Origin: an uncultured Pseudomonadota bacterium
GTDB lineage: Bacteria; Myxococcota_A; UBA796; GCA-2862545
Direction of reading: 5' to 3'
Assembly: GCA_913061235.1 (NCBI GenBank)
Contig: CAJXTB010000004.1
Span: 124,001 to 188,000 of the forward strand
Length of the DNA stretch: 64,000 bases
Positions within the stretch are counted from its first letter, which is position 1. Each line of letters starts with the position of its first letter. The notes beneath the pieces are model-generated. The model searched no databases. It was not told the origin of the DNA and saw only the letters and a list, made by a program, of their open reading frames with translations. Shown here in pieces: positions 1 to 64,000 of this stretch. Both the position numbers and the translations under genes were made by a program.

Positions 1-678
1 TTTCCGGGTGGCCGTGTCGATGACGAGGACCACCTGATGCCCGAGAGCATGGTCAGCGGGGGCGAACACACCGCCGCGCGCCTGGGTCTGTCCGAGAAGG
101 AGGCCACCGGGTTCTTGGTCGCTGGCGTGCGTGAGACCTATGAGGAAGCCGGTATTTGGCTTGGCAAGGGCGAACTGCCCGATGAGCTACGTCACCCGCT
201 TAACAATGGCGAGGTACGGTTTTGTGACCTGCTTGCGGCGCATCAGGCGTCCATTGACCTAGACGTCCTGAAGCCCTGGGGATGGTGGGTGACTCCGGTC
301 AGTGAGCCTCGTCGGTACAACACCCGCTTTGTTGTGGCCACCACAGATGCCGATGGTTCGCATGATGAAGGTGAGACAGTGGATAGCGGCTGGTTCCGCC
401 CTGCGGACGCTCTCGCTGCGGTGGACGCCGGTGAGGTTCGCATGGCGCCGCCGACATGGTGGATAGTGCAGGAACTGAAGCGCTTGGCGCATGTAGAGGC
501 TGTCCTTGCGCATACGGATGACCGCCCCATTGAGAAGATTCTACCCATCTTGGAGCTGGCTGAAGGTGCTGTGCGGTTGACCCTACCTGGGCATGCGGAC
601 CACCCGGACGCTGCCATTGCTGGACTGCCGACCGAGATTGTGTTTGAGCAGGGAAAGTGGTGGGCCCCAAAGGTCTAG
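1..678 (+). CDS. NUDT19-like Nudix hydrolase (5' end outside window)
   Basis: The reading frame is open from base 1 and starts with FPGGRVDD, the opening of a Nudix box, so the true start lies left of the window. The rest of the box (RETYEEAG) follows only after about 30 inserted residues. Split Nudix boxes of this type are known from the NUDT19/RP2p family, whose animal members hydrolyse CoA and acyl-CoA diphosphates. The downstream segment with Pro-Arg-Arg-Tyr-Asn-Thr-Arg-Phe and the C-terminal helical part also fit that family. Catalytic Glu residues of the REXXEE core are present. The substrate is inferred from family only. The stop codon is followed by a perfect hairpin. Confidence 0.85.
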   Translation, partial: FPGGRVDDEDHLMPESMVSGGEHTAARLGLSEKEATGFLVAGVRETYEEAGIWLGKGELPDELRHPLNNGEVRFCDLLAAHQASIDLDVLKPWGWWVTPVSEPRRYNTRFVVATTDADGSHDEGETVDSGWFRPADALAAVDAGEVRMAPPTWWIVQELKRLAHVEAVLAHTDDRPIEKILPILELAEGAVRLTLPGHADHPDAAIAGLPTEIVFEQGKWWAPKV

Positions 679-687
679 ACCGCCAGC

Positions 688-721
688 CAACTGACAACTG
701 TCGGCTGACAGTTGTCAGTTG
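688..721. repeat. Perfect 15-bp inverted repeat with 4-base loop
   Basis: Bases 688-702 (CAACTGACAACTGTC) pair perfectly with 707-721, around the loop GGCT. It starts 9 bases after the Nudix stop codon and ends 77 bases before the start of the transposase-like gene. There is no T-run on either side, so it is not a canonical intrinsic terminator. It could be a Rho-assisted transcript end, an operator, or a REP-like hairpin belonging to the neighbouring transposase-like gene. Confidence 0.6.
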
Positions 722-798
722 TCACACCGTGTCCGACGGTCCAACGCCTAGTTTGAGTTGGCACCCTTGTTGCTTTGACCCCTCGCAGGAGGTGGTCA

Positions 799-1542
799 AT
801 GGTCGAACGGATTCAGATTGCGCTGGACACGGGCTGGGAAGAACTGGCGACGAGTCGCGAGCGGTACGCACTCTTGGTGCGGTTGTCCGGTGCCTGTGCG
901 AAACAGGGCGTTAGCCTTCTGGGCTTCGGCCTCGCCGACCGCCAAGTACGCTTTGCCATTGAGGGCGGTGCGGTGGCCATCGCCCATGCCATGCGAGGCG
1001 TACGTGTCGGTACCATTGCGAGTCTGCGTGGCCAGGGGACTGTCGTGTGCCTCGGCGAGACCAAGCGGTGGCGCTCGTCGTGCGTAGAGGATGCCCTGGT
1101 GTGGACCCACCAGGTCTCACAAGTCGATGGCGCACTTGGACCGCTGGCGAGCCCGTGGACGAGTCACCGCGACGTGATGGGGTTTCGAACGGCGAGCTTT
1201 TTTGATGCTGAGCGGGTTCGGTCGCGCATTGATGTTCAGCGGGTTCACCTGCGAAGCGGTGGCCGAGCGCTTCCTGCAGCTATCGTCGAGCCCCAAGCGG
1301 GCGCTTCAGTAGGCTTTTTGATGCGCCTATCGGCGTCGGTGCTGGGCCTGTTGCCATCAGACCGCCGCAGCTTTGCCCTGTTCACGCAGCTCGCTCGGGC
1401 GTGTGGATGGAGCGTTCGCGACGTAGCGGACGCGCTGATGTTGTCGGCGCGTCGGGTCCGTCAGCTGGCGAATGGGCCTGTAGCACCGGTAGACGTAGCG
1501 CTCATCGCTCTGCACGACCCACGTCTGTGCGTCGTTCCGTAG
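799..1542 (+). CDS. Domesticated Y1/RAYT-like transposase homolog lacking catalytic residues
   Basis: This 247-residue protein starts at ATG 799, six bases after the ribosome site AGGAGGT at 787-793; a TTG at 775 is a weaker alternative. Segments align by eye with REP-associated tyrosine transposases. The HUH strand normally reading L-M-P-N-H-V-H-L-L-V is here LADRQVRFAI, so both metal-binding His are Gln and Arg. The helix carrying the catalytic Tyr reads EDALVWTHQ, with Trp at the expected Tyr. The PWSSYR-type segment is present as SPWTSHRDVMG. A C-terminal part (about 175-247) looks like a helix-turn-helix. I infer a DNA- or RNA-binding role without strand transfer. It is convergent with the TonB receptor, with 2 bases between stops. 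Confidence 0.6.
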   Translation: MVERIQIALDTGWEELATSRERYALLVRLSGACAKQGVSLLGFGLADRQVRFAIEGGAVAIAHAMRGVRVGTIASLRGQGTVVCLGETKRWRSSCVEDALVWTHQVSQVDGALGPLASPWTSHRDVMGFRTASFFDAERVRSRIDVQRVHLRSGGRALPAAIVEPQAGASVGFLMRLSASVLGLLPSDRRSFALFTQLARACGWSVRDVADALMLSARRVRQLANGPVAPVDVALIALHDPRLCVVP

Positions 1543-1544
1543 GT

Positions 1545-3701
1545 CTACAGCTCGACATCGATGGTGGCGAATACCGCGCGTCCTTCGGCTTGGATTCCAC
1601 GTGGGAAGCGTGGGTCCCCGGGGGCGCCGCGGTCTACCTCGTCTCGATGGAGCGGCGTCTGGTACTGAGTGTTGGAGGCATTGCGTATGGAGAAGCCCAC
1701 GCCAAAGCGCCCGCCGGGACCCAGATCACTGGCTCGCCCTGCGACATGAACAAGTGCGTAAGCGGGGCCGTCCTCAATGCCGACTGTGGGTGCCCAGTCA
1801 CTGCGAGGTCGCGCGCTGTACACTTCGGAGAGCACGGTGGCTGACCAGTGTTCGCCGAGGCGTCCGGTGAGGGAGCCTTTGCCCATGTGTGGCGGAACCT
1901 CAAACTGCTGACGGCCAGCGTAGGGGCCAGCCGAGCCGTAGTTAGACAGGGTGAGCGCGTAGGCGAGGCGCAGGGTGAATGCGGCGTAGGTCAGTGTGGC
2001 CTCGGCCTCGGCCGCAATCACGGACAGGTTGCCAGCCAGGTTTTGATACTCGTTTGGCGGGCTAATCTTGTCGATTTCGTTGGTGACGAGGGACCAGCTT
2101 CCCAAGGCGCGCAGCTCAACGCCATCCATTGGTTTCGCGGTGACCTCGCCTTCAACGGTATCGATACTCTCCGGGCGTAGGTCCAGAGACCCCGAAGCAA
2201 AGACGAACTGGCCGTCTTCATCTTGTTCGGTCGTCTTAACCAGCAGCTCGCGAACATTGGGCGCACGGAAGGCCCGTCCGTAGAGCACCTTGACCGTCAC
2301 CGAGTCCGTCGGGACGAGCAGTACGCCTGCTCGTGGCGTTGCCGTGGGCTGAAACACGGCGGCACCGGCGTCATCGGTGCTGTTGACGGGGAAACGCTGG
2401 TCGTAGCGGGCGCCAAGAACAAACTCGACCTCGGGCAAGGCAGTCCAGGTGTGCTGGGCGTAGGCATACACGTTCAGCAGACTGCCAGAGGCCTCGAATC
2501 CGGTGCTGCGGCCAATGCTGTCCCCGGCTGAGAACTGCAAGTCAATGACCCCGGACTGGTCGTCAGGGCCGGGGATGACTCGCGTGAGCTCGGTTCCAGC
2601 GCCCACCACGGTCACGTGGTCGAGAACAGGTCGGGCGTCCATGTCGACAGCGAATCCAAGGCGTCGGGTGTCCTTGTTCGTCTCCACGGTGATGAGCGAT
2701 TGGGTGGTGTCGAAGGTGCCGTCCGCCTGCTCGGTAGTGGTGAATCCGGTATCGAAAAAGTAGGAACCAGGGTTGTCGTAGCGGTGTGACCAGACTCGTG
2801 GGGTCACGGTGACGCGGCTGGCAACGTCGATGTCGTAGCGGGCGTGGAGCGTAGTGTAGTGGTAGAAAAGCCCGTAGTTATCGATGTCTCGTTGAATGAT
2901 GTCCGTTGGCGTTGACGCCGGGTTGCTCAAGAACGAGTGGCGATAGTCGGTGTGTTCCAGGCCAATGGTGAGACCTTCAAGGTCGAGTCGAGCGGCGATG
3001 AAGGCGGCTCGCTTTGGGTCTTGCCCGAGCAGGTCGCGCTCGCCGCGTGGTGTGATGTCAATGCCGTCGCCGTCTTGGGTCATGATGCGGGCTGTTGCAG
3101 ACACGCCGGCGTCTAGACCGGCGACTCGGGTTCGGGTGCCTGCCATGACCGAGACATCGGAGCGATTGCGGCCACCGAGCGTCCAGTTGGCGCGTACACC
3201 ATCCACTTCTCCAGGCGCGTAGGTGACAATGTTGACCACGCCAGCGAAGGCGCCTGTGCCGTAGATGGCCGACCCAGGTCCTTTGATGACCTCGACTTGG
3301 CGAATCTGGCTGACCGGTAGGAAGTCTCCGGTAAACGCGTGGGTGTACACGCCGTCGTACCAGGCGACACCGTCGACGAGCAGCAAGATCTTGTTGTTGT
3401 CGGGGCTGACAATGCCGCGGAAAGACACGAGGTCTCGGCCTTCCACGCTCTTGGTTGCGTACAGCCCGGGCATGTCGCGCAGAATGTCGGTGACGGTGCG
3501 GTACCCGCGCTCACGAATCATGTCAGCCGTCACTAAAGCGACGATATTCGGGGCCTTTTGTACCGTCTGGGCGTAGCGAGATGCGACCGTGACCAGTTGC
3601 TCGTCGAGGGCGAACAGCTCGCTCTCGTCGGCTTCTTCGAAGGGGTCAACGGGTTCGGGCTCGTCGGCCCAAGCTAGCGATGCGAGCAACAGTGCAATCA
3701 T
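1545..3701 (-). CDS. TonB-dependent outer-membrane receptor
   Basis: The 718-residue product starts with a short signal peptide (MIALLLASLAWA) and an acidic stretch. The plug domain (about 30-160) has typical motifs: TVTDILRDMPGL, VSFRGI, ILLLVDGV and VEVIKGPGSAIYGTGAFAGVVNIVT. The remainder is a beta-barrel with alternating aromatic strands, ending in a final strand (VFATIDVEL). Such receptors import siderophores, cobalamin, metal chelates or oligosaccharides using TonB energy. The ligand cannot be told from sequence, and no TonB/ExbBD genes are adjacent. The FKBP-type isomerase gene lies 17 bases upstream on the same strand, so co-transcription is likely. Confidence 0.93.
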   Translation of the reverse strand: MIALLLASLAWADEPEPVDPFEEADESELFALDEQLVTVASRYAQTVQKAPNIVALVTADMIRERGYRTVTDILRDMPGLYATKSVEGRDLVSFRGIVSPDNNKILLLVDGVAWYDGVYTHAFTGDFLPVSQIRQVEVIKGPGSAIYGTGAFAGVVNIVTYAPGEVDGVRANWTLGGRNRSDVSVMAGTRTRVAGLDAGVSATARIMTQDGDGIDITPRGERDLLGQDPKRAAFIAARLDLEGLTIGLEHTDYRHSFLSNPASTPTDIIQRDIDNYGLFYHYTTLHARYDIDVASRVTVTPRVWSHRYDNPGSYFFDTGFTTTEQADGTFDTTQSLITVETNKDTRRLGFAVDMDARPVLDHVTVVGAGTELTRVIPGPDDQSGVIDLQFSAGDSIGRSTGFEASGSLLNVYAYAQHTWTALPEVEFVLGARYDQRFPVNSTDDAGAAVFQPTATPRAGVLLVPTDSVTVKVLYGRAFRAPNVRELLVKTTEQDEDGQFVFASGSLDLRPESIDTVEGEVTAKPMDGVELRALGSWSLVTNEIDKISPPNEYQNLAGNLSVIAAEAEATLTYAAFTLRLAYALTLSNYGSAGPYAGRQQFEVPPHMGKGSLTGRLGEHWSATVLSEVYSARPRSDWAPTVGIEDGPAYALVHVAGRASDLGPGGRFGVGFSIRNASNTQYQTPLHRDEVDRGAPGDPRFPRGIQAEGRAVFATIDVEL

Positions 3702-3718
3702 TGCCCACAGCGTACACG

Positions 3719-4681
3719 CTATTCGTCCTTGATCTCTACGAGTTGCACCAAGAATAGCAGCGTGGCTTGGGGCGGCACGTAGTTGCGCAAGCCATTCTCG
3801 CCGTAGCCAAGCTCCGGTGGAATCTCAATCAATCGAGTTCCGCCGACGGTCATCCCCGCGATGCCCATCTCGACGCCTTCGAGCATTTCGTTCTTGCCCC
3901 ACTCGAAGGTGGCCGGTGCGGACCGGGTCAGCGAACTATCAAAGCGCTTGCCGTCTGCCTTGAGAAACGCGCTGTAGTCGAGCGAGATGGTGTCGCCCTG
4001 CGCGAGTGCTTGCCCGGTGCCTTGCTCAAGGTCGATGACCTGAACACCTCCGACAGCTCGCATTGCTGAGGCATCGAAGGCAGGCGGTGCTTCTGGGGCT
4101 TCCCGTGCTGAACCAACGGTCACCAGCTCAAACTCGAAGCGGACGGTGGCGTTGCGCGGAATGCGCGGCGGGCGACCGGTCTGCCCGAAGGCGAGCTCGG
4201 GTGGAAAAACAGCAGCGCGTTTGCCGCCGACTCGCATGCCCAGAACGGCTTCGTCCCAGCCTGGAATCGGAGCGTTGCCGTGTCCCATCGTGAAGAGGAG
4301 CGGTCTTGCTCGGCGCTTGCTGCTGTCGAACATCTCGCCAGACTCTTCAAGCCAGCCGGTGTACTCGACGATGACCGGGGAGCCGTCCGTTGCTACTTCA
4401 CCGTCGCCAACAATGAGGTCGGAGGTTCGAAGGCCGGTCTCACTCTTTGTCCATGCATCTTCTGCGATGGCTGTTGGTGCTTCTTCCGGGCGTCGTGCGT
4501 CTTCCGGTGGGGGAGTTGTCGACGAGGTAGCTGGAGGTGCGGATGGAACCGTTGTCTGCGGTCCAGTTGTCTGCTGCCCAGTTGTCTGCTGGGCGTCGCC
4601 GCTCAGCATGAAGCCGATTCCTGCTGCTGCGAGCAACCCAACGGCGCCTGCGGCCAGCCAACCAATCGTACTGCGTTCCAT
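3719..4681 (-). CDS. Tandem two-domain FKBP-type peptidyl-prolyl isomerase
   Basis: The 320-residue protein has an N-terminal transmembrane anchor (about 6-28), a Gln/Thr/Pro-rich linker with QTTG repeats, and two FKBP domains (about 85-190 and 215-320). Domain 1 keeps the pocket signature VEYTGWL, FDSS and PIPGWDEAVLGM. Domain 2 keeps LDYSAFL, FDSS and PPELGYG, but the pocket Trp position is replaced (MLEGVEMG), so it may be weaker. FKBPs catalyse prolyl cis-trans isomerisation; this one should work outside the inner membrane, probably in folding of exported proteins. The ribosome site GGGAGAA precedes ATG 4681. It sits between the FHA-like gene and the TonB receptor gene on one strand. Confidence 0.92.
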   Translation of the reverse strand: MERSTIGWLAAGAVGLLAAAGIGFMLSGDAQQTTGQQTTGPQTTVPSAPPATSSTTPPPEDARRPEEAPTAIAEDAWTKSETGLRTSDLIVGDGEVATDGSPVIVEYTGWLEESGEMFDSSKRRARPLLFTMGHGNAPIPGWDEAVLGMRVGGKRAAVFPPELAFGQTGRPPRIPRNATVRFEFELVTVGSAREAPEAPPAFDASAMRAVGGVQVIDLEQGTGQALAQGDTISLDYSAFLKADGKRFDSSLTRSAPATFEWGKNEMLEGVEMGIAGMTVGGTRLIEIPPELGYGENGLRNYVPPQATLLFLVQLVEIKDE

Positions 4682-4726
4682 GCCGTTCTCCCGATGGTCG
4701 GCGCTGTAACGCGCTGGGGAACCGGG

Positions 4727-5344
4727 CTACCCTAAGATGGACCTCAGCAGCACACCTATGCCGCCCATGCACGCTGTACCGAGTGCGAACAGTGCGCCGG
4801 CACCGCCGAGCAGGAGTCCGGCCATGACTCGGGGATTGGTGAGTGCGCCGGAACGGTAGCGGTGAGACAGGCGGTAGTACTCTCGGTACAGCGGGTTGCG
4901 CATCAACCAGCGGGCCTTCTGCTGGCGCATCATCTCTTGGCCAAGCTTGCCCGCAAATCCACCGCCTGCTGCGCGTCCTGCTTGTCGACCCGGTCCGCTG
5001 GCTTGAGCGGTGGCCTCTTCGTAGGACAGCGTGAATCGAGGCCCTGATGGTGTTCCCACAACCAAGGTGTCGCCTGCGTTGGCTTGGACAGCGGCGGCAA
5101 CCGGGGACATTCCGCCACCCGCACGGACCAAGAACAGCCCGAAACCACGCTGAATGGGCTGCACCAGGTACGACCCGGGGCCCTGAACCGCAACGGTCAC
5201 GTGAACCGGAGCAATGCCAGAGTTGGGTTGTAAGACAATCTGGCACTGACGGTTGTCCGTGCCGATCTGTACGATTCCCCCACGAAAGGGGCCGAACCGT
5301 GTGCCTCCCATCTCGGGAGGTAGTTGAAGCCAAGTGTCGCCCAT
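4727..5344 (-). CDS. FHA-like domain protein with C-terminal transmembrane segment
   Basis: The 205-residue protein has an N-terminal beta-rich region (about 15-105) with the FHA-like pattern G-G-I-V-Q-I-G-T-D, then CQIVL and IAPVHVTV. The position that usually carries Ser before the binding His reads Pro-Val-His, so phosphothreonine recognition may be altered. A basic, Ala/Gly-rich linker (about 120-170) leads to one hydrophobic segment (about 175-200), suggesting a tail-anchored membrane protein with the domain in the cytosol. FHA domains recruit phosphoproteins, often in kinase signalling. The ligand is unknown. No clear ribosome site precedes ATG 5344. Confidence 0.6.
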   Translation of the reverse strand: MGDTWLQLPPEMGGTRFGPFRGGIVQIGTDNRQCQIVLQPNSGIAPVHVTVAVQGPGSYLVQPIQRGFGLFLVRAGGGMSPVAAAVQANAGDTLVVGTPSGPRFTLSYEEATAQASGPGRQAGRAAGGGFAGKLGQEMMRQQKARWLMRNPLYREYYRLSHRYRSGALTNPRVMAGLLLGGAGALFALGTACMGGIGVLLRSILG

Positions 5345-5380
5345 GTGTGCAGCCTACAACAGGGGAAGGGTCAACGCACA

Positions 5381-5439
5381 ACGGCCGCGTACGGGGTGTC
5401 CGTACGCGGCCGTCGAGTCGATCGGAGCGAATGCTCCGA
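5381..5439. terminator. Two tandem hairpins downstream of rpmJ
   Basis: A perfect 14-bp stem (5381-5394 with 5400-5413, loop GGTGT) and a 7-bp stem (5422-5428 with 5433-5439, loop GAAT) lie directly after the bL36 stop codon at 5447. Neither is followed by a T-run on the minus strand, so they may stabilise the 3' end, block read-through, or act with Rho. They separate rpmJ from the FHA/FKBP/receptor unit. Confidence 0.55.
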
Positions 5440-5446
5440 ACCAGAA

Positions 5447-5587
5447 CTACTTCTTCTTAGAAGAGCCCTGGCGTGCTTTGAAGCGGGGGTTCGACTTGCA
5501 GATGACGTAGACGCGTCCGCGACGACGAACAATCTGGCAGTCCTTGTGGCGCTTCTTGAGCGAGCGCAGGGAGTTGGCGACCTTCAT
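5447..5587 (-). CDS. rpmJ: Ribosomal protein bL36, zinc-site-deficient (YkgO-like) type
   Basis: Reading the minus strand from ATG 5587 to TAG 5447 gives a 46-residue basic protein with the bL36 pattern: [20 protein letters not shown] at the N-terminus, then [19 protein letters not shown] and a Lys-rich tail. It is too short for common ORF cut-offs. Canonical bL36 binds zinc with three Cys and one His. Here only two Cys remain, the first Cys position is basic and the His position is Phe, as in the YkgO-type paralogs that work without zinc. It is part of the large subunit near the peptidyl transferase centre. No other ribosomal gene is adjacent. The upstream sequence AGGTCTCTC gives a weak ribosome site. 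Confidence 0.92.
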
Positions 5588-5623
5588 GAGAGACCTCGTT
5601 CTGATAGGTAGAGACGGGCGCAG

Positions 5624-6409
5624 TTAGCGTGGCTCCTGGATTGAGTCAAGCGATGCTCCCAGGTTCAGTCGCGACAACCTCACGGTGCGGTACCCGTGCC
5701 GTGCAAGGAACGCCGCTAGCCCCGACTCGGGAGGGGTCTCGATCACCCACGCAGCGGGCCATCGCTCGGGCGGCAGAGTCGAGATCGCGTGGCGAACAAC
5801 AGCGTCATCTACGCCTTCCAGGTCGGTCTTTACGGCGTCGAAGCGGTGAACCCCGAGACGGTCCATCAATGCGGGCAGGGTCTCGCTAGGACGGTCCGTG
5901 CCCGCGGTGATCCGTCGGCTGCCTAGGTTGCTAGGGTCGGAGCAGACCAGCTGGACTGAGCCGCCATGGTCCGTGAGGGCGGTGCCGGAGAGGGTCGCCG
6001 GCAAGCCTGAACGGGTCATGTGCGACTGCAGCTTGTCGCGCGTGTTGTCGTCAGCCTCTACGCAGACAATGCGTCCGTCGGGCAGGACGCTGGGGCCCAC
6101 TTGCAGCGCGTAGAAGCCGAGGTAGCTCCCGGCGTCGAGGAACGTGCCTCCTGGGCGCAGGGCGCGCTTGAGAAACGCTCGCTCAGGTGCGTCTACTAAG
6201 TGCGGTGCGAACAGGTACAGCCCATCCACGTGTTGGTGTGGGTCGAGCTGCATGGCATGGCCGAGAACGTCTACCGTTGCAGGAGGTCGTGGGCATCGGG
6301 TGTACAAGCCGCGAATCACGTGGTTTGCGACGCCGAGCATCTTGGGCCAGCGCGGTAGGCGTAGGGATACGGCGCGCAAGGCCCTGAGTTCCAGCAGCGT
6401 CTCAGTCAT
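5624..6409 (-). CDS. FkbM-family SAM-dependent methyltransferase
   Basis: The 261-residue protein has a class I methyltransferase core: motif I FLDAGSYLGFYAL (about 90-102), an acidic strand end IVCVEADDNT for SAM ribose binding, and a later KTDLEGVDDAVV, the typical FkbM signature (Asp-x-E-G). FkbM enzymes O-methylate sugars, lipids or natural products. ATG 6409 overlaps the TGA of the alpha-amylase gene (ATGA), so the two are translationally coupled. A start ten codons upstream is possible but would sit inside the amylase gene. The coupling suggests a role on the same glycan, but this is inference. Confidence 0.82.
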   Translation of the reverse strand: MTETLLELRALRAVSLRLPRWPKMLGVANHVIRGLYTRCPRPPATVDVLGHAMQLDPHQHVDGLYLFAPHLVDAPERAFLKRALRPGGTFLDAGSYLGFYALQVGPSVLPDGRIVCVEADDNTRDKLQSHMTRSGLPATLSGTALTDHGGSVQLVCSDPSNLGSRRITAGTDRPSETLPALMDRLGVHRFDAVKTDLEGVDDAVVRHAISTLPPERWPAAWVIETPPESGLAAFLARHGYRTVRLSRLNLGASLDSIQEPR

Positions 6410-8664
6410 TCGCCGGGCACAAAGACCGCGTACTCCCAAGGATTGAGCGTGATGGTCAGCTGGGAATCCGCCACATCCGCGGTTCGGTCAGACGGCAGTG
6501 CATTGGTGAGTGTGCCGTCTGCGACGAGCGCATTGCCGTACAGAGCCATGGTCTGGGTGCGCGGGGAGTCTCCAATGTACAAGGCGACAATAGCGACATC
6601 ACCTGAGTCCGTTCCACGGGCGTAGACGTACAAGTCGTCGTCTACCCACAGCTCCACACGCTCACCCTGCTGCAAGGCCGTGTTTGAGGCACGAAGCTGC
6701 CCGAGCTGTTGGTAGCGCTCCAGCAAGATGTCTTGTGCGCGGGAGCGGGTCCAGTCCATGAGCCGCCGATTGTCCGGGTCTCCTGCACCTGCCAGACCGA
6801 TTTCGTCGCCGTAGTACAGCAGTGGCGGTCCGGGCTGTGTTGCAACAAAGGCGAAGGAGGTGGCCAGCTTGTTGATGATTTCCCACTGGGCGCTTGTGGG
6901 TTCAGTGTCGCCGCCTTCGGCCATGAGGTCGGGGCAGCCGCCGAACAGCTGGTAGTTGGGGCAGCCGGCAATCTCGGTCGCGTACCGGCCCACGTCATGG
7001 TTGCCGAGGAACACGCTCATGTCGTGAATCGCTTCACCGTAGACGGACTCGGAGGCGGCGACTTCGGACGCCAGCGCGCGGAACCCTTGCTCGCGACCAA
7101 TGCCGTCTCGGATGGGGTTGAGCAGGGGAAAGTCGAACTGTCCGTCGAGCTCGTATGGAGCGATGTAGTCGTTGATGAGCTGCTGGCCGCCAGGGCCAGT
7201 GAAGGTCTCGCCTACGAGGTAAAAGTCGCCGTGTTCTGCTGCGCCGTAGCGGGACTGCAGGGTCAGGGCGAGGGAGCGCAGGATGACGTGATCCATGTGC
7301 TTAGCGGCGTCTACTCGTAGGCCATCAATGTCGAACGTCTCAATCCACCACAGGGTGTCGTCAATGGACGCGGTCACAATGTCGGGGTCCCGGTAGTTGA
7401 GGTCCGGTAGGTAGTCGGTGAACCAGCAGAACAGCGGATTGGTGTCCCAGTTGCACTCACCTGCGTCCGTGGTGCAGGGGCAGGGGGCGGCGCCGAACCA
7501 CTCAGGGTGCTGAGTGACGTACTCATGCTCTTCATGGACGTGGTTGAGTGGGACGTCTAGCAGCACGCGGATGCCATGTTCGTGAGCGGTGTCTACGAAG
7601 TCCTTCAGGGCTTGCTCACCTGAGATCTCGTCCGTTCCCCAGTGCTCGTCGACGGCTCGCGCTTGAATCGGCCAATAGCCGTGGTAGCCGGTGTAGTTGT
7701 AGCCACCCGACCCACCGAAGGCGCTGTTGGGGTTGTCAGGTACTGGAGACAGCCAGATGCTGGAGACACCCAGGTCATCAAACCATCCGTCATCCATGGC
7801 CTGTTTTGCCCCGACGAGGTCGCCGCCTAGGTAGTTGGTGCCGTCGAACTCGGTACCGGGAATGGCGGGGAAGGTGCCGCCAGCATCGCGGAAGCGGTCA
7901 TTAAAGACGAAGTACAGCAAGCCACGGTTGTATGCGTCTTCGACATCATGTTCGCCCAACCAAATTGGAGCGAAGCCGTTGCCGGACTCCGGGGCGCGCC
8001 CCTCTGTGTCGAGAACGTCTACGCGCACGGTCCACTTGCCGCTCGGCAGGCCACTCGCGTCTACGCGGATGTGTCCGGTGACGGCGTCTGTGTCGACGGA
8101 AACGACGGCACCGCTAGGCAGGTCATCGATGGCAAGCCCGCCAATGGTTGTCAGCACGTCTGTCGTGTTCAGCTGGGCTTCGTCGGCTGCGCTCGTGAAT
8201 CGGAAGGTGGCGTGCAGGCCGTCTGCGCCATCGCTCGCTGCCTCCAACAATTCCAGCTCGGGCACGTCGCAGTCTCCAACCGTCAGGGCGCGGTTTTCAA
8301 TGCCGTTGTCCCAGGCTGTCAGCACGCTGGGGGGAGGATCCTCCCATTCACTGTCCACCACGTACTTGAAGGGGTAGACGCCGGGGCGCAGCTCGCCCAG
8401 CTCGATGGACCAGGCGCCATCGGTCGAGGTCATTGTCGAAGGCTGCCACTCGTTGAACGACCCCGCGATGGCCATGACGGACGCGCCCGATCCCGCACGC
8501 GTCACGCTCACCGTACAGTTTCGAACAAATTCCGGCCGCTCCGCGGGCTGCGCGGTGTCCAACTGTTCAGCAGGGCATGCAACAAGCAGGAGAAAGGGGA
8601 TGACAGGGGCGATCGAAAAAAACTGCGGCCAGTGGAGCACAACAAACCTCTTGCAGGACGGCAT
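6406..8664 (-). CDS. GH13 alpha-amylase-family lipoprotein with N-terminal CBM48-like domain
   Basis: From ATG 8664 the 752-residue product has a signal with lipobox LLVAC (Cys30). A CBM48-like beta domain (about 62-130) carries the SFNEWQP and YPFKYVVD motifs, followed by a second beta domain (about 135-225). The GH13 barrel (about 245-660) shows all catalytic regions: DVPLNH (Asp370), GLRVDAAKH with nucleophile Asp452, VGETF with acid/base Glu486 and GNHD (Asp557). It should hydrolyse alpha-1,4-glucans at the cell surface or in the periplasm. The frame stays open far upstream, but that part overlaps the divergent gene and is not coding. It is followed by the coupled FkbM methyltransferase. 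Confidence 0.92.
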   Translation of the reverse strand: MPSCKRFVVLHWPQFFSIAPVIPFLLLVACPAEQLDTAQPAERPEFVRNCTVSVTRAGSGASVMAIAGSFNEWQPSTMTSTDGAWSIELGELRPGVYPFKYVVDSEWEDPPPSVLTAWDNGIENRALTVGDCDVPELELLEAASDGADGLHATFRFTSAADEAQLNTTDVLTTIGGLAIDDLPSGAVVSVDTDAVTGHIRVDASGLPSGKWTVRVDVLDTEGRAPESGNGFAPIWLGEHDVEDAYNRGLLYFVFNDRFRDAGGTFPAIPGTEFDGTNYLGGDLVGAKQAMDDGWFDDLGVSSIWLSPVPDNPNSAFGGSGGYNYTGYHGYWPIQARAVDEHWGTDEISGEQALKDFVDTAHEHGIRVLLDVPLNHVHEEHEYVTQHPEWFGAAPCPCTTDAGECNWDTNPLFCWFTDYLPDLNYRDPDIVTASIDDTLWWIETFDIDGLRVDAAKHMDHVILRSLALTLQSRYGAAEHGDFYLVGETFTGPGGQQLINDYIAPYELDGQFDFPLLNPIRDGIGREQGFRALASEVAASESVYGEAIHDMSVFLGNHDVGRYATEIAGCPNYQLFGGCPDLMAEGGDTEPTSAQWEIINKLATSFAFVATQPGPPLLYYGDEIGLAGAGDPDNRRLMDWTRSRAQDILLERYQQLGQLRASNTALQQGERVELWVDDDLYVYARGTDSGDVAIVALYIGDSPRTQTMALYGNALVADGTLTNALPSDRTADVADSQLTITLNPWEYAVFVPGE

Positions 8665-8862
8665 TCTATCGCGGACATGCACCGGTGGCGGCGCGGAGTC
8701 GACAAGGGTGGTTAAGGACACTGTCAATTGGTCCGACCAGGATTCACATAGGACTTTTCCCCGAGTCCGCCGACAACCCATGCGCAATTTCGTGCAGGGA
8801 CGTGTCGAATGGTGCGACGGGGTGCTAGGCTGGGACTCATGCGTTTGGCGGAGACGAACTTG
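8665..8862. promoter_or_regulatory. Divergent intergenic region, amylase / propeller protein
   Basis: This 198-base region must hold promoters for both divergent genes. I see no clear -35/-10 pair, operator palindrome or RNA element in it, so only its position supports a regulatory role. Confidence 0.4.
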
Positions 8863-10569
8863 ATGATGCGAGCATTTGGATGCTTGGCAGCCTGTATGGC
8901 TGTCACAGTGGCACCTTTGACAGCCTCGGCGCAGGATTACACGATCCTGGAAGACGTCGACGGAAACACGGACTACATCCTGGAGTCTCAGGGCGCCGGG
9001 ACCTTCACACACTTCGGTGTGGCCGGGCCTTCCGTCACCTACGATTCGGAGACGGATCAGTTCGTGATGGCCTTCGAAGCGCGGATCGATCAGTCCTACC
9101 TCGACGCTCTTCCTCCGGGTTCGATGTTCGAAGGCAAGGACTACTCGAACTGCACGCTGAACAATGGCGCGCTGCAATTGTTCGCCATTGGTTTGGCCAG
9201 CTCCCCAGACGGCATCAACTGGACGCATGAAGGCGAGCTGTTCGTGCCGGAACCCGACACCTTCTTCGGGTGTGTTGCGGCTCAGCCCCACCTCGCCAAG
9301 TACGACGGTGTCTGGCACCTGTGGTTCCGATCTGCACAAGCGCGCATCTACGACCGTGACTTGGAGCCCGTTGACGCCGTCATTCCTCCGTGGTGTGACG
9401 AGCCGGACGGCGAGGGCAACTTCCAGTGCAACCGGAAGTTCACTGGCCTGGGTCACGCATCCAGCAGCGACTTGCTCACGTGGCGGGCGGACGCATTTCC
9501 GGTGATTCAAGAGCGTGCGAACCCTTCGGCCATTGGCTTCCCGTCGGTGACGTCCGTCACGGCTCCCAATGGTGGCGTCGAGGTGTTCTACCTGTCGTAC
9601 ATCAACGCACCGATCATTGAGGTCTTCACCTCCGCAGCGAACGTCTTGGGGCCATGGGCTGACACCGGATTCTCCATTGCTCCTGGGCGTCTCTCAACCG
9701 TACCAGCAGACCAGACCACCGAGTGGCTGGAAGAGAGCTTCCTTCACTCGGCGATTACCTGTAACTCCGAGTTTGACCGCGATGTGTTCGACTTCCATGT
9801 CGGTGCTCGTAGCTGTGACGGACCTGAACAAGAGTGTGCAACGTCGGCGACGACCACCCACTTTGGCCGGGGCACGTCGACTTGGCAGCTGTTTGACCAG
9901 ACGCCACTGCGCATCGCATTCTTGCCAGACCCCGTGCTGACCTGGAGCAACGCGATTGGCAACAACGCCGACCGTTGGACCCAGTTCGATGCCGCTCGCT
10001 ACGGTGATGATGACTACCTTGTGTACTTCTCTGCGAAGGCTGCCTCTGGCACGCCCCGTCTAGACCGCATTGGCGTTGCGTTCACCACGGACTTTCCAGG
10101 CTGGGACCCGGCGTTGATCAGCGGTGAAGAGTGTGACCTCGAAGAGGACACCGATGTCGACACGGACACGGATACCGATACCGACACTGACGTAGATACC
10201 GACACTGACGTGGATACCGACACTGACGTGGATACCGACACTGACGTGGATACCGACTCGGACACTGACGTGGATACGGATTCCGACACTGACGTCGATA
10301 CCGACTCGGACACTGACGTCGATACCGACTCGGACACGGACCCTGATACGGATTCCGACACTGACCCGGACACCGACACCGATACGGAAGACCCGGACAG
10401 CGACACCGATACGGAAGACCCAGACACTGACACGGACACCGATTCGGACGGCAACCCACGCACTCGCGGCGGTTGTGACTGTGACAGCTCTGGTGCACCT
10501 GCCGGTGGACTGATGCTGCTGCCGATGCTCGCCCTTGGCCTGCTTCGTCGGCGTCGCTCGAACCGCTAG
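8863..10569 (+). CDS. Secreted propeller-like protein with Asp/Thr repeat and MYXO-CTERM-like tail
   Basis: The 568-residue protein starts at ATG 8863 after GGAG; ATG 8839 is an alternative. A signal peptide ends at TASAQ. The body (about 25-425) has repeated patterns such as SVTYDSETDQFVMAFE, HLAKYDGVWHLWF and GFPSVTSV, resembling the five-bladed propellers of GH43/GH68-type proteins, but I cannot identify catalytic acids with confidence. A linker of roughly 100 residues is nearly pure Asp/Thr/Val/Ser. The end, GGCDCDSS followed by a hydrophobic stretch and RRRRSNR, matches the MYXO-CTERM layout for surface sorting. The function may be binding or processing of a surface glycan; it faces the amylase gene across a shared promoter region. 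Confidence 0.8.
   Translation: MMRAFGCLAACMAVTVAPLTASAQDYTILEDVDGNTDYILESQGAGTFTHFGVAGPSVTYDSETDQFVMAFEARIDQSYLDALPPGSMFEGKDYSNCTLNNGALQLFAIGLASSPDGINWTHEGELFVPEPDTFFGCVAAQPHLAKYDGVWHLWFRSAQARIYDRDLEPVDAVIPPWCDEPDGEGNFQCNRKFTGLGHASSSDLLTWRADAFPVIQERANPSAIGFPSVTSVTAPNGGVEVFYLSYINAPIIEVFTSAANVLGPWADTGFSIAPGRLSTVPADQTTEWLEESFLHSAITCNSEFDRDVFDFHVGARSCDGPEQECATSATTTHFGRGTSTWQLFDQTPLRIAFLPDPVLTWSNAIGNNADRWTQFDAARYGDDDYLVYFSAKAASGTPRLDRIGVAFTTDFPGWDPALISGEECDLEEDTDVDTDTDTDTDTDVDTDTDVDTDTDVDTDTDVDTDSDTDVDTDSDTDVDTDSDTDVDTDSDTDPDTDSDTDPDTDTDTEDPDSDTDTEDPDTDTDTDSDGNPRTRGGCDCDSSGAPAGGLMLLPMLALGLLRRRRSNR
10147..10449 (+). repeat. Asp-Thr/Asp-Val coding tandem repeat
   Basis: Degenerate 6- and 12-base units (GACACC, GATACC, GACGTG) encode DTD, VDT and SDT runs of about 100 residues. 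The other five frames of this region are also open for long stretches (for example Val/Ser-rich on the minus strand), which is a by-product of the repeat. Confidence 0.9.
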
Positions 10570-10600
10570 TTCGAACCCGATTCGAGCGTCACCCTAGCGG
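10556..10600. terminator. Interleaved inverted repeats between convergent genes
   Basis: GCTCGAA (10556-10562) pairs with TTCGAGC (10581-10587), and CCGCTAG (10563-10569) pairs with CTAGCGG (10594-10600). The two stems interleave, so they could form a pseudoknot or alternate. They include the stop codons of both convergent genes. A bidirectional transcript end is likely by position; there is no T-run. Confidence 0.4.
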
Positions 10601-11346
10601 TGGCGCAAGACGCGGCTGCCTTGACCTAGTGTCTCGGCAGCCGTGATTTGTTTACGGACCCACTCAATGGCGTTGTGGGTCGCGTCAGCAAGCAGCTGGT
10701 TCTTTGCGAGCCCGCATGCGATGGCAGACGACAGAGTGCAGCCGGTCCCGTGAAACGGTCCGCCGGGTGTTCGGGGGCCTCGCCATTCGCGGTTGTGTCC
10801 ACCACCGAGCAACCGGTCGACAACGTCGTCTCCGTCGGCATCTCCACCTGTGAGTAGTACGGGGACAGCAGACGCTCTCGCCCACTGTGCGATGGTAGAG
10901 TCGTCCGCCGTGCCTGCCAAGACAACGGCCTCGGGCACGTTCGGAGTCACCACGGCACACTGGGACATCAGCGTGCGAATCGCGGACTCCGCATCGGGTG
11001 TCAGTAGACGGTCTCCGCTCGTGGCCACCATGACCGGGTCGAGAACGATGGGACCGGAGTAGCCGGCCAGCTCTTCGGTCACGGCGACAGCGATGTCGGC
11101 GGTCGCGAGCATTCCGATCTTGATGGCAGCGACGGAGAAGTCTTGCAGCACTGCGCGTATCTGAGCCCGAACGGCGTCTGTTGGTAGGACGTCGACGCGG
11201 TGTACTCCGCAGGTGTCCTGTGCGGTGATGGCGGTAATCGCGCTTGTGCCAAAGACATCGAACGCCGCCATGGTCTTGAGGTCGGCTTGAATCCCAGCGC
11301 CGCCGCCAGAGTCGCTTCCGGCGATGGTCAGTACCACAGGTGTCAT
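10594..11346 (-). CDS. thiD: Hydroxymethylpyrimidine/phosphomethylpyrimidine kinase
   Basis: The 250-residue protein is a ribokinase-fold kinase that phosphorylates HMP and HMP-phosphate to HMP-diphosphate for thiamine synthesis. The N-terminus VLTIAGSDSGGGAGIQADLKT is diagnostic of ThiD, as are TAITAQDT, IKIGML, VLDPVM and the C-terminal anion-hole motif HGTGCTLSSAIA with catalytic Asp/Cys region. Length fits single-domain ThiD (about 260). ATG 11346 overlaps the TGA of the CobW-family gene (ATGA), so it is the last gene of a four-gene operon. No TPP riboswitch or other thi gene is nearby. Confidence 0.95.
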   Translation of the reverse strand: MTPVVLTIAGSDSGGGAGIQADLKTMAAFDVFGTSAITAITAQDTCGVHRVDVLPTDAVRAQIRAVLQDFSVAAIKIGMLATADIAVAVTEELAGYSGPIVLDPVMVATSGDRLLTPDAESAIRTLMSQCAVVTPNVPEAVVLAGTADDSTIAQWARASAVPVLLTGGDADGDDVVDRLLGGGHNREWRGPRTPGGPFHGTGCTLSSAIACGLAKNQLLADATHNAIEWVRKQITAAETLGQGSRVLRHR

Positions 11347-12221
11347 GTGACCTGTCGCTCGATGACCACGACGGTTCCGATGAGGTGCTCGGGAACGGTG
11401 GTGTCGGGGGGGCCAATGTTAATGCGCGGCCCCACGCCCTGCACCAGCATCACGCCATCTGACGTGCGAACAAAGCCCTTCACGCGAAGCGCGCTGCGAT
11501 CCTCCAATGCGGTCCGTAGTGCCTCGATGTCCTGCTCACCCTCGTAGTTCAACGCGAGGGTATTGAACTGTTCGTGAGTGTGTGCGTGCATCTCCGCCTC
11601 TGGGTCGCGGCGGTCTTGGCGCGCGCCTTCAGGGTCTGGCGGGAACAACAGGGCGGCGTCTACGTTGCCTTGCACCGCGCGCAAGACCGGCTGTCCCTGT
11701 GTGGCCTCAGACAAGAGAGCCTCGGCCCTGTCTGCTGTGTCTTGGTCTACGAGGTCGACCTTGTTGAGCACCACGATGTCTGCCGCTTCGAGCTGCTCGC
11801 GGAAGGTCTCGTCCTGTGGAATGCCGTCTGTCAAGGCTTCGACGTCCACCACCACAGCAACCACTTCATCGGAGATGAGCGCGTCTAGCGGCTCACGCCA
11901 GAACTGAATGACGATCTCGCCAGGCAGCGCCACACCGCTGGTCTCTAGGACGAGCCGGTCTGGCTTGACCGTCGTCAGCAAGTTCTCCAGGGTCTCGGAC
12001 AGCGCATCCGATAGGCGGCAGCAGACACATCCGCCGTCCAGCTCCACAAAGCCTTCTTCTCCAGCATCGAGAAGGGCGCGGTCAATGCCGGTGTCACCAA
12101 ACTCGTTCGACACAATCGCGAGGCGTACACCGTCGCGCTGGGCTTGCTTGAGAAGCTGTTGCACAGTGGTTGTCTTACCCGCGCCGAGAAAGCCGGAGAC
12201 GATGAGAGCGGGAATGGCCAT
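11343..12221 (-). CDS. CobW/COG0523-family GTPase (metal chaperone)
   Basis: The 292-residue protein has Walker A FLGAGKTTTVQQLL near the N-terminus, the family metal motif GGCVCCRL (CxCC), the Walker B-like LVLETSGV, the guanine motif NKVD, and a C-terminal CobW_C domain (about 190-290). COG0523 proteins bind Zn, Co or Ni and use GTP to deliver the metal to clients. ATG 12221 follows GAGG with good spacing; a GTG two codons earlier is possible. It lies between the FadL-like porin gene and thiD. The metal is not determinable; no Zur-type box was recognised. Confidence 0.9.
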   Translation of the reverse strand: MAIPALIVSGFLGAGKTTTVQQLLKQAQRDGVRLAIVSNEFGDTGIDRALLDAGEEGFVELDGGCVCCRLSDALSETLENLLTTVKPDRLVLETSGVALPGEIVIQFWREPLDALISDEVVAVVVDVEALTDGIPQDETFREQLEAADIVVLNKVDLVDQDTADRAEALLSEATQGQPVLRAVQGNVDAALLFPPDPEGARQDRRDPEAEMHAHTHEQFNTLALNYEGEQDIEALRTALEDRSALRVKGFVRTSDGVMLVQGVGPRINIGPPDTTVPEHLIGTVVVIERQVT

Positions 12222-12245
12222 GGACACCTCGTTGGGAACGGGCCC

Positions 12246-13592
12246 TTAGCCCTTTCCGAACGACCAGGACAAGCCGCCGGCGACCACCAAGCCGTTGCTG
12301 CGGTAGTCGCCATTGCCCACAACGCTCGGCTCAAAGGCGTCGCCTTCCTGGAGCACGACCTGCTTGGACGTGGAGTCACGGACTTCACGGTTGCCGAAGA
12401 ACACGTTGGCTACCGATAGATCAACGTGCAGGCGGTCATCCAACAGGTGGACCGAGGTACCACCACTCAGCTGGAACTTGGCGGGATCGTACAGGCCGAC
12501 GTTGAGCTGGTCGTCGCGTTGTGAGCCGGTCTCGTAGAAGCCACCGGCGCGAAGGGTCAGCGCATCCATCACGTCTACACTTCCACCCAAGCGGAGGGAG
12601 ACGACGTCTCGTAGGCCAGCGGGTAGCGACAGGGTGCTCTCCACTTCAGGTGCGGGAAAGCCATTGTTGAACTCGAGCTCCAAGTCGATGTCAGAGAGGG
12701 CTAGCTCGGTCAGACTGCTCCACTGTTCGTAGACAACAGCCACCTCGACCACGCTGTCGTTGGTGGGGTGGACGGCCACGCCGGCTTTTAGGATGAGGGG
12801 CATGTCCAAGGCTAGCCGTACGGCATCGTCTTGGATCATGGTGTCGACCAAGATGCCCTCGATAGCGGAGCCGGTGAAGTCGGCCGACATGGAACCGTTG
12901 GCATCAAAGCTGGATGGGAGCTGCAGTGTCAGACCGATGGACAGCTCGTCTACTGGGCGGACCAACACGCCGAAATTCGCTGACGGTGCGAAAGGGTCGG
13001 CCTGTTTGACGGCAATATCCACATCTGAGCCGGGGTCGTCTCCTCCGATGGTGCTGACGGTGAGTTCCTGTTCTACGCGAAGGAACTGCCACTGAAGGCC
13101 CACGCCAATCGAGAGCTGCGGGATGGGGGAGTACGACACGCTTGGACCCGCGAAGGCCTGCCAGATCAGGCTGTCGCGCAGCGTGTAGCGCTGAGGACCT
13201 TCTTGTTCGTAGGCGAAGGACGGCGAGTAGCCAGTGTACAGGCCAACAGCCATATGCAGCTTGTCTTCGATAAGCGGTCCGCCCACACCAATCTGCGGCA
13301 CTACGAACATGCCGCCTTCGTTGCTCACGGTTGGAGCGAAGCTGCCGTCATCCATCTGGCGGTCGAAGGACAGGGACTGCTGTACGCCAGAGACACCGAG
13401 ATCAATGGTCCAGCGGTCCAGTCGGACAAGGGCGCCGGGGTTGTAGTACTGGGCGAAGGTGTCGTCCGCGCTCGCCACGAAGGCACCGCCTCGACCGGTC
13501 GCGACCACGCCGGAGTCGGGGAAGAAGTAGCCGCCAGCAAGGGCATCAGATGCAACAAAAAGAAGAAGCCAAGGCAGACGGGACACGGTCAC
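12246..13592 (-). CDS. FadL/OmpP1-family outer-membrane transporter
   Basis: From GTG 13592 the 448-residue product has a signal peptide (SRLPWLLLFVASDALA) and the FadL N-terminal hallmark GRGGAFVASADDTFAQYYNPGAL. Further beta-barrel strands follow, ending in a Phe-containing strand (VAGGLSWSF). The family forms 14-stranded barrels that import long-chain fatty acids or hydrophobic aromatics by lateral diffusion. The GTG overlaps the TGA of the sulfotransferase gene (GTGA); the longer upstream frame would lie inside that gene and is rejected. The neighbour order (sulfotransferase, FadL, CobW, ThiD) gives no clear shared pathway. Confidence 0.88.
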   Translation of the reverse strand: MTVSRLPWLLLFVASDALAGGYFFPDSGVVATGRGGAFVASADDTFAQYYNPGALVRLDRWTIDLGVSGVQQSLSFDRQMDDGSFAPTVSNEGGMFVVPQIGVGGPLIEDKLHMAVGLYTGYSPSFAYEQEGPQRYTLRDSLIWQAFAGPSVSYSPIPQLSIGVGLQWQFLRVEQELTVSTIGGDDPGSDVDIAVKQADPFAPSANFGVLVRPVDELSIGLTLQLPSSFDANGSMSADFTGSAIEGILVDTMIQDDAVRLALDMPLILKAGVAVHPTNDSVVEVAVVYEQWSSLTELALSDIDLELEFNNGFPAPEVESTLSLPAGLRDVVSLRLGGSVDVMDALTLRAGGFYETGSQRDDQLNVGLYDPAKFQLSGGTSVHLLDDRLHVDLSVANVFFGNREVRDSTSKQVVLQEGDAFEPSVVGNGDYRSNGLVVAGGLSWSFGKG

Positions 13593-14605
13593 TCTCGCAG
13601 CAGGACGTCCAGGACAAAGCGCAGTCGCTTCAAGCCCCGACCAATGAAGTTGTTGTGGATGTTTCGGCGTAGGAACAGCAGTGTACGACGCTCGACACTG
13701 TAGCGGTCCCACTTACGTGCTTTGTTCTGTGCGCTCAGAGCCGTGGCTTCGTCTACGTCAGCGAGCGGAGCCCACAATGACTCACGGTCATAGCCCCATG
13801 TTGCGAGGTCTTCGTCTGCAATGCTGGCGACCATCTTGTGCAACAAGGCGGTTCGCGGGGTGTTGTGAGCGACAGCGCGCGCCCATTTGTGCACAGATGC
13901 TGTGTTCGGTCGGCTCGCTTTGTCCACGCCGATGGGGTCTCCGAGACCTGCGCCGTCGACCTTCACCTGACCGTAATCGACCATCTCTGGCAGGTACTCA
14001 AGGTCCGCGGTTGCACAGATTCGGCGCAGATGCTCGTCTGGATTCGCGACCAGGTCTTCGTAGCGGACATGGACCATGTGCTCGGCAGGCTTGTCCCGTA
14101 GGAACTGGGCAATAGCGGGTACATAGCGCTCAACCACGGGGTTGAATTGGTGAGCGGCCGGCCAGTCGTCGTCAAAGAAGCTCTTCGCGAAGCTACTGAA
14201 GATGGCGAAGGGGTGTCGTGTGAGCACCACAAAGATGGCATCTGGGTAGAGCTTGGCTAGGAAGGGGAGTTCCAGTGCGTAGGCCGGAGTCTTGTCCAGG
14301 AAGACCGTCTTGTCGGTCGTTGCCAGCATCTCGCCGTACAGGGTGTCTGTGTAGGCGCGCAGGGCGTTGAGGTAGGTCTGCTCACCGCCTGGAAGGTCGT
14401 CTACGAATGTACGGACGGCTTGATGTGCCTGGAAAGGGTCGTAAGATGCTTTGTCTACGTATTTGTAGTACCCAAGGCTCGCGAGCGGCGTGAGCAAGTG
14501 CGGCTCGGGACGGGAGAGGATTTCAGGATGCACGTTCAACATCCGCATCAGCAGCGTGGTTCCAGACCGCGGCGAACCGATGACGAACAGCATTCGCCCC
14601 TTCAT
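13589..14605 (-). CDS. Sulfotransferase-family protein
   Basis: The 338-residue product starts at ATG 14605 behind AGGAGGGG. The PAPS 5'-phosphosulfate loop is IGSPRSGTTLLMRML at the N-terminus, and the 3'-phosphate motif is LTRHPFAIFSSF (about 155). The later YEDLVANP is typical of the Sulfotransfer_3 group. These enzymes move sulfate from PAPS to carbohydrates, lipids or Tyr. The acceptor is unknown. The gene starts 31 bases from the divergent methyltransferase start and is first in the operon to thiD. Confidence 0.87.
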   Translation of the reverse strand: MKGRMLFVIGSPRSGTTLLMRMLNVHPEILSRPEPHLLTPLASLGYYKYVDKASYDPFQAHQAVRTFVDDLPGGEQTYLNALRAYTDTLYGEMLATTDKTVFLDKTPAYALELPFLAKLYPDAIFVVLTRHPFAIFSSFAKSFFDDDWPAAHQFNPVVERYVPAIAQFLRDKPAEHMVHVRYEDLVANPDEHLRRICATADLEYLPEMVDYGQVKVDGAGLGDPIGVDKASRPNTASVHKWARAVAHNTPRTALLHKMVASIADEDLATWGYDRESLWAPLADVDEATALSAQNKARKWDRYSVERRTLLFLRRNIHNNFIGRGLKRLRFVLDVLLRE

Positions 14606-14636
14606 GACCCCTCCTTTGGCCGGCGAGATTAACCCA

Positions 14637-15308
14637 ATGGACCGGTACACGAGCGGAAGCTACGGGCAGGCAGTCCCCGATTGGCACGAATCGGATGCAC
14701 CGTTCAAGGTCGCAGGCTTGGTTCGTTTTGTCCGTGACATCGGGTGGAAGCCAACTTCAGTGGTGGACATTGGCTGTGGCACGGGTCGCGTTCTACAGGG
14801 CGTTTGCAGGGAGCTTGGGGCCACTGGAGTGGGGGTCGACGTTGCGGGCGAGGCCATCGCGAGGACCCCGTCAGAAGAGGGGCTGACGTACCGTGTCGGT
14901 GATGTGGCCGATGCTGGCACCGCTGACATGGTCATGGCCATAGATGTGGTGGAGCACGTGGCCGACGACATCGCGTTCGTTGCGCGTCTTGCGAAGGTTG
15001 CACCCCACATTCTACTTCGCATCCCGTTGGACATCTCGGCCCTCGATGCGCTGCGACCTGCGCGAATGTTGGCGGCGCGTCAGGAGTGGGGGCATCGGCA
15101 TGTCTACACTGTCGACCTAGCCCACGCGCTGGTCCGCGATGCAGGCCTTACGATTGTGCAGTCGCGAACCGACCGAGTACCGGTAGCCGCCTCATCGACG
15201 CGCGGTAAAGTGTCGGATAGGGCGCGCCAAATTGTTCATTCTTTGGCTCCGCTGTCAGCGACTCGCTGGTTGGGTGGCTACAGTTTGCTCATTGCCTGTA
15301 CACCGTGA
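14637..15308 (+). CDS. Class I SAM-dependent methyltransferase
   Basis: The 223-residue protein begins at ATG 14637. Motif I is VVDIGCGTGRVL (about 42-53), the acidic loop is GVDVAGEAI, and a later strand carries AIDVVEHVADD, the pattern of the Methyltransf_11/23 families. The C-terminal part is a basic cap region. Natural substrates of this broad group are small molecules, lipids or sugars and cannot be assigned. It ends 8 bases before the following lipoprotein start region, so the two may be co-transcribed. Only 31 bases separate it from the divergent sulfotransferase start. Confidence 0.8.
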   Translation: MDRYTSGSYGQAVPDWHESDAPFKVAGLVRFVRDIGWKPTSVVDIGCGTGRVLQGVCRELGATGVGVDVAGEAIARTPSEEGLTYRVGDVADAGTADMVMAIDVVEHVADDIAFVARLAKVAPHILLRIPLDISALDALRPARMLAARQEWGHRHVYTVDLAHALVRDAGLTIVQSRTDRVPVAASSTRGKVSDRARQIVHSLAPLSATRWLGGYSLLIACTP

Positions 15309-15316
15309 GGATTTCT

Positions 15317-16111
15317 ATGCGCCTGCTATCTATCGTCTGCTTGTTGAGTTTTGGGGCCTGTGACGCGAAGGACGACTCAGATACGGACGTGGGAACAGGA
15401 ACGGACGTGGGAACAGACACCGACCTGGGAACGGACTCGGACGAAGGCACCGATATGGGCACCGACACTGATGTTGAGGGAACGGACGGCACCGGCGATA
15501 CCGGCTCGACGGACGACCTCGATTTCCCGTCGTACGCTGACGACATTCTGCACAACCAGTCGCTGTCGTCCGCCCAGGGCTCCTGCACGTCGAGCGCCTT
15601 TGATGTGATCTACCCGGTGGAAGGATTCGAGAACAACTACTGGGCTGCGTCTCGCCTGGTCCCGGGTGCGGAAGACTTCACCGTCGATGCAATCAGCATT
15701 GAACTGTACGACGACCCCACCGACAATGGCTGTCGCATCACCACGGCCCGCACCGTGCGCGTGGCCAAGCAGGCCGGCGGCGACCCCGTGCAGCGTCCGT
15801 CCACCATCCCCGGCATTCAGACCTATGAGCTGACGCCGCAATCGGTGCTTACGCGCGACTACCTGATCACTGAGCTAACTACCCCCATCGTCCTGTCGGG
15901 TAGCGATGAGCTGTGGGTCTTTGTTCAGGTCGAGTCCACCAGCAACGGCCGTACGTGCCTGCGTGGCTGCCAAGATGGCCCACAAGGGGACAACAACTGG
16001 TTTACCTCTGGGCAAGCCGGTGCTGCAGAGCCGTTCAGCTGGCGTCGTCTGGAAGACTTCTCGGACATCACGTCGACGAACTACCTAATCGAAGCCTACG
16101 AGCTGCCCTAG
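15317..16111 (+). CDS. Lipoprotein with Asp/Thr/Gly repeat linker, unknown function
   Basis: This 264-residue product starts at ATG 15317 behind GTGAGGATT. The signal ends in lipobox LSFGAC. A linker (about 20-75) repeats Gly-Thr-Asp-x units, then a beta-rich globular domain follows (about 80-264) with Cys pairs and Trp residues, for example GCRITTARTVRVAKQ and ELWVFVQVES. That domain looks like a jelly-roll or carbohydrate-binding-type fold, but I do not recognise a family. A surface role is inferred from the lipobox and linker. Its TAG (16109-16111) and the stop codon of the opposite-strand gene (16108-16110) share the palindrome CTAG. Confidence 0.8.
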   Translation: MRLLSIVCLLSFGACDAKDDSDTDVGTGTDVGTDTDLGTDSDEGTDMGTDTDVEGTDGTGDTGSTDDLDFPSYADDILHNQSLSSAQGSCTSSAFDVIYPVEGFENNYWAASRLVPGAEDFTVDAISIELYDDPTDNGCRITTARTVRVAKQAGGDPVQRPSTIPGIQTYELTPQSVLTRDYLITELTTPIVLSGSDELWVFVQVESTSNGRTCLRGCQDGPQGDNNWFTSGQAGAAEPFSWRRLEDFSDITSTNYLIEAYELP

Positions 16112-16452
16112 TCTTCGTACGTGTATCGGTAAGCGGCTAGCACACAGCGGCCGTTTTCATCGAACACAATGCCCTCGTCTTCGAGCCGTACTTGTTGCTC
16201 GACGGGGCGCTCTACGTCGCCGCGTGCGCTGACCATGCCCTTGGCGTTGATGACGCGGTGCCAAGGAACATCGGTGCCATCAGGAAGGGCGGCGAGGGCG
16301 AAGCCTACTTGGCGGGCCACCCGAGGGCTGCCAAGCACTGAGCCTACGTCACCATAGGTGGACACGTAGCCAGCTGGAATGCGGCGTACGACGGTGTACA
16401 CCTTGTCGCGAAAGCCGGGTCCAATGACGCGGGGTTCGTCTAGATCAGCCAC
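16108..16452 (-). CDS. Alkyltransferase-like (ATL) DNA-damage protein
   Basis: The 114-residue protein matches the DNA-binding domain of O6-alkylguanine-DNA alkyltransferases: VVRRIPAGYVSTYGDVG, the ARQVGFALAALPDGTDVPWHRV region and the INAKGMVS hairpin. The active-site motif PCHRV is PWHRV (Trp64), the hallmark of ATL proteins, which bind alkylated guanine without repair and recruit nucleotide excision repair. GTG 16452 overlaps the end of the FAD oxidoreductase gene by 8 bases. It ends the polyketide operon, which may be chance or may relate to a reactive product. Confidence 0.92.
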   Translation of the reverse strand: MADLDEPRVIGPGFRDKVYTVVRRIPAGYVSTYGDVGSVLGSPRVARQVGFALAALPDGTDVPWHRVINAKGMVSARGDVERPVEQQVRLEDEGIVFDENGRCVLAAYRYTYED

Positions 16453-17500
16453 CGAGCACTCCGACAATACGTGTGAACAACCACGGCATACGCCGGAGCA
16501 ACGGTACCATCTGGCGACGTAGAACGGGGCGGTCTCGCGCCCACAGCAGACCACCGGTCATCCACCAGTACGCGCGGGTCTCGCGCCGCCAAGCGCGGTC
16601 GTAGTTGTGGATATCTCCGCGGACGATGTGCTCAATAGCTAGCTCAGCGGTGGCGAGTCCCATGCGGATGCCCTCGCCCGTGATGGGGTCTAGGTAGCCG
16701 GCAGCATCGCCAACGAGCAGGACCCGCCCCGCTTGCCGTGTGCGGACGCGTCGCTCAAACGGACCGGCGCCGCGAACAACGGTGGATGCCTCTCCAGTCA
16801 GGCGCTCCATGAGTTCGGGAAACTCGGAAAGAAGGGTGTTGTACTTGGCTTCGGCGCCCTTGCCGGGAGGAATCGGGTCTCCGTCGAACAAGACGGCCAC
16901 GCCAATCAGGTCGTCTGCGACGGGCGTGACGTAGGCTTCGGCGCGGTCGGACCAGAACACTTCTACACGGTCTGACCACGGAGCCATGGTGTAGTGCCGG
17001 CGCAGCCCCAGGCGGTTTGCGCGCTTGGACGGCAGGTTTAGATCTAGGCCTGCCCGGATGCCCGAAGACAGGCCATCCGCAGCGATTAGGTAGCGGCCGG
17101 TGTGTCCGGCGGCGGTGACGCTCGAATCGGTCTGGGCGATGTCCTTGACCTTGCCTTCGACCCGCTGAACACCGGCACGCTCCGCGGCTTCGCGTAGGGC
17201 TGTGTGGAGAACGGTGCGTCTGACGCCAAGGCCTGGCTCCCCCGCGAAGGCGCCGTCTGCGCACTGCCCATTGTTTCGGTAGCAGATTCCTGCGAAGGGA
17301 AAGGAGGTCTCTGGGTGTACGTCCAGTGCACTGAGCGCGCGGACCGCAGCGGGCATCAGTCCTTCACCGCACGCTTTGTCGATGACCCCGGGCTTTGGCT
17401 CCACAACAACGACAGACAGACCCTTCTGCGCTGCGTTCAGTGCTGCAGCCAGTCCGCTAGGACCGCCTCCTGCAACAATGACATCTACCTGAACTGCCAA
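16445..17500 (-). CDS. FAD-dependent oxidoreductase, geranylgeranyl reductase/hydroxylase family
   Basis: The 351-residue product starts at TTG 17500, behind GGAGG in the last codons of the FAAL gene. It has the FAD dinucleotide fold VIVAGGGPSGLAAALNAA at the N-terminus, a CGEGLMP segment typical of the geranylgeranyl-reductase-like group, and the second FAD motif VLLVGDAAGYLDPITGEGI (about 270-285). The family either reduces isoprenoid double bonds or hydroxylates aromatics. In the Streptomyces srs locus a flavoprotein hydroxylates the alkylresorcinol made by a type III PKS; this gene holds the equivalent place, so modification of the ring or tail is inferred. Confidence 0.87.
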   Translation of the reverse strand: MAVQVDVIVAGGGPSGLAAALNAAQKGLSVVVVEPKPGVIDKACGEGLMPAAVRALSALDVHPETSFPFAGICYRNNGQCADGAFAGEPGLGVRRTVLHTALREAAERAGVQRVEGKVKDIAQTDSSVTAAGHTGRYLIAADGLSSGIRAGLDLNLPSKRANRLGLRRHYTMAPWSDRVEVFWSDRAEAYVTPVADDLIGVAVLFDGDPIPPGKGAEAKYNTLLSEFPELMERLTGEASTVVRGAGPFERRVRTRQAGRVLLVGDAAGYLDPITGEGIRMGLATAELAIEHIVRGDIHNYDRAWRRETRAYWWMTGGLLWARDRPVLRRQMVPLLRRMPWLFTRIVGVLGG

Positions 17501-19213
17501 CTAAGACCTCCGTGCGCGTGCCCAACCCACCGCAGAACGTGCGAGGTGGCCGGCCATTCTCCAGGCTGAGATTGACTCGGGGGCTGCGAGGGTGCCTGCA
17601 TGAAAGCGACGCAGGGTCTCGCCCCTACGCAGCTTTCCAGAGGATGTACGCGGAATTGTACCCGGTTCAAGAATCGTCACGAGCGACGGTTCGAGCCCGG
17701 TACGCGAGCGAATCGCGCTGTGGCAGGCTGCTGCCATGTCGTCTGTGGGGGTTCGGGCTTCTACAAACACCATCAGTCGTTCGCCGTCTTCGCTCACGTC
17801 TCCGACGGCGACAGCACAGCCTGTGCGTACGCCTTCGATGCCGTCGACAGCACGCTCGATGTCGTGGGGGGCATGGTTCTGACCGCGCAGGACGACCACA
17901 TCCTTGGCTCGGCCTGTGATGAACAGGTCGCCACCGAGGACAACTCCCAAGTCGCCGGTGTCGAGCCATCCGTCTTCAATCGGCTGCTCGTCTCGGTGTA
18001 GGTAGCCCCGCATCAAGGAGGGGCCGCTCGCGAGTACGCGTCCGATAGTTCCGTCGGCCGCGTCATCTCCTGTGGCGGTGCAGACCCGAATAGCGAAACC
18101 TGGAAGGGGGGTGCCCACGCTCGCGAGCTCTACGGTGGTGGCGCTCGGCGAGATGGCGGCGATGTTGTGACCTGCCGCGAGAGCATCACGGTCGACGTGC
18201 AGAGTGGTGAACGGGGTTGTGGGGTCCGAGAACGTGACGGCCAGGGCGGCTTCGGCCAGGCCATACACGGGGGTCAGGGCGTTCGGGGACAAGCCCCACT
18301 GGGCGAAACGCTTGGTGAATGCACGCAAGCTTGCGGGGGCTACCGGCTCTGCGCCATTGAGAGCGAGGGCCCACATGGACAGGTCAACACCGTCCATCTG
18401 TTCGTCTTTGATTCGCTCGGTACACAGGGCGTACGCAAAGTTGGGGGCAGGCGAGGTGGTCACGCTGTGGCGGCTAATGGCGCGTAACCACAGGTGTGGT
18501 TTGGCGAGGAACTGCTCGGGTGGGATGAGAACGAGTGTTCCAGCCGAGACAATGGCGCTGAAGACGCAGCCGATGAGCCCCATGTCGTGGTACAGCGGCA
18601 ACCAACACGCACCGACCCGTCGCACGCCATCATTCGTAGGAACGAACGATAGAATGGCGTCTACGTTGGCAATGACCTGGCGGTGGGTGAGCGCTACAGG
18701 CTTTGGAGCGACGGTGGTTCCAGACGAGAACTGGACCATGGCTAGGTCGTCAGCACTCGGCAATGGCCCGTCGTACAGCTCACCGCTGAGCAGCTCTTCG
18801 GCGCGGATGGAGGGGGTGGGGCGTTGCTCGACCACGCGTCCTAGGATGCGTCGTACCCGCTTGTCGCTGATGAGGGCAGTGGCGCGCACGGCGTTGAGCA
18901 TGGCCACGGTCTTGTCCACGTACTCGTCCATGCGTCCTAAGCGAACGGGAGGGTACAGCGGGACTGGAACGGCTCCGAGTCGCTGACAGCCGAGCAGGGC
19001 GTCAAAGAAGCTTGGGCCGGTTGGCAAGATGATGGCGACGCAGTCACCCGGCTCCACGCCACGGTCTCTCAGCGCTGAGGCGGCTCGTGCGGCCCGCTCT
19101 TCGAGGGTGTGGAAGGACATCGAGGTCTCGGCCTCGCGACCGTCTACAAAGATGAACCCTTCAGCGGTCTTCGCGCTGACTGTTAGCGCATGGACCAGGG
19201 TCTCATGCGGCAT
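17501..19213 (-). CDS. Fatty acyl-AMP ligase (FAAL)
   Basis: The 570-residue adenylating enzyme carries VQFSSGTTVAPKPVALTH (ATP loop), WLPLYHDMGLIG, YGLAEA, DTGDLGV and the C-terminal Lys motif PRTSSGKLRRGETL. The PVPLYPPVRLGR segment near residue 90 is typical of FAALs, which load fatty acids as acyl-AMP onto carrier proteins. ATG 19213 lies inside the end of the ACP gene (11-base overlap). I infer that it charges that ACP with a fatty acid starter for the type III PKS encoded two genes upstream. Confidence 0.92.
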   Translation of the reverse strand: MPHETLVHALTVSAKTAEGFIFVDGREAETSMSFHTLEERAARAASALRDRGVEPGDCVAIILPTGPSFFDALLGCQRLGAVPVPLYPPVRLGRMDEYVDKTVAMLNAVRATALISDKRVRRILGRVVEQRPTPSIRAEELLSGELYDGPLPSADDLAMVQFSSGTTVAPKPVALTHRQVIANVDAILSFVPTNDGVRRVGACWLPLYHDMGLIGCVFSAIVSAGTLVLIPPEQFLAKPHLWLRAISRHSVTTSPAPNFAYALCTERIKDEQMDGVDLSMWALALNGAEPVAPASLRAFTKRFAQWGLSPNALTPVYGLAEAALAVTFSDPTTPFTTLHVDRDALAAGHNIAAISPSATTVELASVGTPLPGFAIRVCTATGDDAADGTIGRVLASGPSLMRGYLHRDEQPIEDGWLDTGDLGVVLGGDLFITGRAKDVVVLRGQNHAPHDIERAVDGIEGVRTGCAVAVGDVSEDGERLMVFVEARTPTDDMAAACHSAIRSRTGLEPSLVTILEPGTIPRTSSGKLRRGETLRRFHAGTLAAPESISAWRMAGHLARSAVGWARARRS

Positions 19214-19433
19214 CAGCAAGGCGCTCAGTCACGACACGAGCGACGTCATCTAGGGTGAGTACGGAGTCGTCGTCTTCGGGTTCAAAGCAGATCTCAAAGT
19301 GGTCTTCGATGGCCACAACCAGCTGTAGACGCTGCATGGAGTCGAGGGCGTCTGCAAGCTGGGCGGTCTCGTCTGGGGCGGCGTCACCCAGCTCGGTCTT
19401 GGCAATCTCAATGACTTGGTCTCGAACAGTCAT
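19203..19433 (-). CDS. Acyl carrier protein
   Basis: The 76-residue acidic protein has the phosphopantetheine site Leu-Ala-Asp-Ala-Leu-Asp-Ser-Met with Ser32, and the helix pattern of ACP/PCP-like carriers. ATG 19433 overlaps the stop of the methyltransferase gene (ATGA), and its own end overlaps the FAAL gene. Placed between FAAL and the PKS genes, it is best read as a dedicated starter carrier rather than the housekeeping AcpP. Its phosphopantetheinyl transferase is not in the window. Confidence 0.92.
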   Translation of the reverse strand: MTVRDQVIEIAKTELGDAAPDETAQLADALDSMQRLQLVVAIEDHFEICFEPEDDDSVLTLDDVARVVTERLADAA

Positions 19434-19951
19434 GTCAGCTCCATCTCATTGAGCGCGTCTTCTTCCACCGAGATGCGCCACCACAGCAAGATACCGTCCA
19501 GTGCGCTGAACAGCAGTGCTGACAGCCAGGCGCCATGAATCAGGGGCAGGGCAATGCCTTCCAAGATGACCGCGACGTAGTTCGGATGGGACAAGAAACG
19601 GTAGGGCCCACCGGTCACACGTGGTAGCCCCGGAACAATGATGACGCGGGTATTCCAGCGCTTTCCGAGGGTCAGGATGCACCACCAGCGAAGCCCCTGG
19701 GTGAGCAGTGCCAACGTCAGCATGGAGTAGCCAATCACCGGTGTGAACAGGCGACCGAGAAGCCAGACCTCGGCGACCATGCCGAACAGGAAGCCGGTGT
19801 GTAGGACGACCATGAACGGGAAGTGGCCAAAGCCAATCTCCTTTCCGCCGTTGGCAAAGCTCCACTTCGCGTTGCGCTTGCTGACGACCAGTTCAACCAG
19901 GCGCTCGACGCCAATCAAGGCAATGAATGCGGTGTATAGCCAAGCGCTCAT
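19430..19951 (-). CDS. ICMT-like integral-membrane methyltransferase (SrsB/BpsB-like)
   Basis: The 173-residue protein has about four to five transmembrane segments and the C-terminal catalytic pattern of isoprenylcysteine carboxyl methyltransferase relatives: RWNTRVIIVPG, GPYRFLSHPNYVAV and the final WWRISVEEDAL. Bacterial members next to type III PKS genes (SrsB, BpsB) O-methylate alkylresorcinols or alkylpyrones at the membrane. ATG 19951 overlaps the TGA of the PKS gene (ATGA). The role in methylating the PKS product is inferred from that gene pairing. Confidence 0.9.
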   Translation of the reverse strand: MSAWLYTAFIALIGVERLVELVVSKRNAKWSFANGGKEIGFGHFPFMVVLHTGFLFGMVAEVWLLGRLFTPVIGYSMLTLALLTQGLRWWCILTLGKRWNTRVIIVPGLPRVTGGPYRFLSHPNYVAVILEGIALPLIHGAWLSALLFSALDGILLWWRISVEEDALNEMELT

Positions 19952-21009
19952 GACCACTCCAACAGCAGCATCTCGGCACAGAAGCCGGGTCCCATGGCCA
20001 TCATGACTCCGTAGGTGCCGGGGGGCGGTCGCCGCTCAGACAGTGTGTCTGCAAGGACGTGAAGCACAGAGGCGCTCGACAAATTGCCAACGTTCTCCAG
20101 TGACTTCCACGACAGCTCAAGGGCGTTGTCTTCGAGTTCCAGGGAGGTCTCGAAGGCCTGTAGAACCTTTGGTCCGCCTGTGTGGCAGACCCAAGTGTGG
20201 ATGTCGTCTCGTGTCAGGCCGTGCTTGGCCAAGAATCCGTCGACATCTGCGCGGGCGTGCTCTTCGACCATTCGAGGGACATCTGCCGACAGCACGATGG
20301 AGAAGCCTGTGGTGCCGATGTCCCATCCCATAACGCGCTCGGTATCGGGATAAAAGCGACTCTCGGTGTCCACAATGCGTGGGCCCGATGTTGCTTGAGC
20401 GGACGCATGGTCGGCTCCGACCGCAACCACTGCCGCCGCACCGTCTCCAAACAAGCCGGATGCGATGAGGTTCGGAATCGACAGGTCCTTTCGCTGCAGC
20501 GTCAGCGAGCACAACTCGACGCATACGAGAACGGCTACGCCGTCTGTGTGGCCCTTGAGGTAGTCGGCGAGTCGTGCGGTTCCAGCGGCACCTGCGACAC
20601 AGCCCAGGCCGAAGATTGGAACCCGCTTTACATCGTTGCGCAGGCCCAGACGGTTCACCAGCAGGGCGTCGATCGAGGGAGCAGAGATGCCCGTGACCGA
20701 TGCAAAGTACAGGGCGTCGACATCTGTGGGCTCAAGGCCAGCATCTGCTAGTGCTTTGGACACCGCTTGCGCCGCTAGGTCCGTACCAACGTCGATGAAT
20801 GCCCGGTTTGCGGCGGTGAAGTCGAGGTCATCGTACGCCTCCATGGGGAGTGCCAGGTGACGGCCCCCCACACGTACGGCCTTGTGGAGTTGGGCCACGC
20901 GACGAGGGTTGTGGTGTTGCATAGCCCACATGGCTTCGAAGGCGGCAAGGAGCTGGTCCTGGTCGTAGTAGTGGGTCGGACGCGCGGTACTGACGGCAGC
21001 AATATTCAT
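19948..21009 (-). CDS. Type III polyketide synthase (chalcone-synthase-like)
   Basis: The 353-residue enzyme has the full catalytic triad: Cys137 in PIFGLGCVAGAAG, His276 in WVCHTGGPK and Asn309 in ENVGNLSSAS. The C-terminal loop GTYGVMMAMGPGFCAEMLLLEW is also typical. Type III PKSs extend acyl starters with malonyl-CoA and cyclise to resorcinols, resorcylic acids or pyrones. With FAAL and ACP downstream, a long-chain acyl-ACP starter is likely here, giving a phenolic lipid or alkylpyrone. It is the first gene of the operon; 102 bases separate it from the divergent choline-type transporter gene. Confidence 0.95.
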   Translation of the reverse strand: MNIAAVSTARPTHYYDQDQLLAAFEAMWAMQHHNPRRVAQLHKAVRVGGRHLALPMEAYDDLDFTAANRAFIDVGTDLAAQAVSKALADAGLEPTDVDALYFASVTGISAPSIDALLVNRLGLRNDVKRVPIFGLGCVAGAAGTARLADYLKGHTDGVAVLVCVELCSLTLQRKDLSIPNLIASGLFGDGAAAVVAVGADHASAQATSGPRIVDTESRFYPDTERVMGWDIGTTGFSIVLSADVPRMVEEHARADVDGFLAKHGLTRDDIHTWVCHTGGPKVLQAFETSLELEDNALELSWKSLENVGNLSSASVLHVLADTLSERRPPPGTYGVMMAMGPGFCAEMLLLEWS

Positions 21010-21111
21010 GGGCTGCGAGTAATCCGGTGTGTCCAGGAGTGAGGTCGCTGGATGTCGTACTGTGCGTTCGGCGGTCTCGTGCGGTTACGGCGCCGGACCT
21101 GGAGGTTGTGG
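21010..21111. promoter_or_regulatory. Shared divergent promoter region, PKS operon / choline transporter
   Basis: These 102 bases separate the starts of two divergent lipid-related units and must hold both promoters. The only element seen clearly is the ribosome site GGAGG at 21101-21105 for the transporter. Confidence 0.45.
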
Positions 21112-22605
21112 ATGGCGGGAGTGTTTTGGCCCGGATTGATTGCCATTGCGGTCTTCTACGGCGTTGTGTTTGTGCTGGGTGTTTGGGCGTCCAAGCAAGG
21201 CGGAGAGACCGAAGGTGAGGGGGGTCTCGAAGAGCTCATTTTGGCCGGACGCTCTCTGCCGTTGTGGGTTGGGTTTTTGACCATGACCGCAACCTGGGTA
21301 GGCGGTGGCTACATCAACGGAACGGCTCAGACCACCTACACATCAGGCATTCTGTGGGGGGCCCAGGCGGGTGTGGGCTACGCGTTGTCGCTTCTGCTCG
21401 GCGGTCTGGTGTTCGCTCGCGTGATGCGACGGCACAACTTCGCCACGCTCGTGGACCCGTTTGAGCGGCGCTACGGCAACAAGGTCGCGGTGCTGATGAT
21501 GCTTCCGGCTGTGTTCGCTGAGACGCTGTGGTCTGCTGCCATTTTGGTCGCCTTGGGCACGACCTTTGCTACGGTTCTTGGCGTGACCAACCTGACGCTG
21601 GCCATCACGATCAGTGCCGCCATTGCCATTGGGTACACGGTCCTAGGTGGCATGCGAGCGGTGGCGTACACCGACGTCATCCAGCTGGGATTCATTGCAG
21701 TTGGGCTCGGCGTGGCGCTGCCGTTTGTGATTGGCGCGGCCGGCGGGCTCGGAGCGGTGACGAGTGCGGCAGGGGCTCTGTCGTTCGGCAGTGCGCGTGA
21801 GACGGTCATGTGGAGCGACTTCACGTTGCTGCTAATTCTCGGTGGAATCCCGTGGAATGTGTACTTTCAGCGTGTCTTGTCGGCGAAGAATGAGAACACC
21901 GCGGCTGGGCTGTCGATCGGCGCTGCGGTTGCCTGCTTGCTCATGGCCATTCCGCCCGTCTTGCTGGGTCTTGCGGCCCGCGAGCTGGACTGGGCGACCG
22001 TGGCGAGTCCCGAGATTGCCGACCTGGTGGTGAGTCAGCCGACCATGGTCCTGCCGTTGTTGCTCCGCTACGCCGTGCCGACGGCTGTTGGTGTCGTGGG
22101 ACTGGGGGCTGTGGCGGCAGCTGTGATGTCGTCGGTGGACTCGTCCATCTTGTCCGCGGCTTCCTTGCTCGCGTGGAACGGCTACCGTCGCTTGTTGGCG
22201 CCGAAAGCGAGTGCAGAGACCGTAGGTAAGCTGGTTCGCGGCTTGGTTGTCGGGCTGGGCATCGTCGCTACCATCATTGCGCTGACGGTCGGAAACGTGT
22301 CCGCGCTCTGGTACTTGTGCGGTGACGTCATCTATTGCGTGCTCTTTCCTCAGCTGGCGATGGCCCTGTTCGACAAGCGTGCCAACTGGATTGGTGCGGT
22401 GTCGGGCTTTGGGGTGAGCGTGTTCATGCGTCTGGGGGGAGGCGATGCCACCTTGGGTCTGCCCAGCTTCTTGGGCTACCCAGACTGGACGGCGGACGAG
22501 TTGGAGTTCCCGTTTCGAACCGTGGCAATGCTCTCGGGCCTGATTGTTGCGTTGGTTGTGAGTCGATTGACGGCGTCTGTCGCACCTCCCAAGCCGCTGG
22601 GCTGA
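21112..22605 (+). CDS. High-affinity choline transporter-like sodium symporter (SLC5A7/CHT-like)
   Basis: The 497-residue protein starts at ATG 21112 behind GGAGG. It is a sodium:solute symporter with about 13 membrane segments, and long stretches match animal CHT1: GLIAIAVFYG, TMTATWVGGGYINGTAQ, LILGGIPWNVYFQRVLS, MSSVDSSILSAAS and the FMRLGGG region near the C-terminus followed by FPFRTVAM. Most bacterial SSS relatives carry proline, pantothenate or sugars and lack these motifs. Choline import driven by sodium is inferred; the next gene, phosphatidylcholine synthase, would consume it. A frame upstream to 21052 is open but has no better ribosome site. Confidence 0.88.
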   Translation: MAGVFWPGLIAIAVFYGVVFVLGVWASKQGGETEGEGGLEELILAGRSLPLWVGFLTMTATWVGGGYINGTAQTTYTSGILWGAQAGVGYALSLLLGGLVFARVMRRHNFATLVDPFERRYGNKVAVLMMLPAVFAETLWSAAILVALGTTFATVLGVTNLTLAITISAAIAIGYTVLGGMRAVAYTDVIQLGFIAVGLGVALPFVIGAAGGLGAVTSAAGALSFGSARETVMWSDFTLLLILGGIPWNVYFQRVLSAKNENTAAGLSIGAAVACLLMAIPPVLLGLAARELDWATVASPEIADLVVSQPTMVLPLLLRYAVPTAVGVVGLGAVAAAVMSSVDSSILSAASLLAWNGYRRLLAPKASAETVGKLVRGLVVGLGIVATIIALTVGNVSALWYLCGDVIYCVLFPQLAMALFDKRANWIGAVSGFGVSVFMRLGGGDATLGLPSFLGYPDWTADELEFPFRTVAMLSGLIVALVVSRLTASVAPPKPLG

Positions 22606-22621
22606 ACCTGCGCGCAGGTTC
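22604..22621. repeat. Perfect 18-base palindrome at the transporter stop codon
   Basis: GAACCTGCG followed by its exact reverse complement starts inside the TGA stop at 22603-22605. It could be a weak hairpin at the mRNA end or a protein-binding site. No T-run follows. Confidence 0.5.
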
Positions 22622-22762
22622 CGGTGAGCGCGACACGCACAGGCCTGGAAATCTCATGACCGGGACCGACCGGCTGTCGTTCCCCACCTCGGAACACTGC
22701 CAAACCGTCGCCAGGCTGCTCGGAGACTGACCAAGGCCCGATACCGGGCTAGAGTGCCCAGC

Positions 22763-23500
22763 ATGTCTGCACAGCCCATCCTTGAGACCCACTCCGTAGG
22801 TGCCCGAGCGCGCGCCTGGGGCGTGCATGTGTTCACTCTGCTCGGACTCCCGCTGGCCTTTGTGGCGGCTGTTGGGTTGGCCCAGGGCGACGCCCGTCTG
22901 TTCTTTGGAGCCATGTGGACCACGGCGTTCATTGACAGTGTGGATGGCACGCTGGCCCGAAAGGCTCGCGTCAAGCAAGTGGTGCCCCAGTTCGATGGTG
23001 CTTTGCTCGACAATATCATCGACTTTCTGACGTTCGTCTTCCTACCTGTTCTGGCGTTGCCAGCACTTGGTTTGCTTCCTGGAAACTGGATTTGGTGGGC
23101 AATTCTCCCGCTAATGGCCAGCGGCTACCAGTTCTGTCAGGCCACCGCCAAGACCGACGAGTCGTTCATCGGGTTCCCGTCGTACTGGAATGTGGTTGTC
23201 ATTTACCTGTACGTCTTGGACAGCCCGCCGTGGTTCAGTGCGGTGCTGCTGTCCGTCTTTGCGTTGTTGGTGTTCATTCCCACGCACTACCTGTACCCGT
23301 CGCGCACCCGCTGGCTGCGCCCGCTGACGCTGGGCCTCGGTGCCATCTGGAGCGTTGGCCTGATTGTGATGTGCGTCGACCCAAGCAGTACATGGGCTGA
23401 GACACTGGCTTGGGTGTCGCTGTACTTCCCGGCCTACTACTTTGTGATGTCGTTCATTCACGACCGGCGGATTCGGTCAGGTGCCTACGTCATTGAGTAG
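22763..23500 (+). CDS. pcs: Phosphatidylcholine synthase
   Basis: The 245-residue membrane protein has the CDP-alcohol phosphatidyltransferase motif in the Pcs variant form: DSVDGTLARKARVKQ, followed by FDGALLDNIIDFLTFVFLP. Later GFPSYWNVVVIYLYVL is also characteristic of Pcs. It has about eight transmembrane segments. Pcs condenses choline directly with CDP-diacylglycerol to make phosphatidylcholine and CMP in the inner membrane. The start is ATG 22763 (GTG 22754 is possible); the ribosome site is weak. The choline-type transporter 157 bases upstream on the same strand supports a choline salvage pathway. Confidence 0.92.
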   Translation: MSAQPILETHSVGARARAWGVHVFTLLGLPLAFVAAVGLAQGDARLFFGAMWTTAFIDSVDGTLARKARVKQVVPQFDGALLDNIIDFLTFVFLPVLALPALGLLPGNWIWWAILPLMASGYQFCQATAKTDESFIGFPSYWNVVVIYLYVLDSPPWFSAVLLSVFALLVFIPTHYLYPSRTRWLRPLTLGLGAIWSVGLIVMCVDPSSTWAETLAWVSLYFPAYYFVMSFIHDRRIRSGAYVIE

Positions 23501-23549
23501 GTAGTAGCGGGTAGAGCCGAAGACGAGGCCAGAGAGGGGCGTTTACCTC

Positions 23550-23571
23550 ATGCAAAGCGGTTAACTTGCAT
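23550..23571. promoter_or_regulatory. ATGCAA/TTGCAT inverted repeat upstream of beta-helix protein gene
   Basis: ATGCAA (23550-23555) and TTGCAT (23566-23571) are separated by ten bases and lie 47 bases before the start codon at 23618. The symmetry and position fit an operator, but no regulator is known. Confidence 0.3.
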
Positions 23572-23617
23572 TTGGGCCATGACAGCATTTACCCACTGGC
23601 CCTACCGGGGAGAACGA

Positions 23618-25072
23618 ATGTCCAAGTGGAATGTCTTGTTAGCGTTGTTGGTCGCACCGGCAGCCCTCGCTGCTGACCCTACCGACGACTGTGTGGATGC
23701 CTACGAGGCTGACGGTAGCTGTGTGTCGCTTCAGGCCACTATCGGTCCGAACATCTCGTTCGGAACGGGCGTGACGGTCGCGCCCCGCGCAACGTTGGCT
23801 GGGCATCAGTCCCATGGCACGAACCCTCTGCCAGTCGGCGACAATGTTGTGGTTCAACGACAGGCAACAATCGGCGTGGACCACGTACTTGGCAACGACA
23901 CAACGATTGGTCGCGCCGCGACAATCGGGGCGAATCTGACGACCCAGACTGGTGCCACCATTGGCTACGCAGCACAGCTCGGGCATGACGTGACGCTGGA
24001 AGCGAACGCAACTGTTGGCAACTTGGCCAACATCGGTGACTTCACCACCGTAGGAACGAACGCTGTTCTGGCCCGCTCTGTCTTTGTGGATGATGCCGGC
24101 TCGTTAGGCCAGGCGTCTACAATCGACGGAATCGTCGGGCCCGACACCACTATCGGTACACACGTCACGATTGATTCGGGGGCGCGTATTCGGAAGAACG
24201 CCACCATCGACTCAGACGTCGTTGTTGAAGGCTCCGCACGCGTGGGTCGAGGCGCCCACATCTTCCCGAACGCGACGATTCGTGGCCGGGTGGGCACCAA
24301 CGCCGTTGTTGCTGGTGGAGCGACAGTAGAAGATGGTGCTGTCGTTGAGCGCGGCGGCACGCTGTGCTCAGGGGAACAGCTGCTCTCTGGCGAGCGGGTT
24401 GTCGGTGGTGAGACATTCCCATCGGGCGGCTGTGAGACATCCATCACCTGCAAGACGCTTTTGGACGGCGGCCAGACAGTCAGCGGTGACTACACCATTG
24501 ACCCCGACGGGTCTGGCGGAACGGCTCCGTTCACAGCGTACTGCGACATGACCGTGGACTCGGGTGGGTGGACACGGGTTTGGGTTGCGGTCACCGACAA
24601 CTACAATGATACCGGCTTGACTTACCTGCCTAATACATCAGGTCCTGACTCGGTCATCTCCAACTCAACGGAGATGATGGTCGCTTTCACCAGCCCGTCG
24701 ACAGGCAGCACGACGAATGAGTGGAGCTTTCCAACTCCGACGTTGCTGCACTCGCAGACGCCCATGGCGGCAACGGGGGCGCAATACATCACATCGACAT
24801 TCAAGCGTATTGCCGACCAGACTAGCCATGCTCGCGTAATGCGTGTTGGAACGGCATCGTTCTCGGATGAGTGCGACGAGGGCAATAGCAGCCAGTGGGG
24901 CCAGATCTGCCTGAAGTCCAACACGAGTCAGGGTTCGGTTGGTGGATTCAGTGATTTCCCGATGTACGCGGGCTACGCGGCTAGCAACGTCGACTACTGC
25001 ACCGAGTCGCCCCAGATCTACACAGCTACAGCCTGTTCAAGCAGCCGTCGGTTTGCAATTTTCGTCCGGTAG
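23618..25072 (+). CDS. Secreted hexapeptide beta-helix protein with C-terminal fibrinogen-like domain
   Basis: The 484-residue protein starts at ATG 23618 behind GGGGAG and has a signal peptide (ending PAALAADP). Residues about 37-255 are hexapeptide-type repeats (patterns such as ATIGAN, TTIGRA, VTIDSG), which normally fold as a left-handed beta-helix. From about 275 a fibrinogen-like module follows: CKTLLDGGQTVSGDYTID, then PFTAYCDMTVDSGGWTRVW, with Cys pairs to the end. Fibrinogen-like domains bind acetylated sugars or proteins. The combination suggests an extended stalk presenting a recognition head. No enzymatic motif of acyltransferases (catalytic His loop) is evident. Confidence 0.82.
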   Translation: MSKWNVLLALLVAPAALAADPTDDCVDAYEADGSCVSLQATIGPNISFGTGVTVAPRATLAGHQSHGTNPLPVGDNVVVQRQATIGVDHVLGNDTTIGRAATIGANLTTQTGATIGYAAQLGHDVTLEANATVGNLANIGDFTTVGTNAVLARSVFVDDAGSLGQASTIDGIVGPDTTIGTHVTIDSGARIRKNATIDSDVVVEGSARVGRGAHIFPNATIRGRVGTNAVVAGGATVEDGAVVERGGTLCSGEQLLSGERVVGGETFPSGGCETSITCKTLLDGGQTVSGDYTIDPDGSGGTAPFTAYCDMTVDSGGWTRVWVAVTDNYNDTGLTYLPNTSGPDSVISNSTEMMVAFTSPSTGSTTNEWSFPTPTLLHSQTPMAATGAQYITSTFKRIADQTSHARVMRVGTASFSDECDEGNSSQWGQICLKSNTSQGSVGGFSDFPMYAGYAASNVDYCTESPQIYTATACSSSRRFAIFVR

Positions 25073-25112
25073 GTTGGCTGAGTCTCCGGGCCGTGACGGC
25101 TTGAAGCCGCCA

Positions 25113-25476
25113 CTACTCCGGGTTCGTCAGCTCACTGAATCCAGGCCCGTCTGACAAGTCGGGCACCACCACGATCTCGATACGTCGGTTCTGCGAACGC
25201 GTCTCGGGTGTGGTGTTGTCTGCGAGTGTCGTCGGCGTCGCCGGAGCCGTCATCGTTGGATGAGGGGTCGGGATTGTTGATGTCGGGCGCTGCATCTTCT
25301 GCGCGATGCAGGGCTTCGAGTGCCTCTACACGTTGGGCCAAGGCCTCTTGCGCCGCGCGAATCTCGTCTAGAGCGGGGGAACGGCATCCGCGGACGTAGC
25401 CAGCGCGTCTAGACGCTCGGTCGTGTCGGCCGGAACGCGTTCATCCAGCAGTACCGCGTTGGAGTCTTGGGCCATG
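25113..25476 (-). pseudogene. Decayed OmpA-like gene fragment
   Basis: Three minus-strand frames joined by frameshifts give an OmpA-like remnant. From ATG 25476 come MAQDSNAVLLDE, then a shifted frame VPADTTERLDALATS ending at an in-frame TAG, then a third stretch ALDEIRAAQEALAQRVEALE. The last frame ends TRSQNRRIEIVVVPDLS and GFSELTNPE before TAG 25113. That end matches the C-terminus of the intact OmpA-like lipoprotein at 30319-31134 (NNRRIEITVVPDLS). The central OmpA peptidoglycan-binding core is missing. It lies downstream of metH on the same strand and fills most of this otherwise gene-free 470-base stretch. Confidence 0.75.
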
Positions 25477-25544
25477 TGGCGGGCGGGCCGGTGACCATGG
25501 TGTTTGTGCACTCCGGCAGACGAGGCCCGGTAGTGCCCCTCACA

Positions 25545-29237
<3,693 letters not shown>

Positions 29238-29324
29238 AGAAACCTCTAGACAAGGCGCGCGGGTAACGCGAAGTAGGGGCCCTGGCTCCTACCCGACGGG
29301 TTTTGACGTGCTACGTCTGCCTGC

Positions 29325-30329
29325 ATGAACCGAGGTGCTTTGGTGTTGTGGATGCTGCTGTTGGCGGGCTGCTGGGAACCGACCGAGACATCTTCTGTGG
29401 GTATGGCGGGCCGTGTCCTCGACCACACCGGCTTTCCCATCACAGATGTGGAGGTGGTCAGTCTGGAAGGGCGGTCCATCACCAATAGTGACGGTCACTT
29501 TGCCGTTGAGTACCAAGCGCCGGACACCTACGTCAGCTTTGATATTGGCGCTTCGACCTTCCGTCGCAACTACCAACCGGCAGACGAAGGGCAGGTCATT
29601 GACGTGCAGATTTCACGGCTGCATGAGGTGTCGATTGCCTGCAACACGGCCTGCTCTGGGCGGGCGCAGTGGGACCTCGGTGGCGGGTTGACGGTGCGTG
29701 CGGCGCTGTCCTGCGAACCGGGTGCACGGAGCGCGTTGGTCGGCGTTCCGACGGGAATCCCAGAGCTGTTGTGCCGCGACTCAGACGCCGAGCTGTCCGC
29801 GAATGGCGACAACTGGACCATACGCGCACCCTCCCGCCATATCGAGGTTCGTGCGGCGGATAGCGAGTCGTGCCGTGTCTCGATTGGCAGCATTGTGGCC
29901 ACTCGCGTGCAAGACCTCGCTGCCGAAGCGCGCGTTGTGTACATGGGTAGTGCATCGGGAGACGTCGCGATCAAGGGCGTTTGTGACGGCATTCCGGTCA
30001 TTCCAGTGCAAGCCGCAGCGGACGTTGTCTCGGTCGAGATTGTGCCGAACACCGGACAGACATGGGAGCTTGGCGTTGAAGGCCTAGAGGCCGTGGATGT
30101 GTATGGCTTGCCTGACGTTGGCGACTCATGGTCCCTGCGCCTTCAGCCGACTGGAACCACGCTGACCACACCGGTGCTGCCTGCTGGACACTACGCCATC
30201 TTGGGGCCCGATGCCCTGCCAATGGACCCTGCATCCCTGCGCGCCCAGATGAGCGAACAGGCGCCGGGTGAGCTCGTTCGACAAGACGAGGGTCGCCAAG
30301 CGACGTGGAGAGTACGCATTGTTGAATAG
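29325..30329 (+). CDS. Lipoprotein with carboxypeptidase-regulatory-like domain
   Basis: The 334-residue product has a signal with lipobox LLLAGC. Residues about 27-90 form a CarboxypepD_reg-like Ig-fold (VLDHTGFPITDVEVVSLEGRSITNSDGHFAVE), common in surface proteins of this group. The rest (about 100-334) is beta-rich with Cys pairs and unassigned. No catalytic motif is seen. Its end overlaps the TTG start of the OmpA-like gene by 11 bases, so both are probably one envelope unit. Confidence 0.8.
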   Translation: MNRGALVLWMLLLAGCWEPTETSSVGMAGRVLDHTGFPITDVEVVSLEGRSITNSDGHFAVEYQAPDTYVSFDIGASTFRRNYQPADEGQVIDVQISRLHEVSIACNTACSGRAQWDLGGGLTVRAALSCEPGARSALVGVPTGIPELLCRDSDAELSANGDNWTIRAPSRHIEVRAADSESCRVSIGSIVATRVQDLAAEARVVYMGSASGDVAIKGVCDGIPVIPVQAAADVVSVEIVPNTGQTWELGVEGLEAVDVYGLPDVGDSWSLRLQPTGTTLTTPVLPAGHYAILGPDALPMDPASLRAQMSEQAPGELVRQDEGRQATWRVRIVE

Positions 30330-31134
30330 AACCTGCCGAACCTTGGCAGTTGTCGCGTTGCTCTCCGTGTCCTGTGTGGGTCGTGGAAAGTACACAGAGG
30401 CCTTGGATGCGAACTCCCTGCTGACATCCGAGCGGGATGCTTTGACCGCAGAAGGCATTGCGTTGTCGGACCAGGCGGGGCGTCTACAGACCGAGCTTGA
30501 GGCGACGAACGCGGTGCTAGAGCAGACCAATCGTCGTCTCGCCGCAGCGATTGCTCAGACGGGTGAGCTGGAAGGGGATGTCGCGCGTATGGAGGCTGCC
30601 CTTCAAGTAGCCGAGCAGCGCGAACTCGCCGCTGACGCAGCTCTGGCCGAGTACCGGGCCCTGGTTGCGCGCTTTCAGGACATGATTGACGCTGGCACCT
30701 TGTCCGTGCGGGTCATTGATGGACGCATGGTCGTGGAGCTGGCGACCGACATCCTGTTTGGGGCGGGCTCCGCGACACTATCCGCCGACGGTGCCACAGC
30801 ACTTCGCGGTGTAGCCACCGTCCTTGCGGCGATTCCCGACCGTGAGTTTCAGGTCGCGGGTCATACCGACAATGTACCCATCTCAACGGCCCGTTTTCCG
30901 AGCAACTGGGACATGGGAGCATCGCGCGCCATTGCAGTCCTGGACGTGCTCACCGGTGGTGGCCTCGACTCGGGTCGCGTGAGTGCGGCGTCGTTCGGGG
31001 ACACCAAGCCACGCGACACCAATCGGACGCCAGAAGGGCGCAAGAACAACCGTCGCATCGAGATTACCGTGGTGCCGGACCTGTCGGAACTGCCCGGCTA
31101 CAGCGAGCTGGAGGCGATTGCGGCCGGCGAGTAA
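30319..31134 (+). CDS. OmpA-family peptidoglycan-binding lipoprotein
   Basis: The 271-residue product most likely starts at TTG 30319, 8 bases after GGAG; TTG 30322 is next. The signal ends with lipobox LSVSC. A coiled coil (about 25-125) rich in Glu/Ala/Leu leads to an OmpA_C domain (about 140-262): FGAGSATLSADGATAL, VAGHTDNVPI, NWDMGASRAIAVLDVL and NRTPEGRKNNRRIEI. The NxxLSxxRA-type helix and the Asp/Arg for diaminopimelate binding are present. It should tether the outer membrane to the wall. A broken copy of the same gene lies on the other side of metH. Confidence 0.9.
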   Translation: MLNRTCRTLAVVALLSVSCVGRGKYTEALDANSLLTSERDALTAEGIALSDQAGRLQTELEATNAVLEQTNRRLAAAIAQTGELEGDVARMEAALQVAEQRELAADAALAEYRALVARFQDMIDAGTLSVRVIDGRMVVELATDILFGAGSATLSADGATALRGVATVLAAIPDREFQVAGHTDNVPISTARFPSNWDMGASRAIAVLDVLTGGGLDSGRVSAASFGDTKPRDTNRTPEGRKNNRRIEITVVPDLSELPGYSELEAIAAGE

Positions 31135-31158
31135 TCACCCGCTGACCGATTGTTCTAG

Positions 31159-32163
31159 CTACTCGACTCCGCCGCACTCGGCGAGGTCGGATGTGTCGAC
31201 GTCTACCGGTGTGATGCTGGAGCTTGCGGATGCGGTCATGCCGTACAGGTCGATTGGCAGGCAGTCGTTGTCGGCAAAGTCTGGACACGGCACGCAAGCG
31301 AGGTCGAAGGTATCGGCGACCAGGCAGATATCCATGTCTCCGGCTTCGGAGAAGTCGAGGAAGCCGGTGATGTGCACGTTGACCAGGGCATCATCGGAGC
31401 CATCGGTCACTGCCCGGATGTCGGCCTCAACCAAGTAGACCGGCTCATCCCAGTCCAACAAGGGCTGGGTGACGCGGAACAGGAACAGCTCGGGAGCGGT
31501 GTAGGTGGTGAGCGCGCCTGTTGTGGGGAGGCACTCGTCCTGCTCGTCGTCATACAGTGGGACAAGCTGGAATTCGTCAGCTTCGTAGCGCCACAACGCC
31601 AAGCCAGCATCGGTGAAGAGCAAGTCGCTGATGAATGCGGTCTGTCCTTGGGCGGTGGACCAGTCGAGCACGTAAGTACGGTCTGTTCCGAAGGTCACGG
31701 TCGAGTCGTCAATCGTGGTGAAGGTGCTGACGACGAGGGCGCATTGCTCGGACGTGATGATGAAATCGTAGGTGGTCTCCGCGGACAAGGTGCCCGCTGT
31801 CGGCGTCCACACAATGCGGTCTCCCGACAGGCTGCTCGAGCCTGGGACGTCGACGCCAGCGCTGGTCTGAACAGACGCCACAGCACCCGTCAGAACACCG
31901 ACATCCGCTTGAATCTCGTCAAAGGTAGGAGAGACCCAGACATTGTCTGCGCCATCCGCAGGGTAGACGTCGTCCACGTCGCTCAACGCCCACGGGCAGT
32001 CGGGATCGATGTCCGAGGTGTCGTCGTCAGACGTGTCGTCGTCCGAATCGGCTTCGGTGTCGGTGGACGTATCGGCGTCAGAGGTGTCGGCCTCCGTGTT
32101 GTCGATGGGGGTACCGCAGGCGGCGAGGCACAACAGCCCCGCCCAGAGTGTGAGTGTTTTCAT
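31159..32163 (-). CDS. Lipoprotein with Asp/Thr linker and Ig-like domain
   Basis: The 334-residue product has lipobox CLAAC and then a Asp/Thr/Ser-rich linker (about 20-55). An Ig-like bacterial domain of the SbsA/Big_5 type follows (about 60-150; YPADGADNVWVSPTFDEIQADV, then WTPTAGTLSAETTYDFIIT). The remaining beta-rich part (about 150-334) has several Cys pairs and no known motif. A surface structural or binding role is inferred. It ends 24 bases from the OmpA-like gene on the opposite strand and starts 50 bases from the divergent Coq4-like gene. Confidence 0.78.
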   Translation of the reverse strand: MKTLTLWAGLLCLAACGTPIDNTEADTSDADTSTDTEADSDDDTSDDDTSDIDPDCPWALSDVDDVYPADGADNVWVSPTFDEIQADVGVLTGAVASVQTSAGVDVPGSSSLSGDRIVWTPTAGTLSAETTYDFIITSEQCALVVSTFTTIDDSTVTFGTDRTYVLDWSTAQGQTAFISDLLFTDAGLALWRYEADEFQLVPLYDDEQDECLPTTGALTTYTAPELFLFRVTQPLLDWDEPVYLVEADIRAVTDGSDDALVNVHITGFLDFSEAGDMDICLVADTFDLACVPCPDFADNDCLPIDLYGMTASASSSITPVDVDTSDLAECGGVE

Positions 32164-32213
32164 GGGGTGGCGTCTATTGCTACCGGCCGGCTTGTCCAGT
32201 AAGACGGTGGTCT

Positions 32214-32894
32214 ATGAACACGTCATCACCCCGGCAGGGGCTGCTTCACCGTACCGGTCATGTGCTCCGTGCCGGACTGCACACCATGCGTCACTACGAC
32301 TTTGGCAGCAACTTGGCCTCTGTTCAGGATGGTGTGGACGTCGGTACCTTCGAGCGATTGGCCGCCTCTGTGGCGGGCGACCCAGGCTGGCAAGAGCTAC
32401 TGCGTGAGCGGCCTCGCTTTCAGCTGGAGACGGTGGACCTACAGGGGCTTGCCGAACTGCCGGATGGAACGCTTGGCCGTGAGTTGCTTCGGCACTTGGT
32501 CGACCACGACCTGCTGCACGGTGAGCGTCATCCTGACAATCCCTACCCAGCATCAGAGCAGGCAGAGTACGCCAAGATTCGCTGGCGAGAGACCCATGAT
32601 GTTCGCCATGTCTTGACCGGGGTTGAGACCTCCGTTCATGACGAGATTGTGCTGCAAGCGTTCCAGCTCGGCCAGTTCTTCAACTGGTTCTCAGTGACCA
32701 CGATGCTCGGCGGACCGTTCCTGTCTCCGCGCGACTCCTTGCGGCCGAAGATGCTTCGCGACTGCTACACGGCCTTCGATGCCGGTCGCCAGGCGAAGCC
32801 CATGTTCACAGTGTACTGGGAACGCCTGTACGCGCAGCCCGTCTCCGAGCTGCGCGAGCGCTTCAATGTGCGGTGGATAGGCCCCAGGCCGTGA
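32214..32894 (+). CDS. Coq4-family protein
   Basis: The 226-residue product resembles COQ4, the ubiquinone-biosynthesis organiser. The N-terminal half has ERLAASVAGDPGWQELLRERP and LPDGTLGRELLRHL, as in Coq4 relatives. The metal motif H-D-x-x-H-x11-E is present in THDVRHVLTGVETSVHDEI. In eukaryotes COQ4 binds zinc and substrate and acts in ring C1 modification of coenzyme Q. Bacterial copies are less studied. ATG 32214 is chosen because it includes the family's first helix; ATG 32286 would cut it. No other quinone gene is adjacent. Confidence 0.78.
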   Translation: MNTSSPRQGLLHRTGHVLRAGLHTMRHYDFGSNLASVQDGVDVGTFERLAASVAGDPGWQELLRERPRFQLETVDLQGLAELPDGTLGRELLRHLVDHDLLHGERHPDNPYPASEQAEYAKIRWRETHDVRHVLTGVETSVHDEIVLQAFQLGQFFNWFSVTTMLGGPFLSPRDSLRPKMLRDCYTAFDAGRQAKPMFTVYWERLYAQPVSELRERFNVRWIGPRP

Positions 32895-32897
32895 GCG

Positions 32898-34193
32898 TCA
32901 GGTTCCCTTGAACAGCTCGGTCAGGGCACCCACCATCATGGCGTGGTCGGCCGTTCCGCACATCTCGCGGGCCGAGTGCATGGACAGCATGGGGTTGCCG
33001 ACGTCTACGCTCTCAATACCTAGGTTGGACGAGATCATAGGGCCAACAGTGCTTCCGCAGGCCAGGTCGCTGCGTGTGACGAACCACTGGCTTGGAACGC
33101 CAGCAGCTTCGCACAACCCCAAGAACCGCGCGGCGGTGTCGTTGTTGGTGGTGTAGCGCTGGTTGACGTTCTGCTTGATGACAGGACCCAAGCCGATCTT
33201 CGGCATGTGCATGGGGTCGTGTAGGTCGGCGTAGGCGGGGTGGATGGCATGGGCCATGTCCGCGCTAACAATGAACGAGCTTGCGATGGCGCGCTGCTGG
33301 CCGCCGGGTGCTTGCTCTTCGGCGTCGCGGACGATGCGGTCGAGCACGTCTTCGAGAAGGCGACCTTTGGCCCCGGTCGACGACTGTGAACCGACCTCTT
33401 CATGGTCGAACAAACCCAAGACTGCGGTCGAGGTCGGCGTGTCCGTGTCGTCTGACGTCAACAGAGCTGCGAGACCTGCGTGGGTGGAGGCGAGGTTGTC
33501 TAGGCGTGCCGAGTAAAGAAACTCGTTGTGCAGCCCGCCAACGGCGGGAGGAGTGAGGTCGTACAGACCCAGGTCCCAGGCCACAATGTCGGCTTGTTCA
33601 ACATCGAGCCGGTCTGCCAGCAACGCGGTGAAGGGGTCTTCGTTCTCGTCATCTGACAAGGTGAAGAGTGCCGGCATGTGGGTCTGCTTGTTCAGGATGA
33701 GGCCCTTGTCATTCACGCCACGGTTCAGGTGAATGGCCACGTTTGGAATGCGACACATGGGCTCGCGAATATCGAGCAAGCGGCTCTCGGTACCGGTCGC
33801 TGTGCGCACGGTGACAGCACCGGCAAACCCAAGGTCACGGTCGGCCCAGGTAGCGAGCAGCACACCGCCGTATGTCTCCACACCCAGGCGAATGTAGCCG
33901 TTGCTGCGAATCAACGGGTTGGGCTTGATGCGCAGGTTGGGGGAGTCGGTGTGTGCAGCAGCAATGCGGAAGCCGTGCTCTACAGGCGCGCCAGTACCCA
34001 TTCGGAAGGCCACGACGGATGACCCGCGCTGGACAAAATGACGCGAACCAGCGGCCAGCGTTTTGGGCTCTGCCGTTTCATCCACGCGGGTGTAGCCGGC
34101 GTCCTCGAGGCGTTGCGCGGCGTTCGCAGCGGCGTGGTGGGGACTGGGAGAGTCGTCGAGGAAAGAGAGGAAGTCGTCGATTAGGGGCGTCAT
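32898..34193 (-). CDS. apeB: M18-family aspartyl aminopeptidase
   Basis: The 431-residue enzyme has the M18 metal and catalytic sites: AAAHTDSPNLR (His, catalytic Asp), RLDNLAS (bridging Asp), FDHEEVGSQ (Glu pair), and the C-terminal LSMHSAREMCG (His). Length and the N-terminal DDFLSFLDDSPSPHHAA match the family. M18 enzymes are dodecameric cytosolic aminopeptidases that remove N-terminal acidic residues. ATG 34193 follows GAGG; an upstream start 20 codons earlier has no ribosome site. It converges with the Coq4-like gene, with 3 bases between stops. Confidence 0.94.
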   Translation of the reverse strand: MTPLIDDFLSFLDDSPSPHHAAANAAQRLEDAGYTRVDETAEPKTLAAGSRHFVQRGSSVVAFRMGTGAPVEHGFRIAAAHTDSPNLRIKPNPLIRSNGYIRLGVETYGGVLLATWADRDLGFAGAVTVRTATGTESRLLDIREPMCRIPNVAIHLNRGVNDKGLILNKQTHMPALFTLSDDENEDPFTALLADRLDVEQADIVAWDLGLYDLTPPAVGGLHNEFLYSARLDNLASTHAGLAALLTSDDTDTPTSTAVLGLFDHEEVGSQSSTGAKGRLLEDVLDRIVRDAEEQAPGGQQRAIASSFIVSADMAHAIHPAYADLHDPMHMPKIGLGPVIKQNVNQRYTTNNDTAARFLGLCEAAGVPSQWFVTRSDLACGSTVGPMISSNLGIESVDVGNPMLSMHSAREMCGTADHAMMVGALTELFKGT

Positions 34194-34317
34194 GGAGACC
34201 TCGGAGATGGAGACATCAGATGCGGTCCCTAACGGGTCGAATTGTTGGGGCATCCCCGGATGGATGCGATTGCGTTACACGACGCCCACACCCCTCTGGG
34301 TGCAGTGAGGATTTGTG

Positions 34318-35250
34318 ATGCGCGTTGCTCTGTTTTTTGATGGCAAGAACCATATGAAGGCCCTGCGCCGAACCGCTTCCGACCGCTGGTTGGACCATGG
34401 TGCGCTCGCCAAGTGGGCCACCGAGCATGTTGGCGGCGAGCGCATGGTTGCGGCCTACTACTACACCGGCGTTCCCAGTCCGCATGAAGACAATGACCGG
34501 CATGCGCTGTCGGACTTGCTCGACGAGCTGGACCGTCGCCCGGGTTTCTTCGTCAAGCGCTTCAATCGTCGGGCGAGTGCGCGGTCGTGCCCGCACTGTC
34601 ACGACATGATTGCGTACACCGAAGAAAAGATGGTCGACACCTCGATTGTGGCCGACATGATAATGCTCGCCACCCGGGATGCGTACGACATTGCGATTGT
34701 CTTCAGCGGCGACTTGGACATTGCTCCAGCAATCACTGCGGTTCACTCGCTCGGCAAGCAAGCGTGGGTGGCTACGTTTGGCGATGACAACCTCTCCCGG
34801 ACCCTGTCGCGCTCGGCCTGGGGACTCATCAATCTGCTCGACCACCTACCGGCCTTCAGCTTCAGCGACCTTGGGACGGCACCCATCACGCGTGTGCCGC
34901 AGGACCCCGACCAGATGGACGAGGAAATGCATCGAGAGCTTCGCCGCGCACAGGCTCACTTTGAGGCGGGCGGGGGCTTTGTTGGCGCGCACTACTTTGT
35001 GCACCGGTGGAAGGGGCACCACATCCCGGACATTCCGGAAGAGCGGCGGCAGTCGGTACAGCGCCTGATGGATATTGGGCGAGCTGAGACCTACGAAGTG
35101 GACGGAAAGACTGCCGTTCGCGCGCTCTCTCCAGATGAGGCACCAAGTGCCCCTGCGGCCGAAGACGAGACCGTCTCCATGCCCATTCCCGAGGCCATTC
35201 GAACGGTTCGGCGCCGCAAGGCAGATGTGGAACCGGACGCGACTAGCTGA
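34318..35250 (+). CDS. NYN-domain (PIN-like) putative ribonuclease
   Basis: The 310-residue protein starts at ATG 34318 behind GTGAGG. The NYN (LabA/DUF88-like) fold spans about 1-185, with the acidic residues expected for a metal-dependent nuclease: VALFFDGKNHM, EKMVDTSIVADMIML and IVFSGDLDIAPAI. A CPHCH segment inside the domain may bind zinc. A C-terminal extension (about 190-310) has basic and acidic stretches of no known family. RNA cleavage is inferred from the fold. Its last 8 bases overlap the end of the opposite-strand membrane protein gene. Confidence 0.82.
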   Translation: MRVALFFDGKNHMKALRRTASDRWLDHGALAKWATEHVGGERMVAAYYYTGVPSPHEDNDRHALSDLLDELDRRPGFFVKRFNRRASARSCPHCHDMIAYTEEKMVDTSIVADMIMLATRDAYDIAIVFSGDLDIAPAITAVHSLGKQAWVATFGDDNLSRTLSRSAWGLINLLDHLPAFSFSDLGTAPITRVPQDPDQMDEEMHRELRRAQAHFEAGGGFVGAHYFVHRWKGHHIPDIPEERRQSVQRLMDIGRAETYEVDGKTAVRALSPDEAPSAPAAEDETVSMPIPEAIRTVRRRKADVEPDATS

Positions 35251-36397
35251 CAGGCTCTGGCGTTGTGGCTTTGACGGTGTCTCCGACGCGGTCTTCGACG
35301 CGGTCTTCAAGCGCGCTCAGACTGTCTAAGACACGGTCGAGGGCGTCGCGGAGCGAGGCACCGTCCAAGGAGAGGCCTGATACACGGACTATGTGGTCGT
35401 CAGCGACGAGGTCGCCGAGGTCGGCAAGCGCCATGAGGTGTCGCTGCGCTCGTGGGTTCAGCCAGCGACGAACCGTGTCGGGGGCGTAGCCCTTGATCAC
35501 GAAGGCTTCGTCAAATGGGGCATCGTTGACTTGAATGTCTTGCCCGGTACTCCAGTAGCCGTCCGGTTCAATCTGACGACGCAGACGGAAGCCCATCTTG
35601 CGTGGCGTGCGTAGACGACCAGTCGCCGTGGCGCGGTAGCCGTCATCTGTTCGTCCAATGACAAGCTCGATGTCGTGGCCGTTGATGGTGCCGGAGACGG
35701 CAGGCCAGGCAGGCTCGAAGGTGAGTCCTCGCTCGGTGGCTACGTCACCGAAGAGAGTCACCTGTGCCTCGAGTCGCTTGGGTGGAGAGACGCGCTGGCG
35801 TGAGGCGGACAGTGCGTCTGCAAGCTGGGTCAAGGTGTCAATGAACGCGGCCAAGGCTTCGGCCTCGGTGATGGGCTTGGTCAGCAGGACCCGTACGTGG
35901 TGGTCCGAGACCAGCAAGTTTGGATACGCGGTGCCCAAAGCCTGGATTCGCTGACGAATGTCCTCCGTCAACAGCTCACGTACACGCTCGCTGTCGTCTC
36001 CGGTGACGTCGAACAGCTTGTCGAAGGACTCTTCTCCAATGTCGATGTGGTGACCACGCGCGCGACGAAACCAGCGGCTGCCAGTCTGCTTGCGGACGGC
36101 CAGACCGAGTCCAAGCGGCCGAGACAACGACAGGACCGCGCGATGCTCAGTGGTGCTCTCTGGACCGTGGCCGACCACCACTTCGCCGATGTACAGCTTT
36201 CGCCCTGAGCTTGGCAGGTAGCCATTCACGGACGCACCGCGCGTGTCTACGTCCAGGCCAAGGTTGCGTGCGACCGCTCGATACGCGGCAGGTGCTGCGG
36301 TCTGCTGGTGAACGCGCCGACCTAGGATGACCCCGATGGTCACGGGCAGAGCTACGCCAAGCAGCAGACACAGAACAGATGGGAACAGGGTGTCCAT
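35243..36397 (-). CDS. Membrane-anchored protein with internal duplication, unknown function
   Basis: The 384-residue product has one N-terminal transmembrane segment (about 8-27). I do not recognise a family. Two halves look duplicated: the first has RRARGHHIDIGEESFDKLFDVTG followed by VRELLTEDIRQRIQAL, and the second has QIEPDGYWSTGQDIQVNDAPFDEAFVIKG followed by VRRWLNPRAQRHLMAL. Both are followed by a short strand (LLVSDHHVRV, LVADDHIVRV). The pattern suggests two related cytosolic or periplasmic alpha/beta domains. The C-terminus ends in a predicted amphipathic helix. Confidence 0.7.
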   Translation of the reverse strand: MDTLFPSVLCLLLGVALPVTIGVILGRRVHQQTAAPAAYRAVARNLGLDVDTRGASVNGYLPSSGRKLYIGEVVVGHGPESTTEHRAVLSLSRPLGLGLAVRKQTGSRWFRRARGHHIDIGEESFDKLFDVTGDDSERVRELLTEDIRQRIQALGTAYPNLLVSDHHVRVLLTKPITEAEALAAFIDTLTQLADALSASRQRVSPPKRLEAQVTLFGDVATERGLTFEPAWPAVSGTINGHDIELVIGRTDDGYRATATGRLRTPRKMGFRLRRQIEPDGYWSTGQDIQVNDAPFDEAFVIKGYAPDTVRRWLNPRAQRHLMALADLGDLVADDHIVRVSGLSLDGASLRDALDRVLDSLSALEDRVEDRVGDTVKATTPEPVS

Positions 36398-36426
36398 GAC
36401 GGGCCGGCTAACGTGAATTCACGTTG

Positions 36427-38055
36427 TCAGAAGGAGAAGACGGTGCCACCGGAGATCTGGGGGAGTACCCCTTTCTCCTTGATGCCTGGGCCAATGACGG
36501 CCCAGCGATTGCCGCTCCAACCACCGACCGAGCCGTTGATATTGAAGCCGAATGCAGAGGCGACCATGAGGTTGACACCGGCGCGAGCGCGCCCGCCAAT
36601 CGCCCAGGAGCCTGAGTTGGTTGCGCTGTCCACGTAGTATTGGGCGCCAATGACGTCTGCGCCAAAGTACGGTTCCACCGAGCCACCAGCGTTGGCCTTG
36701 TAGAGTAGGCCGGCGTTGAATGGGAACATCGTGTTCCACTCTGTGGTGGTGCCAGCGATAACTGCGAGCTCTGGAGGCAGGTCGCGGCGAACGCTGTACG
36801 CTTCTGCGCCCAAGATGACACTCACCGGAGCGCGGCCGACTGGGACGGAGACTTCGCCGCCGTAGGTGATGAAGCCGAGGTCGTAGTAGGTGCTGTACCC
36901 GGCGCGTGCGCTGATCTGTACGGCGTTCTGCTGCAGGGAGTCACCGTTGTTGCTCGGACGTTCCGTGCGTTGGGTACGGGCAGTGCGCGTGGACTGTGGA
37001 CGTTCGGTTCGTGTCCGGTCGCGCGAGGTGCGCTGGCGGCCCGTAGGCTCGTCAGGTGCATCCAAATCTACGATGTCTGGGACGCCGCCGCGAGTACCGG
37101 ACAACGAGGCTGTGTCGGTGCGCGAGGGCGTGTCGAAGCGGTTCGGGTCAAAGTCGTCTAGGTCCATCTCATCTGCGGCTGCAGGAGGAGCGAACTGGAT
37201 GGCCGAGTCGATGTCTTCGGCGGTGATTTGGTCGGCGGACGAGGCAAAGCTGATGGAGCTCGCGTCAAACTCCGCGACGTCAGGAACGGCTGCAGCCTGT
37301 GTGCGACGTGCCTCTTCTGCACGACGAGTCTCGGCGGCACGACGGGCTTCTTCTGCGCGTCGGGCTTCTTCTGCGCGTCGGGCTTCTTCTGCACGGCGTG
37401 CTTCTTCTGCACGGCGTGCTTCTTCTGCACGGCGTGCTTCTTCTGCACGGCGGGTCTCGGCCGCACGGTCCGCTTCTGCTGCTCGCCTAGCATCCGCAGC
37501 GCGGCGAACATCGGCGGGGTCTTCTTCTTCGAAAGCGAAAGCAAAGTCTTCGCCGTCATCGATTGCGCCGAAGTCGGCAACGGCTGGCTCGTCGTCAGCC
37601 GCGGCGTCTGGGTTGACTCCGGTGATGAGCTCACGGATGACCGCGTTCATACCGTCGGCTACCGCTTCTGGACGGGAGGACAGAGTGAAGCTCTGCCGAC
37701 GAATGGTGGTGCGTCTAGAGGCATCGAAGAAGACCAAGTCGAGCTCGAACTGGGTTCCTGTGCTGCCAATGGTTCCAGTGACGAGAACGTCGCCACCGCT
37801 TGCGAGACCGGCCAGGCAGCTACTGCTGCTCAGACAGGACGCGTTGGTGGGGCCGGTGTCCAGCTCGTCGAAACCATCGAACTCTGGCCAGAACGACATT
37901 TCGCTCGCGATCAAGGAACTGACGTTCATCGCTTGCTGATCGGACGCCCCTACGTTGTGCAAAGGCGCCATGACGGCGTTTCCACCGGCAATGGCGGCCT
38001 GAGTGAACGACAGCGCCACAAGGGCGGAGCATAGGATTGAACTGCGAAATGACAT
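36427..38055 (-). CDS. Outer-membrane-type protein with RRAEEA-repeat linker
   Basis: The 542-residue product starts at ATG 38055 behind GGGGA and has a signal peptide (ALSFTQAAIAGG). Residues about 30-150 look like the periplasmic domain used to compute additive activity of secretory or pilus proteins (ASEMSFWPEFDGF, VLVTGTIGSTGTQFELDLVFFDAS). A charged helix of RRAEEA repeats (about 195-255) and a low-complexity Thr/Arg linker follow. The last 155 residues are beta-strand rich and end GGTVFSF, with a final Phe as in outer-membrane barrels. Function is unknown; a long helical stalk linking a periplasmic domain to a small barrel is inferred. Confidence 0.72.
   Translation of the reverse strand: MSFRSSILCSALVALSFTQAAIAGGNAVMAPLHNVGASDQQAMNVSSLIASEMSFWPEFDGFDELDTGPTNASCLSSSSCLAGLASGGDVLVTGTIGSTGTQFELDLVFFDASRRTTIRRQSFTLSSRPEAVADGMNAVIRELITGVNPDAAADDEPAVADFGAIDDGEDFAFAFEEEDPADVRRAADARRAAEADRAAETRRAEEARRAEEARRAEEARRAEEARRAEEARRAEEARRAAETRRAEEARRTQAAAVPDVAEFDASSISFASSADQITAEDIDSAIQFAPPAAADEMDLDDFDPNRFDTPSRTDTASLSGTRGGVPDIVDLDAPDEPTGRQRTSRDRTRTERPQSTRTARTQRTERPSNNGDSLQQNAVQISARAGYSTYYDLGFITYGGEVSVPVGRAPVSVILGAEAYSVRRDLPPELAVIAGTTTEWNTMFPFNAGLLYKANAGGSVEPYFGADVIGAQYYVDSATNSGSWAIGGRARAGVNLMVASAFGFNINGSVGGWSGNRWAVIGPGIKEKGVLPQISGGTVFSF
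37303..37467 (-). repeat. 18-base tandem repeat encoding RRAEEA
   Basis: About nine 18-base units encode Arg-Arg-Ala-Glu-Glu-Ala with small changes. Units in the centre are almost identical in DNA, which indicates recent slippage or unequal exchange. The opposite strand is open through the repeat and yields Cys/Phe-rich noise. Confidence 0.9.
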
Positions 38056-38133
38056 GAAAAATCCCCAAACCAGACGATAGACACAACAGGCGAACTTGAC
38101 CCGGCAGCTACGAACCCGCAAGTACGCGGACAA

Positions 38134-39705
38134 ATGCTTTGCGTTCATCTGGTGGATGGGCAACGGGGTGGCGTGGCTTCTCTTACACCCGAAATCCCCC
38201 CATCCGCTCCTCAAGCAGCACTTTGGGCCGGGCTAGGCAGCTTTGCTGCGAGCGGTGTTGCCTTGCTGGGGCTCGTTGTAGGCGGTCCGGTGTCTCCGGG
38301 TGTGGTGGCCGTGATGGCCCACCTCGTCATCGCTTCGTTGTTTCCAACTCTACCTCTGGTTGTCCTGGGATGGGCCTCGGCAAGAGTGCTGGGCTTGGGG
38401 CGTAGACAACTGGCGCTGTTGGGCGGGGCTGTGACCGTTCTGTTGCTTCCGGGCCAGTGGATTGCGTGGACCGTCGCTGCGGTGGCCGTGGTCGGAGCGG
38501 TGGTGGTTCCAGAGCGCTTTCGCTTGCGCTTTGCCATTGCTCTTGCCCTTACCTACGCCGTTGTCGAGGTGGGTACAGGGCTGATTCCCAAGCCAGATTC
38601 GCCAGACTCACCGTCGATAGTGTTGGTGACGTTGGCGGGCGTGGGGGCGCAGGCGGCCTCTGACTGGCCCTCGCTACAAGGCCTGGCTCAGGATGGGGTG
38701 ACCTTTCAGCAAGCGACCGCGCCTATCGACACAGACGCTGGAACACTCGCCGCTCTGTTCTCTGGCCGGGCCCCATGGGAAGCGTCGAGCGGTGACTCAC
38801 CGTCGCTGATGGCCACACTGGCTGAGCAGGGGTTCGACACCGCTGCGTTCGCTCCAGCGTCGTACCTAGGGGAGACAGACACGGGTCGTGTCGATGGCGA
38901 GAATACGTGGCTAGTTGGCGCAACCCATATGCCGGTAGGCCGCCTATCCCGCGGGAAGTACGCGCCGCGAAGTGCTGCTGGCACTGTCGACCGCGTGCTG
39001 TGGTGGGTGGGACGGCAGCAACGTCCCTACGTAGCCTGGGTCCATCTGGCTGACCTACAGGGGCCGCTCGACCCGCCTCCTCCGTTTGACCAGCGCTTCA
39101 TCAGCGACGACCGCACACCGGTGGTGGAGTGCGTGCTCTCAGTGCCGTTGCCAACCACCCAATCGGATGTCGACCGCCGGTATCGTGGCACCCTCGCGTC
39201 TCTCGACTACGAGCTTGAGAGGCTCACCAGCGGACTTCGCGACATGGGGCAAGACCCCATCATTGTTGTTGTGGGAACGCACGGACTGGACATGACGACG
39301 GGATGTGGAGAGCCGACGGCGGACCCACTCGCTTGGCATGTACCGCTCGTGGTCGCCGGTGCTGATGTGCCCGAGGGTGTCGTCGTGGACGGCCCCTTCG
39401 AGGTGATGGCGGTCCATCCTTGGTTGACGGGTGAAGGCGATGCTGTGGGGTCTTCGTGGCAGCAGGCGCAGTCGGTACAGTCAACCGCCCAGTCGATAGC
39501 GCTCTTGCCGACCGGCTGGGTGGTGTCGGTCGCAAACCGCCATGCTCGAAGCACGCTCGGGGCCGAAGAGAACTGGACTTTACAGAGCGAAGAGATGCCG
39601 GAAGACGCGCTGCGCTCGCTCCTAGAGGCGCAGGCGGTGCGGATTCTCTATCGTTTGGACGATTCCGAGCCGTTGGACAGTGATCCAAGCTCGCCTGCCG
39701 AATAG
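38134..39705 (+). CDS. Membrane pseudo-sulfatase (alkaline-phosphatase-fold protein)
   Basis: The 523-residue product starts at ATG 38134 or GTG 38173. Five hydrophobic segments (about 25-150) are followed by an alkaline-phosphatase-like domain (about 165-470). The first metal motif, normally V-D-T-L-R, reads VTLAGVG, and the second, normally D-H-G, reads GTHGLDM, so two Asp metal ligands are missing. The strand before the nucleophile region (ATAPIDTDAGTLAALFSGR) is recognisable. It therefore looks catalytically inactive, unlike the sulfatase at 50011-52164. A binding or scaffolding role in the envelope is inferred. Confidence 0.65.
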   Translation: MLCVHLVDGQRGGVASLTPEIPPSAPQAALWAGLGSFAASGVALLGLVVGGPVSPGVVAVMAHLVIASLFPTLPLVVLGWASARVLGLGRRQLALLGGAVTVLLLPGQWIAWTVAAVAVVGAVVVPERFRLRFAIALALTYAVVEVGTGLIPKPDSPDSPSIVLVTLAGVGAQAASDWPSLQGLAQDGVTFQQATAPIDTDAGTLAALFSGRAPWEASSGDSPSLMATLAEQGFDTAAFAPASYLGETDTGRVDGENTWLVGATHMPVGRLSRGKYAPRSAAGTVDRVLWWVGRQQRPYVAWVHLADLQGPLDPPPPFDQRFISDDRTPVVECVLSVPLPTTQSDVDRRYRGTLASLDYELERLTSGLRDMGQDPIIVVVGTHGLDMTTGCGEPTADPLAWHVPLVVAGADVPEGVVVDGPFEVMAVHPWLTGEGDAVGSSWQQAQSVQSTAQSIALLPTGWVVSVANRHARSTLGAEENWTLQSEEMPEDALRSLLEAQAVRILYRLDDSEPLDSDPSSPAE

Positions 39706-39724
39706 GCTGGCGGCGGAGGCATCT

Positions 39725-40699
39725 ATGTCATCGCAAACCGCCCTTGAACGCCTGCGCGACCCCGAACAACAGGCCACGAAGGCGCTGGCCAGATTGTTGG
39801 TAGATGACGCGCTCGACACGCCAATGGCCGAGCTTGTCCGACCGGACTGGCTGGCGAGTCAGCTGGCGGCAGGTCTAGAGGCGGCAACGCGGACCGACCG
39901 ACTGCGTGAGCTGGCACAACAAGCCCTGGACGAGGCGATGGCTCGTTGGGGACACAGTGATGCTGCCCTTCGCAGCGAAGTGCCCGAAGAACTCGTAGAA
40001 CCGTTGTTGAAGGCGTTGTCTCACCCTTATGTGCCGTCGGAAGAGCTGGTGTGGCGCATCTTGGACCAGCCCGTGTTCATGTCTCTTATGTCCGAAGTTC
40101 TGGAGAACAGCTTCAAGGGCTTCCGGTCCCGCATGAGCGGAGTGGATGACAAGCTTCTGGGTGGGTTCGGCCGACGTGCAGCCAAGCGTGGCCGCGGACT
40201 GTTTGGTGGCGTCGCAGAGTCGGTTGTTGGCGCTGTAGCGGGCGAAGTGGAGCACCAGTTTGACCGGAGGCTCTCGGAGTTCTTGAGCAAAGCAACGGGC
40301 GAAGCGCTGCGAGTCGTCGCGCGTCATGTTGCCGACCAGGCCCATGCAGAGTCGTATGCCGAGGTTCGAACCGGAATCTTTAATACCGTGATGGACATCC
40401 CCATCAAGGAACTCGCTGCGGAAGCCCTCGATGCCCGGCCGATGGCCTACGTTGACGTCGTTCTTCAGGGACTCACCGGCGCGATTGCCGCGGACAGTTT
40501 CGTGGACGACACCACCCGCCGACTTCAGACGCTGATGGACGAAGTGGGCACGGGTACCTTTGGTGCGTGGCTCGAGGAAGTCGGCCTGCGCGACGTGTGG
40601 ACTGAGTCGACCGTTGAGCTGCTCGCCGAGCGTCTGTCGTCGACCGTCCAGACCGATGCCTTTGCGGCGTGGTGGACCGACCTGCACGCCGCGCCCTGA
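39725..40699 (+). CDS. Conserved-looking hypothetical protein, helical
   Basis: The 324-residue product starts at ATG 39725 behind GGAGG and appears all-helical and acidic. A central Gly/Arg-rich segment (about 128-155, GGFGRRAAKRGRGLFGG) splits two helical halves. No signal peptide, membrane segment or known motif was found. It follows the pseudo-sulfatase gene by 19 bases, so they may be co-expressed. It converges with the next gene, leaving 2 bases between stops. Confidence 0.75.
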   Translation: MSSQTALERLRDPEQQATKALARLLVDDALDTPMAELVRPDWLASQLAAGLEAATRTDRLRELAQQALDEAMARWGHSDAALRSEVPEELVEPLLKALSHPYVPSEELVWRILDQPVFMSLMSEVLENSFKGFRSRMSGVDDKLLGGFGRRAAKRGRGLFGGVAESVVGAVAGEVEHQFDRRLSEFLSKATGEALRVVARHVADQAHAESYAEVRTGIFNTVMDIPIKELAAEALDARPMAYVDVVLQGLTGAIAADSFVDDTTRRLQTLMDEVGTGTFGAWLEEVGLRDVWTESTVELLAERLSSTVQTDAFAAWWTDLHAAP

Positions 40700-40701
40700 G
40701 A

Positions 40702-41304
40702 CTACTTTCGGACGAGTGCGAAGGGGAAGGCCATGCGCTTGTCGCCTTTGTACGGCATCCCGATGCAGACGCCGTCGCAGACTTTGCGCATGTAGTCGCG
40801 GGTTCCGCCGTACACGAAGCGCTGTAGCCCCTCTTCATTGGGCTTGATGTCCGGCCATTCACCGGGGACATCGCCAGTGGGTACACGCAAGTAGTCCACG
40901 ACCCACGCGCCGCGCTGTGCGTATTCGGGGGCAGTCGGACGGCAGATGAAGTAGCCAGGTCCGAGCAGCCAGCGGGTGGAACTGTCGTTGTAGCCTGCGA
41001 TTTCCGTCTCTGCGGGAAGAGCGCACATGGGCTTTGCGAAGGTGCGCCAGCTCTTGAAGAGAGGCAGAGTATTCCAGCCTAGGTGCTCGACGGTTGTACC
41101 CACCGGAGTACCGGCTGGAACGAAGTCATCGCGCGTGAGCGGAGGCGAATCCGCGCACAGGTCGTACAGGCGCAGCTGTTGTTTACGACCGAGGGTACGG
41201 ATCAGGAGGTACTGGTCTTGTGGGGCCAGTCCTTCAAGATGCGCTTGAACGGATGCGAGAGTAGGCAGTTCTGGGGCGCGCAGTAGGGCGGGTAGGGTGT
41301 TCAT
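40702..41304 (-). CDS. Hypothetical protein
   Basis: The 200-residue product starts at ATG 41304 behind AAAGGAGGG, a strong ribosome site. It has a helical N-terminus (about 1-55) and a compact C-terminal domain with conserved-looking aromatic residues (YFICRPTAPEYAQRGAWVVDYL, FVYGGTRDYMRKVCDGVCIGMPY). I do not recognise the family. No signal or membrane segment is present, so it is probably cytosolic. Confidence 0.75.
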   Translation of the reverse strand: MNTLPALLRAPELPTLASVQAHLEGLAPQDQYLLIRTLGRKQQLRLYDLCADSPPLTRDDFVPAGTPVGTTVEHLGWNTLPLFKSWRTFAKPMCALPAETEIAGYNDSSTRWLLGPGYFICRPTAPEYAQRGAWVVDYLRVPTGDVPGEWPDIKPNEEGLQRFVYGGTRDYMRKVCDGVCIGMPYKGDKRMAFPFALVRK

Positions 41305-41382
41305 AGACCCTCCTTTGCAGCGCACCTATCTCGAACGCTGCGTTGCACCACGTGGAGACAGCGTTGGTCGAGGTCTACTGCG

Positions 41383-41670
41383 CTATTCGGCGGCGCTTGG
41401 GGCTCCAGCGTCCTGCTGCGTATTTAACACTTGCTGCGCTTCTAGCGCCTGGATGCGGCCTTCAAGAGCGGCTGTTTGCGCGCGATAGTGGCGCTCTGCC
41501 TCCATGAGCCGAGTCTGTTCAATGCGCAGGTCAAGCACGGCAGATTCCACTTGGCCAGACCGGGCGGTGTTGTAGGTGGCAATACCCGTCGCCATCAACG
41601 CAAGGATGAAGCCGGCGGCGATGAAGGTCTGGATTGAGCTGGAGGAAAAGAGGTTCTGAGTGTCGGACAT
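41383..41670 (-). CDS. Small single-pass membrane protein with coiled coil
   Basis: The 95-residue product starts at ATG 41670 behind AGGAAC. One transmembrane segment (about 14-33) is followed by a coiled coil (about 40-80, LDLRIEQTRLMEAERHYRAQTAALEGRIQALEAQQ). Function is unknown; such proteins often oligomerise as membrane scaffolds. It lies 26 bases downstream of the PHA-granule-type gene on the same strand. Confidence 0.65.
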   Translation of the reverse strand: MSDTQNLFSSSSIQTFIAAGFILALMATGIATYNTARSGQVESAVLDLRIEQTRLMEAERHYRAQTAALEGRIQALEAQQVLNTQQDAGAPSAAE

Positions 41671-41696
41671 GAGACGTTCCTGGACGGTGGAGTCAG

Positions 41697-42017
41697 CTAC
41701 TGGTCGTTGAATTCGCCAGCTTTGGCTCGCACGAGCCACTGTTCAATCTCGGCCTGCACAATACGCATGGCCACGCCCTTAAAGGGACGGAATAGGAAGG
41801 GCACATCAAGCTCCATGTCGACGGAAGTTGCTGTGACGGTCACGGCGCCATCGAGGGTGCGGCCGGCGACGGTGAAGGACACCCGGGCCCGGTCCTCGGA
41901 CAGCCAATGGCCTTGTGGATTGTACTCGGCCATTTGTGCTTTGTAGCTATCGAGGGCGGCTTTGGTCGCACGCCGTGCGGTCTCGATAGGCAAGCTATGC
42001 GGAATTTGATGACGCAT
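41697..42017 (-). CDS. Polyhydroxyalkanoic acid system family protein (PHA_gran_rgn-like)
   Basis: The 106-residue protein resembles the PHA_gran_rgn family: N-terminal RHQIPHSLPIETARRATKAALD, a central beta-sheet with VSFTVAGRTLDGAVTVTATSVDMELDVP, then FLFRPFKGVAMRIVQAEIEQWL. Members sit near polyhydroxyalkanoate genes and were proposed to regulate granules, though many occur without PHA genes. None is seen here. It lies between the small coiled-coil gene and HU. Confidence 0.65.
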   Translation of the reverse strand: MRHQIPHSLPIETARRATKAALDSYKAQMAEYNPQGHWLSEDRARVSFTVAGRTLDGAVTVTATSVDMELDVPFLFRPFKGVAMRIVQAEIEQWLVRAKAGEFNDQ

Positions 42018-42107
42018 CGACTCTCCGTTGGTTCACTCTACAACGACAAAGCGCGCGATGCGTACCCCAAGGGGCAGCACCGCGCGCTTGCGTAGGCCGT
42101 GTTTGGC

Positions 42108-42401
42108 TTACTCGGAGACGCGCTCACGGAGGGTCTTGCCCGCCTTGAAGTGAGGGTAGTTGCGTGCAGGAATTTCCATCTTGTCACCGGTGGACGGGTT
42201 GGTTCCGGTGCGAGCCTTGCGCTTGCGAGTCGTGAACGTACCGAAGCCTGGGATGGTGACCTTGCGGCCAGCGTCGAGCTCCACAGCAATGATGCCGTGA
42301 CCTGGACGGGAGTCGAACAAAGCGTTGATGACCTCGGCTGCCTTGGCCTGGGAAATCGCGGTCTTCTTGGCAAGCTTAGCTGCCATTTCTTTCTTGTTCA
42401 T
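42108..42401 (-). CDS. hup: HU-family DNA-binding protein
   Basis: The 97-residue basic protein has the HU fold: MAAKLAKKTAISQAKAAEVINALFDS helices and the arm/saddle VTIPGFGTFTTRKRKARTGTNPSTGDKMEIPA. The arm carries the conserved Pro and Arg residues for DNA bending. ATG 42401 follows GGAG with a 7-base gap; an ATG four codons upstream is less likely. HU organises the nucleoid and assists replication and recombination. Confidence 0.95.
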   Translation of the reverse strand: MNKKEMAAKLAKKTAISQAKAAEVINALFDSRPGHGIIAVELDAGRKVTIPGFGTFTTRKRKARTGTNPSTGDKMEIPARNYPHFKAGKTLRERVSE

Positions 42402-42729
42402 GAATTGCTCCAAATTGGGCAGGGAGCCCTTGGTAGGGAAAGCAGATTGGCTGTGAAAGCCGAACTGAGTTTAGCAAGTCACAAACGATGTGCACGTTCA
42501 GGGGATCGTAAGGGGGGCACTCCCGCATATCCACAGTGCGAGGGGGTGCACGGGCGGCTGTCAGCTTATCGGCGTTCCAGGGTGATTATTGTTTACGCCG
42601 ACGCTACAACTTGCCTTCCGGGGCGATCGCGTCGAAATATCACCTGCACAGCGGAGATCGAGCAGTTCGGGTGGTGCGCCGGGTGCGTGGGCGCCACACA
42701 TTCCTCCTGCTTTTGGGTACACTCGCGTC
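42402..42729. other. Gene-free region between hup and the cyclase-like gene
   Basis: This 328-base region carries both divergent promoters. It contains one DnaA-box-like ATATCCACA at 42527-42535 but no cluster. A frame on the plus strand is open through part of it, but there is no ribosome site before the chosen start at 42730. I see no RNA gene or clear promoter pair. Confidence 0.4.
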
Positions 42730-45700
42730 ATGAATGAGCCTGACAACGCCGTCTCGGTCTTGGTCTTTCTGGACATCGCCGGGGCGTCCCGATTGTGGGC
42801 GCGCGACCCAGACACAATGCGTCAAGCAGTCGAGGTGTACGACTCCGTAGTCCATGGGCAGCTTTCGGTCTTTGAAGGGCCTCCACGACAGCCCCTCGGA
42901 ACGGGTTCCCTCTTGGCGTGGGACTCCCCCCTTCGCGCCGTGCAGTTTTGCTTGGCCGTACAGGAAGGACTCGCCAAGGCGAAGTGGCCGCCCGCTCTCT
43001 TAGAGCAGCCTGAAGCATCGGTAGCTCTCGGGGTATCCGGAGCGCCAGTCATGGCGGGTCTACGAACGCGAATGGGTGTTCACTTGGGAAACGTGTGGCC
43101 CAGCGAGACGGGCACGCTCGATGGTGCGTCTGTACGGCGTGTGGTCCGTGTGGCTCGGGCGGGACACGGCGGGCAGATTCTGGCCACGCAGGATGTCAAA
43201 CAGGCGGTATCGCAGTCTATTGGGGCGGACTTGGCTATGCGCCCTCTGGGCCGACGCCCGCTGCGTGGTGTACCTGGGGCGGTGGCCTTGTTCGACGTGC
43301 GCAGTCCGGGAGTGGCCGCGCGGTCTTTCCCGCCGCCGCGCACACGGGATGTGGAGCGTACGAACCATCAGGCTGAGGGCAACGCATTCGTTGGGCGGGT
43401 CGCAGACTTAGATGCTCTGGCAGAATTGCTTGACTTTGGTGTACGATCCTTGGTCATCACAGCCCCACCCGGCACAGGACGCCGACGGCTTGCAAGTGCA
43501 TTGCTCGACCAGCTCTCGGGCCGATGGACGGGCGAACAGGGCGGGGGTGTGTGGGTCGCTGACTGTCCGTCTGTGAACGACCTCGATGACTTCCTCTGTG
43601 TCATCGCGGGTGCCGTCGACATGAACTTGTCGAGTCAGAGCAGCGCCCATGATGCTGTTCAACAGCTGACCCGGTGGTTTGCGGACAGAGGGCCCGTCTT
43701 GCTGGTGATTCGCGGTCTTGAAGTCTGGAATACGGAGATTCGCGCAGCGGTCACCGCTTGGCTCCGACGTGTGCCGGGCGTGCAAGTCCTGGGAACGTCT
43801 GATGGACCCGTGGGGTTGGACGGCGAAATTCAATACCGACTCGGGCCTCTGCCAACAGCTCAGGGTGGGCTTCGCTCGCCCAGTGCTCGACTCCTGATTC
43901 GGCGTGTCCGCGAGCGTGCTGGAACCGTCACGCCAGAGGACCATGACGCGATTCGCGGCTTGGTGAAGGCCACCGGGGGGGTACCTCTCGCGCTGGAGAT
44001 GATCTCGGGACAGGTGGGCACACGGTCACTCTCGGTGCTTGCTGAGGAACTGAGTGCGACCGGCCACCAAGCCACCACTGGTGAAGTCCTCAATGCATGC
44101 TTGGCTCATCTACCGTCTTGGATGCGCGGGATGCTCCAGCGGCTCTCGGTCATTGAAGGGGCGTTTGCGACGGATACCGCGGAGATGGTCGCCGCCCTTG
44201 AAGAGTGGGTGGCAGCACCGACCATCTCAGATGCGTTGGCGTTGTTGTGCGAGCGCGGATTGATTGGTCCGGTCCGCGCGACCGACGACATTGTGGTGGC
44301 CGAGTACGTCTTGCATCCGCTCGTTCGTACGCATCTGCGCGACTCTGGCGCTGAGCTGGAGCTTGCTGCTGCCGAAGACCGATATGTTCGTCACGCGATT
44401 GCATCGGCTCAATCCTGGATGGCCGAGGTCAATGGCCCATTCAGCGCAGAAGCCCTCGCCGTGCTCGCTCGCCATCGTCGCATGTTGCTGGTGGCATTCG
44501 AGGTTGGTCTGATTCGTTCGGTCAAAGACCCAATGGCGGTTCAGCTAGCACTCGATGCTTTGCTGGCGCTCGACGCGGTATCCACGCGGCAGGGCCTACC
44601 GGATGCCCACGAGGGCCGTCTGGATCGGGCCATTGATGGCGCCGCCGCTTGTGGCGTTGAGTCGGTCGCCCTCATTCGCTGTTTGTGCGCACGTGGGCGT
44701 GTTCGATACCTGCGCTCTGGTCTGGCAGAGGCGCGTAGTGACTTGGAGCGTGCACGCGCTCTGGGGCAACAGCTCCAGGACCCAGAAGGTGAGGGCATTG
44801 CACTGGGGTCGCTCGGACAGTTGCTGGCTGGTGGGGGACGCCTGTCGGAAGCTGTCGAGCTTCTCGGGCTCGCGCTGATGCGGCTGATGTCAGTGGATGC
44901 ACCCCGTGAGACGGCTTCTGTTCGTGCCGCTCTGGGGTCCATCTTGACGCAGTCTGGGGACCCAAGGGGGGCGGAAGAACACTTGGCTGCTGCTGTGTTG
45001 GGGTTTCGTGCCGGCCATGACGCGCGTAACGAAGCGTTGGCCCTGGTGAAACTGGGAACAGCGCGTCGTCGTCTTGGAAAGCTCACTGCGGCTCGGTCCG
45101 ACTTGGAAGCGGCGTTGGCCAGCCACATTCAATCGGGTTCGAAGCGTCGAGAGGCGGTCGCACGCGAGCAATTGGGCGCGGTTGCCGCACAACAGCGGCG
45201 TCTTCCCGAAGCAAAGGCCCTGCTAGGTGCGGGGCGGTCACTGGCCCGTGCGTCGGGCGAGCGCCGTGTCTTGGGGCGCATTTCCTGTCGTATGGGCATG
45301 GTCTTGGTCGAGCAGGGGGAGCCCATTGCTGCACGCGAAGCGTTCAATGAGGCGCTGGCCCTTGCTTCGGATACTCAAAGCGCCAGCGTGGAGGCACTCG
45401 CTCATGGAGGTCTCGGAATTCTGCATCATGAAGCGGGTCGCGCCGAGCGTTCACTAGAGCACTATCGTAGGGCGGTAGCCTGCTTTCATAGTGGTGGCGA
45501 GCCACGTGTGCAGACGGCGACAATGGCCCTCGCGGCAGCCTGTCATGCGGAGCAAGGCCATCTCGAAGACGCTCGCCGGTTGCTGCATGGCATGCTCGCG
45601 CGAATGGCTGAAGTCGGCGACCAATGGGTGGATAGTATTGGTACGGTCGCACGCGCGTGGGTCGATGCTGAGAGCACGAACTGGTCGGACGACGCAACTA

Positions 45701-45840
45701 CCCGAATGGAGACGACCCTGGCTGGCATTTCCGGACGTGAAGACGTCCCAATCGTCGTCCGTGCGCTGGTGCGTGTGGGGGATAGCCGACTGCGACGTGC
45801 CGCAGTGTCTGCAATAGGCTTGGGAGACGCCCCACTATAG
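42730..45840 (+). CDS. Degenerate adenylate-cyclase / STAND ATPase / TPR signalling protein
   Basis: The 1036-residue protein has the architecture of bacterial adenylate-cyclase/AAA/TPR proteins. The class III cyclase domain (about 8-185) begins VFLDIAGASRLW, with the first metal Asp kept, but the second reads LGTGSLLAW where GDG is usual. The region normally carrying N-x-x-x-R is also altered. The ATPase P-loop (about 235) reads APPGTGRRRLA, with Arg for the essential Lys. The C-terminal half (about 640-1030) is TPR-like helical repeats (SLGQLLAGGGRLSEAVELLGLAL). I infer a non-catalytic signalling scaffold. It ends in the palindrome CTATAG shared with the opposite gene's stop. Confidence 0.85.
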   Translation: MNEPDNAVSVLVFLDIAGASRLWARDPDTMRQAVEVYDSVVHGQLSVFEGPPRQPLGTGSLLAWDSPLRAVQFCLAVQEGLAKAKWPPALLEQPEASVALGVSGAPVMAGLRTRMGVHLGNVWPSETGTLDGASVRRVVRVARAGHGGQILATQDVKQAVSQSIGADLAMRPLGRRPLRGVPGAVALFDVRSPGVAARSFPPPRTRDVERTNHQAEGNAFVGRVADLDALAELLDFGVRSLVITAPPGTGRRRLASALLDQLSGRWTGEQGGGVWVADCPSVNDLDDFLCVIAGAVDMNLSSQSSAHDAVQQLTRWFADRGPVLLVIRGLEVWNTEIRAAVTAWLRRVPGVQVLGTSDGPVGLDGEIQYRLGPLPTAQGGLRSPSARLLIRRVRERAGTVTPEDHDAIRGLVKATGGVPLALEMISGQVGTRSLSVLAEELSATGHQATTGEVLNACLAHLPSWMRGMLQRLSVIEGAFATDTAEMVAALEEWVAAPTISDALALLCERGLIGPVRATDDIVVAEYVLHPLVRTHLRDSGAELELAAAEDRYVRHAIASAQSWMAEVNGPFSAEALAVLARHRRMLLVAFEVGLIRSVKDPMAVQLALDALLALDAVSTRQGLPDAHEGRLDRAIDGAAACGVESVALIRCLCARGRVRYLRSGLAEARSDLERARALGQQLQDPEGEGIALGSLGQLLAGGGRLSEAVELLGLALMRLMSVDAPRETASVRAALGSILTQSGDPRGAEEHLAAAVLGFRAGHDARNEALALVKLGTARRRLGKLTAARSDLEAALASHIQSGSKRREAVAREQLGAVAAQQRRLPEAKALLGAGRSLARASGERRVLGRISCRMGMVLVEQGEPIAAREAFNEALALASDTQSASVEALAHGGLGILHHEAGRAERSLEHYRRAVACFHSGGEPRVQTATMALAAACHAEQGHLEDARRLLHGMLARMAEVGDQWVDSIGTVARAWVDAESTNWSDDATTRMETTLAGISGREDVPIVVRALVRVGDSRLRRAAVSAIGLGDAPL

Positions 45841-46563
45841 TGCTGTGCCGTCGGGTCGAACGTACCCGACGCGTGGCCATGACCCAGCGGATGGACTCAG
45901 GTTTTGCACAGCTTTGAGCGTGTCTTTGACCGCGCCAGATGCGAACCGGGTCGCGGGGCCGGCCGGGAGCGACCCACCTGGGTCGGTCCAGACGTAGTAT
46001 TCAACGAGGGTTTTCCCGCTTGGCAGCGAGATTAGCAGCCACGAGCCTGTTGTCCAGTCCACGGGAATGCCTCCCTCTGCGGTGGTGGCGAGGGCACTTG
46101 GCACCGGCTCACCCGTCGCATCGGTCCACACCTGCTCCCATGCTCGCCCATTTGTTGCGGTGTACAGCGGGCCGTTGTGGGACACATCCGACATCCACCA
46201 GCGGTCGCTGATGATGGGGAGAGGTAGGTATTCGAAGACCCGTCGTGGCGCGCTACGCGCTGTTCCCTGGACGACTTGCGCGGTGGAGACAGGCAGATGT
46301 TCACCAAGGGCGCTCTCGTCATTGACGACCATCCACACCGTCTCAATAGGCGCGTCGACCACTGCGACTCCCCACGCTTTCGCTGCTGCGATGCCGTCAA
46401 CCCGAGAGATCTGGGCGACGCGCTCGCCAGCCAGGGCATCTTCGTAGGCGGACTGAGGGACGATTGGCGCGCCGTCGGCCATTCGCGCGTCACGATGGGC
46501 CATGACCTCGGTGATGGTGGACAGATCAGACGCAGACGCGAACAAGGTGATGAGAATAAGCAT
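45835..46563 (-). CDS. START/SRPBCC-fold protein with signal peptide
   Basis: The 242-residue product has a short signal (MLILITLFASASD). Residues about 60-220 look like a START/SRPBCC helix-grip domain: VAVVDAPIETVWMVVNDESAL, VFEYLPLPIISDRWWMSDV, GSWLLISLPSGKTLVEYYVWTDPGG and a final long helix. These proteins bind lipids or hydrophobic ligands; a periplasmic lipid carrier or cyclase is inferred. ATG 46563 follows GGAGTG. Two direct repeats lie 47-84 bases upstream. The tail overlaps the cyclase-like gene by 6 bases. Confidence 0.75.
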   Translation of the reverse strand: MLILITLFASASDLSTITEVMAHRDARMADGAPIVPQSAYEDALAGERVAQISRVDGIAAAKAWGVAVVDAPIETVWMVVNDESALGEHLPVSTAQVVQGTARSAPRRVFEYLPLPIISDRWWMSDVSHNGPLYTATNGRAWEQVWTDATGEPVPSALATTAEGGIPVDWTTGSWLLISLPSGKTLVEYYVWTDPGGSLPAGPATRFASGAVKDTLKAVQNLSPSAGSWPRVGYVRPDGTAL

Positions 46564-46609
46564 GACGACACTCCAGTGGTGAGTTCATGCTGCGGTCGCG
46601 TTGTTGCCG

Positions 46610-46647
46610 CCGTTACGCCCGATGTCAGTCCGTTACGCCCGATGTCA
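46610..46647. promoter_or_regulatory. Two perfect 18-base direct repeats, 20-base period
   Basis: CCGTTACGCCCGATGTCA occurs at 46610-46627 and again at 46630-46647. On the minus strand the repeats precede the START-like gene by 47 bases and follow the ABC permease stop by 5 bases. Spacing of about two helical turns fits cooperative regulator binding. The copies could instead be a simple duplication. Confidence 0.5.
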
Positions 46648-46652
46648 CCGCG

Positions 46653-48224
46653 CTAGGCCGCAAGCCAGGCCCAGACCGCGAGGGTCGCTAGCCAGCGCGC
46701 GGCTAGGCTCGGTAGGACCGACCCCTTCGACAGGTACGTGAGCCCGCCGAAGAGCCCGGCGAGCATGGCGCCGTACAGCGGCTCCAGCGGCGTAATGACC
46801 AGGACAAAGGCGACGGCTGCGACGAGGGGGCCACCCAGACGTTGTAGCCATCCTCGAAACACGAGCTCTTGCGCAGTCACTGCGAGCAAGGCCGCGGCGA
46901 GTCCTGCGGCGGTGGGCTGAACTGCAGCGTGTAGGCGTCCCTGAGCCGATGTCAGTAGGTCGGGTAGGCCCCCGAGCGACAAGCCCGGAATGTGCATGGC
47001 CACAACGAGCACCACTGCGCTGACGACAGCCAACGCCCAAGACCACAGCGGTGCCCGCTTGATGCCCATAGACGGCAGCGGGTCTGAGACGCGCCCCATG
47101 CGTAGACCACTCATGGCCAGCAATGCGAGGGCTGCAGCGACAATGCCCGGTGTGGTCGGCAGGCGGTCTGTAAGGCCCTGATTTCCGGCGGCGCCCCACA
47201 GGAGTGGAGCAGTGATGGGCATCCACCAGCACAGAGCGGCGACCAGCGTCACTCCGGCGGATTCGCGCAGGCGTTGAATCCAAGAGTGTGCGGGTCGAGC
47301 GGGTTGCTCAAGGTCCGACGCTGTCCGCCACAACAGCAGCGCACAGAACAGCATTGTGGACAGGGTGGAGACGACTGCAGCGGTCGCACCCGGCCATGTG
47401 GAGCCGCTGGCGAGCAGGGCTCCTCCAACGGGCAATGCGGCGGCAGCGATAGGGGAGATGTCCGCAAAGTACCAGGACACTAGGCCTGTAATGGTGAGCA
47501 GCGCAGGCAATACACGCAGGCTGACTGCCGCACCACTCACAACATCGCTGGTGTGGCGCACCAAGTACAGGCCGGTCGCCACTGTTCCCGCCGCGACCAT
47601 GGGGAGCGGTAGTAGCCACCATCCAATGTCTGCTCGACCGGTCAAGATGGCGATGGTAGCGGCAAAGTAGGCGGCAATTGCCGCATAGCCGGACCACGCC
47701 AACCACTTGCCCACAATGAGCTCGCCGCGTGTGATGGCCGCTGCCAGCAACACCTGAAGGGTCTTTCGGCTGCGTTCGCCGCCAATCGACTCGCTGATGC
47801 CGCCTGTGAGTACGGAGGCGGAGATGAGGGCAAGAAGAGCGGTTCGTCCTGGAATCGGGAATGTTGGCGTTGTCCGTACGATGGTGAGTGCGGGGGAGTC
47901 ACCGTCCAACGCGCGTCTCACCTGTGGCGGAATGCTCGGCCCCATGACCACGCGACTGTCACCATCTCTATCGAAGACCAAGTGACCGTAGTCAGTGCTG
48001 GCCCGGACCACGCCGTCGAGAGCCAAGACCTCGTCCGGCACGTCGCCAATGACCACGATGCTCTGGGGTTCAAAGGGTTGTGTGGGAGGGGTGATGGGGA
48101 TGGACGCAGCCGGGATCAACAGCAGGGCTGTGATTGCGTTGAGCGTGAGTCCACGGCGTCCCTGGATGGTCTGGGCAACGTCGCGGCGGGCAATGGCTAT
48201 GATTCGGCTTGGGCGAAGGCGCAT
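46653..48224 (-). CDS. ABC-2 permease fused to CPBP-protease-like domain
   Basis: The 523-residue product combines an ABC-2 type permease (about 1-330, with a periplasmic loop and about six membrane segments) and a C-terminal CPBP (CAAX-type) intramembrane-protease-like domain (about 340-523). The core motif, normally EExxFRG, is QELVFRGWL, and the usual later histidine motifs are not clear, so proteolysis is doubtful. ATG 48224 shares its A with the TGA of the upstream permease gene (TGATG). It belongs to a three-gene export operon of the NatAB type; the substrate is unknown. Confidence 0.82.
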   Translation of the reverse strand: MRLRPSRIIAIARRDVAQTIQGRRGLTLNAITALLLIPAASIPITPPTQPFEPQSIVVIGDVPDEVLALDGVVRASTDYGHLVFDRDGDSRVVMGPSIPPQVRRALDGDSPALTIVRTTPTFPIPGRTALLALISASVLTGGISESIGGERSRKTLQVLLAAAITRGELIVGKWLAWSGYAAIAAYFAATIAILTGRADIGWWLLPLPMVAAGTVATGLYLVRHTSDVVSGAAVSLRVLPALLTITGLVSWYFADISPIAAAALPVGGALLASGSTWPGATAAVVSTLSTMLFCALLLWRTASDLEQPARPAHSWIQRLRESAGVTLVAALCWWMPITAPLLWGAAGNQGLTDRLPTTPGIVAAALALLAMSGLRMGRVSDPLPSMGIKRAPLWSWALAVVSAVVLVVAMHIPGLSLGGLPDLLTSAQGRLHAAVQPTAAGLAAALLAVTAQELVFRGWLQRLGGPLVAAVAFVLVITPLEPLYGAMLAGLFGGLTYLSKGSVLPSLAARWLATLAVWAWLAA

Positions 48225-49195
48225 CAGACGGCCGCCGAGCGACGGGTGAAGACCACGAGGGCCGCGAACGCGAGCACCACGGTTCCGGCGAGTGCTTGCC
48301 ATCCGGAAGATTCACCTGCAACCAGCGAGGCCATCGGAACCCACTGACCGAGGGCTGGCACCGCTGCGCCTAGTGCAAAGCAGCCGGTTGCGAGGGACAT
48401 TCCCAGAGCCAAGGCGCCGGTAAAGCCGCTCTGAATTCCGGACCGACCAATGGCGAGCAGGCCAATGCAGGTGGCTCCCGTGGCACAAGCGATGGCGTGA
48501 CGGACCATGGATGCGGGGTCGTCCAGCCCAAGAATCGCGGCACACAAGGCTACGCCTAGGCACAGAAAAGCCGCGAGAATGCTCGAACCTGCCAGAATTC
48601 GGACCACTCCGTGGACCCAGCGGGACACGCCGAGAGACAGCTCGACCTCAAAGGTGAAGTCGTCGCGGTCGCGTGCCACCATGCCTGCGCCAAACACCAC
48701 GCCATACAAGGAGAACAGAACGCCGAGCAGCACCACGATGTTTCGTCCCATGGCTGTCGCAGCAGAGAGATCCGGCTTTGGCACTTGGGTATTGGGCCGC
48801 CACGGGGCGTTGATGCGTTCACGGATGAGGGCTTCAACCACCAGGGTCTGTGGCCCTCCGCCTCGCAGCCACAAGGTCTCACCGTCCGTCGCGGCCCAGG
48901 CCTCGTTGTCGTCCACCGCTGCCTGGGGAGTCTCGGTGATCAGAGGACGGAACTCGTTTTCTTCGAGCTCGGCAATGAGCGCTGCTGTGGCCAATTCCGG
49001 GGTCAAGGCGACCACGGGGGTGAAGCGAATGTAGGCAACGACGCCGATGGTCAGAACTAAGGTGCCGATGACGAGGCCAATCGGGAAGGTCAGCGAGCGA
49101 ACCACGATGCCTTCGCGCGACAAGCGACGGAACAGAGCCGTTGTGAGCAGAACCACCGCGCGCAAGTCCCGGCCGAGCTGACCGAGGGACGTCAC
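48224..49195 (-). CDS. ABC-2 type transporter permease
   Basis: The 323-residue protein has a first transmembrane segment (about 35-57), a periplasmic domain (about 60-160), and five further segments (to about 315), the NatB-like layout. GTG 49195 overlaps the ATPase stop (GTGA), and its TGA overlaps the next permease. The two permeases would form a heterodimer driven by the upstream ATPase. The substrate is not determinable; sodium or drug export is known for relatives. Confidence 0.85.
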   Translation of the reverse strand: MTSLGQLGRDLRAVVLLTTALFRRLSREGIVVRSLTFPIGLVIGTLVLTIGVVAYIRFTPVVALTPELATAALIAELEENEFRPLITETPQAAVDDNEAWAATDGETLWLRGGGPQTLVVEALIRERINAPWRPNTQVPKPDLSAATAMGRNIVVLLGVLFSLYGVVFGAGMVARDRDDFTFEVELSLGVSRWVHGVVRILAGSSILAAFLCLGVALCAAILGLDDPASMVRHAIACATGATCIGLLAIGRSGIQSGFTGALALGMSLATGCFALGAAVPALGQWVPMASLVAGESSGWQALAGTVVLAFAALVVFTRRSAAV

Positions 49196-49920
49196 GAACC
49201 GCCCACGAGGGCCATGAATGCGTCGTCCAAGTTGTCGGCGCCGGAGATCTCACGGATGGCGTTGATATCGCCCTCTGCAACCATCTTTCCCTTGGCCATC
49301 ATGCCGATTCGGTCGACCACACGCTCAACCTCGCCCATGATGTGAGACGATAAGATGACCGCGCGTCCTGCGGCTGCTTGCTCGCGAATGAGGGCTAAGA
49401 CCTCGCGGCGGCCAGGCACGTCAAGGCCGTCCGTGGGTTCGTCCAACAACAACACACTCGGGTTGTGCACGAGGGCGCGGGCCAAGACAACGCGGCGCTT
49501 CATGCCCGTAGACAGCTCACCACATGGGGTGTCGGCGAATGAGCTGGCGCCTAGGCGTTCGAGCAGCTCGTCCGCGCGCTTCTTTCCGTTCGGGGTGCCC
49601 TGAACACCGGCGAAGAGGCGCACGACTTCACGGGCGCTGAGCTTCTCGGGAAGACCCGACTCAGCCGCCACGTACGCGAGCTTCTGGCGTGCGCCGAGGG
49701 GGTCTTTCATGCGATTGACGCCGTCGACTGTCACGGAGCCTTCGTTGGCGTCTGTGAGAGTGGCGATGATGCGCAGAGTTGTGGTCTTGCCCGCACCATT
49801 GGGGCCGAGCAGACCGTAGACCTCGCCCGCTTTGACCGTGAAGGACACGCCGTCAACGGCGTTGAACGTTCCGCGAGAGCGGTCGTTGAAGGACTTGCGG
49901 AGGCCGTGGACGGTAAGCAC
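49192..49920 (-). CDS. ABC transporter ATP-binding protein
   Basis: The 242-residue protein has all motifs: GPNGAGKTTTLRI (Walker A), Q-loop area VAAESGL, signature LSTGMKRRVVLARAL (LSTGM variant), LLLDEPTDGLD (Walker B/D-loop) and SSHIMGEVE (H-loop). GTG 49920 is the best start by homology; no strong ribosome site is visible. It is first in the export operon with the two permeases and is divergent from the sulfatase gene. Confidence 0.93.
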   Translation of the reverse strand: MLTVHGLRKSFNDRSRGTFNAVDGVSFTVKAGEVYGLLGPNGAGKTTTLRIIATLTDANEGSVTVDGVNRMKDPLGARQKLAYVAAESGLPEKLSAREVVRLFAGVQGTPNGKKRADELLERLGASSFADTPCGELSTGMKRRVVLARALVHNPSVLLLDEPTDGLDVPGRREVLALIREQAAAGRAVILSSHIMGEVERVVDRIGMMAKGKMVAEGDINAIREISGADNLDDAFMALVGGS

Positions 49921-50010
49921 GACGGTAGCGTACGGCACGTCAGAGGCCGCGTCTACAGGCTGGCACGCCTTCGATCCGTCGCTTAACTCCGCCCTCCGAA
50001 GGAGTTCGCC

Positions 50011-52164
50011 ATGCATATCGGTCGCAACCTGACGAGTGGTGCCCTTGGCGGCCTGATTCGAGGCGCTGAGCTTGGTCTAATAGAGGCTGTGTTTCACCTG
50101 GCCACGAGCGGCGCGCCTGACCTGTGGTCGCCGGTCTACGGAATCGTGCTGTACAGCGCTATTGGGCTTCCGTTCGGACTTGCCGCAGGGGTGGGCATCA
50201 GCGTCATTGAGCGGTTGTTCCACAACACCAAGTGGAAGATCGACGAGTTCTTGCCGTTCGTAGCCGGTGAGGTCCTGGCTACGATTCCAATGCTGGGATT
50301 CATGCTCTACTACTTGGGCAACAAGCTGGTGTACGCCGAACAAGGCGTGCCGCTGACTGGATTGGTCGGTATTCTGGGGCTTCTTGGAGTCCTCGCCGTC
50401 GCGAATCTTGTGCTCGGGCGCAAGTTGATCAAGGGCAAGGGCAAGATTCTGCTCAAGCCTGCTGGCACCCTGTTGTTGCTGGGTACCGCAACCTTCGTTG
50501 CCCTGGTGCTGGCCTTGCTTCCACTCAGTGCCAACCCACGCAACAACTTCGCTGCCGAGCGTCCGGTCCCTCAAGCGCTGGAAGATGCGCCCAACGTCCT
50601 GTTCATCATGGTGGACACCCTGCGTGCCGACCACTTGCGTGCCGGCTTGACGCCGAACTTAGACGCGATGGCCGCCGATGGTGTGGTGTTCGAGCAGGCG
50701 TTTGCTCAGGCGTCGTGGACGCGGTCATCGGGTGCGTCGTTGTGGACCAGTCGCCTACCGAGCAGCCACAATGCCGACACCAAGGCCTCGCGTCTATCGG
50801 AAGATGCGGTGCTGTGGTCCGAGACCCTTCAGGATGCTGGCGTGACCACAGGAGCGTTGATCAACAACATCAACCTCACCGAGTCCTTCGGATTCAACCA
50901 AGGCTTCGACACGTTCCTGTACGAGTCCCCTGACTACAGCTTTGGCGGCACCGAGTCGGTGTTTGCGCTGACCTTCTACAAGGTTGTTCACAAGGTCGCT
51001 GAGAAGGTGTTTGGCGGCAACAAAGCGGTCACTAGCTACTACCAGCCAGCTCCCGTTGTCCTGGCCGATGCCCAGGCATTCATCCAGGCAAACAACGACA
51101 GTCGCTGGGCTCTGTATGTGCACTTGATGGAGCCACACGACCCGTACTTTGAGCATCCGGCTCTGCAAGACCCGGAAGCCGCCGAGTTCAATGGCGTGGG
51201 CTTTGCGCGCGCCGAGGTCGAGCACCCAGACCCGGCAGATGCCGACTACCTACGTGAAGTCTACGCAGACGAAGTGCGCTGGCTCGACCGTGAAGTGGCG
51301 CCGTTCCTAGAGTGGATGAAGACGGAAGGCCTGTACGACGACACCGTGATTGTGCTGACAGCGGACCACGGCGAGGAGTTCTACGAGCATGGCGGCTGGT
51401 GGCACGGAACCACGTTGTACGATGAGCAGCTTCATGTGCCGTTGGTTGTGAAACCTGCTGGAAATGCCCTCGCAGGCACGGTTGTGCCGTGGCAGGTTCG
51501 CAATATCGACGTAGCACCGACACTAGCGGCGGCGATGGGCATTGCGCCAGACGCGGCGTGGGCCGGTGAAGACCTCATGCCCCCAGTCGTGGATTGGGTA
51601 GCACAGCTGCAAGCTGCCTTGGACGAGGCCGCCGTTGACGAGGCCGCCGTTGACGAGGCCGCCGTTGACGAGGTTCCTGTCGACGAGGTTGCCGTTGACG
51701 CAGTTCCCGTCGACGAGGGTGGCGTTGACGAGGTTCCTGTGGACGAAGCTCCTGTCGATGAGCCGATTGTGGTCGTCGACCCGACCTTGGACCCTTGCTA
51801 CGTCTGGCCACAGAGCCGCATCGTCATTGCCGAAGAAGACTTTGAGGGCAATGTCCTCGGAGCGATTCGGACCGGTGGCTTTAAGCTCATTCGTGCCAAT
51901 GACGGCAACCCGCGTGGACTGGCCCAGGAAGAGGTCTTCCACGTGGCCACCGACCCAGGCGAGACAGAGAATCTTGTGGGCACGGGTGGTCAGATCTGTG
52001 GCCGGTACATGGACAGCGCGTCCGAGGACCTCGGAGCGGAGCTTGGCGCTATCATCGTTGACGCTGTGACGTCCGGCGTGTCGGGTGGGGAGGCCACCAT
52101 GACGCTGGCCGAGTGCCAAGCACTCATGGCGCTCGGCTACATCGACAACTGCGACGGATTGTAG
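50011..52164 (+). CDS. Membrane-anchored sulfatase-family hydrolase
   Basis: The 717-residue product starts at ATG 50011 behind GGAG. About five membrane segments (to about 175) precede an alkaline-phosphatase-fold domain: NVLFIMVDTLRADHL (metal Asp), ASWTRSSGASLWTS (Thr/Ser nucleophile region instead of the CxPxR sulfatase motif), VHLMEPHDPYFEH and VLTADHGEEFYEHGGWWHG (Asp/His metal ligands). The lack of CxPxR suggests a phosphoglycerol-transferase-like or Thr-type enzyme acting on envelope lipids or glycans. A run of VDEAP-type repeats interrupts the domain before the last subdomain (FHVATDPGETENL). Confidence 0.85.
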   Translation: MHIGRNLTSGALGGLIRGAELGLIEAVFHLATSGAPDLWSPVYGIVLYSAIGLPFGLAAGVGISVIERLFHNTKWKIDEFLPFVAGEVLATIPMLGFMLYYLGNKLVYAEQGVPLTGLVGILGLLGVLAVANLVLGRKLIKGKGKILLKPAGTLLLLGTATFVALVLALLPLSANPRNNFAAERPVPQALEDAPNVLFIMVDTLRADHLRAGLTPNLDAMAADGVVFEQAFAQASWTRSSGASLWTSRLPSSHNADTKASRLSEDAVLWSETLQDAGVTTGALINNINLTESFGFNQGFDTFLYESPDYSFGGTESVFALTFYKVVHKVAEKVFGGNKAVTSYYQPAPVVLADAQAFIQANNDSRWALYVHLMEPHDPYFEHPALQDPEAAEFNGVGFARAEVEHPDPADADYLREVYADEVRWLDREVAPFLEWMKTEGLYDDTVIVLTADHGEEFYEHGGWWHGTTLYDEQLHVPLVVKPAGNALAGTVVPWQVRNIDVAPTLAAAMGIAPDAAWAGEDLMPPVVDWVAQLQAALDEAAVDEAAVDEAAVDEVPVDEVAVDAVPVDEGGVDEVPVDEAPVDEPIVVVDPTLDPCYVWPQSRIVIAEEDFEGNVLGAIRTGGFKLIRANDGNPRGLAQEEVFHVATDPGETENLVGTGGQICGRYMDSASEDLGAELGAIIVDAVTSGVSGGEATMTLAECQALMALGYIDNCDGL
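51622..51762 (+). repeat. 15-base tandem repeat encoding VDEAA/VDEVP
   Basis: About nine 15-base units encode acidic pentapeptides (DEAAV, DEVPV) inside the sulfatase gene. The first three units are nearly identical. The insertion lies between conserved domain segments and is probably a surface loop. Confidence 0.88.
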
Positions 52165-52183
52165 CCGCGACGCGGCGACGTCA

Positions 52184-53674
52184 TCAGAAGGTGCGGAAGT
52201 TCCAGTGAACCGTGTACATCTCGGCTTCGCGTCCGAGCACTGACCAACTCCACTCGTCAATGGCTTGCTGCACCATCTCGCGGGTGCCCAAGTAGCACGA
52301 ACCGATCTCTGCACCCGTGATGCGGGTGGTCTCGGCGGTGAAGGTCGAGACGCACTCGATGCCGCGTTCTTGAACGAGCTCTTCCCACTTGAGCAGCTTG
52401 TTCAGCCGAAGAGTGTTGACCACCGTTGGAATGACGTAGCACTGGTCTTGATCACTGGTCTCAATGCGCACGTTGCCGTTGCTAGGCACATCGATCCACA
52501 TCTCGCAGTGGTCCAGGTCAGAGGGGCGCTCACGTGTGCTGTTGGACAGCTCAATCGTTGCATTGCCTTGGCCGAATCCAACGCCGTTGCGTTTGGCGAA
52601 GGGAACGAGCACCACGACCTCACTGGGGGTGGGGTTGTCGCCGCAGGTAGGGGCCTTGTAGGTCCACTGGGAGGCGGCAGCGGCGGCTCTGGGACCGTAC
52701 GCGCCGGAGCACAGCACAGCATCGATGCGTGTCGGTGTGGCGCTCTCGTCCAGATGCACCCGCAGGCGACAGTACGCTGCGAGCTCGGACTGGTCCAAGG
52801 TCCAGCGGGCCGGCATGGCCGGAATTTCAGTGCGCCGAGTGAGGAAGCCAGGCGCGTCTGGCGCTTCACAGGCATCGCGGATGTAGCGGCCCTCTTGTGA
52901 CGAGCGGTCTAGCGGCGTGCTCTCGTCGTCCCGCAGGCGGAATCGCACGTCGTAGGACACGGCCTCGTCGCTGGTGTGACTCCATGCCGCACGTTCCACG
53001 AAGCTCACGAGGGGCAGGCGGGACGGACCGGTACAGCCATCGAACTCAACATTATTGGCCAGGCCATTGCGAGCCTCGAACGTTGCCCGACAGCGAAGAC
53101 CCGCAATCTCAGCACGCCAAAAGCGCTCTGGGTTCCATCCGGAGCCACCCAGAGAGACACCACAGCTTGGGTCGCTCGAGCGGACGTTCTCAAGGCTGCC
53201 GTCAGGTAGGAGGGTGGCGGCCATCAAGCAGCCCTCGGTGCCTGCTGGCGGCACGAAGATCTCGCCAGTGACGGGCTCTTGGGTCGGAATCAGCCACGTC
53301 TGGGAGTCGGTCTCGAAGGTGGTATCGAAAGACAATGGGTCGTCGACCGGGCAGTTGGTTCGCTCGAAGCGCCACTTGTCTAGAGTAGGACGAATCTCGG
53401 TGGTCACGTCCTCGGGGCACTCGAGCGCCTCGACATCTGCGACGCGTCCGTTCTCGTCCACTGTCATGCGCACACTACAGCCGGTGCTACCTGCGGGTAG
53501 AGCCGTGGCAATCTTTGGAATTACCTCCCGGGTGACTCTAAGCCCACAGTTCGTCGCGTCGATGACTTGGTCGGTGTCTAGGTCCAGATCGAACTCTTCA
53601 TCGAAGCCGACCGAGCCAGCGTCTCCCTGGGTAGGGTCTTGAGCAAAGGCGGCAAAGACAAGGACAGACCACAT
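52184..53674 (-). CDS. Secreted multi-unit TonB-C-like protein (copy 1)
   Basis: The 496-residue product starts at ATG 53674 behind GGAG and has a short signal (MWSVLVFAAFA). It contains about four Cys-containing units resembling the TonB C-terminal fold. The clearest is CSVRMTVDENGRVADVEALE followed by a helix and strand ending DKWRFER (about 55-110). Others begin GCLMAATLLPDGSLENV, AAYCRLRVHLDESATPTRIDAV and HCEMWIDVPSNGNVRIE. There is no TonB-type membrane anchor or Pro-rich linker. I infer a soluble periplasmic or surface protein. It is followed by a paralog upstream at 53785-55248. Confidence 0.75.
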   Translation of the reverse strand: MWSVLVFAAFAQDPTQGDAGSVGFDEEFDLDLDTDQVIDATNCGLRVTREVIPKIATALPAGSTGCSVRMTVDENGRVADVEALECPEDVTTEIRPTLDKWRFERTNCPVDDPLSFDTTFETDSQTWLIPTQEPVTGEIFVPPAGTEGCLMAATLLPDGSLENVRSSDPSCGVSLGGSGWNPERFWRAEIAGLRCRATFEARNGLANNVEFDGCTGPSRLPLVSFVERAAWSHTSDEAVSYDVRFRLRDDESTPLDRSSQEGRYIRDACEAPDAPGFLTRRTEIPAMPARWTLDQSELAAYCRLRVHLDESATPTRIDAVLCSGAYGPRAAAAASQWTYKAPTCGDNPTPSEVVVLVPFAKRNGVGFGQGNATIELSNSTRERPSDLDHCEMWIDVPSNGNVRIETSDQDQCYVIPTVVNTLRLNKLLKWEELVQERGIECVSTFTAETTRITGAEIGSCYLGTREMVQQAIDEWSWSVLGREAEMYTVHWNFRTF

Positions 53675-53784
53675 GCAGACAGCTCCGAACGATGAGACGA
53701 GGGCGTGCGCCTCAGCCCCAAGTGGGGTGCGCCGGGCATTTGCTAACAGTCTGTACGGATGAGGCCCGCACCAATCAGCGGCGC

Positions 53785-55248
53785 TCAGTCGAGGCGGAAG
53801 CGCCAATGCACGGTGTAGGTCTCTTTCTCACGACCCAACACCGACCAGCTCCAGTCACGGATTGCTTCTTGGACTAGCTCGCGGGTGCCCATGTAGCAGG
53901 CTCCGATATCGGCGTTCCCGGTGCGCACGGTCTCCGCTGTGAAGGTGCTGTCGCAGCGGATGTTCCACTCTTCGGTGAGGTCGGCCCACTTGATGAGTTG
54001 TCGCCTTGGAATGGATGGCACGCTGGTTGGCGTGACGTAGCATTGGTCGCGGTCACTGGTCGTGATGCGCACCTTGCCGTTGCTTGGCACATCAATCCAC
54101 ATCTCGCAGTGCTCAAGCTGGGAGGGTTGAGTCAGCATACCGCCAACCAAGTCTACGACTTGGGTACCTCTGCCAAAGACGTTGACAACGCCGTCCCGCG
54201 TGCGCTTGGCGAAGGGGACGAGGACGACGACTTCGCTGGGAATAGGCTCGTCATTGCAGGTGGGAGACTGGTAGTTCCATTGCGAGGCAGCGGATGCAGC
54301 ACGGGGACCGTAGACACCGGAGCACAGCACAGCGTCGATGCGTCGAGGCTCTCCGGTCTCGGTCAGGTGGATACGTAGTCGACAGTACGCAGCGAGCTCG
54401 GACTGGTCGAGAGACCACCGTGCGGGCATGGCCGGGATTTGGGTACGACGTGTCAGGGAACCCGGAGATTGCGGGTTTTCACAGGTGTCGCGAATGTACC
54501 GGGCTTCTTGAGAGGCGCGCTCTAGGGGTGCGCTGCCGTCGTCACGCATGCGAAAACGCACGTCATACGGCACGGCCTCGTCGCTCTGTTGACTCCACGC
54601 AGCCCGCTCCACAAAGCTGACCAAGGCCAAGCGCGACGGCCCCCCGCATCCCTCAAAGACCACGTTGTTTGCGTGTCCGTTTCGGGCATCAAAGGTGGCT
54701 CTACAGCGTAGGCCTTCGATTTCCGCCTTCCAGAAGCGTTCGGGATTCCAGCCTGATCCGCCCAAAGAAACGGCGCAGCTCTCGTCGCTGGCACGAATGT
54801 GCTCTAGCCGTCCGTCTGGAAGCAGTGTGGCGGCCATCAGGCAGCCCTCGGTTCCGGGGGGCGGCACAAAGACCTCGACAGGCACGGGCTCTGTTGGCGG
54901 AATCAGCCAGGTCTGGGAGTCGGTCTCGAAGGTGGTGTCGAACGACAAGGGGTCATCGACTGGGCAGTCGGTACGCTCGAAGCGCCAGCGGTCGAGGGTG
55001 GGGCGAATATCGGTGACGACGTCTTCTGGGCAGTTCAGTGGTTCCACGTTGGCTACGCGTCCGCGCTCGTCGACCGTCATACGGACCTCGCAGCCGAGGG
55101 AGCCCGCAGGAAGCGCTGTCTCGATGGTTGGCAGCACCTCACGGGTGACTCTCAGACCGCAGTTCGACGCGTCCAACACCTCGGTGTCAGTGTCCACATC
55201 GGAGTCGGGGTCTTGTGCGAAAGCCGAGAGAGCGAGAACAAGCCACAT
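53785..55248 (-). CDS. Secreted multi-unit TonB-C-like protein (copy 2)
   Basis: The 487-residue product is a close paralog of the downstream gene, with the same Cys pattern and blocks (DPLSFDTTFETDSQTWLIP, CLMAATLLPDG, SLGGSGWNPERFW, AMPARW). ATG 55248 follows GGAG. The signal is MWLVLALSAFA, followed by a short Asp/Thr stretch. Differences concentrate in a loop with GVVNVFGRGTQVVDLVGG. The two genes are 110 bases apart and each has its own ribosome site, so duplication is followed by divergence. Function is unknown. Confidence 0.75.
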   Translation of the reverse strand: MWLVLALSAFAQDPDSDVDTDTEVLDASNCGLRVTREVLPTIETALPAGSLGCEVRMTVDERGRVANVEPLNCPEDVVTDIRPTLDRWRFERTDCPVDDPLSFDTTFETDSQTWLIPPTEPVPVEVFVPPPGTEGCLMAATLLPDGRLEHIRASDESCAVSLGGSGWNPERFWKAEIEGLRCRATFDARNGHANNVVFEGCGGPSRLALVSFVERAAWSQQSDEAVPYDVRFRMRDDGSAPLERASQEARYIRDTCENPQSPGSLTRRTQIPAMPARWSLDQSELAAYCRLRIHLTETGEPRRIDAVLCSGVYGPRAASAASQWNYQSPTCNDEPIPSEVVVLVPFAKRTRDGVVNVFGRGTQVVDLVGGMLTQPSQLEHCEMWIDVPSNGKVRITTSDRDQCYVTPTSVPSIPRRQLIKWADLTEEWNIRCDSTFTAETVRTGNADIGACYMGTRELVQEAIRDWSWSVLGREKETYTVHWRFRLD

Positions 55249-55334
55249 AGAAGAGCTCCGAAGGAAGGGGACGCAGGGGGCCGTGAACACCTAGACCCGC
55301 GACTGCCCCTGTGTGTGTCATCTGCCGAGGTTGT

Positions 55335-56918
55335 TCACGTCGCTGGCGGTTCGAAAGGCTGCGGTGTTGAGACCGGTGCGCCAGGCAGCATGGCCACGGG
55401 CTCCTCGACCGGCACGACTGGCGGTTCTGCAGAACCCGACTTCGGCTTGGCGTTCCACACGCGCGTAGCCAGCAAGAAACCAACGAGAGCGACCGGAATC
55501 ATAATCGCCGGCCAAGGCAGCCAGTTGGCGGGGTCGGTCACAGGGCCAGTCAGCGCTCCGGTGGGGTCGAACTGCTCTTCTGGCAGCGCCCAGCCGTAGG
55601 TGATGGCCATGACAGCAGTGCCCAAGTAGACGAATCCATCGATGATGCCGACGGCGACTCCCACGTTCCGCTTGCCGCCGAAGTCCATAGACGCGGTGCC
55701 AGAGAGCATGCCGTGAACGCCAATGACGCACATGGACATGAAGACGACCAGCCCACCCACAATCGACAGGGAGAACGAGTCGCCTAGGGTGAGGCGAAGG
55801 GGGGATTGGTAGGTCAGGGTCAACAGGATGGCGCCGATCAGCATGCCTCCGTACAGGACGGCTGCGACGGGGCCGCGACGGGACTTGAAGATGTGGTCGC
55901 TGATGGTTCCTGCGAACACTCCACCCATGATGCCAGCGCAGCACAGGAGCAGTCCCCAGTGCTCATAGACAAAGCCTTCTTTCAGTCCAAGAATGACGTC
56001 CGTTTGCTTGGCGAAGGTGCGGTACCACTGCATGATGGCTTGGCGCAGAAAGCCTGAACAGAACTCGATAAGAGCGATTGTGATGATGATGGGGTTGCTC
56101 ATCATCTTCATGAACACTTTCTGCACGGGCAAGCGGGGACCGTCTTCGCTGGCGTCTCCCAGATGGAAGTCCTCGAATCCGGCTTGCCCAGGGGTGTCTT
56201 CCACCATGAGCAAGATGACGACCCACAGGATGGCCAAAACCACGAATGGAATGCCAAAGACCCAGTAGACAGGCAACTTTTCAACAATCAGGTAACCGCC
56301 GTCAAACGCCAAGAAGACGCCGAGGCTAATCAAGATTCCGAAGATGGCGCCAAAGGTGCCGCGCTCCCGAATGTGGAACCAGGGCGCGTTGACCTTGACG
56401 ACCGCTACAGCACCGAAGCTCTGAAAGTACATGTTGATGGCGTACAAGACAGAGAACACACCGACGAAGTTGGCGCGTAGGAAGTCTGAGGGCCCCACAC
56501 CTTCGAGCAACGAGTACGACGCCAGGCCCATGAGGGCTGTCATCACGGCTGTGCCACCGCCGCCGACCAAGATGGCCTTCTTGCCACCGTAGTGGTCGGT
56601 GAGAGGGCCATTGATCAGGAAGGAGATGCCGTAAGTAAGCGTGCCCCAGAAGAAGATGCTGGAGAAGTCGGCGTTGCTCATCAGGGCGTTGCCGGCAACG
56701 TCCGTCATTTCCTCGAAGGCGAACTTGCTGACCTTGAGGTTGTAGCGAGCCATGTAGAAGAACGCGTACATCAGGCCTAGAGGCAACCAGTTCATCACGC
56801 GCCGGAGCTTGAACTCTCGTGAGTGATTGACCTCTTTGACCTTGGGTAGCCGCCACATGACGAGAGCCACCACCAGGGGCAGCAAGATTAACGGCGCGAT
56901 TACGTTCAGGACTTCCAT
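55335..56918 (-). CDS. MFS transporter, organophosphate:phosphate antiporter-like
   Basis: The 527-residue membrane protein has about 12 membrane segments. The N-terminal part resembles GlpT/UhpT transporters: MYAFFYMARYNLKVSKFAF, GTLTYGISFLINGPLTDHYGGKKAIL and APWFHIRERGTFGAIFGI. Later GLLLCCAGIMGGVFAGTISDHIF is the mid-protein repeat of the MFS motif. Such carriers exchange glycerol-3-phosphate or hexose phosphate for phosphate. The substrate is inferred at subfamily level only. ATG 56918 follows GGGGTGGG. Confidence 0.85.
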   Translation of the reverse strand: MEVLNVIAPLILLPLVVALVMWRLPKVKEVNHSREFKLRRVMNWLPLGLMYAFFYMARYNLKVSKFAFEEMTDVAGNALMSNADFSSIFFWGTLTYGISFLINGPLTDHYGGKKAILVGGGGTAVMTALMGLASYSLLEGVGPSDFLRANFVGVFSVLYAINMYFQSFGAVAVVKVNAPWFHIRERGTFGAIFGILISLGVFLAFDGGYLIVEKLPVYWVFGIPFVVLAILWVVILLMVEDTPGQAGFEDFHLGDASEDGPRLPVQKVFMKMMSNPIIITIALIEFCSGFLRQAIMQWYRTFAKQTDVILGLKEGFVYEHWGLLLCCAGIMGGVFAGTISDHIFKSRRGPVAAVLYGGMLIGAILLTLTYQSPLRLTLGDSFSLSIVGGLVVFMSMCVIGVHGMLSGTASMDFGGKRNVGVAVGIIDGFVYLGTAVMAITYGWALPEEQFDPTGALTGPVTDPANWLPWPAIMIPVALVGFLLATRVWNAKPKSGSAEPPVVPVEEPVAMLPGAPVSTPQPFEPPAT

Positions 56919-57227
56919 GACCCACCCCAACAGGACGGCGACCCTAACCCAAGCGGGACAGCGACCTCGACATCAAGGTTGCCGTGTGTGGCTCTTGCCC
57001 GTGCAACGCGAAGGAATCGACCCCCTCGGCGCGTCCAGGTGGAGTTGAGCGTGGGGCGTGAGTCCAGCGCGCCAGGTACACAGACTGTGTCGAATGCCAC
57101 ATTGGTCGGGTAAAAAGATAGGTAGAGTTAGAAGTGGCATCAGGTGGATTGCAGTGCGGGGGAGGTTCAACCCTGTGTAGGGGTGGAGAGTATCTGAAAT
57201 AGGGCTTCTTGATGAAGAGAAACGCAC
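56919..57227. other. Gene-free region upstream of the MFS gene
   Basis: These 309 bases hold the promoter region of the MFS gene and end at a strong terminator on the minus strand. A GGTTCAACCC stretch near 57164 resembles a tRNA T-loop by chance; no acceptor or anticodon arm can be folded around it. I see no gene. Confidence 0.4.
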
Positions 57228-57228
57228 C

Positions 57229-57280
57229 AAAAGAAAAACCCGCGCTGCCTACTTGTCTGTCAAGTAGAGAGCTGCGGGGT
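57229..57280 (-). terminator. Intrinsic terminator, minus strand
   Basis: On the minus strand, 57280-57238 folds into a long imperfect stem (about 18 pairs, loop ACAGA near 57260) and runs straight into TTTTTCTTTT (57238-57229). This is the clearest Rho-independent terminator in the window. It ends transcription coming from the small gene candidate at 57352-57651 or from the rhodanese operon. Confidence 0.85.
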
Positions 57281-57351
57281 GTCATATAGGGTGGCCTACA
57301 TCACTATGAAGGTCCACCGCCTTACGGGGCAAGCAATTGAGGGCCAGTCCC

Positions 57352-57651
57352 TTAACGACGCCGGCGACTCTCTCGCTTGTACTGCACCAGATTTCCGCTT
57401 CGGAAGGTCATACTGACCAGCCCATCGGACCGTTTGACCTGCGTTGGCCCACCCCTTGTGCTCATCGTCTTTGCTGTCTGTATGGACGCGCGGCGCCCCT
57501 GAATGGTCTGCGTTCCGCGACGATTCTCAAGGGTAAAGGTGGGTAGATTTTCAACGGTAGATACTTGGGCCTCGATGGAGACCTCCTTGGAGTTATGGTT
57601 AAACGCCGGCACATACGTTGGCCGGCACAAATCAACTATGTGATTTGCCAT
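57352..57651 (-). CDS. Possible small basic protein (hypothetical)
   Basis: From ATG 57651 (after GAGAG) the frame encodes about 99 residues, ending with Arg-Glu-Ser-Arg-Arg-Arg-Arg. ATG 57666 adds five codons. The sequence is of mixed beta character (SIEAQVSTVENLPTFTLENR) and basic. I do not recognise it. Supporting points are its position just before a strong terminator on the same strand and lower codon GC than neighbours. Against it are a weak ribosome site and the fact that the frame continues upstream into the rhodanese gene. The transcript could instead be non-coding. Confidence 0.35.
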   Translation of the reverse strand: MANHIVDLCRPTYVPAFNHNSKEVSIEAQVSTVENLPTFTLENRRGTQTIQGRRASIQTAKTMSTRGGPTQVKRSDGLVSMTFRSGNLVQYKRESRRRR

Positions 57652-57739
57652 TCTCTCGCAAGTCATTTGTTTGAGTGGCCCAGAGACTGTGCGTGATTGT
57701 TCACATCCCTCGCGCCATTCCGTACGTCTCTGGAGCTTG

Positions 57740-58153
57740 CTACTCGGTAGGCAGGCCCGCTGAGACCCATGCTGACATGCCGCCACTGACGTTGTGTGCG
57801 GCGATTCCGTTGCCGGCGAGAAGGGCTGTGGCCCGTGCTGAGCGGCCGCCGCTCTGGCAGATGATGTACGGCTCGGCACCTGCTGGAATCTGAGACAGCT
57901 CGTCCTGCAGAGTCGACAAAGGCATGTTCACCGCACCGGGAGCTCGGCCCGTTGCAAACTCACTTGGGGTACGCACGTCGATAAGGACGATCTGCGCGGG
58001 GTCCATGGCACCTACGTCCGCCACTGAGACATCTGCGAGAGCAGCCACAGTCGGTACCTGGGGCGCGCTCGGCGTTGGAGCGTCGGCTGTGGTTGGGGCA
58101 GCGGGCGGTGCACAGCCCAGTGACAGGACGACGAGCAGGGTGAAAATGCGCAT
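57740..58153 (-). CDS. Rhodanese-domain lipoprotein
   Basis: The 137-residue product has a signal with lipobox LSLGC (Cys14), an Ala/Pro/Thr linker, and a rhodanese domain (about 45-137). The catalytic loop is IICQSGGRSA with Cys99, and VLIDVRTPSEFATGRAPGAVNMPLS is the typical entry. Single-domain rhodaneses transfer sulfur or act in redox. The periplasmic location suggests thiol chemistry in the envelope. ATG 58153 follows GAGG. It is the last gene of a run with the HEAT-like gene. Confidence 0.9.
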   Translation of the reverse strand: MRIFTLLVVLSLGCAPPAAPTTADAPTPSAPQVPTVAALADVSVADVGAMDPAQIVLIDVRTPSEFATGRAPGAVNMPLSTLQDELSQIPAGAEPYIICQSGGRSARATALLAGNGIAAHNVSGGMSAWVSAGLPTE

Positions 58154-58156
58154 GGT

Positions 58157-58894
58157 CTACCTCTTCTTCTTGGTTCCGCCGAGCTCAGCGCGCAGCGTCT
58201 TGGGAATGCCACCGGACACACCATTCGCCCAGTCGGTTGCCGCTTTTTTGTCGATCTTCCGCCAAGCCCGCACAATCCGACGGATACCTTTTTGAACCCC
58301 GGGGTTTGGGTCGCGGATGAAGGCGGTCAGTAGTGTGCTGACGACGTCATGGCGGGGTTCTTCGACAAACCGCAAGGTTCGCTCATTGGTGCGCTGCCGA
58401 AGAGCCGACATGGCCGGGCCGGTCACGACGGCGCTGGTTGCCGGCAGGGCAGCGATGACGGCTGCGCGACGTGCTTCTGGACGCGCTGCGGCCTTTGCGA
58501 CGGAGAGCAGGTCCGCCAGTCCGCCGGTGGCCAACAGGCCTGGTCCCAAGATGACGCTGCCGAGGGCGTCAGCGGTCAGCACATCGTCTACGCGGTCCAG
58601 CCAGTCCAGACCGAGGTCGTACACTGGGCCTGGATGATCAGGCAAAAGAGCTGCGAGCAGCGAGATGGCGACGAGGCCGTCTTCGAAGGCGGTGTTGAAC
58701 AGTGAAGTCAACTGGTCAATGTCTTCTGGCCACAGGGGTGGGTCATCGAGCCAGGTGGACGCTGCGATTCGAGCGACCTCACCGTCCGGTGTTCCGCGGA
58801 TACCGCGCAACGTGTGGATGTCCTTGCCCCGCTTGCGTGCCAGGTCGGCGTTGGACAGCAATTCTAGGGTGTCGCTGATGGCTTCGGATTCCAT
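58157..58894 (-). CDS. HEAT-repeat protein, AlkD-like
   Basis: The 245-residue all-helical protein resembles the DNA alkylation-repair (AlkD/ALK) superfamily: short Glu/Arg helices, and a C-terminal STLLTAFIRDPNPGVQKGIRRIVRAWRKID followed by ATDWANGVSGG. No catalytic Asp/Trp set of AlkD can be confirmed, so it could be a general HEAT scaffold. No signal peptide is seen. ATG 58894 follows AGAGG; it lies 3 bases upstream of the rhodanese gene. Confidence 0.6.
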   Translation of the reverse strand: MESEAISDTLELLSNADLARKRGKDIHTLRGIRGTPDGEVARIAASTWLDDPPLWPEDIDQLTSLFNTAFEDGLVAISLLAALLPDHPGPVYDLGLDWLDRVDDVLTADALGSVILGPGLLATGGLADLLSVAKAAARPEARRAAVIAALPATSAVVTGPAMSALRQRTNERTLRFVEEPRHDVVSTLLTAFIRDPNPGVQKGIRRIVRAWRKIDKKAATDWANGVSGGIPKTLRAELGGTKKKR

Positions 58895-58903
58895 GAGACC
58901 TCT

Positions 58904-59737
58904 CTACTCGAAGAACCGCATCAGGCGTTCCGCGAGGGCTCCGGGTACGTCGTGATGCAGCATGTGTCCACCTGGGAGCGTATCGCAAGTCAAGTGTGTC
59001 ACCTTCGTCATGCGCTGTGCCAGATCGGGCGGACGAAAAATCGAGTCCGACCCGTCGATGTGGAGTACTTCGCACTCAATGGCCTGAGTGCTCTGTGCAA
59101 AGCGCTCTGCTGAGAAGGGCAAGGGGTTGGGACTTCGGTGCAGCGCGTCCCATGACCAGATGCAGCCGTCGTCATGGGGGGTGGTGACCCGCTCGGCAAG
59201 TCGAAGTGAGGTCGCCTCTGACATCGAAGGGGTGAACCTGCGAATGCGACTCGCGGCGTACGCTACAGATTCCATGGGTGTGTGGGTGGGCAGGTTCTGT
59301 AGAGCGGCGGCGAATCGTCTGGGACGGGTCACTGCTTGGTCCGCCATGTCCACAGGGCCGAGGCCCTCAATGAGGCCTAGGCGTCGTACCTTTTCAGGAC
59401 GAGTAGCGGCGTAAAGACAGGCCATGGTTCCGCCCATAGAGTGGCCAACGAGGTCAACAGGCTCGCCATTGCTCACGTCGTCCACAATGGCGTCTACGTC
59501 AGGGATGTAGTCCCAGAAGTGGTAGAATCCGCCGGCCCCGACGTGCTCGCTGCGGCCATGGCCGCGGTGGTCTGGGGCAATGACCCGCCGACCCAGCTGC
59601 TCAGCAACAGTCTGCCACGCGGCGCCTTGTTCAAGGAATCCGTGCAGAATGACAAGGGGGCGACCCGATTCGGGGCCCCACTCGCACAAACAAAGCGACA
59701 GGCCGCGGGGGCCTGTCTGGAGGAAACGTTGTCTCAC
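58904..59737 (-). CDS. Alpha/beta-fold hydrolase
   Basis: The 277-residue enzyme has the oxyanion-hole motif LVILHGFLEQGAAW, a nucleophile elbow GHSMGGTMA, and the catalytic His motif GGHMLHHD. A cap domain (about 140-200) is present. Families with this layout include esterases, epoxide hydrolases and dehalogenases; the substrate is unknown. GTG 59737 lies 7 bases from the response regulator stop, so it is part of the same operon. The signal-free N-terminus suggests the cytosol. Confidence 0.87.
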   Translation of the reverse strand: MRQRFLQTGPRGLSLCLCEWGPESGRPLVILHGFLEQGAAWQTVAEQLGRRVIAPDHRGHGRSEHVGAGGFYHFWDYIPDVDAIVDDVSNGEPVDLVGHSMGGTMACLYAATRPEKVRRLGLIEGLGPVDMADQAVTRPRRFAAALQNLPTHTPMESVAYAASRIRRFTPSMSEATSLRLAERVTTPHDDGCIWSWDALHRSPNPLPFSAERFAQSTQAIECEVLHIDGSDSIFRPPDLAQRMTKVTHLTCDTLPGGHMLHHDVPGALAERLMRFFE

Positions 59738-59744
59738 GAAGGGG

Positions 59745-60437
59745 CTACGGCTCGAAGCGGTAGCCGGTACCGTGAACTGTGAGGATATGGCGCGGCTGCG
59801 CTGGAATGTCCTCGATCTTCTTGCGGAGCTTCAGGATCTGGTTGTCGACGGTACGTGTGGTCAGCGCGGCGGTGTAGCCCCAGACCTGCTCGAGCAGCTC
59901 GTCCCGGCTGACGTCACGACCACGGTGGGTGATGAGGTAGGCCAAGGTGCCGGATTCGTGTGTGGTCAGGCCGCGCTCGTCTTCGTCTTTCCACAGGATG
60001 CGGCGGCGCAAGTCTACCTTGACGTTGCCGAACTCGAAGTAGTCGGGGGTACGCGGTTCGGTGCTGCGGACGCGCAAGCGGGCTTTGACGCGAGCGATCA
60101 CTTCGCGGACGGAGAATGGCTTGGTGACGTAGTCGTCTGCACCCATCTCCAGGCCCATGACCCGGTCGATTTCTTCCGACTTGGCTGTGAGCATGATGAC
60201 GGGGATGCCCGGGTAGTCAGCCTTGATTTGACGCATGAGCGAAAGGCCATCTTGGCCGGGCAGCATGATGTCGCAGATGACGAGGTCTGGCGCGCGCGCT
60301 TGCAGGGCTAGAACGCCGTCTTCTGCAGACTCAACGTGACGGACGTCAAAGCGTTCATGTTCTAGAGCGGTGACGAGTCCGGCCCCGATTGTGGGGTTGT
60401 CTTCGACGACCAAGATGTTTTGCGTGGGCTCGCTCAT
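59745..60437 (-). CDS. OmpR-family response regulator
   Basis: The 230-residue regulator has a receiver domain with phospho-acceptor Asp56 (VICDIMLP), switch Thr (MLTAKSEE) and conserved Lys (YVTKPFS), then a winged-helix OmpR/PhoB DNA-binding domain (about 130-228; LTTHESGTLAYLITHRGRDVSRDELLEQVWGY, TRTVDNQILKLRKKIE). ATG 60437 follows GGAG. It should be phosphorylated by the sensor kinase encoded just upstream. Target genes are unknown. Confidence 0.95.
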   Translation of the reverse strand: MSEPTQNILVVEDNPTIGAGLVTALEHERFDVRHVESAEDGVLALQARAPDLVICDIMLPGQDGLSLMRQIKADYPGIPVIMLTAKSEEIDRVMGLEMGADDYVTKPFSVREVIARVKARLRVRSTEPRTPDYFEFGNVKVDLRRRILWKDEDERGLTTHESGTLAYLITHRGRDVSRDELLEQVWGYTAALTTRTVDNQILKLRKKIEDIPAQPRHILTVHGTGYRFEP

Positions 60438-60584
60438 CTGCGTATCTCCATGTTTGGCACACGATGTAACGATGTGAGGGGTCGTTGCAATGGAACGCGA
60501 TGAATTCAGACGTTCGCTCCAGAATTACCGCGTCGCTCAGTCCGGCTCGCTGTGTCCCCGAATCGGATGTAGCGCGGGTTTCGC

Positions 60585-62642
60585 CTAGCCTTGGCCACGC
60601 AGCTTGAGCACGAACCGCGCGCCACCGTGGTCCGAAGCGGTGCAGACGCAGGTGCCGCCATGGGCTTTGGCCACTCGCGCAACTTGCGCTAGCCCAAGTC
60701 CATGTCCACCGGATTTTCCACGATTTGGGCCTTCCACTCGTACGAACTGCTTGAAGATGCTCTTGCGCAGCTTTGGGGGTACGCCCAGTCCGTTGTCTGA
60801 CACGTCGATAGCCACGCAGCGGCCGTCCTGCTTGAGAGTCAGCCAGACAGCGCTGTCTTCGCTCGCTTCTTTGCGGTACTTGAGGGCGTTGTCGAGCAGG
60901 CAACTAATGGCGTCTCTGACCGCGACCGGGTCGCCCTTGACCTCGTCGGTGACGTGTAGGTCGGCATGGAGGGTGACGCCTACTTGGTCGTACCGTGGAG
61001 ACCAAGTGGACAGCGTCTCTAGGACAATGTCTTCGACGTCGAACACTTCGGCCTTCGGGATGGTTCGCTCCCGGGAGACAGCCAAGATTTCGTCGACCCG
61101 TTCCGTCAACGCGTCCGCCTCCGTCACAATCCGGCCGGCCATTAGCGACAAGTCTTGCTGGTCTTTGAACGCGCCAATGTCGATGTTCTCGGCGGTCACG
61201 CGAATACCGGCGAGGGGTGTCTTCAGCTCGTGGGTGATTCGTGTGGTGAACTCACGCTGGCGCATCAAGAGGTGCTCTTGATGTACGGAGGCGCGATGTT
61301 GAGCGAAGAGACCGAGAAATCCAATAGTGACGAACACACTTAGAGCCGCAAGAAAGCTGTAGTACTGGCCTCCGAAGCGGCCAATCTGCTCGGTGACCGC
61401 AGCGTTGTCGATCTCGATGCGCAAGTGGGTCAGCGTGGCTGGGAAGGTCTGGCGCAGTGCCACATTGGGCACCTCGGCACCGGTGACAAAGTTGCCGGCG
61501 GCGTCCGTCACCCGAATGTGCTTACCCATTGGGCCCATTGTGCCCATGAAGTCCTGCAATAGAGACGCTTGGTCCAATACAATAGCGCCAGCTCGCTGGT
61601 CTGGTGGTTCCGCAGGGCCTGTGAGGTCCGTGGGAATACCCCGATAGTAAAGTAGAAAACCGGTGTCTTGGTACTGGTCGTAGGCGAAGCTGCCCGGTTG
61701 CGTGGGGTCGAAGAGCGCGCTCTCGCGAACGGTTCGTTGACGTACTTCGTCCCAAGCCCCTGCACGTCGGTTGGCGCGGGACAAGAGGCTGGCGACACGC
61801 CTCTGGACCTCTGGACTTCCGTGAAGACGTAGCTCTTGCATCACGTCCCATTCGTAGCCCAAGATGGGGCCTGCAGCAGGAGCATCGAGAGATGCGATGT
61901 CCCGGGCGACGGAGACCCAGACCCCTGCGGCCTCTTCCACCCGACCTAGACCATCCAACATTTGTGCGGTGCGCAGCTTGTGAATGGTGAGAAGGAAAGG
62001 AGTGAGACCCAGCTTGACGCCTTCAAGGGCGGGCAGGTCGCGCGGCACGCCTACCATCTCTAAGACGGCTAGGGCATCTTGCGGACGCTGTGCGCGCTCA
62101 TACAGTTGTGCTGCCTCTCCGTAGGCGTGCATGCGTACGTTCAGCGGCGCACCCGAACAGCGCAGAACGTACTGCTCAGCGACCGCAGCCAGCGACGGCC
62201 GAATTCGTGAGCGTTGGGCGTAGGCTTGGGTTCCCGCCACGCATGGATGTGACCGGGTGAGGGGGTCTTCGCGCTGTGCTGGAAATGGGAAGAGCATGCG
62301 TCCGGGGCGACGGTTGGATGGCTCTTGACTCTGGATGGGTGGCGCCCAGATGTACAGGCTGTCGAACCAGCGATGCCGTCCGCGCAGATGGCCCTGAAGC
62401 AGCGGTGCGGTGCGGGCATCGCCGCTGGCGGCTGTACCGAGCCAGCCATCGAGGCTCTCCCCCAGGTTGCTCTCCCAAGCGGCAATACGGGTTGCCACCT
62501 CTCGATTGATATCTTCCTGGACCCGTGTCTCTAGCCGAGCTCTCTGGCTCTGGATGGACAGGAAGGCGAACACCGTCAGTGCCAGCAGGGCGAACCCGAG
62601 CATCCAGGTGAAGGGCCTTGTTCGTGACTTTTTGACGCGCAT
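60585..62642 (-). CDS. Sensor histidine kinase with large periplasmic TPR-like domain
   Basis: The 685-residue kinase has a first transmembrane segment (about 13-31), a large sensor region (about 32-425) with helical TPR-like repeats (YGEAAQLYERAQRPQDALAVL), a second segment (about 428-447) and no HAMP domain. The H-box is FTTRITHELKTPLAGIR with His471; N-box SCLLDNALKY and G-boxes DNGLGVPP and GKSGGHGLGLA follow. ATG 62642 has no strong ribosome site; the long upstream frame is a shadow of the divergent gene. The regulator starts 147 bases downstream. Confidence 0.9.
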   Translation of the reverse strand: MRVKKSRTRPFTWMLGFALLALTVFAFLSIQSQRARLETRVQEDINREVATRIAAWESNLGESLDGWLGTAASGDARTAPLLQGHLRGRHRWFDSLYIWAPPIQSQEPSNRRPGRMLFPFPAQREDPLTRSHPCVAGTQAYAQRSRIRPSLAAVAEQYVLRCSGAPLNVRMHAYGEAAQLYERAQRPQDALAVLEMVGVPRDLPALEGVKLGLTPFLLTIHKLRTAQMLDGLGRVEEAAGVWVSVARDIASLDAPAAGPILGYEWDVMQELRLHGSPEVQRRVASLLSRANRRAGAWDEVRQRTVRESALFDPTQPGSFAYDQYQDTGFLLYYRGIPTDLTGPAEPPDQRAGAIVLDQASLLQDFMGTMGPMGKHIRVTDAAGNFVTGAEVPNVALRQTFPATLTHLRIEIDNAAVTEQIGRFGGQYYSFLAALSVFVTIGFLGLFAQHRASVHQEHLLMRQREFTTRITHELKTPLAGIRVTAENIDIGAFKDQQDLSLMAGRIVTEADALTERVDEILAVSRERTIPKAEVFDVEDIVLETLSTWSPRYDQVGVTLHADLHVTDEVKGDPVAVRDAISCLLDNALKYRKEASEDSAVWLTLKQDGRCVAIDVSDNGLGVPPKLRKSIFKQFVRVEGPNRGKSGGHGLGLAQVARVAKAHGGTCVCTASDHGGARFVLKLRGQG

Positions 62643-62741
62643 GTCGGTGCATAGCCACTCTTGAACGTGGTGGTGAGTGTCGCGTTGTCGCGGTGACACG
62701 ATATGAAGGTCGCCGCCGGCAGACCCCGGCTCGGAGGCGGC

Positions 62742-64000
62742 ATGACCCGTTGGTTTGGAGCAGTAGCGAGTTTGGCAGTGGTTGCGGGTTTGGGGGGGAC
62801 AGCGTGCTCCGGTGGGGCCGAGGTGGAGCCCACACCTGTCGAGACCACAGGTGCCGTTCCGGCTCCACAGATCGCAGAAGCTCCTGCACTCTTGGTGGCA
62901 CAGGCCTGGTTCGCCAACGAAGGCGGAAGGCCCACGCCACAACCAGCCAAGTTGACCATCTTCCGTCAGTTTGGTGAGACCTTCGGGACCGAAGAACTGC
63001 TCGACCCCGAATCCAACGTCTTCCACAAGGCGATTGCGTGGAATGACGGCATTCTGACCATTGGTGCGACAGGCGCCAAGCTCAAGCACTGGACCCGCGT
63101 AGACGGCACTTGGACCGCGGAGACCCTTTGGGCACCGTCCTGGGGCGGGCAATTCGACCGTCTCCGGGACCTCGAGATTGGCGACGTAGACGGTGACGGC
63201 GAGGACGAGTTGATCATTGCCACCCACGACCAAGGTGTTGTGGCTGTTGGTGACAAGGTGGACGGTGTGTGGACCTTCGCCGAGTACAACCAGACGCCAG
63301 ACATCTTCGTGCACGAGATTGAAGTGGGAGACGTAGACGGCGACGGCAAGATGGAGTTCTACGCAACGCCGTCCGCCCGCAACCGTGCCGACATGACCTC
63401 GCAGCCCGGAGGCGTCGTTCGTTACGACATCGTAGAGGGCCGCGCCGTCCGCTCGGATGTGGTGCAGTGGGAAGAGTCCCACGCCAAAGAAATCGTTGTG
63501 GCGAACCTTGGACACGGGGACCAGTTGTTTGCCGTGCGCGAGGGACACTCCGTCGAACGTGGCGGCCGCACAACGCTTGTTGACCCTGTACAAATCTTTC
63601 GCTTGGACCGAGCGGAGGACGGCACATGGACGCCGGTTCAGGTAGCCGAGATCGACGACCATCAGATGCGCTTCCTTGTCCCCGGAGACATTGACGGCGA
63701 CGGCGTCATCGAGTTCGTGGGTGCGGGCTTCAAGTCGGGTCTGTGGAAGCTTGAGCCCAACGAAGACGGAACGTTCTCAACCTCCGTCATTGACCGTGGC
63801 AGCAGCGGCTACGAGCACGCTACCCACATCGCCGACTTGGATGGCAACGGAACGGTTGAGATTTACGTGGCTGCGGACGACCAAAAAGCCCTGCGTCGCT
63901 ATGAATGGGATGGCTCGACCTTTGTTCGTACAACGATTGGAACCATTGGCTCGGAGAGCGAGCGTCACCTAAGCTGGAATATCCAAGACGGTGTTCTGTA
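62742..64000 (+). CDS. FG-GAP/VCBS-repeat lipoprotein (3' end outside window)
   Basis: Starting at ATG 62742 behind GGAGG, the frame is open to the right edge (419 codons). It is absent from stop-to-stop lists because no stop is in the window. The signal ends in lipobox LGGTAC. Then come FG-GAP-type calcium-binding blades: IGDVDGDGEDELIIATHDQG, VGDVDGDGKMEFYATPS, PGDIDGDGVIEFVGAG and IADLDGNGTVEIYVAAD. These form an integrin-like beta-propeller on the cell surface. It is divergent from the sensor kinase with 99 bases between starts. Confidence 0.88.
   Translation, partial: MTRWFGAVASLAVVAGLGGTACSGGAEVEPTPVETTGAVPAPQIAEAPALLVAQAWFANEGGRPTPQPAKLTIFRQFGETFGTEELLDPESNVFHKAIAWNDGILTIGATGAKLKHWTRVDGTWTAETLWAPSWGGQFDRLRDLEIGDVDGDGEDELIIATHDQGVVAVGDKVDGVWTFAEYNQTPDIFVHEIEVGDVDGDGKMEFYATPSARNRADMTSQPGGVVRYDIVEGRAVRSDVVQWEESHAKEIVVANLGHGDQLFAVREGHSVERGGRTTLVDPVQIFRLDRAEDGTWTPVQVAEIDDHQMRFLVPGDIDGDGVIEFVGAGFKSGLWKLEPNEDGTFSTSVIDRGSSGYEHATHIADLDGNGTVEIYVAADDQKALRRYEWDGSTFVRTTIGTIGSESERHLSWNIQDGVL

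Follow-up and report, generated by a model that had tools for sequence, protein, structure and literature searches.

The adjacent genes cht and pcs lie in a 64,000-nucleotide stretch of DNA from an uncultured bacterium, here called the window, and we estimate with a probability of about 85% that they form a choline-to-phosphatidylcholine salvage pair. Four observations carry this reading: the identity of the two genes, the conservation of the symporter's choline- and ion-binding residues, the linkage of the two genes and their co-occurrence across genomes. Such a salvage route had been proposed in a sequence-only reading of the window, and it is still the best account of the pair, now backed by a survey of genomes, with choline as the predicted substrate and phosphatidylcholine as the predicted product.

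How would such a pair operate? CHT proteins couple the entry of choline to Na+ (PMC13220886, PMC11589582), and Pcs takes choline and CDP-diacylglycerol directly. The symporter would draw on the inward Na+ gradient, using its Na2 and Na3 sites and with Cl- as a probable cofactor, to concentrate external choline. The substrate would be held in an aromatic cage (W62, Y67, Y90, W140, W248, W400) and let go to the cytosol past R47, Q253 and R254. Pcs, in the inner membrane, would then join the free choline and CDP-diacylglycerol to yield phosphatidylcholine and CMP; the pair would need neither choline kinase nor CTP-activated choline, and phosphatidylcholine would presumably be the main fate of the imported choline.

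The positions given for both genes in the sequence-only reading were confirmed from the list of open reading frames and from the sequence. The symporter gene, cht (21112..22605, + strand, 497 aa), starts at ATG 21112, just 3' of a GGAGG-type ribosome-binding site, and its stop codon ends at 22605. The start of pcs (22763..23500, + strand, 245 aa) is ATG 22763, with GTG 22754 as an alternative. In the 157 bp between them (22606..22762, + strand), a simple consensus scan found neither a sigma-70-like promoter nor a T-tailed (intrinsic) terminator. The two genes are predicted to be co-expressed. The same kind of scan found no consensus sigma-70 site in the 102-bp divergent region (21010..21111) that separates cht from a type III polyketide synthase (PKS) operon; the cht promoter probably lies within this region. 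A perfect 16-bp palindrome, AACCTGCGCGCAGGTT, is present at 22605-22620; it begins on the last base of the cht stop codon and occurs as a single copy in the window. The gene 3' of pcs begins at 23579 (23579-25072, + strand) and encodes a protein with hexapeptide left-handed beta-helix repeats and a fibrinogen-C-like start (Pfam 23.5 bits).

The cht product is a member of the SLC5A7/CHT1 family. When it was compared with all PDB sequences using phmmer, the top match was a bacterial CHT (9rws, an entry titled as SLC5A7; 5e-137, 461 bits). Human CHT1 was matched at 1.6e-106, the best sugar symporter at only 3e-15, and the next symporter family lay about 400 bits below CHT. The CHT1-like motifs remarked on in the sequence-only reading are thus part of a similarity far beyond chance. 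On a common alignment, the protein shares 43% identity with human CHT1, 51% with sfCHT from Salimicrobium flavidum and 56–65% with its nearest bacterial relatives; identity to the compared CHTs is at least 43%, with one exception at 42.6%, and identity to PutP, PanF, ActP and three paralogues from the same genome is at most 24%.

A maximum-likelihood tree (IQ-TREE) united 28 CHTs, including human CHT1 and sfCHT, in one clade with support of 100/99. PutP, PanF, ActP and the three paralogues fell outside it, with PutP pairing with one of the paralogues; because the outgroup branches are long, the branching order outside the CHT clade is unsure. The protein therefore groups with CHT1 and sfCHT and not with proline or sugar symporters, as its naming as a choline transporter had implied. 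Its AlphaFold2 model (pLDDT 82) has human CHT1 as all nine of its best PDB fold matches (E 8e-26 to 3e-22; TM up to 0.87); the next match, SGLT2 (7e-13), has an E-value about thirteen orders of magnitude short of the best. That the protein is a symporter for proline, pantothenate, acetate or sugar was ruled out by the scores, the sequence identities and the tree. The cht product is predicted to be an Na+-dependent choline transporter, with Cl- as its probable cofactor. The label “animal-type”, which the sequence-only reading had attached to it, is misleading: CHTs occur widely in bacteria, choline transport has been proven for one of these bacterial members (PMC13220886), and the animal protein forms one branch of the family.

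The residues that form the choline cage, the Cl- loop, Na2 and Na3 are known from structures of human CHT1 (PMC11589582), and those of the release path are named in the sfCHT paper (PMC13220886). All six caging aromatics of the human protein (W62, Y67, Y91, W141, W254, W406) are kept in the window protein (W62, Y67, Y90, W140, W248, W400). The Cl- loop (63VGGGY67 in human CHT1) is identical, as are Na2 (human S346/S347, window S340/S341) and Na3 (human D188, D349, S350; window D188, D343, S344). R47, Q253 and R254 on the release path of the window protein match human CHT1 in the alignment, and so does S257. The choline assignment of the earlier reading is therefore upheld at the level of individual residues: the whole cage and the Cl-, Na2 and Na3 residues of CHT1 are retained.

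Differences from human CHT1 comprise E73Q, S243F, Y403S and S410G; E73Q, Y403S and S410G are on the outer side, and the alignment puts E73Q, S243F and Y403S in or near the hemicholinium-3 (HC-3) site. Residue 73 (21328-21330) is Q in the window protein and E in all 27 other CHTs compared. In human CHT1, E73 contacts the far end (the second ammonium) of HC-3; hence, a changed inhibitor sensitivity is predicted for the Q73 protein. Two CHT-like proteins from the Acidobacteriota survey (L100:6906-8300 and L101:6874-8334) carry G64D in the Cl- loop and D349S in Na3. They constitute a divergent subgroup that does not adjoin Pcs, and their ion coupling is perhaps altered.

That the next gene is pcs, as previously proposed, is a point on which family scores, catalytic motif and fold agree. 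By its sequence, 22763-23500 encodes a phosphatidylcholine synthase of the CDP-alcohol phosphotransferase family with the catalytic motif, and Pcs activity is accordingly a prediction. Its best NCBIfam matches are five Pcs models (123–154 bits, along most of its length), and the PssA model gives 21 bits. The protein remains below every equivalog cut-off (154 bits at best vs. 440 bits needed) because the NCBIfam Pcs models are narrow and lineage-specific. In a control, annotated Pcs proteins from S. meliloti, Legionella adelaidensis and P. aeruginosa passed only the model of their own lineage and scored 118–240 bits on those of the others; a missed cut-off thus cannot exclude membership in the Pcs family. 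The Pcs form of the CDP-alcohol phosphotransferase motif, DG-x2-AR-x12-G-x3-D-x3-D, is present (D61GTLAR66, G79, D83, D87), and this stretch (DGTLAR-x12-G-x3-D-x3-D) aligns with the S. meliloti, Legionella and P. aeruginosa enzymes, to which the window protein is 31–33% identical over the whole alignment. In a fold comparison, its model (pLDDT 86) matched the phosphatidylserine synthase PssA (E 1e-4).

Does the pairing of the two genes extend beyond the window? A scan of a genome collection, seeded with the transporter only, returned 11 loci, in 8 of which Pcs adjoins CHT. Four phylum surveys found CHT in 5/284, 8/378, 2/198 and 12/199 genomes; these sets have genomes in common with one another and with the 11 loci, and merging of duplicates left 25 CHT genomes. 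Many of the surveyed genomes are metagenome-assembled, with taxon labels as deposited, and MAGs labelled “Rhodobacterales” and “Proteobacteria” sit among the Myxococcota genomes. Genomes of the same family as the window's share their CHT coordinates with the deposited MAGs GY13CH, M1803 and GEM2, so that the window most likely derives from Myxococcota. Pcs is encoded in 24 of the 25 CHT genomes. The two genes overlap or lie within about 160 bp of each other in 15 of the 25, always with Pcs 3' of CHT, on the same strand in nine cases and convergent in six; one further pair is 3.9 kb apart. When adjacency was mapped onto the CHT tree, it changed six times, vs. 11.5 in shuffles. The two orientations and this number of changes argue for repeated formation or retention of the linkage. 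As 10 of the 25 CHT genes do not adjoin Pcs, the linkage is favoured and not required. The survey of co-occurrence thus backs the choline-to-phosphatidylcholine route put forward from the sequence. The one Pcs-less CHT genome (1/25) was considered as a counter-example and set aside: its CHT contig spans just 3.5 kb, and in a near-identical relative the two genes share a contig at a distance of 3.9 kb. In two same-family genomes (L031 and L032; G118:C5 and G020:C9), the frame that holds Pcs is long and contains a single in-frame TAG, possibly an overlap or a read-through frame.

The association is also apparent within phyla. Among 199 Acidobacteriota genomes, 12 have CHT, 16 have Pcs and 11 have both (Fisher 1.4e-13, a value that ignores relatedness); Pcs is found in 11/12 genomes with CHT vs. 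5/187 without it. In the window's own phylum, Pcs occurs in 79 of 284 genomes and in all five with CHT (p 0.0015, uncorrected for relatedness). Most Pcs genomes of this phylum are without CHT, so Pcs does not need CHT. We looked at 20 Pcs loci from relatives without CHT for an alternative choline transporter beside Pcs; their neighbours, inspected by eye from home-made ORF calls and from translations of a set of them but not scanned for domains, were mixed, and no common transporter was seen.

In our judgment, CHT-Pcs is likely a dedicated salvage module that came together or was retained on several occasions in Myxococcota, Planctomycetota and Acidobacteriota. Because the pairing recurs in distantly related bacteria, the pump there probably feeds the synthesis of membrane lipid and not of a neurotransmitter. 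The recurrent pairing appears to be undescribed so far; its component parts were already known. We found no prior report of a CHT-Pcs link in the open-access literature, which is weak evidence of novelty, as most subscription journals and preprints were outside the scope of the search.

These results bear on what bacterial CHTs are for. sfCHT was reported in 2026, and the mere existence of a CHT in bacteria has since ceased to be a surprise. According to that paper, sfCHT transports choline in an Na+-dependent manner in proteoliposomes, and the physiological role of prokaryotic CHTs is called unclear (PMC13220886). sfCHT (PDB 9rws, 9rwt) and the window protein share family, 51% identity and the same choline, Na+ and release-path residues; the window protein departs from it with Q73, a position occupied by E in every other CHT compared, and with S at human position 403 and G at 410. 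The source of sfCHT is a halophilic member of the Bacillota, and the available text leaves its role open and mentions no link to pcs (PMC13220886), whereas the window gene adjoins pcs. Human SLC5A7/CHT1 (PDB 8j74, 9bfj and others; PMC11589582) has the same six-aromatic cage, VGGGY loop, Na2, Na3 and fold (43% identity, TM 0.87), but it supplies neuronal acetylcholine synthesis, while the window gene is bacterial and paired with pcs. In Brucella, external choline is likewise used directly by Pcs to make phosphatidylcholine, but uptake is by the ABC system ChoXWV (PMC8371380), in contrast to the single-gene SLC5-type symporter beside pcs in the window. If the reading as a dedicated module is true, it would answer what CHT1-type transporters do in many bacteria. 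For several phyla, the recurrent pair and the near-total co-occurrence supply an answer that is direct and open to test: feeding phosphatidylcholine synthesis. Small bacterial systems would also become available for work on CHT1 residues, with lipid as a simple read-out.

A homologue on a Priestia megaterium plasmid (L067, NZ_CP140268.1), the only plasmid-borne CHT relative found, belongs to the same CHT clade (47% identity to the window protein) and also adjoins choline-using genes. Its neighbours are gbsB, for a choline dehydrogenase, and a betaine-aldehyde dehydrogenase gene, which indicates conversion of choline to betaine there. This is a second, independent tie of the CHT clade to choline metabolism, with a different sink, and it suggests that the same transporter is coupled to a different choline sink elsewhere. 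The TM8 Na2/Na3 residues of this protein (L067:7812-9524) are all alanine (MAAVAAS), with the choline cage kept; it may be Na+-independent, or the sequence may be an oddity.

Could the window symporter, too, import choline mainly for oxidation to glycine betaine as an osmoprotectant, or for catabolism, with Pcs a secondary neighbour? The Priestia genes, both of which score over their NCBIfam cut-offs, point in this direction, as do BetA-like dehydrogenases in some other CHT genomes (one over the cut-off) and the osmoadaptation proposed for the halophile's sfCHT (PMC13220886). However, the conserved neighbour in the window's clade is Pcs, and a search of the window's genome for the two choline-route proteins BCCT and BetA found no BCCT transporter and no BetA; for BetA, the hits were only partial, to the GMC family, and reached no more than 35 bits where the cut-off is 732. 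We thus regard a mainly betaine-directed or catabolic role as improbable. About equally improbable is a role for the pair with some related amine or alcohol instead of choline, which would yield a lipid other than phosphatidylcholine. The 31–33% identity of Pcs to the three enzymes of other lineages, with scores below every equivalog cut-off, and the outer-side departures E73Q, Y403S and S410G of the transporter would fit such a change of substrate, but the six caging residues and the Cl- site are unchanged, and Pcs proteins run against the models of other lineages do not reach higher scores. Salvage of choline into phosphatidylcholine remains the preferred reading.

The sequence-only reading had gone further and joined cht-pcs with the divergent type III PKS operon into a single membrane-lipid locus. 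The neighbour itself is as described: the PKS gene (19948-21009, - strand) lies 102 bp upstream of cht in divergent orientation. It belongs to a phenolic-lipid-type operon of four genes (16445-21009, - strand) for the PKS, an ICMT-type methyltransferase, a fatty acyl-AMP ligase-like protein and an FAD oxidoreductase (flavoprotein). A shared purpose is very unlikely. The short divergent spacing and the fact that both sets of genes act on lipids speak for it, but PKS, ICMT and flavoprotein genes were near none of the other CHT loci examined, and the operon has the look of a phenolic-lipid cluster of known kind that is complete in itself. The operon was thus rejected as a functional partner of cht-pcs and is treated as an independent neighbour. 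It resembles srs/hid-type alkylresorcinol clusters, with an acyl-AMP ligase in addition. Alkylresorcinol clusters of Planctomycetota combine a methyltransferase, an oxidoreductase and a type III PKS, and those of cyanobacteria are hidABC (PMC10896814); a title cited in that paper links a fatty acyl-AMP ligase with a type III PKS of Myxococcus xanthus. After the four-gene operon comes an alkyltransferase-like gene (16108-16554).
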